NCBI GenBank assembly: GCA_930990665.1
Contig: CAKNQN010000004.1
Coordinates: 1-64,000, forward strand
Length of the DNA: 64,000 nucleotides
Direction of reading: 5' to 3'
Source of the DNA: an uncultured Clostridia bacterium
Lineage (GTDB): Bacteria; Bacillota; Clostridia; Christensenellales; Borkfalkiaceae
In this document: piece after piece, positions 1-64,000 of the stretch
Position numbering within the stretch: position 1 is the first letter of the stretch
How the letters are laid out: every line of letters starts with the position of its first letter
Translations under genes and position numbers: made by a program
Notes under the pieces: model-generated
Databases searched by the model: none
Seen by the model: the letters and a program-made list of their open reading frames with translations, nothing else
Told to the model about the DNA's origin: nothing

Positions 1-115
1 CGGCGCAAAAAGACAGGCGCAAAAAGGAATCGGCACAGGAGGGCCGGCGCAAAAAGACAGGCGCAAAAAGGAATCGGCACAGGAGGGCCGGCGCAAAAAA
101 AACAGAGCGAAAAAA
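1..115. repeat. 44-bp tandem repeat (two near-perfect copies, 1-44 and 45-88, plus a degenerate third), probably continuing left of the window
   Basis: cggcgcaaaaagacaggcgcaaaaaggaatcggcacaggagggc occurs at 1 and again at 45; third copy starts cggcgcaaaaaaaacagagcg at 89. Confidence 0.9.
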
Positions 116-139
116 GAGAGTGGCACAAATGCCACTCTC
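116..139 (-). terminator. rpsT intrinsic terminator
   Basis: 10-bp stem GAGAGTGGCA/TGCCACTCTC with 4-nt loop; on the minus strand followed by TTTTTT. Confidence 0.8.
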
Positions 140-211
140 CAAGCATACAATGATTATAAAACGCAATCCGATCGGGTGTATCCGAAAGGCCGCGCCGCTG
201 CGACGATAAGC

Positions 212-646
212 TTACTCAGCGTCCTCCGCCTTTGCTTTCTTTGCGCGGGGCTTTTTGGACTTTTCCTCGACGGCAACTTCCTCTTCCGCTTTCTTGGCTT
301 TTGCCTTCTTCGGAGCCTCTTCCGCGGGCGCTTCTGCAGGGGCTGCGGGAGCTTCGGCGGGTTTTACTTCGGCGACGGGCGCATTTTTCAGCGCGTTGAG
401 ATTCTTCGCCAGCGCGGATTTCTTGTTGGCTGCATTATTTTTGTGGATCACGCCCTTCGATACGGCGGAATCGATCACCGAAACGGTTACAGGCAGCAAT
501 TTTTCCGCAGTCGCTGCGTCGCCGGCTGCAAGGGCGGCGTTGTATTTTTTGATCGCCGTTTTCACTTCGGAACGGATCATTTTGCTCTGCGTGTTTTTCT
601 TCTCGTTCACAAGTACACGCTTCTTTGCGGATTTAATGTTCGGCAC
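212..646 (-). CDS. rpsT: 30S ribosomal protein S20 with an extended Ala/Pro/Glu/Lys-rich C-terminus
   Basis: N-terminus MPNIKSAKKRVLVNEKKNTQSKMIRSEVKTAIKKY is typical S20; about 55 aa low-complexity tail. Confidence 0.93.
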   Translation of the reverse strand: MPNIKSAKKRVLVNEKKNTQSKMIRSEVKTAIKKYNAALAAGDAATAEKLLPVTVSVIDSAVSKGVIHKNNAANKKSALAKNLNALKNAPVAEVKPAEAPAAPAEAPAEEAPKKAKAKKAEEEVAVEEKSKKPRAKKAKAEDAE

Positions 647-792
647 TTTGCTTCTCCTTTCAATGGTTCTCTTTTTAATGTCTTGACTATTTTATCATAA
701 AAATTTTTGCTTGTAAACTGTTTTTTGCCGTAAAACGGAAGAATTTCTCTCTGTTTTTCATGGAAAGCACAAAAAAAGCGGGGGAGTGTGCG

Positions 793-1521
793 ATGCAGGG
801 AAGTTTTATCGTGGTTTATGACAGCGGTGTGGGCGGGCTCACTCTTCTGCGCGAGTGTGTGCGCCGGTTGCCGGGGGAAAACTTTCTCTATTATGGCGAC
901 AACGAAAACGCCCCGTACGGAAACCGTTCGCCGCAAGAGATACGCGAACTCGTCTTTCGCGCTTTCGAAAATATTACGGGCGCGCGCGTGCGCGCGATCG
1001 TGCTGGCGTGCAACACCGTGACAGCCGTGTGCGCAGAAGAACTGCGCCGGCGCTATTCCTTTCCCGTTCTGGGGCTGGAACCCGCCGTCAAACCCGCCGC
1101 ACGGCGGGGCGGCAGAGTCCTTCTCCTTGCCACGCGCGCCACGCTCGAAAGCGAGCGCGTCAAACGCCTCGTGTCTGCATGTTCCGGCTTGGCGGACATT
1201 TTTCCCTATTGCCCGGAAAACCTGGCAGGGGAGGTGGAAAAAAATATTCTCCGACTCTCTTCCGTGGCCCTTCGCGCCCACCTCCCGCAGGGCCGTTTCG
1301 ATTCCGTCGTGCTCGGCTGCACTCATTACATTTTCTTACGCGAACGCATCGAAGAAATGTATGGATGCCCCGTTTTGGACGGAAATTCAGGGACGGCTGA
1401 CCACCTCGCAAAAAGTTTGAACATATGTTCGGAAAATACGCCAAAAATCGCGCAAAATTGCCCCGTTTTTTTCGGAAAATCCCAAAATTTGAATAAATCG
1501 GTCTATAAATTGCTTCTTTGA
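793..1521 (+). CDS. murI: glutamate racemase
   Basis: VVYDSGVGGLTLLRE, LACNTVTA and VLGCTHYIFL motifs; start chosen at ATG 793 after GGGGGAG (ORF opens at 760). Confidence 0.88.
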   Translation: MQGSFIVVYDSGVGGLTLLRECVRRLPGENFLYYGDNENAPYGNRSPQEIRELVFRAFENITGARVRAIVLACNTVTAVCAEELRRRYSFPVLGLEPAVKPAARRGGRVLLLATRATLESERVKRLVSACSGLADIFPYCPENLAGEVEKNILRLSSVALRAHLPQGRFDSVVLGCTHYIFLRERIEEMYGCPVLDGNSGTADHLAKSLNICSENTPKIAQNCPVFFGKSQNLNKSVYKLLL

Positions 1522-1600
1522 ACACAAACATACGTTTATATTTTGAAAAATTCACTCAAATAAGGTAAAAAATTTCCGAAAAACCCAAAAAAAATTCGCT

Positions 1601-1630
1601 AAGTGGTTGACAGTGGTCAAAAGTGGTGAT
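1601..1630 (+). promoter_or_regulatory. MraZ-box-like array: three AGTGGT direct repeats with 10-bp period
   Basis: AAGTGGTTGA CAGTGGTCAA AAGTGGTGAT in perfect 10-bp phase immediately upstream of mraZ. Confidence 0.85.
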
Positions 1631-1635
1631 ATAAT
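1607..1635 (+). promoter_or_regulatory. housekeeping-sigma promoter of mraZ operon
   Basis: TTGACA (1607-1612) - 17 nt - TATAAT (1630-1635). Confidence 0.9.
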
Positions 1636-1662
1636 GTTACTACTAAAACGAGGAAGGGAGCA

Positions 1663-2103
1663 ATGTATTCTTTCAATGGAAGGTTCAACAATCGGTTGGA
1701 CGATAAAAACAGAATACGCATCCCTGCCAAGTTCAAGACGGAGCTGGGGGCCGATTACAAATTTGTCTACGGACCGGACAGCACGATCTATGTGATGCCC
1801 AAGAGCGAATATCTCAAGATCCTCGACGGATTCGGACAGGCGTCCTTTTTCGACGTGGAAGCGCAGAACGCCATTGCGGAATTCACGGGCATGGTTTTCG
1901 ACGCTACGGAGGACAACCAGGGGAGAGTCGTATTGCCTGCAGAGCTCAAAGAGTATGCGAACATCGACAAAGAGATCGTCATCACGGGCGCGGCATCCTA
2001 TCTTCGCATCGAAGCGGCGGAGCGGTTTGCCGACAAAAAGCAGCAGAACATCGCGAGTGTGTTCGCAAAACTCAACGCGCTGAACAAGGCAAAAAATGAT
2101 TGA
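1663..2103 (+). CDS. mraZ: division/cell wall cluster transcriptional regulator MraZ
   Basis: MYSFNGRFNNRLDDKNRIRIPAKFKTEL; first gene of dcw cluster, before rsmH. Confidence 0.95.
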   Translation: MYSFNGRFNNRLDDKNRIRIPAKFKTELGADYKFVYGPDSTIYVMPKSEYLKILDGFGQASFFDVEAQNAIAEFTGMVFDATEDNQGRVVLPAELKEYANIDKEIVITGAASYLRIEAAERFADKKQQNIASVFAKLNALNKAKND

Positions 2104-3031
2104 GTTTTCGCATCGTCCCGTCATGCTGGAAGAGTGCATGCAGGGGCTGAAGCTTCACAGCGGCGGCGTGTGGTTCGACGGGACCGTCGGAGGGGGCGGA
2201 CACTCTTACGAAATTCTGAAAAGGACAAGCCCCGACGGGCAGCTGATCGCGACCGACCTCGACGGCGACGCCATTGCGGCGGCCGAGAAGCGGCTTTCGG
2301 AATTTGAAGGGCGTTACAGAATCTTCAGAAACAACTACAAGAATTTTGCGCAGGTGTTCGAAGAAGCGGGCGTGGACAGGCCGGACGGCGTTTTGCTCGA
2401 CTTCGGCGTATCGAGTTTTCAGCTCGACGAGCGTTCGCGCGGATTCAGCTATATGCACGATGCGCCTCTGGATATGCGCATGGATGCGGGCGCGGCCCTG
2501 CGCGCGGAGGACGTGGTAAACGGGTATTCCGAACAGGCTTTGGCGTCAATTTTGAAAGATTACGGAGAAGAGCGATTCGCGAAGAACATCGCACGGGGGA
2601 TCGTGAAGGCCCGCACGGGGCATCGGATCTCCACGACGGGGGAACTGGCGAAGATCGTGGAGGAGAACATTCCTCCCAAATTCCGACACAACGGGCCCTG
2701 TGCCCGAAAGACCTTTCAGGCCATCCGGATCGAAGTGAACGGGGAGCTTGAGGGGCTGGCGGATGCGGTGATGGGACTGACGCGCCGGCTGAAAAAAGGC
2801 GGACGCATCTGCATACTGACTTTTCATTCGTTGGAAGACAGGATCGTGAAAAATGTTTTTCGCGAACTTGCGACAGATTGCACCTGTGATAAGAGCTTGC
2901 CCGTATGCGTGTGCGGCAAGAAAAAAGAGATCGAGATCATCACGCACAAGCCTCTGACGGCGACGGAAGAGGAGAGGGGAAAAAATTCCCGTTCATCCTG
3001 CGCGAAACTGCGAATAGCGGAGCGCGTTTGA
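2096..3031 (+). CDS. rsmH: 16S rRNA (cytosine(1402)-N(4))-methyltransferase
   Basis: FSHRPVMLEECM, DGTVGGGGHS, LDFGVSSFQLDERSRGFSY motifs; overlaps mraZ end. Confidence 0.97.
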   Translation: MIEFSHRPVMLEECMQGLKLHSGGVWFDGTVGGGGHSYEILKRTSPDGQLIATDLDGDAIAAAEKRLSEFEGRYRIFRNNYKNFAQVFEEAGVDRPDGVLLDFGVSSFQLDERSRGFSYMHDAPLDMRMDAGAALRAEDVVNGYSEQALASILKDYGEERFAKNIARGIVKARTGHRISTTGELAKIVEENIPPKFRHNGPCARKTFQAIRIEVNGELEGLADAVMGLTRRLKKGGRICILTFHSLEDRIVKNVFRELATDCTCDKSLPVCVCGKKKEIEIITHKPLTATEEERGKNSRSSCAKLRIAERV

Positions 3032-3055
3032 GAATATAGATAAGGAGAAACCGAC

Positions 3056-3907
3056 ATGGCAACTGGGCTTCTTGAAAGGACAAAACAAAACGACGTTTCG
3101 CTGAAGGCTTACGGGAAATTGAGCGGCGGGGTGCAGCCTGCCAATTATACGGAGGAGCAGAGGGCGTTTGACTTCAACGCCAAGATCCCCGAAAATTACC
3201 AGAAACTCATCAACCCCGATTACCAGGGGGCAGAGGAATTGCGCGCCGAAGAGCAGCAGCCCGTGTACGCTTCGCAGGAAGAGTATGCGATGGCCACGCT
3301 TTATCCCGAGCGCGCGCAGGATGCGACTGCGCAGCAGCCCGTGCAGCAGGCGGCGCCTGTACAGCAGGCAGCACCCGCGCAGGCGTCTCCCAGTTTTGAA
3401 CATCACCGCGTGACGGCGGATATTTTCCGTGCCGATTCTGCGATCAACGCTCAGACGGCGTATGCGGAACCCGCTCCCGCCTACGAGCAGGCGCCCGCCT
3501 ATCAGGAGGCCGCCTATACCGCTCCCGCCTATGAACAGGCGCCCGCGGCGGATGTTTATGAAGAAGAGAGCGCCGACCTCAAGCCTACCGCTACGACCAT
3601 CCAGTACCGCACCGACCTGTACCGCGACGAACAGCAGGCGGCGGTCGAGGAGAAGAGGGGCGCGCTCACCGCGAAAGGCAAACTTCTCATGGCGATCTAT
3701 GCGATCGTCGTGGTCGTGGTCATGGCGCTCATCATCGTGAATACGAGCGTTCTCAAGACGCTGGACGGCGAGATGGCGGCCCGCGAAGCGCAGCTGGGAG
3801 AAGTGTTGGCCCGCTATGAAAGCGTGCAAAGCGACATCGAAGTCGCAAAATCTGCCGAGACCATCCGCGCCTGGGGCGAAGCCAACGGCATGTATCTTCC
3901 CGAGTAA
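3056..3907 (+). CDS. FtsL-like septum formation protein with long Pro/Ala/Gln-rich cytoplasmic N-terminus
   Basis: Position between rsmH and FtsI; single TM (LLMAIYAIVVVVVMALIIVNTSVL) followed by short coiled coil; about 215 aa low-complexity N-terminus. Confidence 0.7.
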   Translation: MATGLLERTKQNDVSLKAYGKLSGGVQPANYTEEQRAFDFNAKIPENYQKLINPDYQGAEELRAEEQQPVYASQEEYAMATLYPERAQDATAQQPVQQAAPVQQAAPAQASPSFEHHRVTADIFRADSAINAQTAYAEPAPAYEQAPAYQEAAYTAPAYEQAPAADVYEEESADLKPTATTIQYRTDLYRDEQQAAVEEKRGALTAKGKLLMAIYAIVVVVVMALIIVNTSVLKTLDGEMAAREAQLGEVLARYESVQSDIEVAKSAETIRAWGEANGMYLPE

Positions 3908-4307
3908 ACCGCAATCCGCGGCTGGAAGGATTGCGAGGATTGATAAGAGCGGCGCGAGCGCCGTACGCAGAGAGCAGAGCGGCGGACCGCAGGTCAGCCG
4001 GGCAAAATAGCAGAAAACTGAAAGATCTTACGAAAGAATTCCGGTTGGGGAAGCGGCTGCACGCCGCGCCGCGGCCGGATTTTTTTCATGCCTGCAGGGC
4101 AGATCTTCGGGCGGAGCGTTTGATCTTTGTCGCTCGCGAGCCGGTAGACGGAAAGACCTTTTTGTCCGGTTTTTTGCGGTACGTCCGTTAAAAAAGGAGA
4201 CGGTTTGCCTGGAAATCCGTCCGGATGCGGGAAAAATTTTGCTTGCGGGAAGATGCCGGTTGTGCCGCTTTGCCATCGTTTAAGTCCGCGGCCGGAGCCG
4301 TGCAAAA

Positions 4308-6113
4308 ATGTTTTGCGGAAAAAATTTGTTTGGGGCCGGACGGCGGACGGGGGAGGAGACCATTAAAAGGGAAAGAAAACACGAAATATTTTCGGTCACG
4401 CTTTTACGAAAGAGGTTATTTGCCGTTGCGGCGGCAATAGCCTTTCTTTTTTTGCTTATTTTTGCCCGCTTCTTCCAGGTGCAGGTGGCGGAGGGAGAAA
4501 AATTGCGTTACCGCGCGCTCGACCAGTGGACGCGCGAGATCCCGATCGTCGCCGAGCGCGGGCGCATCACCGACGTCAACGGGGAACTGCTCGCCGACAA
4601 CGTCCCGTCCTATACCGTCTTCGTGCGGCCGAACGCCGTAAAAGACAAGGATGCAACGGCCGCCGCCCTCGCTTCCGTGTTTGGGACGGATGCCGCGGCG
4701 CTCGCCGAACGGCTGCGCACGGCGAAGGTGTCCGAGATCACCCTCGCGCGGCGCATTTCCAAAGAAAAGGCGGACGAGCTGGATGCGTACGATCTTCCCG
4801 GCGTCTATTTTTCGCGGGACAATACGCGCGTCTATCCGCACGGCAGTTCCCTTTCGCGCGTGATCGGGTTCACGTCGGTGGACAATGCGGGCCTGACGGG
4901 GCTGGAAAAATATTATGACAAATATCTTTCCGGCGTACCCGGCGAGATCGCCTTCGAGGCGGACCTCGTGGGGGCGGAACTGGAGGACGGGCGGGCGTAT
5001 TATCTGCCCGCGACCGACGGGTTGGAACTGCGGCTGACCATCGACTATTCCGTGCAGGCTGCGGCCGAAGCGGCGATGGAGAAAGTGTATGAGCAGTATT
5101 CGCCCGTCACGGCGCAGGCGATCGTGCTGGATCCGCGCAACTTCGATATACTCGCCATGGCGGAAAGCCCGTCATACGATCTGAACGACGTGCCGCGCGA
5201 CGACCCAGAAAAGCTGAACGCGCTTTCGCGCAACAATCTCGTATCCGACATCTATGAACCGGGTTCTACTTTCAAGATCGTGACCGCGGCAACGGACATA
5301 AACGAGTATCTGCAGGGAAATTCGGCGGCATTTTCCCTTTCGCACGTTTTCAGCAGCAGCCGCACCCGCACCGTGGACGGCACGATTGTGAAATGCTGGA
5401 GCGACCACGCCAACGGAAAACATTCCAACCAGACACTCGCGGAGGCGCTGAACAACAGCTGCAACCCCTGTTTTACGGACATCGCGCTCGCGCTCGGCAC
5501 GGAGACCTTTTACGATTATCTCGAAAGGTTCAATTTCGGAAAGCCGACGGGGGTGGATTTTTCCGGCGAAGCGCAGGGCATGCTGCTTTCCGAAAGTGCG
5601 GTGCGCGCCTGCGACCTCGCGCGCATCGGCTTCGGACAGACGGTGGCTGTCACGGCGCTGCAGCTTGCGTGCGCGGCCGCCGCGGCAGTCAACGGCGGGT
5701 ATTATTATCAGCCGCGGCTGGTGAAAGAGATCCGCTCTTCCGACGGGAAACTTTCCGAACAGATTCCCGTCACCCTAAAAAACCGCACGATCAGTGAGGA
5801 GGCTTCCCGCATCCTTGCCTCCCTTCTGGAAGGTGTAGTGGAAAACGGGAGCGGCAGCCGCGCCTACATCGAGGGCTATCGGGTGGGCGGAAAGACGGGC
5901 ACCGCGCAGAAATTTGAAAACGGCGCCATCGCTCAGGGGAAATATGTCTCCTCTTTCCTCGGCTTTTTCCCCGCCGACGAGCCGCGCTATCTCGCGCTCG
6001 TCATCGTCGACGAGCCGCAGGGTGCCTATTACGGCAGTGTCGTGGCGGCGCCCGCCGCGCGCGAGATCTTTGAAGGGATCATCGAGGCAAAAAATATCAG
6101 CCCTTACGAATAA
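4308..6113 (+). CDS. penicillin-binding protein 2 (FtsI/SpoVD-type transpeptidase)
   Basis: EPGSTFKIVTA (SxxK), NNSCNP (SxN-type), GGKTGTAQK (KTG); N-terminal TM; no PASTA domain evident. Confidence 0.92.
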   Translation: MFCGKNLFGAGRRTGEETIKRERKHEIFSVTLLRKRLFAVAAAIAFLFLLIFARFFQVQVAEGEKLRYRALDQWTREIPIVAERGRITDVNGELLADNVPSYTVFVRPNAVKDKDATAAALASVFGTDAAALAERLRTAKVSEITLARRISKEKADELDAYDLPGVYFSRDNTRVYPHGSSLSRVIGFTSVDNAGLTGLEKYYDKYLSGVPGEIAFEADLVGAELEDGRAYYLPATDGLELRLTIDYSVQAAAEAAMEKVYEQYSPVTAQAIVLDPRNFDILAMAESPSYDLNDVPRDDPEKLNALSRNNLVSDIYEPGSTFKIVTAATDINEYLQGNSAAFSLSHVFSSSRTRTVDGTIVKCWSDHANGKHSNQTLAEALNNSCNPCFTDIALALGTETFYDYLERFNFGKPTGVDFSGEAQGMLLSESAVRACDLARIGFGQTVAVTALQLACAAAAAVNGGYYYQPRLVKEIRSSDGKLSEQIPVTLKNRTISEEASRILASLLEGVVENGSGSRAYIEGYRVGGKTGTAQKFENGAIAQGKYVSSFLGFFPADEPRYLALVIVDEPQGAYYGSVVAAPAAREIFEGIIEAKNISPYE

Positions 6114-6137
6114 TTCCGATTTATGCCTGCGGGCGGT

Positions 6138-6330
6138 ATCTGTACGGGAAAACCGCGGACTTTCCCGTTGAAACACACTTGTGGCAATATATTCACCCTG
6201 TCACATCTGTATGGGGAATTGCGAATTTTCCCGCCGGAAAATACTTGCGGGAATATTCTCTCTGCCGCATCTGCATGGGCGCGAATTTTCCCGTTGAAAA
6301 ACTTGCAGCAATCTTCACCCAGCCACAAGG
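6138..6330. repeat. three degenerate tandem units of about 64-67 bp upstream of murE
   Basis: Units start ATCTGTACGGG (6138), ATCTGTATGGG (6205), ATCTGCATGGG (6269), each with a TTTCCCG...GAAA...ACTTG core. Confidence 0.8.
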
Positions 6331-6369
6331 GCGAAACGCAATTAGAGATTTTATTAAAGGAGCATTGTT

Positions 6370-7842
6370 TTGTTACTATCCGAACTACTGGCAAAAACAG
6401 ATCACGAAAGAACTTTTCGGTTTGCGGACTGTGAGATACGGGGGATCTGCACAGACAGCGCGCACGTCATGCAGGGGGACCTGTTCGTCTGCATACGGGG
6501 CAGGGAGAACGACGGGCACGATCATGCCGCCGAGGCGATGGCTGCCGGGGCTTCGGCGCTTGCGGTGGAGCGGGAGCTGGATCTTCCGCTGCCGCAGATT
6601 CTGGTGAAGGACGGGCGGGAGGCCGCTTCGCGGATCGCCGCCGCCTTTTACGGGCATCCGGAAACCAGGCTGAAGATCATAGGTATCACGGGCACGAACG
6701 GAAAGACGACCACGGCGCATATGCTCGCCTCCATTCTGGCCGCCGATGGGAAAAAATGCGGGAACATCGGTACGCTGGGCATCTTTTATGCCAATCATGC
6801 GGTGTCGCCCGAATTGACCACGCCCGATCCGGTGCAGCTGTACAAGACCCTTTCGGACATGGCGGAGGCGGGGATGGAATACGCCGTGATGGAGGTTTCG
6901 GCGCACGCCCTGTATTACGGAAAGACGGACGGGATCCCCTTCGAGGCGGGGATCTACACCAATTTTACGGAGGACCATCTCGACTTTTTCGGGACGATGC
7001 AGGCGTACGCCGCGGCCAAAGCGAAGCTTTTCGAGGCGGGGCGGTGCAGGTTTTCCCTGTTCAATTATGACGACGAGGAGTGCAGGCGGGTGGGAAGGCT
7101 CTGCCCCGGCTCGTACAGTTATGCGCTGGAGACGCCCGCCGACGTGTTTGCGGTCGACGTGCGCGAGACGCTGACGGGCAGTACATACGTGATCAACCTC
7201 TTTGACGAGATCTGTCCCATCCGTCTGCATATGCCCGGCCTTCACAACGTGTACAATTCGATGGCGGCCGCCGCCTGTGCGCATCTTCTCGGCGTGCCGC
7301 TCCCGTCCATCGCGGCGGGACTGGAAAATCTGAAAAAGGTGAGCGGGCGGCTGGAACACGTCGCCAGGGTAAACGGCGCGGATATTTTCGTCGATTTTGC
7401 CCATACTCCCGACGGATTGGAAAAGTCGCTCAAGGCGTTGCGGAAACACTGCAAGGGCAGATTGATCTGCGCGTTCGGGTGCGGCGGGAACCGCGACGCG
7501 CTCAAGCGGCCGATCATGGGTTCGATCGCCGCCAAAGAGGCGGACTTTCTCGTGCTCACGTCGGACAATCCGCGCTATGAAGACCCGTTCGACATCATCC
7601 TGCAGATCGAAAAGGGGGTGCGGGAGGTGAACGACAACTTTGTCATCGTGGTCGACCGGGAAAACGCGATCGGCTACGCCGTCGACATGCTGAAGCCCGG
7701 CGACGTGCTGCTGGTGGCGGGGAAAGGGGGCGAAACCTACCAGGAGATCATGGGGGTGCGCCACATTTACAGCGATACCGCGGCGATCGCGGAAATCCTC
7801 GCCGAAAAATTTCCGGAAAAAGAAAAGAGAGATGAAAACTGA
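6370..7842 (+). CDS. murE: UDP-N-acetylmuramoyl-tripeptide/dipeptide synthetase MurE (TTG start)
   Basis: GITGTNGKTTTAHML, NYD, VDFAHTPDGLEK; SD AAAGGAG before TTG 6370. Confidence 0.93.
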   Translation: MLLSELLAKTDHERTFRFADCEIRGICTDSAHVMQGDLFVCIRGRENDGHDHAAEAMAAGASALAVERELDLPLPQILVKDGREAASRIAAAFYGHPETRLKIIGITGTNGKTTTAHMLASILAADGKKCGNIGTLGIFYANHAVSPELTTPDPVQLYKTLSDMAEAGMEYAVMEVSAHALYYGKTDGIPFEAGIYTNFTEDHLDFFGTMQAYAAAKAKLFEAGRCRFSLFNYDDEECRRVGRLCPGSYSYALETPADVFAVDVRETLTGSTYVINLFDEICPIRLHMPGLHNVYNSMAAAACAHLLGVPLPSIAAGLENLKKVSGRLEHVARVNGADIFVDFAHTPDGLEKSLKALRKHCKGRLICAFGCGGNRDALKRPIMGSIAAKEADFLVLTSDNPRYEDPFDIILQIEKGVREVNDNFVIVVDRENAIGYAVDMLKPGDVLLVAGKGGETYQEIMGVRHIYSDTAAIAEILAEKFPEKEKRDEN

Positions 7843-8785
7843 AATTTTGCTCGTTTTATTTTCGGGGGCGGCGGCCGCGCTGCTGTGCGCCCTCCTCATT
7901 CCGCTCCTGAAAAGGCTGCGGGCGGGGCAATATATCCTCGGCTATGTGAAGGAGCACGCTTCGAAAGGGGGAACGCCCACCATGGGCGGGATCGCGTTCG
8001 TTGCCGCGGCGGCTGCTGCCGCCGCGGCTTTCGGCCTGCTTGCGGACAGGCATACCCTCGTCGCCCTGACTTTCGGACTCGCCTATGCGGCGGTCGGCTT
8101 TCTGGACGACCTGCTCAAACTGCGCGGCAGGCACAACCTGGGACTGCATGCCTGGCAGAAGATCGTTTTCCAGATGGTGGTGGCGCTGTTCGCGGGACTG
8201 TATTGCTGGAAAAGTGAACTCACCCTCTTCCGCGTACCCTTTTCCGCGGTCACCTTCGATGCCGGGATCTGGACGGTGCCCCTCGTGGCGTTCGCCTTCG
8301 TCGCCACCACCAACTGCGTGAACCTGACCGACGGATTGGACGGGCTCGCCGCTTCGGTGGGTTTTTGGTACTTCGCCGCGTTTGCCGCGCTCATCCTGCT
8401 CTTTTCGGGAACGGGCTCGCCCCTTTCCGGGCTCTGTTTCGCTCTTTGCGGGGCGCTGGCGGGATATCTTCTCTTCAACACCAACCGCGCCTCCGTCTTT
8501 ATGGGGGATACCGGCTCGCTCGGCATGGGAGGTTTCGCCGCTTCCGTCGCCGCGTTCAGCGGAAATCTCCTCTTTCTGCCCGTCGTGGGGATCATGTTCG
8601 TCTGTTCGGGAATATCCGTCATCCTGCAGGTAATATACTATAAACGGACAAAAAAACGGATATTCCTGATGGCGCCGCTGCACCATCATCTGCAGGAAAA
8701 GGGATACGCGGAGGGGAAGATCGCCTACGTCTATTCCTTCATCACGGCGGCCGCAGGGCTTTGCTGTCTGTTTTTTGCCATATAA
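7832..8785 (+). CDS. mraY: phospho-N-acetylmuramoyl-pentapeptide-transferase
   Basis: GGTPTMGGIAF, NLTDGLDGLA, MAPLHHHLQ motifs; overlaps murE. Confidence 0.96.
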   Translation: MKTEILLVLFSGAAAALLCALLIPLLKRLRAGQYILGYVKEHASKGGTPTMGGIAFVAAAAAAAAAFGLLADRHTLVALTFGLAYAAVGFLDDLLKLRGRHNLGLHAWQKIVFQMVVALFAGLYCWKSELTLFRVPFSAVTFDAGIWTVPLVAFAFVATTNCVNLTDGLDGLAASVGFWYFAAFAALILLFSGTGSPLSGLCFALCGALAGYLLFNTNRASVFMGDTGSLGMGGFAASVAAFSGNLLFLPVVGIMFVCSGISVILQVIYYKRTKKRIFLMAPLHHHLQEKGYAEGKIAYVYSFITAAAGLCCLFFAI

Positions 8786-8821
8786 AACCTGGGCGCCGCC
8801 GCGGGCGGCAGGGAGGAGACC

Positions 8822-10201
8822 ATGTATTTTAAGAACCAGAAATTTCTCGTGGCGGGGCTGTCGCGGAGCGGTGCGGCCGCCTGCGATTTTCTGCTCGCGC
8901 GCGGGGCGGAAGTGTATATGTACGACGACGTCCCGGACGCAGCTGTCCAGAAGACGATCGCGTCCATGCAGGCGCGGGGCGCGCAGATGGCGGAGCGCAA
9001 AGACCTTCCGGAACTCGCTGCCCGGTGCGACGTGCTCGTGCTCAGTCCCGGCATTCCCATCGACCATGAACTGCCCGTCGCCTTCCGCAAAAAGGGAAAG
9101 CGTATCGTGGGGGAATCGGAGCTCGGGTGCCTGTATCTGCGCGCGGCGCTGGTCGCCGTCACGGGCACGAACGGAAAGACGACGACCGTGACCATGCTCG
9201 ACGAGATCTTCCGCGCGGCCGGGGAAAAGAGTACGGCATGCGGAAACATCGGCCTGCCCCTTCTCGCCTGTGCCGACCGCATGGATTACGATGAGATCGC
9301 GGTGATGGAGGTGTCCAGCTTTCAGCTGGAGACGCTCACGAGCATCCGCCCGCACGTGGCGGTGATCACCAACATCACCGAGGACCATCTCAACCGCCAT
9401 TACAGCATGGAAAATTACATATTTCTCAAATCCAAGATCTTGCGTAATATGCGGGAGAGCGAATATGCCGTTCTTAACCGCGACGACGAGCGCGTCTGCG
9501 GCATCGCCAAAGACGCACGCTGCCGCATTCGCTGGTTTTCGGTGAAGGAGAGGACTAACGGCGCTTTTCTGTACGAGGGCGGACTGTATTTCGAGAACGA
9601 AAAGATCATGGATGCGGCCGACCTTTCCCTGAAAGGGGAGCACAATCTGAAAAATGCGCTGGCGGCCATCTGCGCGGCCAAGCTGATGGGGGTGGAGAGC
9701 GCGGCGGTGGCGCGGGCGCTCTCTTCCATGCGCGGCGTGCGGCACCGCATCGAAAAGGTGGGGGAATACGGCGGCGTCCTGTACATAAACGATTCCAAGG
9801 GGACCAACGTGGACGCGACCCTCAATGCGGTGGCGAACATGGACCGCGAAACCGTTCTTTTGCTGGGCGGAAAAGACAAGGGCTACGATTACGACGCCCT
9901 CTTTTCCCGCCTGAAAGAGAGCCGCGTCGTGCAGTCGGTGCTGTACGGCGAAAACAGGTTCAAGCTGTTTGAGAGCGCCGTGCGCGCGGGTGAATCGCGC
10001 GTGACGCTGTGCGCGGATTTTTCTCTCGCGGTGAAGATCGCCGCCATGACGGCAAAACCGGGGCAGTGCGTCCTGCTCAGTCCTGCCAGCAGCAGTTTCG
10101 ATGCTTTTTCCGGATACGAGGAGCGGGGCGAAAAGTTCGAAGAGATCGTGAGGTCGCTGGGGGAAAGAGATGACAAACTCGCCTACGATCGCGCGGAGTG
10201 A
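8822..10201 (+). CDS. murD: UDP-N-acetylmuramoylalanine-D-glutamate ligase
   Basis: VAVTGTNGKTTTVTML, NDSKGTNVDAT, LSPASSSFDAFSGYEERG. Confidence 0.96.
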   Translation: MYFKNQKFLVAGLSRSGAAACDFLLARGAEVYMYDDVPDAAVQKTIASMQARGAQMAERKDLPELAARCDVLVLSPGIPIDHELPVAFRKKGKRIVGESELGCLYLRAALVAVTGTNGKTTTVTMLDEIFRAAGEKSTACGNIGLPLLACADRMDYDEIAVMEVSSFQLETLTSIRPHVAVITNITEDHLNRHYSMENYIFLKSKILRNMRESEYAVLNRDDERVCGIAKDARCRIRWFSVKERTNGAFLYEGGLYFENEKIMDAADLSLKGEHNLKNALAAICAAKLMGVESAAVARALSSMRGVRHRIEKVGEYGGVLYINDSKGTNVDATLNAVANMDRETVLLLGGKDKGYDYDALFSRLKESRVVQSVLYGENRFKLFESAVRAGESRVTLCADFSLAVKIAAMTAKPGQCVLLSPASSSFDAFSGYEERGEKFEEIVRSLGERDDKLAYDRAE

Positions 10202-11324
10202 GGCCGTCCGCCCCGTCCGCGTGCGCGGGTTCGCCGCCATTCCCGTCCTGACCCTGTGCGTGGCGGCATTCGGGGTGCTCATGGTCTATTCGGCGAGCTT
10301 CTACACGGCGCAGGTACAGACGGGCGACGCCTTCTACTACATGAAAAAACAGCTGTTCGGCTTTGTGCTTGGCGCCGCGGCCATGTTTGCCGCAGGCTTT
10401 TTTCCGTATACCCGTCTGAAAAAACTGCAATGGCCGGCACTCATCCTTTCCCTGCTCTTGCTCGCGGCGGTGTTCGTGCCCGGGCTGGGAGTGGAAAATT
10501 ACGGCGCGACCCGCTGGCTCGGACTGGGACCGCTCACATTGCAGCCCTCCGAGATCGCCAAGTTCGGGTTTATCCTCTTCGCCGCGGCCTATGTCGCCAA
10601 AAAACCCGAACGCATGAAAAAATTCACCGGGATGCTGCCCGTCCTCGGCGCGGGATGCGCGGTCTGTCTGCTCGTCATTCTGGAGCCGAACATGTCGGTC
10701 ACCATGGTCATCGGGCTTCTGATGCTGGCCATGCTCTTCCTGAGCGGAGTGAAAATGCGGCATATGCTCGTCATCCTCGTGCCCGCCGCCCTCGCCGTAC
10801 CCGCGCTCATCATCGCCGAGCCGTACAGGCTGCAGCGGCTGCGCGCCTTCCTCGATCCGTGGAGTTCGCCGCAGGGGGAAGGGTATCAGCTCATCCAGTC
10901 GCTCTATGCGCTCGGCAACGGCGGGTGGCTGGGTACGGGGCTTTTCCGTTCCATGCAGAAATACCGCTATCTGCCCTTCGCGGAATCCGACTTCATCCTC
11001 GCAGTCATCGGCGAAGAGTTCGGGCTGGTGGGGGTTATCTTGCTCTTCTGTGTGTTCGGAGCCATCCTCTTTTTCGGGATCCGGACCGCTTCGCGCTGCA
11101 AGGACCTGTTCGGGTTTCTGCTCGCGGCGGGCATTACGTCGGTGTTCGCCATTCAGATCGCCATCAACGCGCTCGTGGTGAGCGGCGCCATTCCGCCGAC
11201 CGGCTTGCCGCTGCCGCTGGTGAGCGCGGGAAATACTTCCCTCATCGTCACGATGGCCGCGATGGGGGTGCTTTGGAATCTGTCGCGCGGGGGAAAGGGC
11301 CTCCCGCTGAAAAGTAAAAAATAG
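10170..11324 (+). CDS. ftsW: SEDS-family peptidoglycan glycosyltransferase FtsW/SpoVE
   Basis: Multi-TM; LQPSEIAKFGF, SPQGEGYQLIQSL, GLPLPLVSAGNTSL; overlaps murD end. Confidence 0.92.
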   Translation: MTNSPTIARSEAVRPVRVRGFAAIPVLTLCVAAFGVLMVYSASFYTAQVQTGDAFYYMKKQLFGFVLGAAAMFAAGFFPYTRLKKLQWPALILSLLLLAAVFVPGLGVENYGATRWLGLGPLTLQPSEIAKFGFILFAAAYVAKKPERMKKFTGMLPVLGAGCAVCLLVILEPNMSVTMVIGLLMLAMLFLSGVKMRHMLVILVPAALAVPALIIAEPYRLQRLRAFLDPWSSPQGEGYQLIQSLYALGNGGWLGTGLFRSMQKYRYLPFAESDFILAVIGEEFGLVGVILLFCVFGAILFFGIRTASRCKDLFGFLLAAGITSVFAIQIAINALVVSGAIPPTGLPLPLVSAGNTSLIVTMAAMGVLWNLSRGGKGLPLKSKK

Positions 11325-11356
11325 GTGTTCCGGCGGCTCAGACGTGCCGCAATTCA

Positions 11357-11396
11357 GGGGCGCCCGCCTTCCTTTCGGGAAGGCGGGCGCCCCTTT
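11357..11396 (+). terminator. strong hairpin between ftsW and murA
   Basis: Perfect 16-bp stem GGGGCGCCCGCCTTCC/GGAAGGCGGGCGCCCC, 5-nt loop, only TTT after. Confidence 0.65.
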
Positions 11397-11549
11397 GCAC
11401 GCTTTTCGGGATTTTGCCGTATTATGGTGACAGGGGGGAATTTCTTTCGGGTATCGTTTTACGAAAAAGTGCCGCGGAAGCGGCGAGGCGGCTGCCGGCT
11501 GCGGCAGGCCGCCCGTATTCGCTTGCGTCTCGCGGCAAAGGAGAAGATC

Positions 11550-12803
11550 ATGGAAAAATATATCGTCAAGGGCGGCCGTCCTCTGTACGGCGAAGTGAAC
11601 ATCCAGTCGGCGAAAAACTCCGTACTGCCCTTGCTTGCCGCCTCCGTCCTGACGGACGAAAAGGTGATCATCCACCGCTGTCCGCGCATTGCGGATGTGC
11701 TGAATATGGTGCAGATTCTCGGCGAGCTCGGTTGCAAGACCAGCTTTCAGGGGGATTCGCTCGTCATTGATTCTGCCGATGCGGCCAATCACGAGATCCC
11801 TTCCGCGCTTGCAAAGGAGCTTCGTTCCTCGGTGTTCATGCTCGGTTCGGTCATCGCGCGTTTTGGCCGGGCGCGCATCGCATACCCGGGCGGGTGCGAC
11901 ATCGGCCTCAGGCCCATCGACCTGCATCTTTCCGGACTGCGCAGGCTGGGCGTACAGATAACGGAGGATGGCGGTTATATCGACTGTACAGTGGAAAAGA
12001 CGGTGGGGGCGGATATCCTGCTCGATTGCCCGAGCGTGGGCGCGACCGAAAATATCATCCTCGCCGCCGTCAAGGGGAAAGGGAGGACGGTGATCCGCAA
12101 TGCCGCCAAGGAGCCCGAGATCGCGGATCTGCAGAATTTTCTCAACCGCATGGGCGCAAAAGTTTCGGGTGCAGGTTCGGCCACCGTCATCGTGGAAGGG
12201 GTCGGAAAACTGCACGGGGCGGAATATACGCCCATTCCCGACCGCATCGAGGCGGGAACTTTTCTCATTGCGGCCGCCATGTGCGGCGGAGAATTGCTCG
12301 TAAAAAATGCACTTTCCGAGAATCTTGCCGCGCTTTTGCATAAACTTCGCGAAATCAGTTGCAAAATACATGCGGAAAATGATAAAATATACATAAGCAG
12401 CAAGAGGAGACTTTCTCCGAAACTCATCGAGACTTCGCCCTATCCCGGTTTTCCGACCGATCTGCAGGCGCCCGCCACGGCGCTTGCCTGTATCTGCGAG
12501 GGTTCCACGGTAGTGGTGGAAAATCTCTTTGAGACCCGGTTCAAGCATGTGCCCGAACTTCTCCGCATGGGGGCGGACATCACCGTGCGCGGCAGGAGCG
12601 CGTTCATTCGCGGCGTTCCCGCGCTGCACGGGGCAGACGTCTATGCGGGTGACCTTCGCGGCGGCGCCGCGCTCACCCTTGCCGCCATCGCGGCGGAAGG
12701 GGAAAGTACGGTGTCCGATCTCTACCATATCGACCGGGGGTATACCGATTTCGAACAGAAGCTCCGCGGAGCGGGGGCGGACATCCGTCGCATCCGCGTC
12801 TGA
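11550..12803 (+). CDS. murA: UDP-N-acetylglucosamine 1-carboxyvinyltransferase
   Basis: MEKYIVKGGRPLYGEVNIQSAKNSVLPLLAAS; ATG 11550 preceded by AAAGGAG. Confidence 0.95.
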   Translation: MEKYIVKGGRPLYGEVNIQSAKNSVLPLLAASVLTDEKVIIHRCPRIADVLNMVQILGELGCKTSFQGDSLVIDSADAANHEIPSALAKELRSSVFMLGSVIARFGRARIAYPGGCDIGLRPIDLHLSGLRRLGVQITEDGGYIDCTVEKTVGADILLDCPSVGATENIILAAVKGKGRTVIRNAAKEPEIADLQNFLNRMGAKVSGAGSATVIVEGVGKLHGAEYTPIPDRIEAGTFLIAAAMCGGELLVKNALSENLAALLHKLREISCKIHAENDKIYISSKRRLSPKLIETSPYPGFPTDLQAPATALACICEGSTVVVENLFETRFKHVPELLRMGADITVRGRSAFIRGVPALHGADVYAGDLRGGAALTLAAIAAEGESTVSDLYHIDRGYTDFEQKLRGAGADIRRIRV

Positions 12804-12897
12804 CAAGGGCGCGGCATATCTGCGTTTTTACGAAGGGGCAGAGCCGCATTTGCGTCTGATAAGGGCGCGGCATGCCAGCACTTTGAAGAGGCAGGAC
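12786..12897. repeat. about 56-bp imperfect tandem duplication that includes the murA stop codon
   Basis: GCGTCTGACAAGGGCGCGGCAT (12796) vs GCGTCTGATAAGGGCGCGGCAT (12852). Confidence 0.85.
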
Positions 12898-12976
12898 TGC
12901 GCGGCGTCGGATCGGGGGAGCCTTTCCCGTATGTCCGGAACTTCATGCAGGCAAAATTCACGCAAGAGGAGAATCG

Positions 12977-13852
12977 ATGCGAGCCAAAAAATACATCATC
13001 GTCTATGCGGTCGCCATCTTTCTGATCATTTTTCTGATCACCTTCAATTCGGTGTGCGCCATCACCCAATTCGATGTGCGCTACACCGTGGGGAGCGAGA
13101 AAATGACCCGGGCGGCAGAGCGGGTGCAGGATACGCTGGACAGCCGATATCTGAACAAGAGTTTTCTCTTTTTCAAGGATTCGGATATACGCAACGTGGT
13201 GGCGGACGAGGGGAATGGTTACCTCGAAGTCACGGGCATCACGCGCACTTTCCCGAACAAGATCACCGTTTCGGTGCGTGAAAAGTTTGAAAACTATGCC
13301 TTCGTCGCACAGACGAAGAATGCAGACGGCTCGGTCAGCTATACATACTACGCCGTCGGCGACGACGGTACCGTGCTCGCCGTGAATCAGGAAAATAAGA
13401 GCGATATTTTCGATGGCCGCAACATCGAGATCGTAGGATTTGCTTTCCCCTCCGCGGCGGTGGGCGAACAATTCGCCGTGAGCGCAGGGTACGAAGAGGC
13501 GTACGCCGCTTTGCAGACGATGTTCGGCGTCATTTCCGACCTGGGGCTGCGCGGCAATGTCCTGCGCATCGAATACGACGGTTTCTTTGAGCTCCCCGAT
13601 CCGGCCGATTGGTTCCCGCAGTTCATCATCGACTGCAAAGAGGGTGTACAGATCGTCATCCCCGACCCGCAGATCGATGCGCAGAGAAAGGCGCAGGTCG
13701 CGTTCGACGCCTATATCCGCCTGGGCGAACAGGTGGGGGATATCGGCAGAACGGAGGGCCGCATCGAGATACGCGAAGGGGCGGACGGCGCCCCGACGGC
13801 CGTCTATACGCCCAGCGAGAGTCCCGCCCGCACGGAAGTTTCCGGCGCATGA
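12977..13852 (+). CDS. FtsQ/DivIB-type cell division protein (POTRA)
   Basis: N-terminal TM then VRYTVGSEKMTRA...LNKSFLFFKDSDIRNVV...TVSVREKFENYAFV; between murA and ftsA. Confidence 0.8.
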   Translation: MRAKKYIIVYAVAIFLIIFLITFNSVCAITQFDVRYTVGSEKMTRAAERVQDTLDSRYLNKSFLFFKDSDIRNVVADEGNGYLEVTGITRTFPNKITVSVREKFENYAFVAQTKNADGSVSYTYYAVGDDGTVLAVNQENKSDIFDGRNIEIVGFAFPSAAVGEQFAVSAGYEEAYAALQTMFGVISDLGLRGNVLRIEYDGFFELPDPADWFPQFIIDCKEGVQIVIPDPQIDAQRKAQVAFDAYIRLGEQVGDIGRTEGRIEIREGADGAPTAVYTPSESPARTEVSGA

Positions 13853-13878
13853 GCAAAATTCCAAAAATTACCAGTGAA

Positions 13879-13914
13879 ATTCCCCGGATTTTTTGTTCGG
13901 GGAATGTTTTTTTA
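13879..13914 (+). terminator. terminator after ftsQ/divIB
   Basis: ATTCCCCG/CGGGGAAT stem, 11-nt loop, then GTTTTTTTATT. Confidence 0.75.
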
Positions 13915-13943
13915 TTGACAGATTCTAAAATTTTTTATATAAT
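13915..13943 (+). promoter_or_regulatory. ftsAZ promoter
   Basis: TTGACA (13915-13920) - 17 nt - TATAAT (13938-13943). Confidence 0.9.
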
Positions 13944-13987
13944 AGTGTTTGTATAGTATAACAAAACGGAAGAGGAAGAAAATCGGC

Positions 13988-15154
13988 ATGTCGGATCGCA
14001 GGAGTGCGGCGGTACTCGATGTTCGTTCAGCGTCTGTCACGGCGCTGGTCGGGGAGCGCGGCGTAAACAATACTTTTGTTTTCAAAGGTATCCACACCGA
14101 GCCGTACGACGGCTTCGCCGATGCCGAATTTTTTGATCTGCAGGGGTTGCAGAAGGCGGTCTTTACGGCGCTGGAAGAGGCGGAGCGAAGCCGCGGCGAA
14201 CGCATCCGTGAAATTTTTGTCGGCGTACCCGGTGAGTTCATGCGCGTGACCTGCAAGCGGCACATGATCGGCTTCCGGCAGAAACGGCGCGTGGCACCTT
14301 ACGACCTGACCGCACTCTTTGACGGCGGCTTTGAGCCGGTGCAGGGGTATACCTGCATCCGACGCGGCGCCATTTGGTACGTCACGTCGGACAAGCGGCG
14401 CACCATCGACCCCGTCGGCATGATCACAGACTCGATCGAAGGGTATCTGAGTTACTTTCTGGCCGATGACCGTTTTATGGAGATATTCAATAATATTCTC
14501 GGCGAATACGGCATCAAAAAGATCCGTTTTCTGCCCACTTCGCTGGCGGAGGCGCTCTATTTGATCCCCTCGGAAAAGAGGGACGAATCGGCGATTCTTC
14601 TCGATATCGGCAAGATTTCGATGACGTTCAGCGTCGTAGGGGGCAACGGGATCGTTTATCAGTACGCCTGTTCGGCGGGCGGCGGGCATGTCGTGGCGCA
14701 GCTGTATACGGACGGCGGGACGGATATCCCGTTCGAGATCGCCGAGGCGATGGTCCGGAAGGTGAACCTTTCCAGCAAAGACGATCCCAACGCGGTTATT
14801 GAGTTTATCGATAAAGAAAAGATCTATTCTCTGCCCATGAATTTCCTGAAAGAGCGGGTAAAAGACGGGCTCGATCTGATCTGCGAAGTGATCAGCAAAT
14901 GTCTGGAACTTTGCGACGACAGGAGCCTGGATTACAAACCCATCCTTCTGACGGGGGACGGGATCACGGGGATCCGCGGCGCGCGCGAACATCTTTCCGT
15001 GCGGCTGAACAGGGTGGTGGAGATCATCGCTCCGCACCTTCCTTACTATGACAAAGCGGCGAGAAGTTCCCTTCTCAGCCTGTTGAATATGGCGCTCAAC
15101 ACAAAGCGCGAAAATAGTTTTTTCCACAAAATTTTTAACGCAATCGGAGGATAA
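13988..15154 (+). CDS. ftsA: cell division protein FtsA (divergent)
   Basis: Actin-like: AAVLDVRSASVTALVGE, ILLDIGKISMTFSVVG, ILLTGDGITGIRGAREHLS; immediately upstream of ftsZ. Confidence 0.85.
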   Translation: MSDRRSAAVLDVRSASVTALVGERGVNNTFVFKGIHTEPYDGFADAEFFDLQGLQKAVFTALEEAERSRGERIREIFVGVPGEFMRVTCKRHMIGFRQKRRVAPYDLTALFDGGFEPVQGYTCIRRGAIWYVTSDKRRTIDPVGMITDSIEGYLSYFLADDRFMEIFNNILGEYGIKKIRFLPTSLAEALYLIPSEKRDESAILLDIGKISMTFSVVGGNGIVYQYACSAGGGHVVAQLYTDGGTDIPFEIAEAMVRKVNLSSKDDPNAVIEFIDKEKIYSLPMNFLKERVKDGLDLICEVISKCLELCDDRSLDYKPILLTGDGITGIRGAREHLSVRLNRVVEIIAPHLPYYDKAARSSLLSLLNMALNTKRENSFFHKIFNAIGG

Positions 15155-15161
15155 AACCACT

Positions 15162-16586
15162 ATGTTTGATAACTTGGACAACCTTTCGGGGGTGGCGAGG
15201 ATCAAGGTCGTTGGCGTAGGCGGCGCGGGAAACAATGCCGTAAACCGTATGATCGAGGCGGAAATCCACAGCGCGAGCTACGTCGCCGTCAACACAGATA
15301 AACAGATATTGCTTCTTTCCAAAGCGGAAAATAAAATCCAGATCGGCGGAGATCTCACCAAAGGCCTGGGCGCGGGGGCCGATCCCGAGATCGGGCGCCT
15401 TGCGGCAGAAGAGAGCAAAGAGGCTCTCACCGAGGCCATTCGCGATACCGATCTCTTGTTCATCACGGCAGGCATGGGCGGCGGTACCGGCACGGGGGCT
15501 GCGCCTGTCATCGCCAAGATCGCGCGCGATCTGAAGATCCTCACGATCGCCATCGTCACGGAACCTTTCAATTTTGAAGGGAAAAAGCGCATGGACAACA
15601 CCGCTAAGGGGTTGGAAAATCTGCGCAAATACGTGGATACGCTCATCATCATCCCGAACGACAAGATCACCTGCGTCGTTCCGAAAAATACGCCGATGGT
15701 CGAGGCGCTTCGCGTGGCGGACGAGATCCTCAAACAGGGTATCCGCGGTATTGCGGACCTCATCGTGAATCCTGCGCTCATCAATCTCGACTTCGCGGAC
15801 GTTCGCACCATCCTCAAAGACCAGGGCCTCGCGCACATGGGCGTCGGCGTTGCCAAGGGCGAAAACAGGATCATCGAGGCGGTGCGCCTGGCGGTGAACT
15901 GCCCGCTCCTCACTACGACCATCGAGGGTGCAAAGGGTGTCATCCTCAACATCGTGGGCGGCAACGACCTCACGATGGACGAAGTGCAGACGGCTGCCAC
16001 GCTCGTGCAGAGCGTCGTCGATTATTCGGCGAATATCATTTTCGGCGCCTGCATCGACCCGAACATCAACGACGAGGTGGAAGTGACCGTCATTGCGACG
16101 GGATTCCCGCAGATGGAAAATATGTACAATCAGCAGGATGACCGCAACGTCGCCGGCCGCAATTTCTTTGTGAACCGCGGTCTGCCCGAAGGAAACCGCG
16201 ACGCATCTGCGGCGCAGCAGGCGTCTCCTTCCTATGTGCGCATGCCTGTGAACAATACCATGCAGGGACAGCAGCCTCCCGTCTATAAACAGCCTTATCA
16301 GCAGGCGGGCGGATACGGCCGTCAGCAAGTGCAATACGCACAGCCCCAGCAGCCCCAGCAGCCTCAGTATCAGCAGGCTCCCGCGCAGCCGCAATACCAG
16401 CAGCCGCAGCCCGCGCAGCCGCAATATGCGCGCCCGCAGCAGCCCGCGCAACCTGCGCAGCCGCAATACCAGCAGCCCTTACAGCCCGCGCAGCCTGCAC
16501 AGCCGCAGTACCAGCAGCCTCGTCTGGCACAGCCGCAGGATAAAGAGCTGCCGACATTTGTACAGCGCCTGTTCAAGAAGAAATAA
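15162..16586 (+). CDS. ftsZ: cell division protein FtsZ with long Q/P/Y/A repeat C-terminal linker
   Basis: KVVGVGGAGNNAVNRM, GGGTGTGAAPVIA tubulin signature; C-terminal peptide KELPTFVQRLFKKK. Confidence 0.98.
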   Translation: MFDNLDNLSGVARIKVVGVGGAGNNAVNRMIEAEIHSASYVAVNTDKQILLLSKAENKIQIGGDLTKGLGAGADPEIGRLAAEESKEALTEAIRDTDLLFITAGMGGGTGTGAAPVIAKIARDLKILTIAIVTEPFNFEGKKRMDNTAKGLENLRKYVDTLIIIPNDKITCVVPKNTPMVEALRVADEILKQGIRGIADLIVNPALINLDFADVRTILKDQGLAHMGVGVAKGENRIIEAVRLAVNCPLLTTTIEGAKGVILNIVGGNDLTMDEVQTAATLVQSVVDYSANIIFGACIDPNINDEVEVTVIATGFPQMENMYNQQDDRNVAGRNFFVNRGLPEGNRDASAAQQASPSYVRMPVNNTMQGQQPPVYKQPYQQAGGYGRQQVQYAQPQQPQQPQYQQAPAQPQYQQPQPAQPQYARPQQPAQPAQPQYQQPLQPAQPAQPQYQQPRLAQPQDKELPTFVQRLFKKK

Positions 16587-16603
16587 TTATTATCCGAAAC
16601 GGA

Positions 16604-16636
16604 AAAACCCCGCCGCGAAAAACGCGGCGGGGTTTT
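16604..16636 (+). terminator. ftsZ terminator
   Basis: AAAACCCCGCCGCG-AAAAA-CGCGGCGGGGTTTT. Confidence 0.9.
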
Positions 16637-16823
16637 GTATATGTGTGAATAAGACTGGTAAATAAGTGATTTTCATTGCTAAGGGAGGATCACTTACTAT
16701 TAATTGCAATATTTTTAAGGGAATTTTGCAAATAAGCTGCGAAAAAGCATAACAAAACAAGAGGGGATGGTCAATCTCCTCTTTGTTCTGTTCTATGTGC
16801 GAAGTCCGATGCGAAGCGAAAAG

Positions 16824-17093
16824 TTATTCCGCTTTGGCAAGTTCTTCGTTGTAGGCGGCGAGAATGGCGTTTTTCAGATCTTCGCGCGTTTCCGTATTCA
16901 GGGGATGCGCGATGTCCTTGAATTCCCCTTCGCTCGTGCGCCTGCTGGGCATGGCGATGAAAGGACCGTCCGTTCCTTCGATCACTTTGATGTCATGTAC
17001 AACAAAACAATCGTCGATCGTGATCGACGCAACCGCTTTGAGTTTACTGTCCTCCTTTTTCACGAAGCGGATGCGAACATCTGAGATTTTCAA
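16824..17093 (-). CDS. spoVG: septation/regulatory protein SpoVG (TTG start)
   Basis: [40 protein letters not shown]...MPSRR; AAGGAGG 8 nt before TTG at 17093. Confidence 0.95.
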
Positions 17094-17244
17094 AGTAGTA
17101 TCCTCCTTATGCATATCAAGGTTTGTATTTTTATTGTACAACATATTTTGCGATTTTTCAATAGACTTTCGAAAAAAAATAAAAATTTTTGAATAATTTT
17201 TCCTTTTTTGTCAGATTTGGCCTGTTGCGGCATATAATTATGCC

Positions 17245-18594
17245 ATGGAATGGGACATTTTGCAGGGTAAGAGGCGTATCTATTTTATCGGGATAGGGGG
17301 AGTGAGCATGAGTGCACTCGCTCTTTATCTCAAATCCAGAAAATTTGTGGTCGAAGGGAGCGACACGGCGCCCGGAGAATTTACGGCGAAACTCGAACGG
17401 GAGGGGATCCCCGTCTTTATCGGGCACGACGGTTCGCGCGTGGAAAAGGCGGATGCGGTGATCGTGAGCTCGGCGGTGGCGGAATCGGATCCGGAACTGA
17501 CGGCAGCGCGCCGCCTCGGAAAACCCGTCTACGGGCGGGCGGAGCTGTTGGCCTGGGCGGCGCAGGGATTTGAAAATGTGGTGGGGGTCGCGGGCTGTCA
17601 CGGAAAGACAACGGCGACCGCTATGTGTGCACACGTCCTGCAGGCCTGTTCGGGCAGCTGTACGGCGCATATCGGCGGATCGGACCTCGATTACGGGAAT
17701 TTTTTTGCCGGAGGAAACAAATTCTTCGTCACCGAAGCGTGTGAATACAAGGGGAATTTTTTGCATCTTCATCCCGATCTTGCCGTGGTGCTCAACACCG
17801 ACAAAGATCATCTCGAGTGTTATGAAAGCGAGGAGCAGCTCTTTTCCGCGTACCTCGAATTTGCGGGGAATGCTCCCGCGGCGGCCGTGTGCGGAGAAGA
17901 CAAACTCGCCCCGCACCTTCCCTTTGCCCTCACGTTCGGGATCGGTGCGGAAAATGATATTTCCGCATCCAATGTACGCTCCTGCGGGGGACGATATTCT
18001 TTTGCGCTCCGCATTTTCGGCAAGACGTACGAACGGGTGCGGTTGAACGTCTACGGAAGGCACAACGTATACAACGCCCTCGCTGCGGCAGCTGTGGCGC
18101 AGTATTACGGATATCCGGCTTCCTTTATTGCGGAGGGACTGCGTGCCTTCCGCGGTGTGCGCCGCCGTTTCGAGCGTATGGGCAAATACCGCGGTGCGGA
18201 GATCATCGCCGACTACGCGCATCACCCGAACGAGATCGCCGCGGCCGTGCGCACGGCGGAAGAGATCTGCAAAGGAAAACTTTTTGTGGTCTTTCAGCCG
18301 CATACCTACTCGCGCACGCGGCTCCTGTTCGGGGAGTTTCTGCGCGTGCTCTTGCCGCTGGAAAATCTCGTCATTTACAAGACTTTCCCCGCACGCGAAT
18401 ATTATGACGAGGCGGGCAGCGCGCTCACGCTCAGCCGCAGTCTGCCCAACGCTCTCTACATAGAATCGGTGCGGGAAATGGAGATCTATCTACGTTGCTC
18501 TCTTTCCGCGGGGGATACGGTCCTGTTTTTGGGGGCGGGCGATATCTACCATGTGGCGGAACAGATCCTCATGCGCCGCGCCAGTCCGCAATAG
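17245..18594 (+). CDS. murC: UDP-N-acetylmuramate-L-alanine ligase
   Basis: RRIYFIGIGGVSMSALA, GVAGCHGKTTATAM, IIADYAHHPNEI, FQPHTYSRT. Confidence 0.96.
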   Translation: MEWDILQGKRRIYFIGIGGVSMSALALYLKSRKFVVEGSDTAPGEFTAKLEREGIPVFIGHDGSRVEKADAVIVSSAVAESDPELTAARRLGKPVYGRAELLAWAAQGFENVVGVAGCHGKTTATAMCAHVLQACSGSCTAHIGGSDLDYGNFFAGGNKFFVTEACEYKGNFLHLHPDLAVVLNTDKDHLECYESEEQLFSAYLEFAGNAPAAAVCGEDKLAPHLPFALTFGIGAENDISASNVRSCGGRYSFALRIFGKTYERVRLNVYGRHNVYNALAAAAVAQYYGYPASFIAEGLRAFRGVRRRFERMGKYRGAEIIADYAHHPNEIAAAVRTAEEICKGKLFVVFQPHTYSRTRLLFGEFLRVLLPLENLVIYKTFPAREYYDEAGSALTLSRSLPNALYIESVREMEIYLRCSLSAGDTVLFLGAGDIYHVAEQILMRRASPQ

Positions 18595-18635
18595 AGAACC
18601 GAAGGGGCCGATCATGGGGCGAAAAGCAACTCTCG

Positions 18636-18693
18636 TTCGGGCGGCCCGATCGCACGAAAGGAAAGCAGAAATAATTTGTTCGGGCGGCCCGAT
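18636..18693. repeat. pair of direct repeats TTCGGGCGGCCCGAT, 43 bp apart, downstream of murC
   Basis: Identical 15-mers at 18636 and 18679. Confidence 0.8.
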
Positions 18694-18708
18694 TGCTAGG
18701 GCCGAAAA

Positions 18709-18746
18709 AAAGAAAAGCCTCCGGCATGGCCGGAGGCTTTTCTTTT
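18709..18746. terminator. bidirectional terminator between murC and DUF815 gene
   Basis: AAAGAAAAGCCTCCGGC-ATG-GCCGGAGGCTTTTCTTT. Confidence 0.9.
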
Positions 18747-18756
18747 ACTGTTCTTT

Positions 18757-19956
18757 TCAGATTTCGATTTCCAATCCCTTTGCGGTGCAGGCCCGGACAT
18801 AATCGACAAATTGTTTTGCTCTGCGCGGAGAGCGCCCGCCTTTGGAGATCGCCCAGCGTTCGGCGAGTACGGCGAGCTCCTCTTCGGGGATAGTGATCCC
18901 GGCATCGTCCGCAAGCTGCCGTACGATGGAGAGGTATTCTTTTTTGCCCGTCGAGGAAAAACAGACGGTCAGGCCGAAGCGGTCGGAGAGGGAGAGCTGT
19001 TCTTCCATTGTATCGCGCGCGTGCACACTGTTGTCGCGGTCGGAGAAATTTTCTTTGAGGATATGCCTGCGGTTGGAGGTCGCAACGATCATCACGTTGC
19101 GGCTCTTTTCGTTCATGCTTCCTTCCAGCCCCGCCTTGAGCGCGGTGACCTTTTCATCGTTCTCTTCCAGCGAAAGGTCGTCGATGAAGATGAGAAAATG
19201 AAAGGGAAGGGCGCTCAGAACCGCTTTGACGGCGTTGATCTCTTTGACTTGCTCTTTGGGTAGTTCCACGGCCCGCAGTCCGCGGTCGGCGTATTCATTG
19301 AGCATCGCATGGATGGTAGAAGATTTTCCCGTGCCCTTGTCGCCGTACAGGAGCATGTTGGAGTAGGGCAGGCCGTCGAGAAAGCTCACGATGTTCCGGC
19401 CGATCGCGCGTTTTTCGTCTTCGTAGTCTTTCAGATCTCGCAGCGACACTTCCGGCGTGTTTTTCACCGGCTGCAGAGCGCCGTTTTCGTAGGTGAATGC
19501 CTTATTGCCGATGAAAATGCCGTACCCGTTCTTTCGGTAATATTCCGCCAGCCTCGCGGCCGTCCCGTTTCCGCTCCGCGTTTGCAGGATCCCCGCCTTG
19601 CCGCGGCGGATCTTCGGAAACCCTTTTCCGATCTCCTGCGCAAGGCGTTCGGGCAGGTCGTCCGCCTTTGCCGCCAGTTCCGCAAAGATATGCAGGTCAT
19701 GCAAGAATGCTGCCCGCACGTCCTTATCCGTTTCCCCCGCAAAGGCGCGGCGGGCAAACAGGTTGTCATCCCGCAGAAGAATATGGGTCAGATATTCTCC
19801 GAAACGGTTCTGCATATTTTCTTGGAGCAGAAGTTCGTAGGCTTGCGCGTATTCGCTGATGTCGTCCTTTTCCACGGCGTTTACAAAGTGTCGCACCGCA
19901 TCGTCACGCAGCACGCCGCGAAGAAGGATCAGTTTTTTCGATTCAAAGGCTGACAT
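18757..19956 (-). CDS. DUF815-family AAA ATPase
   Basis: NMLLYGDKGTGKSSTIHAMLNEYADRGLR (Walker A), FLIFIDDLSLEE (Walker B), ATSNRRHI. Confidence 0.88.
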   Translation of the reverse strand: MSAFESKKLILLRGVLRDDAVRHFVNAVEKDDISEYAQAYELLLQENMQNRFGEYLTHILLRDDNLFARRAFAGETDKDVRAAFLHDLHIFAELAAKADDLPERLAQEIGKGFPKIRRGKAGILQTRSGNGTAARLAEYYRKNGYGIFIGNKAFTYENGALQPVKNTPEVSLRDLKDYEDEKRAIGRNIVSFLDGLPYSNMLLYGDKGTGKSSTIHAMLNEYADRGLRAVELPKEQVKEINAVKAVLSALPFHFLIFIDDLSLEENDEKVTALKAGLEGSMNEKSRNVMIVATSNRRHILKENFSDRDNSVHARDTMEEQLSLSDRFGLTVCFSSTGKKEYLSIVRQLADDAGITIPEEELAVLAERWAISKGGRSPRRAKQFVDYVRACTAKGLEIEI

Positions 19957-20126
19957 GGTCGTTTTCTCCGTCTGTCCTCTTGTTTTTTTTACTATTATAC
20001 GTCATTTTTTTTGCAAAGGCAAATATTTCATCCCGCATTTTGCACAGAATCCGCGCCCGATCGCTTCGATTCGAAAACCCGATAGAATATATCGGCAAAA
20101 TCAATAAATAAAATTGCGCAATACGC

Positions 20127-20155
20127 TTGACGGATAGGAGTGCAAGTACTATAAT
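20127..20155 (+). promoter_or_regulatory. ilvC promoter
   Basis: TTGACG - 17 nt - TATAAT. Confidence 0.85.
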
Positions 20156-20157
20156 AA

Positions 20158-21201
<1,044 letters not shown>

Positions 21202-21213
21202 CCGTTCATCGGC

Positions 21214-21246
21214 AAAAGGCCCTCGCTCTGCGGGGGCCTTTTTTTG
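21214..21246 (+). terminator. ilvC terminator
   Basis: AAAAGGCCCTCGC..GCGGGGGCCTTTTTTT. Confidence 0.9.
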
Positions 21247-21521
21247 AAAAAATTCCAGAGAAGCTTTGTATGAGGGGCCGACGCGAGGGAGGCGTATGTT
21301 GGACAGGTATGCGGCCCAAAGGGGAGAACAAATGCGCGGCAAGGTGGACAGAGGGCGAGTCGGCAAAGTATAAATATACGCGCGCGCGATAAATTTTTTC
21401 GGAACGAAAAAAAGTCCGGCGTTTTGATTGTATTCTCCGCGGAAAAATGGTATAATGGATAAAACGACCGAAAGCAAAAACGTATCCGCCGCTTCGGCGG
21501 CGGTGAAAGGGAGAAACAGGC

Positions 21522-24500
21522 TTGAACAATCTTGGAAGAGGAAGCGAAAACGGCGGTAAAGACCGCGAAAAAATATTCACGCGCGAGACGGCGGGCATTA
21601 TTCTGGTACTTTTTTCCGTACTGGCGCTCGTCGTGCTCTTTTCGCGTGACGTCATATTCGGAAATGTCGGATTCGCCATCAGTTCTTTTCTGCTGGGGGT
21701 ATTCGGTTACTGCTCGGTGGCGGTGCTCGCCGCCCTTATCTATGCGGGTTCCGTGCTGATCACGGGCAAGCGGCTGGCCGTCTCCGGCAAGACGGCTGGT
21801 TTTTGCGCCCTTTTGCTGGTGTTTCTCGTCTGCCTCGTGCACACGATCACGGCGGCCGTGGGCGGCATCGGCTACGGCAGCTACGGCGAATATCTCTCTG
21901 CCTGCTATGCGGCAGGGGAGAGGAGCTTCTTCCAGTCTACGGGCGGCGGAGTGCTGTTCGGGCTGGTCGTATATCCTGTCTGCAAGCTGACCACCTCCGT
22001 GGGCGGCTATATTATCTTTTCCCTTCTCACGGTGGGGGCGGGGTATCTCGTCTATGTCGCCGCTTCGTCCGGTCGCAGCAGCCGCCGCGCCGCGAAACAG
22101 CCTTCCGAACCCGCGGCATATGCCACGGGCGATACGTCGTCGCTGTACGATCTGAACTATGCCGCGCAGCAGCCGCAGTCTGCCCCGGAGTATTCCGCCC
22201 AGGCACCCGCCGCATCCGACAGTGCGCCGCAGCCCGCCGCCCGGGAAGAGGGCGCCGAGCGCTCCAAGAGACTGTATGCGATCGGTGACGAGTTTGATTT
22301 CAAAAGCCGTCGCGAGCTTCGCCAGGAATCGCGCGAGGAGCGCCGTGCGCGCGAAAATATCGCGCCCGCTGCGCCCGCCGCGCCTTCTGCCTATGAACAG
22401 GGCCGCAGCATCCTGTATCCCGACAGGCCCGCCATGCAGTATCCGCCCCAGTATACCGCGCCGATGCCTTCGCTGCAGGACGACGGCGGCGATTATGCGT
22501 GGTATAAACAGAATTACGCGGGCGGGAAAAGTCCTTCCGTGACCCGTTCCAAGGGGAGCGCTTCGACTTCGTCCGGCTCCCTGTACAGCAGTACGGGCTA
22601 TACCTCCAACCGCATTTTTGACGAAAAATCCTATTTCAATAAACCAGACCGCGCGCGCAGCCTTGCCGAATCTTATTCCAAAAGCTTCGGCGGAAGCTCG
22701 CCTTTCTCGGAAGGGCATGAGCTCAAATCGCATCGCAGTCAGCCCGCCAAGGCGCAGCCCGAGCAGAAAGAACAGCCTGCCCCTGCGGCGCAGGAGTCTG
22801 CCGCTTCCAGTTATTCGCAGATGTATGCGGATGCGGCGGAGGGCAACATCTCCTATTCGAACAGGCCCCGCAAGATCGTCGCCGACGCGACGGCGGAGGA
22901 ATCTTCTGCCGCGCCCGCGCAGGACTTCTATCGGAATGACGTTTCCGCACAGCCGCAATCCGGTTCGGTGTATGGCTCCGCACAGCCGCAAAATACGGCA
23001 GATACGAATGGGACAGGGGTGAGTTTCCAGTCACAGGCCCAGCCCGTCCGTTCGGAAGCCGTACCCGGCGTGAACGGGAATGCGGGGAATTATGACGTTC
23101 ACCGTGCCGTCCGCCCCGAACCTTCCCGCGATTCCTCGATCGATGCGGGCGATATCGCGCGCCGCTTCGGGTTCGGTTCAACCGAGCGGACACACACTTC
23201 TCAGCCTCATACCGATATGCCCGCGGCGCGCAATGCCGTTCCGCCCGAAAATACTTCGGCCCGCAACGCCGTGCCGACCGAAAACAATCCGGTCCGAAAC
23301 GCTGTTCCGCCCGAAAACACCTCGTCACGCAACGCCGTGCCGACCGAAAACAATCTGGTCCGAAACGCCGTTCCGCCCGAAGACACTTCGGCGCGCAATA
23401 CTGTTTCGCCCGAGAATAATCCGGTCCGAAACGTCGTTCCGCACGAGGATACCTCTGTCCGCCTGAACCCCTCGCGGGATGAGGCGGCGTCGAGGCCCGC
23501 GCTTCGCGACCGCGCAGCCGAGCCCGCACGCCGCGATGTGTTTTCACCGGAAGAGCTGCCAGACAGAGATGTGTTCGAGCGCCCCGGCGAAATGGATCTG
23601 CGCGCGGGGGAAGATTTGCGTCCCGACAGCCGTCGCGGAGGAGAAGATCTGCGTTCCGGCGGCCGCAGCGGCGGAGAAGAAGTCCGCGGCGGGGCGGTGC
23701 AGCGTCCGGAGACAAAGCCGGTGCGCGGCATTCCCGTACAGGAACCGGAGGAGGAGCAGTCCAACCTCCGCCCGATCACGGACGCCGAGACGGCGGCCGA
23801 TCTTTTCGATGACGACGAGCCGGAAGAATCTTCCGTGCCGGCGGCGATGGAAAACGCCGGGCGGGAGGAGGAGAGGCCTTCTCTCACTCTGCAGCGCGAC
23901 CGCATTCAGCGCGAACTTCCGCAGGAAGAGGCGCCCCGTCCCAAGCACGTCTATGCAAAATATAATCCGCCGCCCATTTCGCTTCTCACCGAATATCCGC
24001 ATGTGGCGGGCAGCGCGGAAGACGACGACATCAACGTCGAGATCATCATCCAGACGCTTGCCAACCTGCATGTGCCCTGCGAGATGAAGGAGATCACCCA
24101 GGGGCCTTCCGTCACCCGATACGACATCGAGATCCCGGGCAATATCCCTACGTCGCGCGTTCTCGGTTACGATAAGGAGCTTGCCATGCGTCTGCACGCG
24201 GCGGCGGGCGTCAACGTACAGCTCAACTATGAAAACGGTTCCATCAGCATCGAGGTTCCCCGTGAGAAAAAAGAGACGGTCGGGCTTCGCGATCTGATCC
24301 TTTCGCCCGATTTTGTCAATGCCAAACCCGGCGCGCTCGTGTTCGGATTGGGAAAAGACATCGAGGGCCGCGCGATCTGCGGCGACGTGGTCAAGATGAC
24401 CCATCTGCTCGTGGCGGGCGCCACGAACTCGGGCAAATCTGTCTGCCTGCACGCGCTCATTCTCAGCCTGCTCTATAAATACAGCCCCGAAGATCTGCGA

Positions 24501-25418
24501 CTCATTCTCGTCGATCCGAAGCAGAACGAATTCATCATCTATGACAAGCTGCCGCACCTGATGATCAACGAGATCATCGCCGACCCCGCGAAGGTCGTGA
24601 ACGTGCTCAACTGGGCGATCGCAGAGATGGAGCGCCGCTATACCCTGTTCAAGGAAAAGACGAAAAAGGGCACGCTCGTGCGCGACGTCAACGATTATAA
24701 CGCCAACCTCACGCCGGAAGAAGAAAAGCTGCCGAAGATCGTCATGGTCATCGACGAGCTTGCGGACCTCATGTCCGTCGCCAAAAAGGATATCGAGGAC
24801 CGCATCCAGCGCCTCACGCAGAAATCGCGTGCGGCGGGCATCCACCTCGTTCTCGCCACGCAGAGACCTTCGGTGAACATCATCACGGGCGTCATCAAGT
24901 CCAACCTTCCCACTCGTATCGCGCTGAAAGTGACGCAGGAGGTCGACTCGCGCACCATTCTCGACGAGTCGGGCGCGGAAAAATTGCTCGGCCAGGGCGA
25001 CCTGCTCTATCGGACGGCTTCCATGACCTTTCCCAAGCGTGTGCAGGGCGCGTTCGTGAGCAATCCCGAAATGCAGAGCGTCATCAGCTATATCAAGGAG
25101 CACAACGAAGCTTATTTCGACGACCGTGTCGCCGATTATATCAACAACCAGAGACAGGGAGGCGGCGACGCTTCCGGCGGCGCCGACGACAGCGTCGAGG
25201 CCGTCTACATCGACGCATTGCGCGCCGTCGTGTCGATGGGGCAGGCTTCCATCTCCATGATCCAGCGCCGCTGCGGCGTCGGCTACCCCAAGGCGGGCAA
25301 GATCATCGAGTGGATGGAAAACATGGGTTATATTGCCACGTTCAACGGGTCCAAGGCCCGCGACGTGCTCATGACCAAAGAAGAATTTGAAAGCAAATAC
25401 GGAGATTACGGCGAATGA
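21522..25418 (+). CDS. ftsK: DNA translocase FtsK/SpoIIIE with about 500-aa repetitive linker
   Basis: N-terminal 4TM; HLLVAGATNSGKSVCLHALI, ILVDPKQNEF, HLVLATQRPSVNIITGVIKSN; C-terminal gamma domain YIDALRAVVSMGQASISMIQRRCGVGYPKAGKIIEWME. Confidence 0.96.
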   Translation: MNNLGRGSENGGKDREKIFTRETAGIILVLFSVLALVVLFSRDVIFGNVGFAISSFLLGVFGYCSVAVLAALIYAGSVLITGKRLAVSGKTAGFCALLLVFLVCLVHTITAAVGGIGYGSYGEYLSACYAAGERSFFQSTGGGVLFGLVVYPVCKLTTSVGGYIIFSLLTVGAGYLVYVAASSGRSSRRAAKQPSEPAAYATGDTSSLYDLNYAAQQPQSAPEYSAQAPAASDSAPQPAAREEGAERSKRLYAIGDEFDFKSRRELRQESREERRARENIAPAAPAAPSAYEQGRSILYPDRPAMQYPPQYTAPMPSLQDDGGDYAWYKQNYAGGKSPSVTRSKGSASTSSGSLYSSTGYTSNRIFDEKSYFNKPDRARSLAESYSKSFGGSSPFSEGHELKSHRSQPAKAQPEQKEQPAPAAQESAASSYSQMYADAAEGNISYSNRPRKIVADATAEESSAAPAQDFYRNDVSAQPQSGSVYGSAQPQNTADTNGTGVSFQSQAQPVRSEAVPGVNGNAGNYDVHRAVRPEPSRDSSIDAGDIARRFGFGSTERTHTSQPHTDMPAARNAVPPENTSARNAVPTENNPVRNAVPPENTSSRNAVPTENNLVRNAVPPEDTSARNTVSPENNPVRNVVPHEDTSVRLNPSRDEAASRPALRDRAAEPARRDVFSPEELPDRDVFERPGEMDLRAGEDLRPDSRRGGEDLRSGGRSGGEEVRGGAVQRPETKPVRGIPVQEPEEEQSNLRPITDAETAADLFDDDEPEESSVPAAMENAGREEERPSLTLQRDRIQRELPQEEAPRPKHVYAKYNPPPISLLTEYPHVAGSAEDDDINVEIIIQTLANLHVPCEMKEITQGPSVTRYDIEIPGNIPTSRVLGYDKELAMRLHAAAGVNVQLNYENGSISIEVPREKKETVGLRDLILSPDFVNAKPGALVFGLGKDIEGRAICGDVVKMTHLLVAGATNSGKSVCLHALILSLLYKYSPEDLRLILVDPKQNEFIIYDKLPHLMINEIIADPAKVVNVLNWAIAEMERRYTLFKEKTKKGTLVRDVNDYNANLTPEEEKLPKIVMVIDELADLMSVAKKDIEDRIQRLTQKSRAAGIHLVLATQRPSVNIITGVIKSNLPTRIALKVTQEVDSRTILDESGAEKLLGQGDLLYRTASMTFPKRVQGAFVSNPEMQSVISYIKEHNEAYFDDRVADYINNQRQGGGDASGGADDSVEAVYIDALRAVVSMGQASISMIQRRCGVGYPKAGKIIEWMENMGYIATFNGSKARDVLMTKEEFESKYGDYGE
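23226..23463 (+). repeat. coding minisatellite of 33-bp units (66-bp higher-order alternation) in ftsK linker
   Basis: ARNAVPPENTS/ARNAVPTENNP/VRNAVPPENTS/SRNAVPTENNL/VRNAVPPEDTS/ARNTVSPENNP/VRNVVPHEDTS. Confidence 0.92.
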
Positions 25419-26749
25419 GTTTTTTGCAAGACAAGAAATTCGGCATGATCTCCCTCGGATGCGACAAAAATCGTGTGGACGCCGAGCGCATGCTCGGCAT
25501 CCTTCGCGAAAAGGGGTATACGATCACCGATGACGCCGCCGAGGCGAATATCCTCATCGTGAATACCTGTGCCTTTTTGCAGTCGGCGAGAAAGGAAGCC
25601 ATCGACACCGTCCTCGACTGCAACGGCTACCGCGGCGGCAACCTCGAAAAGATCGTGGTGAGCGGCTGCCTGCCCGAAAAGTATATCTCCGAACTCTTTC
25701 CCTCCCTCACGGAAGGGGACGTCTTTCTCGGTTGCAGCGATGCCGAAGCTCTTCTTCCCGCGTTGGAACATTCGTATGCCGAAGGGGTGCGCGTGGATGC
25801 GGTCGAGAAAGGGACGGAAGGGGAGGAAGGCCGCGTGCTCACCACGCCGCTGCACTACGCCTATCTGAAGATCGCGGACGGCTGCGACAATCATTGCACC
25901 TATTGCCTGATCCCTAAGATCCGCGGGCGCTACCGCTCCTATCCCGAGGAAAAGCTGGTCGCAGAGGCCGCCTCGCTCGGGGATCTTTCCGAACTCATTC
26001 TCGTGGCGCAGGACACCACCCGCTACGGTACGGATGCGGGCGGACCGAGCCGCCTTCCGGGGCTTATCCGCAAACTGTCCGCCCTGGAAAATATCGGGCA
26101 TATACGCCTCTTGTATTGCTATCCCGAGGCGATCACGGACGAGCTCATCGAGGAGATGGCCGTCAACCCCAAGGTTCTTCCCTACATCGATATCCCGCTC
26201 CAGCACAGCGAGGACCGCATCCTGAAACTCATGAACCGCAAGGGTACGCGCGCGGAATACCTCGCGCTCATCGCCAAACTGCGCGACCGTATCCCCGGCA
26301 TTGCCGTGCGCTCGACCTTTATCGCGGGCTTTCCTTCCGAAACGCGGGAAGAGTGCGAGGCGCTCGCCTCTTTTCTCCGCGAGGCCAAGCTCACTAACTG
26401 CGGATTTTTCGCCTATTCGCGGGAGCCGGAAACGCCCGCATACAAGCTTCCCGGCCAGATCCCCGCGCGCGAAAAACAGCGCCGCGTCCGGATGCTGTAC
26501 AGGGCGCAGCGGGAGGTTTCCCGCGCGTTTTTGCAGGGGAAAAAGGGAACGGTCGTCGACGTGCTTTGCGACGGCATCGACTACGAGCGCGGCATGTTCG
26601 AGGGCAGGGCGTACTGGAGCGCGCCGGAAATAGACGGAAAAGTATACTTTCACGCTCCCTTAGCCGAACAGGGCAAAGTGTATCGGGTCAGGATCACGGG
26701 GGCGGACGATTATGATCTTTACGGAGAAACGGAGGACTACCGAAAATGA
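25415..26749 (+). CDS. rimO: ribosomal protein S12 methylthiotransferase
   Basis: SLGCDKNRVDAERMLG, KIADGCDNHCTYCLIPKIRGRYRS radical-SAM cluster; ATGA overlap with ftsK. Confidence 0.95.
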   Translation: MSFLQDKKFGMISLGCDKNRVDAERMLGILREKGYTITDDAAEANILIVNTCAFLQSARKEAIDTVLDCNGYRGGNLEKIVVSGCLPEKYISELFPSLTEGDVFLGCSDAEALLPALEHSYAEGVRVDAVEKGTEGEEGRVLTTPLHYAYLKIADGCDNHCTYCLIPKIRGRYRSYPEEKLVAEAASLGDLSELILVAQDTTRYGTDAGGPSRLPGLIRKLSALENIGHIRLLYCYPEAITDELIEEMAVNPKVLPYIDIPLQHSEDRILKLMNRKGTRAEYLALIAKLRDRIPGIAVRSTFIAGFPSETREECEALASFLREAKLTNCGFFAYSREPETPAYKLPGQIPAREKQRRVRMLYRAQREVSRAFLQGKKGTVVDVLCDGIDYERGMFEGRAYWSAPEIDGKVYFHAPLAEQGKVYRVRITGADDYDLYGETEDYRK

Positions 26750-27348
26750 ATCTTCCCAATCGGATCACCCTTTCGCGCATCTGCCTGATACCGGTGTTTG
26801 CGGTGATCTTTTTTCTGGACGTGATCCCGTATAATTATTTCATCGCCGCCGTCGTCTTTGTCGTTGCGGCGTGTACCGATTTTCTCGACGGGCACATCGC
26901 CCGCAAACGCGGACTCGTGACCAACCTCGGCAAATTTCTCGATCCCATCGCGGATAAGGTGCTGGTTTCCACCGCGCTCATCTTTTTGCTCGTGCGCCCG
27001 CAGATTCTGCTCGTCGCGTGGCAGGGGGACTGGGTGCTCGTGACGGCGGGCGTCTGCGTGGCGGTCATCCTTGCACGGGAACTGATCGTGAGCGGTTTCC
27101 GCATGGTCGCCGCCTCGACCGGACTGGTGCTGGCCGCCGACAAGATCGGAAAGGTCAAGACCACTTTTCAGGACATCGCCATCGCCTTCCTCCTCGCGGG
27201 GGCGGACTTTTTCGGACTCGGAAAGGCGAGTGAGGTCATTTGCGCCATAGGGCTCGTGTGCCTGGGCATTGCGACCGTGCTCACCGTATGGTCGGGGATT
27301 TCCTATATCGTCCGCAACAGACAAGTGTTGCAAGAGCAGAAACAATGA
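26746..27348 (+). CDS. pgsA: CDP-diacylglycerol-glycerol-3-phosphate 3-phosphatidyltransferase
   Basis: NLPNRITLSRI...TDFLDGHIARKRGLVTNLGKFLDPIADK CDP-alcohol motif; ATGA overlap with rimO. Confidence 0.95.
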   Translation: MNLPNRITLSRICLIPVFAVIFFLDVIPYNYFIAAVVFVVAACTDFLDGHIARKRGLVTNLGKFLDPIADKVLVSTALIFLLVRPQILLVAWQGDWVLVTAGVCVAVILARELIVSGFRMVAASTGLVLAADKIGKVKTTFQDIAIAFLLAGADFFGLGKASEVICAIGLVCLGIATVLTVWSGISYIVRNRQVLQEQKQ

Positions 27349-28418
27349 AGATCGCAGCCATCGTGGTACGCAACAGCCGCAGCCGCTTCGGCGGGCAGTT
27401 TGAGCCCGCGCTCGAAGCGCTGGCCGCGGCGGGGTATCCGGCAGACAAAATTTTTATCCTTTCGGAAGGCGCGGGGCACGAATTCTCGCAGACGGTCGTC
27501 GAATGCAAGAACTTTTTCGACGTCGCCGCGGTCGTCGCCGAGGCGGGCGCACTGGCGGGCTTGCGGGCAAAAGCGGCCGAACTTCTCCGCTGTGAGGGTT
27601 CGGAGAACGTGCTCAGCGCGGGAGAAAAGCTCTTCTTTTTTCTCCCCTTCGGCGAAGAAGGGAGCGCGGCCGTGCAGGCGTATGTGCTCCTGCGCTTACA
27701 GGAAAAGAGCGGGCTCCGCTTCGGGAGCAGCGTTTTCCGGGCGGTGGGCGTGTCTTCGGCCAGGCTTGCCGAGACGGTGAAAAGCGCCGCCGCGGCAGGG
27801 GAAGACAAACTGACTGTGCAGGTGGATTCCTCCTACGGCGATCACCGCATCGAGATCCTGTACGACTCGAACGCGCCGAAAATGCTCGCCGACGCCGCCG
27901 CGCGCGTCGTGGCGGAAGGGCTGAAAGATCAGATCTATGCCATCGACGACACCCCTTTGGGCAGGCGCGCGGTGGAGCTTCTGAAACTGCGTAAAATGAA
28001 GGTGGCCACGGCTGAATCGTTTACGGGCGGCGGAGTGGTCTCGCGCCTGGTCGAGGTACCCGGCGCCAGCGAAGTGGTGTACGAGGGCGTCGTTTCCTAT
28101 TCCAACGAGTCCAAAATGCGCAGGCTGGGCGTGCAGGCGGATACGCTCGCACAGCTGGGGGCCGTCTCCGACCAGACGGCGTATGAAATGGCGGCGGGAC
28201 TGCTCGCGGGCGGAAAATGCGACGCGGCCGTCGCGACTACGGGCATCGCCGGACCGTCCTCCGACGGGACAAATAAACCCGTGGGCCTTTGCTACATTGC
28301 GGCGGGCACGAACGAGGCGATCTACGTCTACAAATATATCTTTCACGGCAGCAGAAAGGATGTCACCGAGCGCGCGATCAATCAGGCGCTCTTCCTGCTC
28401 TGTAAGGTGATACGCTGA
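27345..28418 (+). CDS. CinA-like protein: canonical nicotinamide-nucleotide amidase C-terminal domain, atypical N-terminal half
   Basis: KVATAESFTGGGVVSRLVEVPGAS, VATTGIAGPSSDGTNKPVGLCYIA; between pgsA and recA; ATGA overlap with pgsA. Confidence 0.85.
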   Translation: MKIAAIVVRNSRSRFGGQFEPALEALAAAGYPADKIFILSEGAGHEFSQTVVECKNFFDVAAVVAEAGALAGLRAKAAELLRCEGSENVLSAGEKLFFFLPFGEEGSAAVQAYVLLRLQEKSGLRFGSSVFRAVGVSSARLAETVKSAAAAGEDKLTVQVDSSYGDHRIEILYDSNAPKMLADAAARVVAEGLKDQIYAIDDTPLGRRAVELLKLRKMKVATAESFTGGGVVSRLVEVPGASEVVYEGVVSYSNESKMRRLGVQADTLAQLGAVSDQTAYEMAAGLLAGGKCDAAVATTGIAGPSSDGTNKPVGLCYIAAGTNEAIYVYKYIFHGSRKDVTERAINQALFLLCKVIR

Positions 28419-28627
28419 CGGCTCTTTTCAGTCGGATTGACGACGAAGAATAATTTCCTGCAAAGTGTGCCCGCAAAATTTGCATCCGAATGTCGGAGAA
28501 AGTTTTGGACAAGGCAGTCAGACCGCGTCGGTTTTGCGGAAGATCTGCCGCTGTATGCAGGTCCCTGCAAGGGGAAAGGGGCGGCGGTTGCCGCGATCAA
28601 ACAGAAATTTATAACGGAGAGGTTACC

Positions 28628-29665
28628 ATGGATAACGAAAAGCTCAAGGCGCTGGATCAGGTTCTGGCGCAGATCGAAAAGCATTACGGCAAGGGCGCCA
28701 TCATGAAACTTGGCGACGCTGCGGGGAATACCGACATCGAAGTCATTCCCACGGGATGTCTTTCGCTGGACATCGCGCTCGGCATCGGCGGATTTCCCCG
28801 CGGTAGGATCATCGAGATCTACGGTCCCGAATCTTCGGGCAAGACGACGGTCGCCCTGCATGCCATTGCCGAAACGCAGAAGCTGGGCGGCATCGCCGCC
28901 TTTGTGGACGCGGAGCACGCGCTCGATCCCGTGTATGCGAAAAAACTCGGCGTCGATCTGGACAACCTGTATGTCTCCCAGCCGGACACCGGCGAACAGG
29001 CGCTGGATATTACCGATTCGCTCGTGCGCAGCGGGGCGGTCGACCTCATCGTCATCGACTCCGTCGCAGCCCTCACGCCCAAAGCGGAAATCGAAGGGGA
29101 CATGGGCGATTCTCACGTGGGCTTGCAGGCGCGGCTCATGTCGCAGGCGCTGCGCAAACTGACGGGATTTATCAATAAATCGAAGACGTGCGTCATCTTT
29201 ATCAACCAGCTGCGCGAAAAAGTCGGCGTGATGTTCGGAAACCCCGAAACGACGCCGGGCGGCAAAGCCCTCAAATTCTATGCCAGCGTGCGCGTGGACG
29301 TGCGCAAGGCGGACGCCCTCAAAGACAGCGAGGGGATCATGGGCAACCGCACACGCGCGAAGATCGTCAAAAACAAGCTCGCGCCTCCGTTCAAGACGGC
29401 GGAGTTCGATATCCTCTATGGGGAAGGCATCTCGCAGGAAGGCTGCATCATCGACCTCGGCACGGCGTGCGGCGTGATCGCCAAGAGCGGCGCATGGTTT
29501 TCCTTTGACGGGGAGAAAGTCGCCCAGGGCAGAGAGCGTATGCGCGAATGGCTGAAAAACAACCCCGAAAAGGCAAAGGAGATCGAGGACAAGATCCGCG
29601 CGGCGTACCGTCCCGCCAAAGACGGCCCCGTTTCCGAAGACGAAGAGGAAGAAGAGGAAATCTGA
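28628..29665 (+). CDS. recA: recombinase RecA
   Basis: [60 protein letters not shown] 28628 after ACGGAGAGG. Confidence 0.98.
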
Positions 29666-29671
29666 TAGCCG

Positions 29672-31579
29672 ATGAAATACGGTTTTGTCAAGGTCGCCGC
29701 TGCCACGCCGCGTATCCGCGTGGCAGACGTGCGCTACAACAGCGAAAATATCTGCCGCATGCTCTCGCAAATGCAGGAGGGGGGTGCAGAAGTTGCCGTC
29801 TTTCCAGAACTGTGTCTTTGCGGCTATACCTGCGGCGACCTGTTCGGGCAGGATGTCCTGCTGCGCGCCTGTGCTTCGGCGCTGGAAGAGATCGCCAAAC
29901 TCACCGAAAACAAGCCCCTCCTCGCCTTTGTAGGGGTGCCCTTCGAGATGAACGGCGTGCTGTACAACTGCGCGGCCGCGCTCAATGAAGGGAAGGTGGT
30001 CGCGCTCATCCCCAAACGGCATCTTCCGAACTACGCAGAATTCTACGAAAAGCGGAATTTTCAGCCCTATACGGGCGAAAACACTTTCGTGCCGTTTGCG
30101 GGCGGACGCGTCCCGTTCGGAAACAAAATTTTGTTCCGATGCAAGGGGAATGCGGATCTGACGGTAGCGGCGGAGCTTTGCGAGGATCTGTGGGTCCCGG
30201 CTCCCCCTTCGGTTTCCCATGCCGTTGCGGGGGCGAATATCATCGTCAATCTTTCCGCCAGCGACGAGACGGCGGGCAAAGCGGAATACCGTCGGCTGCT
30301 CGTCTGCGCCCAGTCGGCCAAGACTGTTTCCGGCTATATCTATGCGGATGCGGGCGACGGCGAGTCGACGACGGACATGGCTTTTTCCGGGCACAACATC
30401 ATCTGTGAAAACGGGGAGATTCTCGCCGAGAGCAAGCCGTTTGAAAACGGCATTCTGTACTCGGAGATCGACGTGGCGAAGCTCGCTTTCGAGCGCCGCC
30501 GCATCAACACCTTTTATGACGGCGCCGACCGCGACGGCTATACCGTCGTGGAGTTTGAGGCGGGTTCGGATGCGGAACTTACGCGCACTTTTTCGCCCCA
30601 GCCTTTCGTTCCGGCAGAGAGTTCCGCGCTCGGCGAGCGCTCCGAACTTATCCTTTCCATCCAGACGGCGGGCCTGAAAAAGCGGCTGGAACACACGGGC
30701 GCGGAGAGTGCGGTGATCGGTATTTCCGGCGGGCTTGACAGCGCGCTGGCGCTCCTTGTGACCGTGCGCGCGTTTGCAAAGCTCGGCAAGGATCCCAAAA
30801 AGATCATCGCCGTCACCATGCCCTGCTTCGGCACAACGCAAAAGACGCTGGGAAATTCCCTGCGGCTCATGAAGGAGCTGGGCGTGACGTCGCGACGAGT
30901 GAACATTGCGGGCGCCGTGCGCAGGCATTTCCGCGACATCGGTCACGACGAAGGGGTGCGGAACGCCGCCTATGAAAATGCCCAGGCGCGCACGCGCACG
31001 CTCGTTCTGATGGACATCGCCAACGATGAGAACGGGCTCGTGATCGGCACGGGAGATCTGTCCGAGCTGGCGCTCGGCTGGGCGACGTACAACGGCGATC
31101 ATATGTCCATGTACGGCGTGAACGCATCCGTTCCCAAAACGCTCGTAAAGCACCTCATCCGGCACGAGGCTGTCCGCCTCGGCGGCAGGGTGCAGAAGGT
31201 GCTGGAAGATATCCTCGCCACCGAGATCAGTCCCGAACTTCTCCCGCCCGAAAACGGCGCCATCGCCCAGAAGACGGAGGAGCTCGTGGGGCCGTACGAA
31301 CTGCACGATTTCTACCTGTATTACGCTGTGCGCTGGGGATTTTCTCCTGCCAAAGTGTTCTATCTTGCAAGGCGTGCCTTTGCCGGAAAATACGGGGATG
31401 AAGTGCTGAAAAAGTGGCTGAAAAACTTCTATAAGAGGTTTTTCTCGCAGCAGTTCAAGCGTTCCTGCCTTCCGGACGGCGTGAAGGTAGGTTCCGTTTC
31501 CCTCTCGCCGAGAGGGGACTGGCACATGCCCTCCGATGCCGTCGCAGCGCTGTGGCTGGACGAACTGAATCAACTCTGA
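29672..31579 (+). CDS. nadE: glutamine-dependent NAD+ synthetase
   Basis: N-terminal nitrilase domain (FPELCLCGYTCGDLF, AELCEDLW); IGISGGLDSALALLV and TGDLSELALGWATYNGDHMSMYGVN. Confidence 0.95.
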   Translation: MKYGFVKVAAATPRIRVADVRYNSENICRMLSQMQEGGAEVAVFPELCLCGYTCGDLFGQDVLLRACASALEEIAKLTENKPLLAFVGVPFEMNGVLYNCAAALNEGKVVALIPKRHLPNYAEFYEKRNFQPYTGENTFVPFAGGRVPFGNKILFRCKGNADLTVAAELCEDLWVPAPPSVSHAVAGANIIVNLSASDETAGKAEYRRLLVCAQSAKTVSGYIYADAGDGESTTDMAFSGHNIICENGEILAESKPFENGILYSEIDVAKLAFERRRINTFYDGADRDGYTVVEFEAGSDAELTRTFSPQPFVPAESSALGERSELILSIQTAGLKKRLEHTGAESAVIGISGGLDSALALLVTVRAFAKLGKDPKKIIAVTMPCFGTTQKTLGNSLRLMKELGVTSRRVNIAGAVRRHFRDIGHDEGVRNAAYENAQARTRTLVLMDIANDENGLVIGTGDLSELALGWATYNGDHMSMYGVNASVPKTLVKHLIRHEAVRLGGRVQKVLEDILATEISPELLPPENGAIAQKTEELVGPYELHDFYLYYAVRWGFSPAKVFYLARRAFAGKYGDEVLKKWLKNFYKRFFSQQFKRSCLPDGVKVGSVSLSPRGDWHMPSDAVAALWLDELNQL

Positions 31580-31587
31580 CGCAAGGG

Positions 31588-31622
31588 GTTTCGGCCGATG
31601 ATTATCGGCCGAAACTTTTTTC
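31588..31622 (+). terminator. nadE terminator
   Basis: GTTTCGGCCGAT-GATT-ATCGGCCGAAAC then TTTTTTC. Confidence 0.9.
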
Positions 31623-31652
31623 TTTTTGGCGGGTGAAGTTGCCATTCAGCCA

Positions 31653-31681
31653 TTGACTTTCCCGCCGAAATCGTGTATAAT
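31653..31681 (+). promoter_or_regulatory. rny promoter
   Basis: TTGACT - 17 nt - TATAAT. Confidence 0.85.
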
Positions 31682-31760
31682 TGAATAGGTATAAATAGGG
31701 GAAAGCGACTATCCGCTTTTTGACGATTTATATTACAGTTTATCTTACAGGAGGCTTTGT

Positions 31761-33374
31761 ATGTTTTCACCGAACCTGAGCTCCCTGTTTCTTGCAAGCA
31801 CGGCGCCGCTTTGGGTGGCGATCGTTCTTGCCGTCGCTATTGTGGCAGTCGGTGCAGCCGCTTTTTTTGCAGGGTCTTATCTTCGCAGCAAGATCACGGC
31901 AAAAAAAATCGGCGAAGTCGATCAAAGGATCAAAGTAATGCTCGAAGAGGCGGAAGCCGAGAGTAAAGCATTAAAAAAAGAAGCTATTTTAGAGGCTAAG
32001 GAACAGGACTTAAAACTGCGCAACGAGTTTGAGCGCGAATCGAAAGAAAAGAAGGCAGAACTTGCTCGCGCCGAACAGCGCATCATGCAGAAAGAGGACA
32101 ACATCGACAAGAAAGAGGATGCTCTGCAAAAGAAATCCGAATCGCTCGAACAGCAGCAAAAGAATCTGCAGCGCAAGGAAGAAGAGATCAAAAAGACGCA
32201 GGAAAAGATCAATCACCAGCATGATCTGATGATCCAGGAGCTGGAAAAAGTGGCCCAGCTCACCCGTGAAGAGGCGAAAAAACTTCTCACCGAGAACATC
32301 CTCGACGAGACCCGCCATGATGTGGCCGTGCAGGTGCGCAACATCGAGCAGGAAGCCAAGGACGAGGCGGACATGAACGCCAAGAAGATCATCAGCCTCG
32401 CCATTCAGCGCTGCGCGAGCGACCATGCTTCCGAGATCACCGTATCCGTTGTACCTCTTCCGAACGACGACATGAAGGCGCGCATCATCGGCCGCGAGGG
32501 CCGCAACATCCGCGCTCTCGAAAACGCCACGGGCATCGAGCTGATCATCGACGATACGCCCGAAGTGGTCATCCTCTCCGGATTCGACCCCGTGCGCAGG
32601 GAAGTGGCGCGCCTCGCCCTCGAAAGGTTGATCAGCGACGGCCGCATCCACCCCGCCCGCATCGAAGAGACGGTGGAGAAAGTCAAAAAAGAGCTCGACC
32701 AGCAGATCAAGGAAAACGGCGAAGCGGCGATGTTCGAAGTGGGCATCTTCGGTCTGCATCCCGAACTGATCAAGCTGCTCGGCAGACTCAAATACCGCAC
32801 GAGCTACGGTCAGAATGTGTACAAGCACTCCATCGAAGTGGCGCAGCTTGCCGGCATGATGGCGGCGGAACTGGGACTGGACGTCAACCTCGCAAAGCGT
32901 GCGGGACTTTTGCACGACATCGGCAAGGCCGTCGACCACGAGCAGGAGGGCACGCACATCCAGATCGGTGCCGATCTCGCCAAAAAGTACAAGGAAAGCA
33001 ACAACGTCATCAACGCCATCATGGCACACCACGGCGACGTGGAACCCAAGACGGTGGAGGCCGTCCTCGTGCAGGCGGCAGACGCCATTTCGGGCGCAAG
33101 GCCGGGTGCAAGGCGCGAGACGAGCACCAATTACGTGAAGCGCCTCGAGCAGCTTGAAACGATCGCTTCTTCCTTCAAGGGAGTCGACAAGAGCTATGCG
33201 ATCCAGGCCGGCCGCGAAGTGCGCGTGATCGTAAAGCCGGAGCAGATCGACGACGCGCAGACGCTCTTCCTCGCCAAAGATATTGCCAAAAAGATCGAAC
33301 AGGAACTCGAATATCCCGGACAGATCAAAGTCAATGTCATCCGCGAATTCCGCGGCGTTGAATACGCGAAGTAA
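31761..33374 (+). CDS. rny: ribonuclease Y
   Basis: N-terminal TM, long coiled coil, KH domain ([31 protein letters not shown]), HD domain ([14 protein letters not shown]). Confidence 0.97.
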
Positions 33375-33376
33375 AG

Positions 33377-33421
33377 AGCATTTGCGGGGAGCGGGAAGTT
33401 TTCCGCTCCCTTATGCTTTTG
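33377..33421 (+). terminator. rny terminator
   Basis: GGGAGCGG/CCGCTCCC core with outer AGCAT/ATGCT and TTTT. Confidence 0.75.
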
Positions 33422-33497
33422 GGAATATCGATTCGGTTTTACGGCGGGGCAAACAATAACCGCCCTGCGTAAAAATATATCTTGGGAGGGAAAGGTC

Positions 33498-34007
33498 ATG
33501 AAAAAGAAAATTTTAGCGGTCATTTTGAGCATTTTTGCGGCGGTTTTGCTGGTCGGCGCTTTTGCCGGATGCAGTGACGATACGCAAGCGACAGACGCCG
33601 GAACAAGCACTACGGCGAGCGTAACATTGAATAAAAAGTATATCGAAGTATATGATATCAGCGAGCCGGAAAGCGAGCAGACATATTTTATTTTCACTTC
33701 TGACGATACGGGCTTGTATCATTACTTCAATTCTGTTGAATATCCCTCAGGAGGGGGAACCGTCAACTCCTATTCCGTTCATTTTCGCTATAAAATCGTG
33801 GGAGAAAAGTTATTTTGTTTTTACGATTCAGCAGAATATGACCCGGCTCATAACGGCGACGATGTCCGTACTGATTGGAGTTGGGAATTTGAAATTTACT
33901 GCGACGATTTTCTTATGCAGAGATCGTGGGGTTCATCCGGGGATAATATTTATTATTATTTCAACGAAGATTATTTGAAAAACGAGATCCCCAATTTCGG
34001 CAAATAA
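33498..34007 (+). CDS. small putative lipoprotein, unknown function
   Basis: MKKKILAVILSIFAAVLLVGAFAGC signal peptide/lipobox-like; GGGAGGG SD before ATG. Confidence 0.75.
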   Translation: MKKKILAVILSIFAAVLLVGAFAGCSDDTQATDAGTSTTASVTLNKKYIEVYDISEPESEQTYFIFTSDDTGLYHYFNSVEYPSGGGTVNSYSVHFRYKIVGEKLFCFYDSAEYDPAHNGDDVRTDWSWEFEIYCDDFLMQRSWGSSGDNIYYYFNEDYLKNEIPNFGK

Positions 34008-34061
34008 GACGGTTTTCGGTGCGAAAAGTGCGCCATACGACGGAAAAGTGTGACAAAATTC

Positions 34062-34090
34062 TTTACATCTCCGCGCGCGCATGTTATAAT
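34062..34090 (+). promoter_or_regulatory. promoter of ydbC-like gene
   Basis: TTTACA - 17 nt - TATAAT. Confidence 0.8.
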
Positions 34091-34120
34091 AGATTATATC
34101 AAATGCGGAGGCATTTAATT

Positions 34121-34342
34121 ATGGCGGAACTCAAATATGAAATCACCGAAAAACTGGGCGTTCTCGGCGAAACGGGCAACGGCTGGGCGAAGGAACTCAA
34201 TCTTGTAAGCTGGAGCGAGCGCGAGCCCGTTTACGATATCCGCACCTGGAACGAGGGGCACGACCGTATGGGCAAGGGCATCACGTTTACTTTGGACGAG
34301 ATCAAGTCGCTCAAAGACCTGCTCAACAAACTCGACATTTAA
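34121..34342 (+). CDS. YdbC/PC4-family transcriptional coactivator-like ssDNA-binding protein
   Basis: KYEITEKLGVLGETGNGWAKELNLVSWSEREPVYDIRTWNEGHDRMGKGITFTLDE. Confidence 0.85.
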   Translation: MAELKYEITEKLGVLGETGNGWAKELNLVSWSEREPVYDIRTWNEGHDRMGKGITFTLDEIKSLKDLLNKLDI

Positions 34343-34399
34343 TGCGGAAAAGCGGCTGCGATACGGCCGTTTTTTCTTGTGGAAGGAAAGGAGAATACC

Positions 34400-35836
34400 A
34401 TGGCAGATACGAGCGTTTACGAAAACCCGCTGCTCACGCGCTACGCGAGCAGAGAAATGGCGGAAAACTTTTCCGACGATAAAAAATTCCGTCTCTGGCG
34501 CCGGCTTTGGATCGCGCTGGCAGAATCGGAAAAAGAGATGGGCCTGCCCATCACCGACGAGCAGATCGCGGATCTGAAAAAATACGCGAACGACATCAAT
34601 TATGACGTCGCCCGCCGCTTCGAGCATGAAGTGCGGCACGACGTGATGGCGCACGTCAAAGCATACGGCGAGCAGGCCAAAAAGGCAAAGGGGATCATCC
34701 ACCTCGGCGCCACCTCCTGTTATGTGACGGACAATGCGGAGGTCATCGTCATCGACGACGCGCTGAACATCGTCATGAAAAAGCTCGTCAACGTGATGGA
34801 CAAGCTCAAAGCCTTTGCGCTTCGCTACCGTTCGCTGCCGACGCTGGGGTTCACACATCTGCAGCCGGCACAGCTGACGACCGTCGGCAAGCGCGCGACC
34901 TTGTGGCTTTCCGATCTGGAAATGGACTATATCGACCTCGTGCATCTCAAAGACACCGTCAAACTGCGCGGCGTCAAGGGCACGACGGGCACGCAGGCGA
35001 GCTTTTTGGACCTGTTTGACGGCGACGGGGAAAAGGTGAAAGAGCTGGAAAAGAAAGTCGTCGCCAAAATGGGGTATTCGAAGGTATACGGCGTGACGGG
35101 GCAGACCTATCCCCGCAAATTCGATTACAACGTGCTGTGCGTTCTCTCGCAGATCGCGCAGAGCGCCTACCGTTTCTCCAACGATATCCGCCTTCTTCAG
35201 CACATGAAAGAGATCGAAGAGCCGTTTGAAAAGAGCCAGATCGGTTCTTCGGCCATGGCCTACAAGCGCAACCCGATGCGCAGCGAACGCATGGGTTCTT
35301 TGGCGCGCTATGTATTGAGTCTGCCGATGAATGCGGCCGTTACGGCGTCCACGCAGTGGTTCGAGCGCACGCTCGACGATTCTGCCAACAAGCGCATCGT
35401 CATCGCGCAGGCGTTTCTGACCATCGACGCCGTGCTGAATCTCTATATGAATGTTGCCGAAAATCTCGTCGTCTATGAAAAGGTCATCGCCAAACATATC
35501 GCGGCGGAGCTTCCCTTCATGGCGACGGAAAACATCATCATGGAATGCGTCAAGGCTGGCGGAGACAGGCAGGAACTGCACGAGCGCATCCGCGTTCTTT
35601 CCATGCAGGCAGGGAAGGTGGTCAAGGAAGAGGGCGGAGACAACGACCTCGTCGCGCGCATTAAAAAAGACGAGATGTTCCGCGCCGTCTGGGATAAACT
35701 GGACGAGATGCTCGACGCGAAAAAGTTTATCGGCCGCAGCGCAGAGCAGGTCACGGAGTTTATTTCCGCGGAGATCGACCCCATCCTCGCCGCACACGCT
35801 GCAGAGCTCGGCGAAAAGGGCGAGGTGGACGTCTGA
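34400..35836 (+). CDS. purB: adenylosuccinate lyase
   Basis: HDVMAHVKAYGEQAKKAKGIIHLGATSCYVTDNAE, GSSAMAYKRNPMRSERM. Confidence 0.95.
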   Translation: MADTSVYENPLLTRYASREMAENFSDDKKFRLWRRLWIALAESEKEMGLPITDEQIADLKKYANDINYDVARRFEHEVRHDVMAHVKAYGEQAKKAKGIIHLGATSCYVTDNAEVIVIDDALNIVMKKLVNVMDKLKAFALRYRSLPTLGFTHLQPAQLTTVGKRATLWLSDLEMDYIDLVHLKDTVKLRGVKGTTGTQASFLDLFDGDGEKVKELEKKVVAKMGYSKVYGVTGQTYPRKFDYNVLCVLSQIAQSAYRFSNDIRLLQHMKEIEEPFEKSQIGSSAMAYKRNPMRSERMGSLARYVLSLPMNAAVTASTQWFERTLDDSANKRIVIAQAFLTIDAVLNLYMNVAENLVVYEKVIAKHIAAELPFMATENIIMECVKAGGDRQELHERIRVLSMQAGKVVKEEGGDNDLVARIKKDEMFRAVWDKLDEMLDAKKFIGRSAEQVTEFISAEIDPILAAHAAELGEKGEVDV

Positions 35837-35949
35837 CAAAAAACTTTTTTCAGACGATCAAAAACATCTGAATTTCCGGGAAAACGGCGCAGGAACATTT
35901 TCGGCGCGGTATTCCGGCAAAATACCCAACGGCGGAAGGCGCAATTTGT

Positions 35950-35979
35950 TTGACAGCGGCCCGCCGTTTGTTTTATAAT
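35950..35979 (+). promoter_or_regulatory. promoter of SUF/SMS-like locus
   Basis: TTGACA - 18 nt - TATAAT. Confidence 0.85.
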
Positions 35980-36035
35980 TTCCCCAAAAAAAGCAGATAC
36001 TGAAGAACGGCGCCGCGGCGCCGGGGAGAAAACAG

Positions 36036-36752
36036 ATGCTGGAACTTAAACAGATCGGATATACGGTAAAAGACGAAACGGGAAAAAAGCAGGATATCTT
36101 AAAAGGCGTGAATCTCACGTTCGGAAAGGGAATCTCGGTGATCACGGGCCCGAACGGAAGCGGCAAATCCACCCTCATCAAAATTCTGATGGGGTTTGAA
36201 AAGCCCACTTCCGGAAGCATTCTCTTCGACGGCGAAGACATCACGGGGATGTCCGTGACCGACCGTGCGCGCAAAGGCTTTACGATCGCTTTCCAGCAGC
36301 CGGTACGGTTCAAGGGCATCACGGTAAAAAAACTCTTAGAACTCGCCTGCGGGACAAAGCTGGACACGGACGGGATGTGCGAATGTCTTTCCGCCGTGGG
36401 ACTGTGCGCACGGAATTATATCGATCGCCCGGTCGACGGCACCCTTTCGGGCGGGGAGCTCAAACGCATCGAGCTCGCCTCTGCGATCGCCAAGGGCGGA
36501 GAGGTGTTTTTGCTGGATGAGCCGGAGGCGGGGATCGACCTGTGGAGCTTTGAAGACCTTGTAAAGGTGTTCCGGAAGCTGCACGACAAGATCGTGATCA
36601 TCGTCAGCCATCAGCAGCGCATTCTCGAAACGGCCGACCAGATCGTGCTTTTCGAAAATGACAAAGTGATCACTGCGGGCAGAAAAGAGGAAATGTTTGA
36701 AAAACTTTCGCAGGGACGTCCTCTTTGCTGGCGCATCGGACAGGAGAATTGA
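36036..36752 (+). CDS. SufC/SmsC-like ABC ATPase
   Basis: ITGPNGSGKSTLIKILMG, LSGGELKRIELASAIAKGGEVFLLDEPEAGIDLWSFEDL. Confidence 0.9.
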   Translation: MLELKQIGYTVKDETGKKQDILKGVNLTFGKGISVITGPNGSGKSTLIKILMGFEKPTSGSILFDGEDITGMSVTDRARKGFTIAFQQPVRFKGITVKKLLELACGTKLDTDGMCECLSAVGLCARNYIDRPVDGTLSGGELKRIELASAIAKGGEVFLLDEPEAGIDLWSFEDLVKVFRKLHDKIVIIVSHQQRILETADQIVLFENDKVITAGRKEEMFEKLSQGRPLCWRIGQEN

Positions 36753-36755
36753 ACT

Positions 36756-37673
36756 ATGGACAAGATCGACGAAGAATTGCTGGAAACCATAGCGGATCTG
36801 CACGGCGTGCCGGAAGGCAGCTTCAACATCCGCAAGAACGGGAAACTGCTTGCGCGCAATTCGGACAGCGACGTGGAGATCGTTTCCAAAAAGGATAAAG
36901 ACGGAATCGATATCATTGTAAAACCGGGCGTGAAAGGGAAGTCCGTGCACATCCCCGTGCTTTTGACGGTGGGGGACTTTCAGGACCTCGTCTACAATGA
37001 CTTTTATATCGGCGAAAATGCGGACGTGACCATCATCGCCGGGTGCGGCATTCACAACGACACTTGCGGCGACGCGGTGCACGACGGCATCCACACCTTC
37101 CATCTGGAAAAAAATGCGAAGGTGCGGTATGTAGAGCGGCACTATGCGAACGGAGACGGGTCGGGTAAAAAAGAATTTATGCCGGTGACCAAGATCTTTC
37201 TCAAAGAGCGTTCCTCCTTTACGATGGAGTCGACGCAGCTGGGCGGCGTGACCTATACCGACCGCAAGACGTTTGCGACCGTCGGCAAAGACGCGCAGCT
37301 GATCGTCAAAGAGAAGATCCTCACTGACGGTGACGAGCGTGCGATCACCGATTTCAAGGTAAATCTGCGCGGGAAAAACAGCCGTGCGGACATCGTCAGC
37401 CGCAGCGTTGCCCGCGGAAAGTCGACGCAGGATTTCCACTCGAACATGATCGGCAAGAACGAATGTTTCGGGCACGTGGAGTGCGACGGCATCGTGCTCG
37501 ATTCCGCGCGCATCATTTCCGTTCCCAAGATCGACGCTGTCAGCCCCGAAGCGAGCCTCGTGCACGAGGCGGCGGTCGGCAAGATCGCGGGCGAACAGCT
37601 TTTGAAACTCATGAGCCTCGGCCTTACTGAACAGGAGGCCGAAGACGCCATCATCAAAGGATTTCTGCATTGA
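36756..37673 (+). CDS. SufB/SufD family Fe-S assembly protein (short, SmsB-like)
   Basis: AGCGIHNDTC, GKNECFGHVECDGIVLD, VHEAAVGKIAGEQLLKLMSLGLTEQEAEDAIIKGFL. Confidence 0.9.
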   Translation: MDKIDEELLETIADLHGVPEGSFNIRKNGKLLARNSDSDVEIVSKKDKDGIDIIVKPGVKGKSVHIPVLLTVGDFQDLVYNDFYIGENADVTIIAGCGIHNDTCGDAVHDGIHTFHLEKNAKVRYVERHYANGDGSGKKEFMPVTKIFLKERSSFTMESTQLGGVTYTDRKTFATVGKDAQLIVKEKILTDGDERAITDFKVNLRGKNSRADIVSRSVARGKSTQDFHSNMIGKNECFGHVECDGIVLDSARIISVPKIDAVSPEASLVHEAAVGKIAGEQLLKLMSLGLTEQEAEDAIIKGFLH

Positions 37674-37691
37674 TCGGATTCATTCCGTTAC

Positions 37692-37724
37692 AGAAGCGCC
37701 CGGCCTTGTGCCGGGCGCTTCTTT
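37692..37724 (+). terminator. terminator of SUF/SMS-like locus
   Basis: AGAAGCGCCCGGC-CTTGT-GCCGGGCGCTTCT then TTTA. Confidence 0.88.
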
Positions 37725-38066
37725 TATCGGAGAAAGGCGGCTTGGTCTGTATTATGCAATAGACGGTGAAAAAGTGATTGGCGCGGACACATGGAAAAGC
37801 GAAGTCGGTGCAAAGAGAAGCAAGGCGCGTCGGAGGTGAATAAACAGGCATAGGACGAAGGGGCGAAAAGACGGAGAAAAGGCAGGCAGGGGCGAAAAGG
37901 AAAAAGCGAACGCGGCAGGCAAGAAAAAAGGCAAACAAATTGGCTTGAAGTAAAAACCGAGGCGGCAGGAGGCGGCAGGGGCACGGGGGAGGTTCGGGCA
38001 TATCGTGCACGTGCGGCAAGGCTGTGGCATAGGATGGTATGAGGGTACTTTACGGAGGATAAAATT

Positions 38067-38849
38067 TTGCAGCCGCTCATGCAGTTGCCGCTTTGGGTTC
38101 AGGCGGCGCTCGCCACTTGCTTTACCTGGTTTATGACGGCGCTCGGCGCGTCGTTTGTTTTTTTATCGAAGAGATTTTCTTCCCGCACGGTCAATGCGAT
38201 GCAGGGAACAGCCGCGGGAATCATGATCGCCGCGAGCTTTTTCTCACTTCTGCTTCCGGCCATGACCAGGCTGGAAAGCGGTGAAAGCGATGCTTTTGCC
38301 GCACTCGTGCTGTCGGTCGGTTTTCTGGCGGGCGGGGCGTTCATCGTCCTGTCCGATTTTGTCATGTCGCGCGTCCCGTCGTTTGCCGAAGGAAAGAAAC
38401 GGGGAGGATTCCTCACGTTCGCCGCGATGACCCTGCACAACATCCCCGAAGGCTTCGCCGTCGGCGTCGCGTTCGGCTCGCTCACGGGCAGCTATTCCGA
38501 CTGGATCGCCGCCGTCATGCTGGCCGTTGGCATCGGGATACAGAACTTTCCCGAAGGACTTTGCGTCGCCGTACCGCTCCGCAGAAACGGGTTTTCGGCG
38601 GCACGGGCATTCTTCTACGGTCAGTTTTCGGGGATCGTCGAGATCTTCGCCGGCGTGGCAGGAGCGGCGGCGGTGGGGCTCATCTCCTCGCTTTTGCCCT
38701 GGGCGCTCTCCTTTTCGGCGGGCGCGATGGTGGCGGTGTGCTGCGCGGAGCTCATCCCGCCCTGCGTGGCGGAAGGGAAGACATCCGCCGTCTGCGGCGT
38801 CACCTTCGGCTTTGTACTCATGATGTTTCTCGACGTACTGCTGGGATAA
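38067..38849 (+). CDS. ZIP family metal transporter (ZupT-like)
   Basis: MTLHNIPEGFAVGVAFG and VGIGIQNFPEGLCVAVPL metal-binding TM motifs. Confidence 0.92.
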   Translation: MQPLMQLPLWVQAALATCFTWFMTALGASFVFLSKRFSSRTVNAMQGTAAGIMIAASFFSLLLPAMTRLESGESDAFAALVLSVGFLAGGAFIVLSDFVMSRVPSFAEGKKRGGFLTFAAMTLHNIPEGFAVGVAFGSLTGSYSDWIAAVMLAVGIGIQNFPEGLCVAVPLRRNGFSAARAFFYGQFSGIVEIFAGVAGAAAVGLISSLLPWALSFSAGAMVAVCCAELIPPCVAEGKTSAVCGVTFGFVLMMFLDVLLG

Positions 38850-38854
38850 AGTTC

Positions 38855-38965
38855 TTTTGCGCGTAGAAAACCCGACGCATTTTTCGGATAAAAATTTTCT
38901 CGCGCGTAGAAAACTCGGCGCACTGCTCGTATAAAAAATTTTTCCGCGCGTATAAAAAGGGAAGG
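38855..38965. repeat. degenerate about 43-44-bp tandem repeat (2.5 units) between ZIP and SDR genes
   Basis: GCGCGTAGAAAAC at 38859 and 38902, GCGCGTATAAAAA at 38946, each unit ending in ...ATAAAAA. Confidence 0.85.
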
Positions 38966-38984
38966 TTCCGGCAATAACTTCGGC

Positions 38985-39848
38985 ATGGAAACTTCCGAAA
39001 AGACGAAAAAAAGCGCCTCCGAACAGGACAGCGCGGAAAAACAGCGCGCAGAGCGCGCCAGAAAGACGGTGATCGTCGTCGGGGCATCGTCGGGCATCGG
39101 TTACGAAACGGCGCTGCGCCTGGTAGGCAGAGGGTATTCCGTCGTGAACATTTCCCGCACGCCCTGCGGGCTGGAGCGGGTGAAAAACTACGCGGCGGAC
39201 GTGACCGTCGGCGATACGCTCGGAAAGGCGGTCAAGAGCATCGCGGCCGAAGCGGAGTATATCTGCGGGCTTGTCTATTGCCCGGGGTATTCGATGGCCG
39301 CCCCGATCGAGTATGCGGACGAAAAGGACTACCGCTATCTCTTTGAAGTCAATTATTTCGGCGCGCTGCGCGCCATCCGCGCCGTGGCTCCCTATCTGAA
39401 AAAGCGGGGCGGGAAGATCATTCTCGTCAGCTCCATGGGCGGAACCTTTCCTGTCGCGTTCGACAGCTTTTACAGCAGTTCGAAAGCGGCGGTCGATATG
39501 CTCGTAAAGGGGGCCGCGATCGAGCTCGGGCCGTACAATATCCGCGTCTGTTCCGCACAGCCCGGCGGGACCTCCACCGGCTTTACTTTCAAGCGGAAGA
39601 TCTACGCGGACGAGGACAACCGCGAATATGCCGCCAAAGTCAAGCGCGCGGCTGCCGCTCTCGCCAATATGGAGCAGGGTGGCATGAGTGCGGGGGAGGT
39701 GGCAAATTCCATCGCAGACGCTTTCTGCGAGAAAAATCCGCCCCTTTTGCTGCAATGCGGCGGCTGGAACAAATTTTATGCCGTCGCCAAACGCATCCTG
39801 CCGGAAAAAGCGACCCAATACATCAACCGGAAACGCTATAAGCAGTGA
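38985..39848 (+). CDS. SDR-family oxidoreductase
   Basis: VIVVGASSGIGYETALRLVGRG; FYSSSKAAVDML (YxxxK-type). Confidence 0.9.
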   Translation: METSEKTKKSASEQDSAEKQRAERARKTVIVVGASSGIGYETALRLVGRGYSVVNISRTPCGLERVKNYAADVTVGDTLGKAVKSIAAEAEYICGLVYCPGYSMAAPIEYADEKDYRYLFEVNYFGALRAIRAVAPYLKKRGGKIILVSSMGGTFPVAFDSFYSSSKAAVDMLVKGAAIELGPYNIRVCSAQPGGTSTGFTFKRKIYADEDNREYAAKVKRAAAALANMEQGGMSAGEVANSIADAFCEKNPPLLLQCGGWNKFYAVAKRILPEKATQYINRKRYKQ

Positions 39849-39903
39849 TGTTTGCGCGGTCCGCATACGCCGGCCGCAGGACAAGAAAAAATTGTTTTCG
39901 TGC

Positions 39904-40149
39904 GGCAAAAGTTCTATTGTTTTTAGCATGAAAATTTTTGTACAGCGTATGGCAAAACTTTTTTGCTTTCTGCATGAAAATTATCTTACTACGCAGGGCA
40001 ACAAAAAACTCCTTTGCATCCCGCATGAGAACTTTCTTACTACACAGGGCAACAAAAAACTCCTTTGCATCCCGCATGAGAACTTTCTTACTACGCAGGG
40101 CAACAAAAAAACTCCTTTGCATCCCGCATGAGAACTTTCTCACCGTACA
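39904..40149. repeat. 51-bp tandem repeat: three near-identical units (39997, 40048, 40099) plus two progressively degenerate units (39904, 39951)
   Basis: GGCAACAAAAAACTCCTTTGCATCCCGCATGAGAACTTTCTTACTACGCAG; strict 51-bp spacing. Confidence 0.95.
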
Positions 40150-40172
40150 GAAGCAAAGGAGTTTTCATTTTT
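40108..40172. terminator. bidirectional terminator between SDR gene and serA; its AAAACTCCTTTGC arm is repeated upstream in the 51-bp array
   Basis: AAAACTCCTTTGC (40108-40120) pairs with GCAAAGGAGTTTT (40153-40165); T-rich on both sides. Confidence 0.8.
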
Positions 40173-40175
40173 TGA

Positions 40176-41333
40176 TCAGTCAAACACGCGCAGACGGATG
40201 ACGCTGTCGAGTTTGCGGATATCCTTGATCACTTTTTCATTCGGAGTCGCATCCAGATCGACGATCATGTAAGCCATATCTTTTTTGGACTTATCCAGGA
40301 GATTGGCGATGTTGATGTTTTCGCCGGAAATGATGGAGGTGATCTTCGAGATCACGCCCTCCACGTTCTTGTGCATGACGCACAAGCGAGCGGCGGAAGT
40401 GCGGGGCGCGGAGACGTCGGGCAGGTTCACGCTGTGGGTGATGTTGCCGTTTTCGATGTAGTCGACGAGTTCTCTCGCCGCCATCGCCGCACAGTTGTCC
40501 TCCGCTTCGGGGGTGCTGGCGCCCAGGTGCGGGACGCAGATCACGTTTTTGGCTCCGATGAGCTCTTCGCAGGGGAAGTCTGTGATGTAGCGCTCCATTT
40601 TACCGCTGTTCACCGCGTCAAGGATGGCCGGAACGTCGACCAGCTCGCCGCGCGAATTGTTGATGAGGACAACGCCGTCTTTCATGCTCTGAATGGATTC
40701 GGCATTGAACATGCTCTGCGTGTCGGGGGTGAGGGGGACGTGCACGGTCACGAAGTCCGCCTCTTTGAGGAGGGTCGCGAGGTCGGCGGTCTTTACGCGG
40801 GTATCCAGGTGCAGGGCGGCCTGTACCGAAAGGAAGGGGTCATAGCCGATGACTTGCATGCCGAGGTTCGCCGCCGTGTTTGCGACCAGGACGCCGATCG
40901 CGCCGAGCCCGACGACGCCGAGCGTCTTGCCGAAGATCTCGTGCCCGACAAAGGCGGATTTGCCCTTTTCGACGGCCTTGGAGATCCCTTCGGTCCCTTT
41001 GAGCGTCTTGACCCATTCGATCGCGTCGACGATCTTCCTTCCGCCGAGGAACAGCTCGCACATGACGAGCTCTTTCACCGCGTTGGCGTTGGCGCCCGGG
41101 GTGTTGAAGACGACGATGCCCTTTTCGGAGCATTTCGGAATGGGGATGTTGTTGGTCCCCGCGCCCGCCCGTGCGACGGCAAGCAGTTCGTCGTTGAGAG
41201 GGTATTCGTGCATATTGAAGCTGCGCAGCATGATCCCTTCGGGCGCCGTCGCTTCCTTGGTGAAGGTGTAGCCGGCAGGGAATTCCCTGTCCGCTACGGG
41301 GCTGATCTCGTTGAGCTTGAGTATCTGAGGCAT
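40176..41333 (-). CDS. serA: D-3-phosphoglycerate dehydrogenase (with C-terminal ACT domain)
   Basis: GKTLGVVGLGAIGVLVANTAANLGMQVIGYDPF; NNSRGELVDVPAI; HKNVEGVISKITSIISGENINIANL. Confidence 0.95.
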   Translation of the reverse strand: MPQILKLNEISPVADREFPAGYTFTKEATAPEGIMLRSFNMHEYPLNDELLAVARAGAGTNNIPIPKCSEKGIVVFNTPGANANAVKELVMCELFLGGRKIVDAIEWVKTLKGTEGISKAVEKGKSAFVGHEIFGKTLGVVGLGAIGVLVANTAANLGMQVIGYDPFLSVQAALHLDTRVKTADLATLLKEADFVTVHVPLTPDTQSMFNAESIQSMKDGVVLINNSRGELVDVPAILDAVNSGKMERYITDFPCEELIGAKNVICVPHLGASTPEAEDNCAAMAARELVDYIENGNITHSVNLPDVSAPRTSAARLCVMHKNVEGVISKITSIISGENINIANLLDKSKKDMAYMIVDLDATPNEKVIKDIRKLDSVIRLRVFD

Positions 41334-41364
41334 TGTTTTCTCCTTATCGTCGGTAAGTGCCCGT

Positions 41365-42438
41365 TCAGGCGTTTTCTTTTTCGAACTTTTTCATGAACTC
41401 GATGAGCGCTTTCACCCCTTCTACGGGCATTGCGTTGTAGATGGAGGCGCGCATGCCGCCCACCAGGCGGTGTCCTTTCAGCGACACGAGCCCGGCCGCC
41501 TTCGACTCTTTTACGAATTTGTCGTCCAGATCTTTCGAGGGGGTCACGAAAGGCACGTTCATGATCGAGCGGTATTCTTTGACTACGTTGTTGGTATAGA
41601 ATTTGGAATTGTCGATGAAGTCGTACAGGAGTCCCGCTTTATACTCATCGATCTTGTTGATCTCCTTGATGCCGCCCAGTTTTTTCAGATAACGGAAGAC
41701 GAGGTTGGCCATATAGATGGCAAAGCAGGGGGGCGTGTTGTACAGGGAACCGTTGTCCGCCTGCGTCTTCCACTTGAGCATGGTCGGGCAATCGGGCAGA
41801 GGGTTCTCGATCAGGTCTTTGCGCGCGATGACGATGGTCACGCCCGCGGGCGCCACGTTTTTCTGCGCGCCGGCGTAGATGACGCCGAATTTGGATACAT
41901 CGATCTCGCGCGAAAGGATTTCCGAGCTCATGTCCGCCACGAGGGGAGCCTTGACGTTCGGGAACTTGATGTAACGGGTACCGAAGATGGTGTTGTTGGA
42001 GCAGATGTGCACATAATCGGCGTCGTCATTGAAAGCGATCTTGTCCACATCGGGAATATAGGTATAGGTCTTGTCTTCCGAAGAGGCGACTTTGCGCGCA
42101 TCCCCGTAGATCTGCCCTTCCTGCCAGGCTTTTTTCGAGAAGTTGCCCGTCACGATGTAGTCCGCTTTGCCCGTGTGCATCAGGTTGAGGGGTACGGCTG
42201 CAAACTGCTGGCTGGCGCCTCCCTGCACGAACAGAACACAGTAGTTCTCGGGGATGTTGAGAAGCTCGCGGAGATTGGCTTCCGCCTCTTCCACGATTGC
42301 GGAAAACGCTTTGTCGCGGTGGCTGATCTCGCATACGCTCATGCCCGTGCCCTGGAAATCGAGGAACTCTTTCTGTGCCTCTTCCAGCACTTCGAGCGGA
42401 AGCATCGAAGGCCCTGCCGAAAAGTTATAAACTCTCAT
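41365..42438 (-). CDS. serC: phosphoserine aminotransferase
   Basis: MRVYNFSAGPSMLPLEVLEEAQKEFLDF; FGVIYAGAQKNVAPAGVTIVIARKDLI. Confidence 0.96.
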   Translation of the reverse strand: MRVYNFSAGPSMLPLEVLEEAQKEFLDFQGTGMSVCEISHRDKAFSAIVEEAEANLRELLNIPENYCVLFVQGGASQQFAAVPLNLMHTGKADYIVTGNFSKKAWQEGQIYGDARKVASSEDKTYTYIPDVDKIAFNDDADYVHICSNNTIFGTRYIKFPNVKAPLVADMSSEILSREIDVSKFGVIYAGAQKNVAPAGVTIVIARKDLIENPLPDCPTMLKWKTQADNGSLYNTPPCFAIYMANLVFRYLKKLGGIKEINKIDEYKAGLLYDFIDNSKFYTNNVVKEYRSIMNVPFVTPSKDLDDKFVKESKAAGLVSLKGHRLVGGMRASIYNAMPVEGVKALIEFMKKFEKENA

Positions 42439-42662
42439 ATTCAGTACTCCTTAGATATTTTTACAAAAACGAACGGCGCCGAAAATTTTCGCCGGAATGC
42501 GGTATGGCATCTTCCGCCGCCATATAATAATATTATATAATAAACGGACGCATTAAGCAACTCTTTGGGCGCGTCAAACGGGAGGGGGAACAAAAAAATT
42601 TCTGCAATGAAACAATTTGTATAAAAAGTTGGCAGGATTGTCCAAAATAATCGGGCAAAGTA

Positions 42663-42691
42663 TTTACTTTTTTTCCGAAATATAGTAAAAT
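42663..42691 (+). promoter_or_regulatory. promoter of coiled-coil gene
   Basis: TTTACT - 17 nt - TAAAAT. Confidence 0.7.
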
Positions 42692-42783
42692 AGTAAATGG
42701 AAAAGAGCAAGTCCGCGGCGCGGTCACCCGAAGACGCGGCGGCAGACAAAACAAAGCGAGGCTACGGCTTCGAAGGGGGCTAT

Positions 42784-44595
42784 ATGGCAGACTCTCAGAA
42801 CAAGGCAGGCGGGCTTACGGCGGCAGAACGCCTGAAAAGCACAGAAAAATACCTTTCCGAAATGCGCGGAGTGCTCAACGCGATGGATGAGATCGCCGCC
42901 ATGCGCGCCAAGCGCGGCGATGCCCCGTCGGACGATTACAACGGCTACAAGCGTTCGAGTGTGGAAAAATTCGTCAAAGAGCTGGAAAAGCAGCGCTCGT
43001 CTATTCTTGCGGAGATCGAGAGCGGGGAGAGGAAACGCAGCGAACAGCTGCGCGACCAGGCTCGCCGCGAGCACGAAAAGGCGCAGCAGGAACTTGCCCT
43101 TGCCCGCCGTGAACGCGAACAGGCGCAGGTACAGCAGCAGAATAAAGCGATCTCCGAGCTGTCGCAGAAGGTGGACAGCATGGCCATAACGCCCCGGGAT
43201 TCCGCCGTCGCGAGTTTCCGCAAGGGCGACGTTTCGCTCGCGGTGGAGGGCATGTATTCCGGGCTTTCGCTCGACATTGAAAAAATGCGCGACGATATCC
43301 TGCAGGAACTCAAATATTCCTATAAACAGGATATGGCTATTTACGATGATCTTTCTGCCAAGATCGACGCGATCAAGCCTGTCGATACGGCGGCTTTCGA
43401 AGAGACGCTCAAACCCATCGGCGAGGGTATCACGGCTCTCGACGAAAAGCTGAACGCCTTGCAGCCGGTCGATTACGATCAGCTTGCCGACCGTGTGGCG
43501 GCGAAAGTCGTTTCGGGCGGGATCGATTACGAGACGCTGGCGCGTCACATCGTGGAGATCATGGCGGGTGCGGGCGTCGGAGCGGCGGCAGGTGCTGCTG
43601 CGGCGGCTCCCGAGCGCGCGGAATTTTCTGCCATGCAGCAGAAGATCGACGACATCAAGAGCACGTTGGACGGGGCCGTGAGTGTGAAGCATATGCCCGA
43701 ATTCCGCAAGCTGGATACGCTCATCGCGCAGTATCTGCGCACCCTTTCGTATGATTTGATCCCCGATCTGCTCGTCACGGCAAACCGCGCCAAAGACGAC
43801 GCGAACCGCTATATCATCAGCGGGAACATCCTGCGGGGCGAAACCATGCTTTCCGACCTCCGCGTGCGCCTTTCCCGCGTCAATATCTGGGGCACGGCGG
43901 CGCTGACGGCGGTGTCGGATGCCGTCGCACAGAATCATCTGCCCGTCACCTATTCCGCCGAAGCTCTCGAAGCGTTCAGACAGGCGGTTTCGGCTTTTGA
44001 ACAGGCGCCCGCTCTCCCGCAGGAAGACGTATTGCAGAAACTTCTTTCGGCGAAGAACGCGCTTTTCCTGGATACCGATATGGAGGCGATGGACAGAGAT
44101 ACCCTCGCAGAGCTCATGGAGATGAAGGAAGCGATCGGCGAAAATGTGCCCGAAAAGGGGCAGATCGACAATCTCAACGAGCTCAAAAAGGAGATCATGT
44201 CCTTCAATCTTTCCTATTTCATCGATTTCTCGCCCGTACAGGCGGAGGAAAAACCGCAGCCTGCGCCGTCGGTGGATACGCAGGCGATCCTCGATGCGAT
44301 CGGCCGCCTGAACGTCCAGCCGGCCGCCCAGCCGTCTGTCCAGCCGGTCGCCGCCGAACCCGTGGCGGAAGCCGTGCACGAGAAGATCGCGGGCATTCCG
44401 CGCGTGAGCGCACCCAAAAAGCCCCGCGTGCTGCGCCCTGCCGTCTCTTCGAAAGACAACAAAGTGGAGCATACGGAACAGCCTCTGCGCGTCACAAAGC
44501 GCAAGCTGCCCGTGAAAGACGAGAACCCGGACGCGCTCTCCAAACAGATCGTCAGCGAACTCGCCTCGCGTATCGCAAACAGCAGGCTTAAATAA
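42784..44595 (+). CDS. coiled-coil/alpha-helical protein of unknown function
   Basis: MADSQNKAGGLTAAERLKSTEKYLSEM...; ORF opens at 42697 but that ATG sits at the predicted TSS, so 42784 with GAAGGGGG SD is preferred. Confidence 0.75.
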   Translation: MADSQNKAGGLTAAERLKSTEKYLSEMRGVLNAMDEIAAMRAKRGDAPSDDYNGYKRSSVEKFVKELEKQRSSILAEIESGERKRSEQLRDQARREHEKAQQELALARREREQAQVQQQNKAISELSQKVDSMAITPRDSAVASFRKGDVSLAVEGMYSGLSLDIEKMRDDILQELKYSYKQDMAIYDDLSAKIDAIKPVDTAAFEETLKPIGEGITALDEKLNALQPVDYDQLADRVAAKVVSGGIDYETLARHIVEIMAGAGVGAAAGAAAAAPERAEFSAMQQKIDDIKSTLDGAVSVKHMPEFRKLDTLIAQYLRTLSYDLIPDLLVTANRAKDDANRYIISGNILRGETMLSDLRVRLSRVNIWGTAALTAVSDAVAQNHLPVTYSAEALEAFRQAVSAFEQAPALPQEDVLQKLLSAKNALFLDTDMEAMDRDTLAELMEMKEAIGENVPEKGQIDNLNELKKEIMSFNLSYFIDFSPVQAEEKPQPAPSVDTQAILDAIGRLNVQPAAQPSVQPVAAEPVAEAVHEKIAGIPRVSAPKKPRVLRPAVSSKDNKVEHTEQPLRVTKRKLPVKDENPDALSKQIVSELASRIANSRLK

Positions 44596-44607
44596 AACAG
44601 GATTCGC

Positions 44608-44636
44608 CTCATTCTGCCGCAATGCGGCAGAATGAG
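44608..44636. terminator. hairpin at the end of the coiled-coil gene
   Basis: Perfect 13-bp stem CTCATTCTGCCGC-AAT-GCGGCAGAATGAG; no good U-tract. Confidence 0.5.
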
Positions 44637-44960
44637 CAAACAGACGAAGCCGGTGTAACTCCGAAGACGCGGCTTTGCGGTTTAGCGAACCGCACGGCGT
44701 CCGCGCAGGATCGGGCAGAGTATTTTGCAGGTGTGCGTGAGATCGCGCAAGATCGCAATTCTCCCTTTTGCCGAGGTACATGGCGCCTGCGCATAACCGC
44801 AGGTCTGCATTTTGCAGGACCTGCTGAGAGCCGCATTCGTCTGAAAGATAAAAATAACAGGCCGGGCATTCGTTCTGAACGGAGAAAACCGGAAGAGGGG
44901 GCTGGATGGCATTCAGCCCTTTGTCGCGTATTGCCCGGGCCGAAGTGTAAGGAGTATATT

Positions 44961-46937
44961 TTGAAGCAAGACAGAAACGACCGTACTTTCACACAGCAGA
45001 AAAGGCCGGACGGGACCAGGAACAAAAAGGAGATGCCGCTCTTTCTCGGAAACGTCAGCGACATCCGCCGCGAACAGCAGGAAAAATCCCGCGAAACGGA
45101 GCGTCGGCAGACGAAGGGCGCTTTCCGCGTCAAGGACATGCCCGCTAGCGAGGTGCGCGCGGAGTCGCGCGGGAAAGACATCTTTTCGGAGTCGCGCGGC
45201 AAGGATAGCCGCGGCAAAGAGATGCGCCCGAAGGAAGAGCGCAACGGCAAACCCGCGCGTCAGGCGAAAAAGGGCAGGGGCAAGAACCCCGTGAAGATCA
45301 TGTTCCTCGGCGGTGTGGGCGAGATCGGCAAAAACATGACCGCCATCGAATACGGGAACGACATCATCATCATCGACGCGGGCCTTACCTTCCCGGACGA
45401 GGAGCTGCCCGGCATCGACCTCGTGATCCCGGATATCAGTTATCTCGTGCAGAACAAAAACAAGGTGCGCGGACTTTTGGTGACGCACGGCCACGAGGAC
45501 CACGTGGGCGGCATCGCTTACCTGCTCAAAGAGATCAATGTCCCTGTTTATGCCACGAAACTGACGCTCGCACTGGCCGACAACAAACTGCGCGAACAGC
45601 GCATCAACAAGGCGCAGCTTATCTGCGTAAAGCCGGGAGATAAGGTCAAACTCGGCTGTTTCGGGGTAGAATTCATCAACGTGAACCATTCCATCGCGGG
45701 CTCGGTGTCACTGCTGATCGACACGCCGCAGGGTCGCATCTATCACAGCGGCGACTTCAAGATCGACCTCACGCCCGTGGCGGGCAAGCCCATCGATCTT
45801 TCGCGCATCGCGGAGATCGGCAGGGAGGGTGTCAATCTCCTGCTCTGCGAATCGACCAACGTCGAACGCCGCGGCTACACGATGAGCGAGACGGTGGTAG
45901 GCACCACGCTCGATCATCTCTTTTCCGAAAACGCCAACCGCCGCATCATCGTGGCGACCTTTGCATCCAATGTGCACCGTCTCCAGCAGATCGTCGACCT
46001 TGCCGCCAAATACCGCCGCAAGGTGGCTCTTTCCGGCAGGAGCATGCTCAACGTCGTGGACGCCGCTACCAAGATCGGCGAGCTGACCATTCCCGAAGGC
46101 GTGCTCATCGACGTGGAAAAGATCAAAAATTACTTTGACCGCGAGATCGTCATCGTATCCACGGGCAGCCAGGGTGAACCGATGAGCGCCCTCACGCGCA
46201 TGGCCGCGGGGGATTTCAACAAGGTCACCATCGGAGAAAACGACACGATCATCATTTCCGCCAGCCCCATTCCCGGCAATGAAAAGATGATCTACAACGT
46301 CATCAACAACCTTTATCGGAAGGGTGCGGAAGTCGTGTACGAATCGCTGGAAAAGATCCACGTATCCGGCCACGCCTGCCAGGAGGAGCTGAAAATTCTG
46401 CATACTCTCCTGCAGCCGAAGTTCTTTATTCCCGTGCACGGCGAGTATCGGCATCTCAAACGCCACGCACAGCTGGCCGTCGAACTCGGCATGAGCGAAA
46501 ACAACATTCTGCTGCCCGACATCGGAAACTGCGTGGAGCTAACGAAAGATACCATGCAGTTCGGGGAGAGCATCTCTTCCGGTTCGCGGCTCGTCGACGG
46601 CGCTAACCTCGAAGACAAGGAAAACAGCGTGGTCATGAAGGACCGCAAGCACCTGTCCGAAGACGGCATCTTTGTCATCACGGCCTGCGTTTCCGAAAGG
46701 AGCGGCGATCTTCTCAGCGAGCCGAACGTCGTCAATCGCGGCTTCGTCATGCCGGAGAACGCCGATTATGCCTACGACATCAAGCGGATCGTGGAAAATT
46801 GCGTGCGCCAGACGGACGTGCTCGGCGATACGGCCAACACGGAACTTGCCGCAGCCATCAAAAAGGCGGTCAAGAACTTTATCTATAAAAAGACCAAGCA
46901 GAACCCCGTCATCATGGCGAACATCGTGCGTATCTGA
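44961..46937 (+). CDS. rnj: ribonuclease J with basic, disordered N-terminal extension (TTG start)
   Basis: FLGGVGEIGKNMTAIEYGNDIIIIDAGLTFPDEELPGID, VTHGHEDHVGG, STGSQGEPMSALTRMA; AAGGAG before TTG 44961. Confidence 0.92.
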   Translation: MKQDRNDRTFTQQKRPDGTRNKKEMPLFLGNVSDIRREQQEKSRETERRQTKGAFRVKDMPASEVRAESRGKDIFSESRGKDSRGKEMRPKEERNGKPARQAKKGRGKNPVKIMFLGGVGEIGKNMTAIEYGNDIIIIDAGLTFPDEELPGIDLVIPDISYLVQNKNKVRGLLVTHGHEDHVGGIAYLLKEINVPVYATKLTLALADNKLREQRINKAQLICVKPGDKVKLGCFGVEFINVNHSIAGSVSLLIDTPQGRIYHSGDFKIDLTPVAGKPIDLSRIAEIGREGVNLLLCESTNVERRGYTMSETVVGTTLDHLFSENANRRIIVATFASNVHRLQQIVDLAAKYRRKVALSGRSMLNVVDAATKIGELTIPEGVLIDVEKIKNYFDREIVIVSTGSQGEPMSALTRMAAGDFNKVTIGENDTIIISASPIPGNEKMIYNVINNLYRKGAEVVYESLEKIHVSGHACQEELKILHTLLQPKFFIPVHGEYRHLKRHAQLAVELGMSENNILLPDIGNCVELTKDTMQFGESISSGSRLVDGANLEDKENSVVMKDRKHLSEDGIFVITACVSERSGDLLSEPNVVNRGFVMPENADYAYDIKRIVENCVRQTDVLGDTANTELAAAIKKAVKNFIYKKTKQNPVIMANIVRI

Positions 46938-46939
46938 TC

Positions 46940-47554
46940 ATGCGGATATCCGACTTTTCTCTACCCGTCCTTCCCGCACGGCTTTTGCAGCTGCGAGAGG
47001 AGGCGACAAAAGGGCTGGACCCCGCCGCGGCGGACGATGTTCTCGCGCTGCTGCTCGCCCTCGCGCGCATGCGCAGTCCGTCTTCCATCCTGGAGATCGG
47101 CACGGCGGAGGGCCTGACGGCGGCGGCGCTCCTTGTGACCTGCCCGGAGGCGCGGCTCGTATCCATCGAAAATGACCCCGACAGGCATGTGCGCGCGGAG
47201 CAGAATCTCGCCGGATTCGGCGTTTCCGACCGCGCCGAACTTCTCTTCGGAGACGCGGCGGAAATTCTTCCCCGCCTTCGGGAAACGTTCGGGCTCATCT
47301 TTTTGGACGGGCCCAAGGCGCAATACATCCGTTATCTTCCCGTCCTGAAAAAGCTGCTCGCGCCGCGCGGGGTTCTCGTCGCCGACGACGTGCTCCTGTA
47401 CGGCTGGGTGAGAGGGCAGGTGCAGCCGCCTCCCAAACGCCGTTCCATTGCCGAACGCCTGCGCGAATATCTCGACGCGGTTTTATCCGATCCCGATTTT
47501 CTCACCTTCGTGGCGGAAGCGGGGGAGGGTGTGGCGGTATCCGTCTTGCGCTGA
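46940..47554 (+). CDS. O-methyltransferase family 3, TrmR-like
   Basis: SSILEIGTAEGLTAAALL, LIFLDGPKAQYIRYLPVLKKLLAPRGVLVADDVLLYG. Confidence 0.85.
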   Translation: MRISDFSLPVLPARLLQLREEATKGLDPAAADDVLALLLALARMRSPSSILEIGTAEGLTAAALLVTCPEARLVSIENDPDRHVRAEQNLAGFGVSDRAELLFGDAAEILPRLRETFGLIFLDGPKAQYIRYLPVLKKLLAPRGVLVADDVLLYGWVRGQVQPPPKRRSIAERLREYLDAVLSDPDFLTFVAEAGEGVAVSVLR

Positions 47555-47564
47555 AGGAGACCAT

Positions 47565-48767
47565 ATGGAGAAAATTCCTGAACTGCTCGCCCCGGCGGGC
47601 AGTTTTGAAAAATTGAAGACGGCGCTGCATTTCGGCGCCGATGCCGTGTACCTCGGCGGCAAACAGTTTTCTCTGCGCGCCATGGCGGATAACTTCACGG
47701 CTTCGGAAATGAAAGAGGCGGTCTCCTATGCGCATATGCGCGGAAAAAAGGTATACGTCACCGCAAACATATTCGCCAGGGATACGGATTTTATCGACCT
47801 TGCGGACTACTTCCGCTTTCTCGCCTCCATCGGGGCGGACGCCGCCCTCGTCACGGATCCGGGTGTGTTTTCCCTCGCGCGGGAGGTCGCGCCCGATCTT
47901 CCGCTGCACATTTCCACGCAGGCGAACGTCACGAACGCCCGCGCGGCCGCATTCTGGCAGAAGCAGGGAGCCTCGCGCGTGGTATTGGCGCGGGAGCTGT
48001 CTCTTGCGGAGATTGCAAAGATTCACGCGTTTTGCCCGGAACTGGAACTGGAAGCCTTCGTGCACGGCGCCATGTGCATCTCGTACAGCGGGCGGTGTCT
48101 TTTGAGTAACTACATAGCAGGGCGCGACTCCAATCGCGGCGCCTGCGCGCAGATCTGCCGCTGGAAATTTTCCGTAAGGCCGGAGGGGGGCGACGAGCCG
48201 CTTTCCGCCGAGGAAGATGAGCGCGGCACCTATATCTTCAACAGCAAAGATCTGAACATGCTCCCGTATCTTTCTGAACTTGCAGGGGCGGGCGTCTGTT
48301 CTTTTAAGATCGAGGGGCGCATGAAGAGCGCCTATTACCTTGCCACCGTCGTCAACGCCTATCGCCGCGCGATGGACGGAAAGCTGGACGTGCCTTCCGC
48401 ATTGCAGGAACTTTGCAAAGTCGCACATCGCGAATATACCGCGGCGTACGCGTTCGGACGCAACGACGAGACGGTCGCCTATTCGAATTCGCAGGCGGCG
48501 GGAACGCGCGAATACGTCGCCGACGTATTGGAGAGCGGAGAAGGGGACAAACCCGCTCTCGTGCAGATGCGCGGACGATTCCGCGTCGGCGATACGCTGG
48601 AGGTGCTTTCTCCGTATGAAAATTTCGACAGCCGCTTTGTCGTCGGAAGGATGACGGACGAAGCGGGCGTTCCTGTGGCGGATGCCAAGCTTGTCATGCA
48701 GAAGCTGCACCTGTTTTCGCCCTTTGCCCTGCGCGCGGGGGATATCCTTCGCCGCGTGCCCGTCTGA
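47565..48767 (+). CDS. U32 family peptidase / tRNA hydroxylation protein-like
   Basis: ELLAPAGSFEKLKTALHFGADAVYLGGKQFSLRA; ELELEAFVHGAMCISYSGRCLLSNYIAGRDSNRGACAQICRWKF. Confidence 0.92.
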   Translation: MEKIPELLAPAGSFEKLKTALHFGADAVYLGGKQFSLRAMADNFTASEMKEAVSYAHMRGKKVYVTANIFARDTDFIDLADYFRFLASIGADAALVTDPGVFSLAREVAPDLPLHISTQANVTNARAAAFWQKQGASRVVLARELSLAEIAKIHAFCPELELEAFVHGAMCISYSGRCLLSNYIAGRDSNRGACAQICRWKFSVRPEGGDEPLSAEEDERGTYIFNSKDLNMLPYLSELAGAGVCSFKIEGRMKSAYYLATVVNAYRRAMDGKLDVPSALQELCKVAHREYTAAYAFGRNDETVAYSNSQAAGTREYVADVLESGEGDKPALVQMRGRFRVGDTLEVLSPYENFDSRFVVGRMTDEAGVPVADAKLVMQKLHLFSPFALRAGDILRRVPV

Positions 48768-48782
48768 GTTGGGAGGGGAGAA

Positions 48783-50018
48783 ATGGTCGTTCTGCATTCC
48801 GATCTGAACAACTTTTATGCCACCGTCGAGAGGAAGCTCTACCCGGAATTTGCGGGAAAGCCGATCGCCGTATGCGGCGACAAAGCGATGCGCCACGGGA
48901 TCGTGCTTGCCAAGAGCGAGGAGGCAAAGAAGTTCGGCGTCCGCACGGGCGACGTCATCTGGGAGGCAAAGCGGAAATGCCCAGGGCTCATCATCCGGCC
49001 CGTGCGTTTTGCAGAGTATACGCGCTATTCCCGCGAAGTACGGGAGATCTACGGGCGGTTTACGGACAAGATTGAGCCATTCGGCATCGACGAGTGCTGG
49101 CTGGACGTGACGCACAGCCGCACTTTCGGAACGGGCGAAGAGATCGCGGAAAAGATCCGCCGTGCCGTCAAGGAGGAACTCGGCCTCACCGTTTCGGTGG
49201 GGGTCAGCTTCAACAAAGTTTTCGCAAAACTTGCATCCGATCTTAAAAAGCCGGACGCAGTCACCGTCGTGGGACAAGAGGATTTCCGGCAAAAGATCTG
49301 GCCGCTGCCCGTGTCCGATCTTCTGTATGCGGGCAAGGCGACGGCGGCAAAACTCAGGGAGTTGGGCATTCAGACCATCGGCCAGCTCGCGGCGGCGGAT
49401 GCGCGGCTCATCTCTTCCGCGCTCGGGAAATGGGGCGAGACGCTCGCCGCCTATGCCCGCGGGGAAGACACTTCTCCCGTCCGCGGGGAAGAGGAAAGGG
49501 AAACGCTCAAATCAGTGGGGAATTCTCTCACCCATTACGAGGACATCACCGACCGCGGAGAAGTCAAGCGCCTTTTGTACGTGCTCAGCGAAAGCGTGGC
49601 GGCGCGCATGCGGGATGCGGGGCTCGGCAAGGCAAATACCGTGCATCTTTGGGTGCGCGATCGCGACATGGGCGATCATACCTGCCAGAAAAAGGTGCGG
49701 CCCACGGCGCTTTGCGGCGAGATCGCCGAGGCGGCCTATGCGCTTTTTTGCGAACGGTATACGGCCGGAAAGCCTGTGCGCGGACTGGGCGTCACCGCCT
49801 CCGGCTTTGACCTGGGGGTGGAACAGCTCACCTTTGCGTCCCTTTCGGGAGATTATGAAAAGCGCGCCCGTGCGGAAGAGGCCGTGGCAAAGATCCGCGA
49901 AAAACACGGCTATACCAAATTGCAGCGGGGCATCATGTATGAAGACCCGCTCGCAGTGCAGATGGACATTCGCGGCGGACGCCTTTCCGGTCTGAAAGGG
50001 CGAGACGAAAATAAATAA
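48783..50018 (+). CDS. dinB: DNA polymerase IV (Y-family)
   Basis: VVLHSDLNNFYATVERKLYPEFAGKPIAVCGD, PFGIDECWLDVTHS, SVGVSFNKVFAKLASDLKKPD. Confidence 0.95.
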   Translation: MVVLHSDLNNFYATVERKLYPEFAGKPIAVCGDKAMRHGIVLAKSEEAKKFGVRTGDVIWEAKRKCPGLIIRPVRFAEYTRYSREVREIYGRFTDKIEPFGIDECWLDVTHSRTFGTGEEIAEKIRRAVKEELGLTVSVGVSFNKVFAKLASDLKKPDAVTVVGQEDFRQKIWPLPVSDLLYAGKATAAKLRELGIQTIGQLAAADARLISSALGKWGETLAAYARGEDTSPVRGEEERETLKSVGNSLTHYEDITDRGEVKRLLYVLSESVAARMRDAGLGKANTVHLWVRDRDMGDHTCQKKVRPTALCGEIAEAAYALFCERYTAGKPVRGLGVTASGFDLGVEQLTFASLSGDYEKRARAEEAVAKIREKHGYTKLQRGIMYEDPLAVQMDIRGGRLSGLKGRDENK

Positions 50019-50059
50019 AGGCAGCGAGGGGAAGTCCTCGCGCAGAAGAGGAAATACCG

Positions 50060-50974
50060 ATGAAAGCGAAATTCAGGTTGGGCGATTTTGCCGAAAAATA
50101 CGGGCTGAAAGTGGGAAAACATTGCTGCTTCGGCGTGTTCGAGGGCTACCGCGTGCACATCAAATATGCGGCTATGGCAAATCCCGCCTGCCTCATCACC
50201 GTTGTCACCGATACGAAAGGGCGGGACAAAGACCTCGAAAAATATCTGGAAAAGAATAAAAAAGAGCTGAAGCTGACCAACTTCGGCGTGGTCGGCATCG
50301 GGTTGATGGTCAGCCCGCAGCTGTACCTGAACATCTTTTCGCAGGTGGAAAAGATCCTCGGAAAGATCACCGCATATCTGAAAAAGGCGGGATTTCCCGG
50401 CGCGGAATATTGCCCGTATTGCGGAGCCAGGATGGAGGACGGCGGCATCGGAATGGCAGAGTCGGGGATCCTGTTCCGCGCGCATGCGGCCTGTTACGAA
50501 CGTGCGCTCGCCGAAGCCAAAAAGCGTGAAGAGGCGAACCTCGCTGCTCCCGCAAGGAAGCTGGCGGGCACGGGCGGATGCCTGCTCGGCGCGCTCGTAG
50601 GGGCGGCGGCCTTTGTGCTCATGTATCTCTGGTGGAATTTCGCCGCGCTCGGGGCGGCGGCGGGCGTGCTCCTTGCGAGCTATTTTTACGGAAGGTTCGG
50701 GGGAAAGAATACCCCTTATAAAGTGGCGGCGTGTACGCTTTTTCCCCTTGCGTTTACCCTCATTGCCTGCGCAGGATGCCTTTTGGCGGATGCGGGCGGA
50801 TGGCAGGGGGCGGTCTCCCTTCTCTCCGCGGGCGGAAAAGAGTTTACGATGTTTTTGCTCAATCTCATCTTTGTGTTTGTCTTCGGCCTTGTGGCGGCGG
50901 CTTACGTCTTGTTTTCTTATCTCCGCTCCCGCAAAAAGATTTCCGCCAATATGCGCCGGACGGAAGAGGTGTGA
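50060..50974 (+). CDS. membrane protein with CPYCG zinc-ribbon-like motif, unknown function
   Basis: EYCPYCGARMEDGG followed by several hydrophobic TM segments. Confidence 0.7.
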   Translation: MKAKFRLGDFAEKYGLKVGKHCCFGVFEGYRVHIKYAAMANPACLITVVTDTKGRDKDLEKYLEKNKKELKLTNFGVVGIGLMVSPQLYLNIFSQVEKILGKITAYLKKAGFPGAEYCPYCGARMEDGGIGMAESGILFRAHAACYERALAEAKKREEANLAAPARKLAGTGGCLLGALVGAAAFVLMYLWWNFAALGAAAGVLLASYFYGRFGGKNTPYKVAACTLFPLAFTLIACAGCLLADAGGWQGAVSLLSAGGKEFTMFLLNLIFVFVFGLVAAAYVLFSYLRSRKKISANMRRTEEV

Positions 50975-50976
50975 CC

Positions 50977-51771
50977 GTGCTCATCGATTTTCATGCTCAT
51001 GTCTTTCTGGATAAATTGGCGGCGGGTGCCGTTTCCTCCCTGGCGCAGAAGGCGCATCTGACACCCTTTGCCGACGGCACGGTGGCGGGGACGCGTGCTC
51101 TCATGCGCTCGCAGGGGGTGGACAGATTTGTCGCTCTCAACATCGCGGTTTCGCCGCGCACGCAGACGAACGTCAACAATTTTGCCATATCCCTGTTGGA
51201 GGAACCGTCCATCATTCCGTTTGGTTCGGTGCATCCCGCATCGCCGGATGCCTTGGCCGAACTGACCCGCCTGAAAGAGGCGGGCATCCGCGGCGTGAAA
51301 TTTCACAACGAGTATCAAAACTTTTACGCGGATGACGAAACGGCATTTCCCGTTTACGAAAAATGTGAGGAAGAGGGACTGATCATGCTCTTTCACGGCG
51401 GGGCGGACAGAGGATTCGAGCCGCCCGTAAAGGCGAATCCTTCGCGCCTGCGCAGAGTAGCGCTGCGCTTTCCGCAGGCGAAGATCGTGGCGGCACATCT
51501 TGGCGGCCAGGCGATGGAAGAGGAGGCCGCGGACGAGCTCGCGGATACGGGCGTGTTTGTGGATACGAGTTTCGCCTCCCTCTGCCTCTATCCCGAAAAG
51601 GGCGAAAAGATCATTCGCGCGTTCGGGGAGGACAGAGTGCTGTTCGGAACGGACTGCCCTTGGGATACTCCCGAAAGCACTTTTGCATGGCTCGGGAAGA
51701 TGAATTTTTCCGATGAGGCGTTGCAGAAAATTTATTGGCGCAACGCCCTCCGCCTTCTCGGCGAAAAATGA
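50977..51771 (+). CDS. amidohydrolase family protein (GTG start)
   Basis: VLIDFHAHVFLDKL, GIRGVKFHNEYQNF, FHGGAD, AHLGGQAMEEEA, VLFGTDCPWDTPE. Confidence 0.88.
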   Translation: MLIDFHAHVFLDKLAAGAVSSLAQKAHLTPFADGTVAGTRALMRSQGVDRFVALNIAVSPRTQTNVNNFAISLLEEPSIIPFGSVHPASPDALAELTRLKEAGIRGVKFHNEYQNFYADDETAFPVYEKCEEEGLIMLFHGGADRGFEPPVKANPSRLRRVALRFPQAKIVAAHLGGQAMEEEAADELADTGVFVDTSFASLCLYPEKGEKIIRAFGEDRVLFGTDCPWDTPESTFAWLGKMNFSDEALQKIYWRNALRLLGEK

Positions 51772-51783
51772 TAGGAAATCTTG

Positions 51784-51838
51784 CAAAGGCAGCTGCGGCG
51801 CGAAGAAACTCTTCGCGCCGCAGCTGCCTTTGATTTTA
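51784..51838. terminator. large hairpin/terminator downstream of amidohydrolase
   Basis: Perfect 23-bp stem CAAAGGCAGCTGCGGCGCGAAGA-AAC-TCTTCGCGCCGCAGCTGCCTTTG then ATTTTA. Confidence 0.85.
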
Positions 51839-51983
51839 ACAAATTCTATATTGTATTGCTTGCCTCGCAAGGCGAAACTGCTGTTTTTTCTGCTCCAGAG
51901 GAAGGTGCCGCGCTTCGCTGCGCACAGCCTGAAATTTTCAGTTCGCCAGATTATCGGGTGGGACTGACGGTATCCATAGTGAA

Positions 51984-52076
51984 TTGTTCTCTTAAAACTC
52001 CTATTGGCCGGTCAGTCGGGAGGGGCCGGCGAAATCAAGATGTTTTGTTCTCTTAAAACTCCTTTCGGCCGGTCAG
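51984..52076. repeat. 32-bp direct repeat at 61-bp spacing; the second copy overlaps the 3' end of the xre gene
   Basis: TTGTTCTCTTAAAACTCCTATTGGCCGGTCAG (51984) vs TTGTTCTCTTAAAACTCCTTTCGGCCGGTCAG (52045). Confidence 0.92.
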
Positions 52077-52259
52077 ATAGTCGAGGTCTACGTCAAAATA
52101 ATCGGCGATCTTGCAGAGGTTTTCCAGGCCGATCTCCCGCTGGCAGCGGAGATAGCGGCAGAGAGTTTGCTGCGGGATCCCGATCTCTTTCGCGACACTG
52201 CTTACACTCCTGTCGCCGATGAGATATCTTAAATTTTCTGCAAATTTCCCCATGTGCAT
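52053..52259 (-). CDS. small Xre-family HTH regulator
   Basis: FAENLRYLIGDRSVSSVAKEIGIPQQTLCRYLRCQREIGLENLCKIADYFDVDLDYLTGR. Confidence 0.92.
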   Translation of the reverse strand: MHMGKFAENLRYLIGDRSVSSVAKEIGIPQQTLCRYLRCQREIGLENLCKIADYFDVDLDYLTGRKEF

Positions 52260-52268
52260 GTCTTTATT

Positions 52269-52286
52269 TTACACCAAATGGTGTAA
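52269..52286. promoter_or_regulatory. operator 1 (palindrome) upstream of xre gene
   Basis: TTACACC-AAAT-GGTGTAA. Confidence 0.85.
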
Positions 52287-52291
52287 TTTAT

Positions 52292-52321
52292 TTGACATTA
52301 CACCAAACGGTGTGATAAAAT
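52292..52321 (+). promoter_or_regulatory. divergent promoter with operator 2 filling the spacer
   Basis: TTGACA-[TTACACCAAACGGTGTGA]-TAAAAT; the 18-nt spacer is exactly the operator palindrome. Confidence 0.85.
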
Positions 52322-52383
52322 GAACAACAGGAAGAAAAGGACAAAAGGGAAAAAAGAGAAAACAAATGAGAAATGAAAATAGC

Positions 52384-52416
52384 GTCCGCGGGCAAGCGGG
52401 CGCATTTTCGTTTTCT
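52384..52416. terminator. bidirectional terminator between divergent short transcript and flavin reductase/rubredoxin gene
   Basis: GCGTCCGC-GGGCAA-GCGGGCGC then ATTTTCGTTTTC; minus strand TATTTTCATTT. Confidence 0.7.
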
Positions 52417-52429
52417 GCCGCAGAGGCGG

Positions 52430-53071
52430 TCATATCTTTTCAAATTTTGATTTCGGGGCGCCGCAGATAGGGCAGGTCCAGTCTTCGGGCAGATTTTCGA
52501 AGGGAACATCTCCTACATAGACGTATTTGCATACCGAGCAGACATATTTTTCAGTTGCGGCGGGCGCCTGTTCTTCGGCGACGTATGTAGGGGAGTTTTT
52601 ACCCGTCTTTCCCTTGATGACATTGTGATAGTAGGCGTACGTCATCGGCGTGCCTTTTTTCAGCGTTTCCGCGCCGATCACCTCTCCCAAAAATACTGTA
52701 TGGGTGGACGTCTCCATTTTGTCGATCACTTTGCAGGCGATATAGGCGCAGCAGTCATCCAGTATCGGAAGTTTGTCCCTGATCGAGTAGGGTACTCCGT
52801 CAAATTTATCGGTGTCCCTGCCCGAACGGAAACCGAACCGGCCGATGACGGAAGGTTCGCTCGTTTCGGCGAGGATGCTGATGGCAAAATGTCCGCAGTC
52901 CCTGATGCAGCGGTTGGTATAGTTGTCCTTGTTGATGCTCACCATTACGGTGGCGGGGGCGGAAGTGATCTGCGCCGCGCAGTTGGCGGTGCAGCCGGTC
53001 GGCCGGCCGTTATCCCAGGTCGAGACCACATATACCCCGTAAGACATCGCGTAAAAAGCTTTCGGATCCAT
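52430..53071 (-). CDS. flavin reductase-rubredoxin fusion (high-molecular-weight rubredoxin type)
   Basis: N-terminal FMN-binding split barrel ([13 protein letters not shown]...[27 protein letters not shown]) and C-terminal [37 protein letters not shown]. Confidence 0.93.
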
Positions 53072-53204
53072 GGAACTTACTCCTTTTCGATCGTAAGGGC
53101 AGGGCCCTTTTTTTATACCAAAATCGGACAGAATATGTGCGGAATAATTCAAAAAATGCGGGTGCAGAAAGGTGCGCCCGCATTTTCCGCTCAGAAGTAT
53201 GCGA

Positions 53205-53750
53205 TCAATAATTTTCCGCTTTCAGCTGGAAATAAGCCTTCGGATGCGAGCAGACAGGGCAGATTTCGGGTGCCTTTTTGCCGATCACGATATGGCCGCA
53301 GTTGGAGCACTGCCAGATGCAGTCTTCGTCGCGCGAGAAAACGAGTTCTTCTTTGACGTTGTCGAGAAGGGCGAGATACCTCTTTTCGTGTTCCTTTTCG
53401 ATCTCGCCGACCTTTTCAAACAGAAAAGCGATGTGATCGAAGCCCTCTTCCTTTGCTTCTTTGGCAAAACGGGCATACATATCCGTCCACTCGTAGTTTT
53501 CGCCGGCAGCGGCATCTTCCAGGTTTTCTGCCGTGCTGGGAATATCTCCGTCATGCAGGAGCTTGAACCAGATCTTCGCGTGCTCTTTTTCATTGTTCGC
53601 CGTCTCTTCAAAGAGATTGGCGATCTGCACAAAGCCGTCTTTTTTTGCCTTGCTTGCATAGTAGGTGTACTTGTTGCGTGCCTGCGATTCGCCGGCAAAG
53701 GCTGCCTGCAGGTTCGCTTCCGTCTTGGTTCCTTTGAGTTCTTTTGCCAT
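53205..53750 (-). CDS. rbr: rubrerythrin
   Basis: [48 protein letters not shown]-terminal [29 protein letters not shown]. Confidence 0.97.
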
Positions 53751-53829
53751 GGTGTTGACCTCCGTTGATATTCACAAATTTTCCTTCGGAAAATTTCGTG
53801 ACCGTAAAAATTTTTCTGTCCCCTGAGGA

Positions 53830-54222
53830 CTATTTGTTTCTCTGCTTGCTTTTGCACTCCGGGCAAAGCCCGATAAACTCCACGTTCATCTTTTCGACCG
53901 TAAAGCCTTTTTCGTCTTCTAAAAGTGATTCGGGCAAGAGCTCTTCCTTCGCCCGCGTGTCGAGAACTTTGCCGCACCGGCGGCAGCGAAGATGAAAATG
54001 CGGATCCGTGCGGCAATCAAACTTGTCCGCTCCGCCCGGGGTGGGGAGTTTTCCGATCTTGCCCTCTTCGGCAAGAAGGTTCAGATTGCGGTAGACTGTC
54101 GCCTTGCTGATGTGCGGATGATCTGCCACAACCATCTCGTATACCTTTTCCGCGTCCGGGTGGTCCAGCTTTTGTAAAGCGTCAAAAACCAATTGTCTTT
54201 GAATGGTATTCCTGCGTAACAT
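53830..54222 (-). CDS. Fur-family regulator (PerR-like)
   Basis: NTIQRQLVFDALQKLDHPDAEKVYEMVVADHPHISKATVYRNLNLLAEEG; HFHLRCRRCGKV. Confidence 0.92.
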   Translation of the reverse strand: MLRRNTIQRQLVFDALQKLDHPDAEKVYEMVVADHPHISKATVYRNLNLLAEEGKIGKLPTPGGADKFDCRTDPHFHLRCRRCGKVLDTRAKEELLPESLLEDEKGFTVEKMNVEFIGLCPECKSKQRNK

Positions 54223-54448
54223 ATTCTAAAACATCTCTTAATAAGATATATTATCAAATAAAATTATAGCATCTTTTTGGAATTTGTCAAGTCTTTCCTG
54301 AAAATTTAAGGTCAGGGGAAGGAAGCATTCATCAATTTTTCAAAGTTTGTTGACTTCCGGACTGTATCCGTGTTATAATAAATTGAGCGGAGGGGGCGCG
54401 GATCAGGCGATGCGAAGTTTTTGCGGCCTGTCGTGCGTTGGTGAAAAG

Positions 54449-55051
54449 ATGAACTACGACAACACGGAACTGAATTTTCTGCAAAAAGACCTTTTGCGTC
54501 AGTTTGGCGACGAGGAAGGGAAAAAGATATTTAACCGCTCGGCGAAATTGTATGCCGAGCTTTCCGTCACGACAGACTATAAAAACAGTTCCACGCTTGA
54601 GCGGCAGCTGAAGGGGCTGGTTTATCCCGTCATTGCCTATTATAAGACGTTGCTCGCCTTCGGCTATAAGGTGCCGAATGCGCTCGGGCTTGTGCGCACG
54701 GAAACGGAAAAAGCGGCTGCCGAAAGCGGGGGAGTGCTCGCGGCGCAGATGCGGCCCGTCTTTCCCTATCGAGCTTTCAAACGGAACATCAAAAATTTTA
54801 TCGAGTATAAATTCCCGTCCGGCGGATGGAGTTGTACAGACCTGCATACGCGCGGCAAGATCACTTTCCGCATCCGTCAGTGCCTCTACTATTCGATCAC
54901 GGCCAAGTTCGGGTGTCCGGAGCTTTGCGAGGTGTTTTGTGATTATGAGCGCAAGGCTTTTGCCGGACTTGCGCCCAAGATTGTCTGTGAGCGTCACGGC
55001 GAACTTGCCACCGGCTGCGATTCCTGTGATTTCTGTTTCAGAAAGGGATAA
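54449..55051 (+). CDS. L-2-amino-thiazoline-4-carboxylic acid hydrolase-like protein
   Basis: LYYSITAKFGCPELCEVFCDYERKAFAGLAPKIVCERHGELATGCDSCDFCF; ATG 54449. Confidence 0.75.
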   Translation: MNYDNTELNFLQKDLLRQFGDEEGKKIFNRSAKLYAELSVTTDYKNSSTLERQLKGLVYPVIAYYKTLLAFGYKVPNALGLVRTETEKAAAESGGVLAAQMRPVFPYRAFKRNIKNFIEYKFPSGGWSCTDLHTRGKITFRIRQCLYYSITAKFGCPELCEVFCDYERKAFAGLAPKIVCERHGELATGCDSCDFCFRKG

Positions 55052-55079
55052 AAAAATCAAAGAAAGATACGATTGATTC

Positions 55080-55109
55080 GGGCGGCGATTGCAAATCGCC
55101 GCCCGTTTT
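55080..55109 (+). terminator. terminator after ATC-hydrolase-like gene
   Basis: GGGCGGCGATT-GCA-AATCGCCGCCC then GTTTTA. Confidence 0.8.
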
Positions 55110-55117
55110 ACTATACA

Positions 55118-55152
55118 AAAGCCCCCTCCGCGGTGCGGAGGGGGCGATTCAT
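55118..55152 (-). terminator. fba terminator
   Basis: GCCCCCTCCGC-GGT-GCGGAGGGGGC; on the minus strand followed by TTTTGT. Confidence 0.8.
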
Positions 55153-55194
55153 TTTTCAGGGAAGCACTTTTGCGCTCCGCATTCTGCCGAGGGG

Positions 55195-56130
55195 TCAGGC
55201 TTTGTCGCAGCTGCCCAGAACGTCGGTGATCTTGTGTTTTACGATCTCTTTCACGGCAGCGCGGGCATCGCCGAGGTACTGGCGGGGATCGAAGTGGTCG
55301 GGGTGTTCTGCAAAGTGCTTGCGGATCGCGGCCGTGCAGGCGACGCGAAGGTCGGAGTCGATGTTGATCTTGCAGACGGCCATCGAAGCGGCTTTGCGCA
55401 GCATCTCTTCGGGGATACCGATCGCATCGGGCATTTTACCGCCGTACTGGTTGATGATCGCGACCCTGTCCTGCGGGACAGAGGAGGCGCCGTGCAGCAC
55501 GATCGGGAAGCCGGGCAGGCGTTTGCCGACTTCTTCAAGGATATCGAAACGCAGCTGCGGTTTCTGGCCGGGTTTGAACTTGTAAGCGCCGTGGCTGGTG
55601 CCGATGGCGATGGCGAGGGAGTCGCAGCCCGTCTTTTCGGTAAATTCGCAGACCTCGTCAGGATGCGTAAAGCAGGCGTCTTCCGCCTTGACGTTCACGG
55701 CGTCCTCGATACCGGCGAGCTGGCCGAGCTCCGCTTCGACCACGACGCCGCGGTCATGCGCATATTTCACGACTTTTTTCGTGATTTCGATGTTTTCGGA
55801 AAATGCGTGGTGTGAGGCGTCGATCATGACGGAAGTAAAACCGTCGTCGATGGCGGATTTGCATGCTTCGAAATCCGCGCCGTGATCGAGGTGCATCACG
55901 ATGGGAAGGCCGGTCGTTTCCACGGCCGCCTCGATGAGGTGTTTGAGGTAGACGGGGTTGGCGTACTTTCTTGCGCCGGCAGAAACCTGCAGGATGAGGG
56001 GAGAGTTGCACTCTTTGCCCGCCTCGACAATTCCTTGAATGGTCTCCATGTTGTTCACGTTGAACGCGCCGATCGCATAGCCGCCGGCATACGCTTTTTT
56101 GAACATTTCGGTCGATGTTACCAAAGGCAT
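55195..56130 (-). CDS. fba: class II fructose-1,6-bisphosphate aldolase
   Basis: MPLVTSTEMFKKAYAGGYAIGAFNVNNMETIQGIVEAG; VMHLDHGADFEACKSAIDDGFTSVMIDASHH. Confidence 0.95.
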   Translation of the reverse strand: MPLVTSTEMFKKAYAGGYAIGAFNVNNMETIQGIVEAGKECNSPLILQVSAGARKYANPVYLKHLIEAAVETTGLPIVMHLDHGADFEACKSAIDDGFTSVMIDASHHAFSENIEITKKVVKYAHDRGVVVEAELGQLAGIEDAVNVKAEDACFTHPDEVCEFTEKTGCDSLAIAIGTSHGAYKFKPGQKPQLRFDILEEVGKRLPGFPIVLHGASSVPQDRVAIINQYGGKMPDAIGIPEEMLRKAASMAVCKINIDSDLRVACTAAIRKHFAEHPDHFDPRQYLGDARAAVKEIVKHKITDVLGSCDKA

Positions 56131-56379
56131 GATAGATGTTCCTCCGCTGATTTTTTTCGCCACTATTGTACAACAAATCCGAGCAAAATGCAAACGATTT
56201 CAAAAATATACGCAAAACGCTTTCTAATTTTTTTGCAAAGTATTATAATAGGTAGGAAAAAAGACGGGATGCGTTGCGGAAACTTTCTGCGGGTATTTCC
56301 GTTACGGCGGCATGGCAGTTTTTTGCTCGGGACGAGTGCGTTCGGCCGTGCCGGATTACAGAAATGGAGGCGATCAATT

Positions 56380-57495
56380 ATGCGTGATCCGAGAATGGAC
56401 AAACTGGCTGATGTACTTGTGAACTATTCGGTGCATTGTCAAAAGGGTGAAAAGGTGCTCATCGAAGCGCGCGGCGTCGACCCGCAGTTCGTGAATGCCG
56501 TCATTGAAAAGGTTTTTGAAGCGGGCGGCTATCCGTTTGCCGATGTGGTGGATCTTTCCGTAGAGCGTGCGATGCTGATGGGAACGGGTGAAGAACACTG
56601 CAAATTGCGCGCCAAGTACGCGAAATACCGCATGGAGGACATGGACTGCTACATCGGGATCCGCGGCGGACAGAATACCTTTGAGCTTTCCGACGTCCCT
56701 GCCGACAAGATGCAGGAGTATGACAGGCTGTTTTCTTTCCCCGTGCATCACGAGATCCGCGTGAAAAAGACGAAATGGGTGGTATTGCGCTATCCGAATC
56801 CTTCCATGGCGCAGAACGCGGGCGTTTCCACCGAAAAATTCGAAAATTTCTATTTTGACGTCTGCACGCTCGATTATTCCAAAATGGACCGCGCCATGGA
56901 TGCGCTCAAAGCGCTCATGGACAAGACGGACAAAGTTCGTCTTGTTGCAAAGGATACAGACCTCACTTTCTCCATTCGCGGGATCCCCGCCATCAAATGC
57001 GCGGGCAATATGAACATCCCCGACGGCGAGGTGTATACCGCCCCCGTCAAAGACAGCGTGAACGGTGTGATCACCTACAATGCGCCCACGCTCGAAAACG
57101 GTATCAAACACGAGCATGTGCGCCTTGTGTTCAAGGACGGCAAGATCGTGGAAGCCACCTCTTCCAATACGGAGGCGCTCAATGCCGTGCTCGATACCGA
57201 TGCCGGCGCACGGTATGTAGGGGAATTCGCCATCGGTGTGAATCCGTATGTCACTTCGCCCATGCTCGATATCCTGTTTGACGAAAAGATCTCCGGATCC
57301 ATTCACTTTACGCCCGGCTGCTGCTATGACGATGCCTTTAACGGAAACAAGTCCAGCGTGCACTGGGACATGGTGCTCATCCAGACGCCCGAATGGGGCG
57401 GCGGCGAGATCTGGTTCGACGGCGTGCTCATCCGCAAAGACGGCCGCTTCGTTCTTCCCGAACTGTATCCGCTCAACCCCGAAAACCTCAAATAA
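56380..57495 (+). CDS. M29-family aminopeptidase (AmpS/PepS-like)
   Basis: KLADVLVNYSVHCQKGEKVLIEARGVDPQFVNAV; IKCAGNMNIPDGEVYTAPVKDSVNGVI; GSIHFTPGCCYDDAFNGNKSSVHWDMVL. Confidence 0.92.
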   Translation: MRDPRMDKLADVLVNYSVHCQKGEKVLIEARGVDPQFVNAVIEKVFEAGGYPFADVVDLSVERAMLMGTGEEHCKLRAKYAKYRMEDMDCYIGIRGGQNTFELSDVPADKMQEYDRLFSFPVHHEIRVKKTKWVVLRYPNPSMAQNAGVSTEKFENFYFDVCTLDYSKMDRAMDALKALMDKTDKVRLVAKDTDLTFSIRGIPAIKCAGNMNIPDGEVYTAPVKDSVNGVITYNAPTLENGIKHEHVRLVFKDGKIVEATSSNTEALNAVLDTDAGARYVGEFAIGVNPYVTSPMLDILFDEKISGSIHFTPGCCYDDAFNGNKSSVHWDMVLIQTPEWGGGEIWFDGVLIRKDGRFVLPELYPLNPENLK

Positions 57496-57537
57496 TGGCG
57501 CTATGACAAAGAAAAATAAACTTGTCCGCGCAAATTA

Positions 57538-57566
57538 TTGACTTAATTTCCCCGATTTGCTATAAT
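57538..57566 (+). promoter_or_regulatory. gap promoter
   Basis: TTGACT - 17 nt - TATAAT. Confidence 0.85.
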
Positions 57567-57628
57567 AAACCTGCTGAAAAGTTCAAGCGATAAAAAAATT
57601 ATCATCATTATATGGAGGATTGTTTCTC

Positions 57629-58645
57629 ATGGCTAACGTAAGAGTTGCGATCAATGGTTTCGGCCGCATCGGCCGCCTCGCTTTCCGCCAGATGTTCGGT
57701 GCCAAAGGCTACGAAGTCGTCGCGATCAACGACCTCACCAGCCCGGCGATGCTCGCACATCTTCTGAAGTATGACTCTGCCCAGGGTCGCTATGCCCTCG
57801 CCGACAAAGTTTCTTCTACGGAGAACTCCATTATCGTCGACGGCAAAGAGATCAAAATTTATGCGGAAAAAGACGCGAAAGACCTGCCCTGGAAAGAGAT
57901 CGGCGTAGACGTCGTTCTCGAGTGCACCGGCTTCTATACGTCCAAAGCGAAGAGCCAGGCGCACATCGATGCCGGCGCAAAGAAAGTCGTTATCTCCGCT
58001 CCTGCGGGCAACGACCTGCCGACCATCGTTTACAGCGTAAACGAAAAGACGCTCAAACCCACCGACACCATCATCTCGGCTGCTTCCTGCACGACCAACT
58101 GCCTCGCGCCGATGGCCGACACGCTGAACAAGTTTGCCAAGATCAAAAAAGGCTATATGACCACCATCCATGCTTATACCGGCGACCAGATGACGCTCGA
58201 CGGACCGCATCGGAAAGGTGACCTCCGCCGTGCACGTGCCGCTGCCGTGAACATTGTTCCGAACAGCACGGGTGCTGCGAAGGCGATCGGCCTCGTTATC
58301 CCCGAACTCAACGGCGTGCTCGACGGATGCGCACAGCGCGTTCCTGTTCCCACCGGTTCGCTCACGCAGCTCGTCGCGATCGTCGAGGGCGAAGTGGACA
58401 AAGACGGCGTGAATGCAGCCATGAAGGCGGCGGCTTCTGATTCCTTCGGTTACACCGAGGACGAGATCGTCTCTTCCGACGTGATCGGCATCACCTACGG
58501 TTCGCTGTTCGACGGCACGCAGACCAAATGCATGCCCATGGGCGACGGCACGACCCTCGTGAAAGTCGTTTCTTGGTACGATAACGAGAACTCCTATACC
58601 AGCCAGATGGTCCGCACGATCAAATATTTTGCGGAACTCAAATAA
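57629..58645 (+). CDS. gap: glyceraldehyde-3-phosphate dehydrogenase
   Basis: [38 protein letters not shown]. Confidence 0.98.
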
Positions 58646-58662
58646 TCCGGCAATACGATTAC

Positions 58663-58694
58663 AAAAAGGCGCTCTTCTTGGGCGCCTTTTTTTG
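58663..58694 (+). terminator. gap terminator
   Basis: AAAAAGGCGC..GCGCCTTTTTTT. Confidence 0.88.
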
Positions 58695-58822
58695 TTCTGT
58701 GCGAGTGTTTTCTGTTCGTTTGTTTTCGGGCAGTTGAACCGGGTATACGTTATTTCAGAAGAGCAAAGGGTGAAGGTGCGATTATTTTTTCAGAAAGATA
58801 ATAAATAGGAGCATACAGCCGC

Positions 58823-60376
58823 TCATCCAGAAAGGTCGGAGGGGCCGGGACTTTTTGAAGGTGCGAGGCGGCGCAAGGTGAAGAGCATGGTCAAAAAGCA
58901 GGCGAGCCCTCCGACGAAGTTAGAGATCGGTTCTGCGAGAAATACGCCCGTGACGCCCAGGGAGGGAATATAGGGGAGTGCGATGGTGAGGGGGACGACG
59001 ATGACGATCTTGCGCAGCAGCGAAAAGAAAATCGCCTGTCTGGCTTTTCCAAGCCCCACGAACACGCTCTGGCCGGAAAACTGAAAGGCCATCATGAAAA
59101 ATCCGAAATAATAGATGTGCAATGCAGGGACGCCCGCTTCGAGCAGGGCAGGGTCGTCATTGAAAATGGTCATCAGCTGGCCGGGCAGCAAAAAGAGGAT
59201 GAGCCAGGCCGTCAGTGTGTATAAGATTCCGATCACGGTAATAAATCGCATGCTCTGGCGGATCCTGTCGTATTGACCTGCGCCGTAATTGTAGCCGATG
59301 ACGGGCTGGGCGGCGTTGGTGAGCCCCTGGATCGGCAGAGAAACGACGTCCCGCAGGGAGGTGAGGACAGTCATCACGCCGACGTAAAGGTCGCCGCCGA
59401 ACGCTTTGAGGGTGGAAGTACAGGCGATCTGTACCGCTCCGTTGGAGGCATACATCACAAATCCTGCCGTGCCAAGTGAACAGATTTCGCGGACGATTTT
59501 GCCTTCTAGGCGGAAGTTCTTTTTGCGCAGACGCAGCTGCGAGCGCTTTCCGCATAAAAACCACAGGACCCATGCCGCCGAGAGAATTTGTGACAATACG
59601 GTCGCCAGAGCTGCGCCCGCAACGCCCATGTCGAAGGCAAAGATGAAGAGCGGGTCGAGTGCAATGTTCGCCGCGGTGCCGGCAGCCACCGTCACCATTC
59701 CGTATTTTGTGTAGCCCTGAATGTTGATAAAGCCATTCAGACCGGTCGCGAGCATCGTGAAGGGGGTACCGATCAGATAGATGTTCAGATACTGTGCCGC
59801 AAAGGGAAACGTCGCATCGCTTGCGCCGAATAAGTACAAGAGCGGGCGCATGAGCGGATAACACAGCGCGATCAGACAAGCGGAGCAGCCGGAAAGGAGA
59901 ATAAACGTATTGCCCATGATCTTTTCCGCACGGGCAAGATCGTGTCTGCCCCTTTCGATCGAACACAGAGGGGCGCCTCCCATGCCGAAGAGATTGGTAA
60001 AGGCAAGTATGATGGTGATGATCGGGAAGGTGAGCCCGAGCCCCGTAAAGGCATTCGTTGCCTCGTTTCCCGGCAAGTGTCCTATGTAGATGCGGTCGAT
60101 CAGGTTGTACAGCATCTGTACCAGCATGGCGAGAGTCATCGGCACGGCAAGTCGCACGATGTGCCGCCGCACGCTGCCGCGGGCAAAATTGTTCTGCTCA
60201 TTCCCGATGTCGGCTTCTGCCTCTTCCGGGACTTGATCCGGCGTTATATCCGCGGGTATGAGCGCTTCGTCATCGACCGCTTCTGCGTCCGGATGCTCCT
60301 TTCGGGGGCTTGTATAAGCAGCGCTCTCCGCGTGGCCGTGATCGCCGGCAGATTCTTTGTTTGAATGTCCTTTCAT
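58823..60376 (-). CDS. MATE family efflux transporter with acidic/His-containing N-terminal extension
   Basis: SVRRHIVRLAVPMTLAMLVQMLYNLIDRIYIGHLPG, QPVIGYNYGAGQYDRI; about 65 aa polar extension. Confidence 0.92.
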   Translation of the reverse strand: MKGHSNKESAGDHGHAESAAYTSPRKEHPDAEAVDDEALIPADITPDQVPEEAEADIGNEQNNFARGSVRRHIVRLAVPMTLAMLVQMLYNLIDRIYIGHLPGNEATNAFTGLGLTFPIITIILAFTNLFGMGGAPLCSIERGRHDLARAEKIMGNTFILLSGCSACLIALCYPLMRPLLYLFGASDATFPFAAQYLNIYLIGTPFTMLATGLNGFINIQGYTKYGMVTVAAGTAANIALDPLFIFAFDMGVAGAALATVLSQILSAAWVLWFLCGKRSQLRLRKKNFRLEGKIVREICSLGTAGFVMYASNGAVQIACTSTLKAFGGDLYVGVMTVLTSLRDVVSLPIQGLTNAAQPVIGYNYGAGQYDRIRQSMRFITVIGILYTLTAWLILFLLPGQLMTIFNDDPALLEAGVPALHIYYFGFFMMAFQFSGQSVFVGLGKARQAIFFSLLRKIVIVVPLTIALPYIPSLGVTGVFLAEPISNFVGGLACFLTMLFTLRRLAPSKSPGPSDLSG

Positions 60377-60527
60377 GTTCTTTTTCCCTTCTCTCTATTA
60401 TAGACGAATGCCGCTCGTTTTGTCAAGGCGGAGAGACGGAAACGATTCGGACGGCTGGACATATATATAGAGTGGAAAGAATTTTCGGTCGGACAAAGTG
60501 TAGGGATGAGCTTTTCGTAAATTTCTG

Positions 60528-60556
60528 TTGACAAATCCGCGGGAAGTTGCTATAAT
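60528..60556 (+). promoter_or_regulatory. promoter of GNAT gene
   Basis: TTGACA - 17 nt - TATAAT. Confidence 0.88.
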
Positions 60557-60602
60557 TCGTCTTGGTTCCGAAGATTGCCCGTGCGGGCGGGGAGGTGTTG
60601 AG

Positions 60603-61058
60603 ATGATCGTACGACGAGTGACAGAAAGGGACAGAGAGGAGTTTATCCGTCTTTCTGAGTCGTTTTATCATTCTTCGGCGGTTTTGCATCCCGTTCCGAG
60701 GGAATACCATGCGGCGCTTTTTGACGAGGCGATGCGCTCAGATGCGTATACCGAAGCATTTCTCCTGGAAGAAGAGGGGCGCGCGGTGGGGTTCGGTGTC
60801 ATCTCCAAAACTTTCTCGCGCGAAGCGGGCGGTATGGTATTGTGGCTGGAAGAGCTCTTTCTGTGCGAGAATTGCCGCGGCCGCGGATATGGCAGAAAAT
60901 TCTTTGATTTTATTGAAAAATACGCAAGGGAGAAGGACTTCAAGCGTATCCGTTTGGAAGTGGAGCCGGAAAATACACGCGCGCAAGCTCTGTATGAGCG
61001 CCTCGGTTATCAGCACCTTCCATATTTGCAGATGGTCAAGGAAGAGGGGCAGTTCTGA
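60603..61058 (+). CDS. GNAT family N-acetyltransferase
   Basis: LEELFLCENCRGRGYGRKFFDFIEKYAREKDFKRIRLEVEPENTRAQALYERLGY. Confidence 0.93.
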   Translation: MIVRRVTERDREEFIRLSESFYHSSAVLHPVPREYHAALFDEAMRSDAYTEAFLLEEEGRAVGFGVISKTFSREAGGMVLWLEELFLCENCRGRGYGRKFFDFIEKYAREKDFKRIRLEVEPENTRAQALYERLGYQHLPYLQMVKEEGQF

Positions 61059-61092
61059 AAACGTAAAAAGGAATGTGTTTTTTAGGTAAATT

Positions 61093-62469
61093 ATGCTGAA
61101 ATTGAAGGCGGGTCATACGGTAGCGGCATGCTTTGCCGGATATATAACGCAGGCGATCATAAACAATTTTGCGCCGCTTCTCTTTGTCACTTTTCATTCT
61201 ACATATGGATTGTCGCTCGCTCTGATCGGCGCGATGATCACGATCAATTTCGGGATCCAGTTGCTCGTCGATCTTTTTGCGTCCAAATTTGCCGATAAAA
61301 TCGGTTATCGTCCTCTCATCGTTGCGGCGCATATTCTGGCGGGGGCCGGGCTTGTTTTCCTTGCTGTTCTTCCGGAAGTTCTCCCGTCGCCGGCGGCGGG
61401 GCTTTTCATTGCTGCGGCTGTATACGGGATCGGGGGAGGACTTATCGAAGTGCTCGTGAGCCCCATCGTGGAGGCGTGTCCTTATCGGAATAAAAAATCC
61501 ATGATGAGCCTTCTGCATTCCTTTTACTGTTGGGGACAGTTGGGGGTTGTGGCTCTTTCCACCCTCGTGCTGGCGGCGGTCGGGATCGGCAACTGGCGTA
61601 TTCTTGCCTGTGTCTGGGCTGTTTTCCCTCTGCTGAATGCCGTGCTCTTCATGTTTGTGCCGATCTACAAGCTCGTGGAGGGGGGTGACAGCATGAAGTT
61701 GTCCGAACTTTTCCGCTCGAAAACTTTTTGGCTGTTCGCCTTTCTGATGATCTGCTCGGGAAGCAGTGAAACGGCCGTCAGTCAATGGGCTTCCGCGTTT
61801 GCCGAAACGGGGCTGGGCGTTTCCAAAATGTGGGGCGATCTGCTCGGTCCATGTCTTTTTGCGGCATTTATGGGTATTTCCCGCGTGATCTTTTCCAGAT
61901 ATGGGGAAAGAATTGCTTTACAAAAAGCCCTTATGGCCGGGGCCGTCGGCTGCGTCATCGGATATTGTATGTGTGCCTTTGTACCCTTGGCCGGGGTCGG
62001 CCTTGCGGGCTGTGCCGTCGTAGGCTTTTCGGCGGGCGTGATGTGGCCGGGCGTTTTTTCGTTTGCATCCGGCAAACTGCCCAAAGGCGGTACGGCGATG
62101 TTTGCTCTCCTCGCTCTCGCGGGGGACGTAGGATGTTCCGCCGGGCCTTCGGCTGTCGGGGCTGTAGGCGATGCTTTCGGCGGAAGTCTGCGCGCAGGCA
62201 TTGCTTTCGGTTTGCTATTCCCCGCTCTGATGTTCATCGTTCTCCTGCTGTACGGAATTTCTCGCAGGAAAGAAAATCGTCGTGCTCTTGCCGCGTACAT
62301 GCACCCGGACGGTTCAGCCGTGCAGTCAGACGGGTCCCTTTCCGCCGATTCGGGAGAATTACGTGAGACGGATGCGCATGCCCTCTCTGAAGATCCAAAT
62401 GAACGATCTGTTGCATCTCATGCAGGAAAGGAGGAGAAAGACCAAGGGCATAGCGATAGGCTGCCGTGA
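61093..62469 (+). CDS. MFS transporter
   Basis: 12-TM pattern; FASKFADKIGYRPLIVAAH; MWPGVFSFASGKLPKGGTAMFALLALAGDVGC. Confidence 0.88.
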   Translation: MLKLKAGHTVAACFAGYITQAIINNFAPLLFVTFHSTYGLSLALIGAMITINFGIQLLVDLFASKFADKIGYRPLIVAAHILAGAGLVFLAVLPEVLPSPAAGLFIAAAVYGIGGGLIEVLVSPIVEACPYRNKKSMMSLLHSFYCWGQLGVVALSTLVLAAVGIGNWRILACVWAVFPLLNAVLFMFVPIYKLVEGGDSMKLSELFRSKTFWLFAFLMICSGSSETAVSQWASAFAETGLGVSKMWGDLLGPCLFAAFMGISRVIFSRYGERIALQKALMAGAVGCVIGYCMCAFVPLAGVGLAGCAVVGFSAGVMWPGVFSFASGKLPKGGTAMFALLALAGDVGCSAGPSAVGAVGDAFGGSLRAGIAFGLLFPALMFIVLLLYGISRRKENRRALAAYMHPDGSAVQSDGSLSADSGELRETDAHALSEDPNERSVASHAGKEEKDQGHSDRLP

Positions 62470-62567
62470 CGGAATTGCCGTTACTTTGTGATGGCGTATT
62501 TTTCCTTTTCCGCATATAATAATAAAGGGAGTGCTTCTCCCGCTATTTTTACGAGGGGGAAAGGATC

Positions 62568-62867
62568 ATGTTTTTCTTGTACCTGATCTTGTTCGGCGGC
62601 TGCGGTTCCCGCTGTGGCAGTTGTTCCGAGAGGGGAAGTAATGTCTGGAACGGCTGTAACAATTATGACAGCTGCAACGGCTGCAACGGCTGTAATCGCT
62701 GTAACAGTTGCAACGGCTGCGTTCAGATCACTTCGAACGCGTCATGCGGCGGTTATACTTCGTGCTGCCGCAGCAAAGCCTGCACCGGTTTCGGCAGTAA
62801 CAGCGGAGTGTGCTCGGACCGTGCGTATTACATGCGTCAATACGCGCTCTGCGGCTGCGATCATTGA
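62568..62867 (+). CDS. Cys/Asn/Gly-rich mini-protein, unknown function
   Basis: 99 aa with 17 Cys; core NGCNNYDSCNGCNGCNRCNSCNGC; SD GGGGGAAAGG before ATG; own -10 (TATAAT 62515-62520) and terminator. Confidence 0.75.
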   Translation: MFFLYLILFGGCGSRCGSCSERGSNVWNGCNNYDSCNGCNGCNRCNSCNGCVQITSNASCGGYTSCCRSKACTGFGSNSGVCSDRAYYMRQYALCGCDH

Positions 62868-62895
62868 AATTTGCAGGTCTTATCCTGTCAGGGGA

Positions 62896-62918
62896 GGGCC
62901 GCCGAAAGGCGGCCCTTT
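62896..62918 (+). terminator. terminator of Cys-rich gene
   Basis: GGGCCGCC-GAAA-GGCGGCCC then TTT. Confidence 0.75.
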
Positions 62919-63196
62919 CCATTTGTTCTGTAAAATTGATTTTCATTAAATCGAGGGCTGGAATATCCGCCTGGAGAACAAAATTGAATCATAAAGGCGC
63001 ATGGAATATTTTCTTGGAACTTTTGGAACTTTTGTGAGATTCTTGCTTTATCCGTTTGCTTTTGTTATGATTTTGTGATAAAATAAAGATAAAAGTATGA
63101 GTTCAGTTTATTTTTTTGTTTTACTTCGAAACGGAGAAGTTTACGGAAGAACTGTTCGCTTTTGGGCGGATAAATAAAGTACTTTGGAGGTTTCAG

Positions 63197-64000
63197 ATGG
63201 TTGAAAATCAGAACACCGAAGAACCGAAGGTCGAAGAGCAGCAGCCCGAACAGGTTGCTGCGGAATCGGCAGAAGGGGAAGCGGTAGCGGAAACCAAGTA
63301 TACCGGTTTCCTGGGCAAAGTCGATAACTACTTCGGCATCACGAAGATGAAGTCGACTTTCAAAACGGAGATGCTGGCGGGGCTTACCACGTTCATGACG
63401 ATGGTCTACATCCTCATGGTCAACGCGGGTATGTTCGAAAATGTCGCCGGCAGCGGCCTCACATACGGAGCTGCCTACATCTTTACGGCGATCGGTGCGA
63501 TCATCGGTACACTGCTCATGGCATTCCTCGCAAAAATACCGTTTGCGCAGGCGCCCGGAATGGGGTTGAACGCTTTCTTCTGCTTTACCGTATGCGGAAC
63601 TTTGGGTTATTCATACGCGAACGCGCTGCTTATCGTTCTTTGCTCGGGCGTGCTGTTCCTTATCCTCACCATCGTCGGCGCGCGCAAGATGATCGTCCGT
63701 TCTGTGCCTACGGCGATCCGCATGGCGATCCCTGCCGGTATCGGCCTGTTCATCGCCTTTGTCGGTCTGCAGCAGGCGGGCGTCATCACCACCGATGCAC
63801 AGATCATCAACGGTGCGATCTCCAGCTCCACGATCGTTCTGCTCCGTTCTTTCAACGTCCTTTCGGATACGTTCAACGGATTCGCAGCGATGACCGCGGT
63901 CGTAGCTATCCTTTCCTTGCTGATTATCGCCATCTTTGCAAAACTCAAGATCAAGGGCGCTGTTCTGTACGGTATCGTCGGCAGCACTCTCCTGTATTAT
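63197..64000 (+). CDS. NCS2 family purine permease (COG2252-like), truncated by window end
   Basis: Reading from ATG 63197 (SD TTGGAGG): MVENQNTEEP...KYTGFLGKVDNYFGITKMKSTFKTEMLAGLTTFMTMVYILMVNAGMF...APGMGLNAFFCFTVC; open to the last base; not in the ORF track. Confidence 0.92.
   Translation, partial: MVENQNTEEPKVEEQQPEQVAAESAEGEAVAETKYTGFLGKVDNYFGITKMKSTFKTEMLAGLTTFMTMVYILMVNAGMFENVAGSGLTYGAAYIFTAIGAIIGTLLMAFLAKIPFAQAPGMGLNAFFCFTVCGTLGYSYANALLIVLCSGVLFLILTIVGARKMIVRSVPTAIRMAIPAGIGLFIAFVGLQQAGVITTDAQIINGAISSSTIVLLRSFNVLSDTFNGFAAMTAVVAILSLLIIAIFAKLKIKGAVLYGIVGSTLLYY

Follow-up and report, generated by a model that had tools for sequence, protein, structure and literature searches.

A small cysteine-rich gene in the window analysed here (the whole stretch of 64,000 nucleotides) is a real, coding and conserved gene. 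It probably encodes, with a likelihood that we put at roughly 0.7, a lineage-specific structural protein of the endospore envelope, in either the coat or the exosporium. The link to the spore comes from the conserved promoter of the gene's relatives alone, which was invisible to the first-pass annotation of this DNA. A disulfide cross-linked envelope role would account for the composition of the protein, its promoter, its distribution and the tolerance of its middle region to change.

The gene and the features that surround it are as follows.

61093-62469 (+): upstream MFS transporter gene (Pfam MFS_1), close by in 22 of the 30 longer loci
62493-62498 (+): -35 region GGCGTA, weakly resembling the GCA(C/A) element of the family, with GCG here
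62513-62520 (+): SigE/SigK-type -10 element CATATAAT; all 39 relatives have C(A/G)TAnn(A/T)T
62527-62541 (+): 5' leader stem-loop GGGAG-TGCTT-CTCCC, supported by joint stem scores against shuffles
62553-62559 (+): SD-like GAGGGGG; AAGGGG or GAGGGG in most relatives
62568-62867 (+): cysteine-rich gene, 99 amino acids plus stop, 17 Cys
62568-62597 (+): conserved hydrophobic head MFFLYLILFG; G10 invariant
62649-62720 (+): Cys/Gly/Asn array, variable in sequence and length among relatives, its DNA partly a 9-bp tandem repeat
62781-62858 (+): conserved tail CTGFGSNSGVCSDRAYYMRQYALCGC, partly common to a sister family
62891-62920 (+): strong, GC-rich intrinsic terminator-like hairpin, 3' of the ORF

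Gene architecture and conservation in the genus

The ORF at 62568-62864 (+) encodes 99 amino acids with exactly 17 cysteines and is closed by a stop codon at 62865-62867. The first-pass annotation had described this ORF, its cysteine count and its cysteine array correctly, and the 9-bp tandem repeat that it reported in the core DNA is present in 5.6 copies at 62671-62720. The -10, SD and terminator that it assigned to the gene were also all found, although the -10 does not look sigma-70-like and a scan for sigma-70 promoters found none. Its view that the gene is very likely real is borne out by ten tail residues kept in 39 relatives while third codon positions vary. It had also called the gene isolated, which holds for the surroundings but not for the gene itself, as this is near-universal in its genus. 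At the other end of the window, positions 1-120 carry a GC-rich unit (ggcgcaaaaagacaggcgcaaaaaggaatcggcacaggagggcc) in imperfect tandem repeats.

Relatives are present in 39 of the 40 genomes of the gut-dwelling genus Candidatus Borkfalkia, each as a single copy. A protein search returned 10 relatives from the same genus and a profile search gave one copy each in 36 of 38 genus genomes, a second match in G005 being another piece of the same ORF; the copies in G010, G019 and G031 were found by inspecting the flank of the MFS gene, which brings the total to 39. The sole genus genome without the gene, G015, is 75% complete and has no close relative of the MFS gene. The first profile matched nothing in any other genus of the bacterial family. 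A contig titled Candidatus Coproplasma avicola (DVHK01000087.1, L091) has a copy that hardly differs from the one in Borkfalkia stercoripullorum, indicating either misnaming or a mixed bin. In the window the gene is flanked by the MFS transporter gene and by one for a xanthine/uracil permease. The gene that follows it differs among the loci and the MFS gene alone is often kept, probably as a neighbour without a functional link.

The 39 members share an architecture in which a head of the form M-C/F/S-LL..LLFG is followed by a middle rich in Cys, Gly, Ser and Asn and by the tail C-x-D-x-x-Y-Y-x-R-Q-Y-A-L-C. Ten of the 14 tail positions are invariant, and the tail codons vary silently at third positions (for example TAT/TAC and CTC/CTG/CTT/TTG). 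Mean pairwise identity is 0.68 in the head and 0.34 in the middle, which can be only a few residues long or reach about 100. No frameshifted relatives, which would have spoken against a coding gene, were seen, and the anticipated variation in repeat number was found between related species, for example between L046 and L058. The proteins contain 15 to 31 cysteines, amounting to 16-26% of their residues with a mean of 20%, and so combine high cysteine content with a repetitive, low-complexity sequence, as do the cysteine-rich coat and exosporium proteins.

No family had been recognised from the window alone, and this stands: none of the 39 members is matched in Pfam, NCBIfam or PHROG, and neither a PDB profile search nor a search of phage records matched the family. 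AlphaFold predicts just two short helices, in a low-confidence model (mean pLDDT 41).

A sister family in related genera

Two genera of the same bacterial family, g34 and g32, carry a divergent version of the protein, traced from one weak match in g34, in which GCGC/NNNN repeats are followed by C-x-D-x-Y-Y-x-x-Q-Y-x-L. It shares with the genus family the Cys/Gly/Asn repeats, the YY..QY.L tail, the promoter type and the 5' stem-loop, but differs in having the head NNLF rather than MCLLxxLLFG, a tail shorter by one residue, 14% Cys and no C-[ST]-G-F-G block. The two profiles align at the tail only (hhalign probability 88%, pairwise E = 2.9e-6), suggesting that the tails are probably homologous; the rest of the protein may have been rebuilt between the two families. 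Two weak matches at the level of the order were rejected, as inspection showed no such ORF in one (G348/L070) and no ORF with the motif in the other (G592/L119).

Promoter and 5' leader

The upstream regions of the relatives are hard to align apart from one element, C(A/G)TAnn(A/T)T, which lies 50-63 nt 5' of the start in all 39 genes and would be met by chance in 0.9% of cases per gene. With a spacer of 16-18, CA is found at the -35 position in 30 of the 39 genus genes and AC in 17, and no gene has TT there. The sister family has AC at this position in 11 of its 14 members, compared with 0-2 when other offsets are used. Promoters recognised by SigE and SigK in C. difficile have a common -10 and are distinguished by their -35, SigE promoters having ATA there and SigK promoters AC (PMC3789822). 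The promoter type of the cysteine-rich gene accordingly looks like that of SigK, the late mother-cell sigma factor of sporulation, rather than SigA, and mother-cell control by SigE/SigK is indicated at the level of promoter sequence. The window copy's own -35, GGCGTA, is weak and counts against the SigK reading.

A stem-loop begins 4-8 nt past the -10, with arms that are diverse in sequence yet complementary. MAFFT did not keep the stem-loop intact when aligning the leaders, so the stems were scored against dinucleotide shuffles instead, giving a joint z of 12.9 for the 39 genus leaders and 8.1 for the 14 sister leaders. The promoter and stem-loop counts come from related members and are hence not independent.

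The same promoter pattern elsewhere, and the sporulation genes of the lineage

The pattern GCAC-N16-18-CATANNATG occurs at 25 sites in five Borkfalkia genomes, compared with 3 for the reversed pattern. Behind these sites are four YlmC/YmxH homologues, two collagen-like genes and one ferritin-like gene; two of the four YlmC/YmxH homologues were run against TIGR02888 and both pass its cut-off. Two of the 25 sites are CRISPR repeats, and others precede MFS, hexapeptide-transferase or unassigned genes; several of the downstream genes have no known spore role. In C. difficile, the collagen-like bclA1-3 are under SigK control (PMC3789822). The collagen-like proteins found here, L146 (G000:C15:17871) and L139 (G016:C6:13743), have cysteine-rich N-termini, for example MIDEEFLNCCCCRTALLLRGS, and these cysteines could link them to a cysteine-rich layer. 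Upstream of two YlmC/YmxH-like genes (L140 and L150) lies a different stem-loop, GGACGC...GCGTCC, starting right after the -10; late mother-cell transcripts in Borkfalkia may often carry a 5' stem-loop. The window itself holds a further match, GCAC-N17-CATANNATG at 38007-38036, some 30 nt ahead of an ORF for a ZIP-like transporter (L141), for which SigK control and chance are both possible.

Sporulation genes in the Borkfalkiaceae have been reported in a published MAG survey (PMC11536998), and gene content points to an endospore-forming host lineage. Spo0A is found in 33 of the 40 genus genomes and in 14 of the 14 good ones. It has no match in G000 (74% complete), which itself encodes two strong SigK/SigE-type sigma factors. 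SpoIVA is matched in 145 of 151 genomes of the bacterial family. In a Borkfalkia subset (G000:C13:33280-34266 and about ten other genomes) the SpoIVA match begins only from about model position 146 while the frames are long, so that the N-terminal part seems to have diverged or been replaced.

A probable structural role in the spore envelope and its alternatives

We infer expression during sporulation, location in the spore, disulfide cross-linking and separate roles for head and tail. The gene would be transcribed by SigK RNA polymerase in the mother cell at a late stage of sporulation. Docking or assembly would fall to the head and to the invariant YYxRQYAL tail, for each of which a short helix is weakly predicted, and cross-linking to the flexible Cys/Gly/Ser/Asn middle. 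The exact sequence of this middle would be of little importance, leaving its repeats to expand and contract freely. A composition of 20% Cys with Gly, Ser and Asn, the variable sequence and the lack of an enzyme domain all favour an envelope role. A more speculative and rather doubtful extension is a lineage-born envelope system in which the tail docks a cross-linkable, hypervariable cysteine-rich segment onto the spore, letting each species tile its shell differently with a single gene, perhaps in response to host or phage pressure.

The first-pass annotation had taken the C-x2-C spacing to suggest metal or Fe-S binding. A metallothionein-like protein or Fe-S scaffold whose ligands are the C-x2-C pairs, whether produced in growing cells or in the spore, would suit the high cysteine content and spacing of the window copy. 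However, the relatives do not keep this spacing in a middle that changes in both sequence and length, neither metallothionein nor any Fe-S or other metal-protein family is matched, and conservation is strongest in the head and the Tyr/Arg/Gln tail rather than in any cysteine pattern. The proposal is left with no positive support and we consider it unlikely. The alternative offered at the same time, a disulfide-rich surface peptide, comes close to the envelope protein favoured here if the surface is that of the spore, but not as a peptide acting elsewhere. Small size, a short hydrophobic head and a hypervariable core between conserved ends are what recommend a secreted bacteriocin or RiPP precursor. 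Yet the neighbours (aldolase, GAPDH, MATE, GNAT, MFS and xanthine/uracil permease genes) are housekeeping genes and general transporters only, with no modification or immunity gene among them, and the one downstream is not conserved. The gene's presence as a single copy in almost all species does not resemble the distribution of bacteriocins and the promoter is of sporulation type, making a secreted peptide very unlikely.

A sporulation promoter alone does not prove a structural role, and the same promoter evidence would serve a non-structural mother-cell protein, such as a regulator, a redox buffer or an adaptor with a partner-binding tail, as would tail conservation far above that of the cysteine-rich middle. 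Against this, composition and repeat behaviour are typical of a structural cross-linked protein and no domain is matched, so that there seems only a small chance of such a role. Were the gene driven by SigA, its -10 would be a TAnnAT box and the link to sporulation a coincidence. The window copy does have a perfect TATAAT inside CATATAAT, but the empty sigma-70 scan, the absence of TT at -35 from all 39 genes, the invariant C of C(A/G)TA and the sporulation genes found with the pattern make this highly improbable.

Comparison with known cysteine-rich spore proteins

The passage of anaerobic gut bacteria from host to host is governed by the spore surface, whose proteins are so different from one lineage to another that they escape homology searches. 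The candidate described here, from a little-studied and mostly uncultured family, was flagged by promoter conservation and not by likeness to known coat proteins. The gene offers a marker for work on the spore surface in the Borkfalkiaceae, and the combination of CA/AC-N16-18-CATAnnAT with a 5' stem-loop provides a search route to further envelope genes.

Various cysteine-rich spore proteins form disulfide-linked layers by self-assembly, and those of different lineages often have no sequence relationship (PMC7333573, PMC6101409, PMC7677010). CdeC and CdeM of the Clostridioides difficile exosporium are likewise cysteine-rich, repeat-bearing and lineage-restricted, with no conserved domain (PMC6101409, PMC7677010); at 405 and 161 amino acids and about 9% Cys they are longer than the Borkfalkia proteins with their 20%, a comparison made by description only. 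CsxA of the Clostridium sporogenes/botulinum exosporium is also a cysteine-rich spore-layer protein, self-assembling and restricted to some clostridia (PMC7333573). Its two-dimensional lattice is proven, whereas the Borkfalkia protein is known from sequence alone and is again compared by description. In Bacillus, CotY, CotZ and ExsY are cysteine-rich layer proteins cross-linked by disulfides (PMC6101409, PMC7333573), from which the Borkfalkia family differs in that none of its 39 members matches a Pfam or NCBIfam model, those for CotY/CotZ/ExsY included. While the Borkfalkia protein falls outside the known families by Pfam, NCBIfam and PDB search, the best explanation, by analogy, is that it would work like CdeC, CdeM, CsxA and CotY/ExsY.
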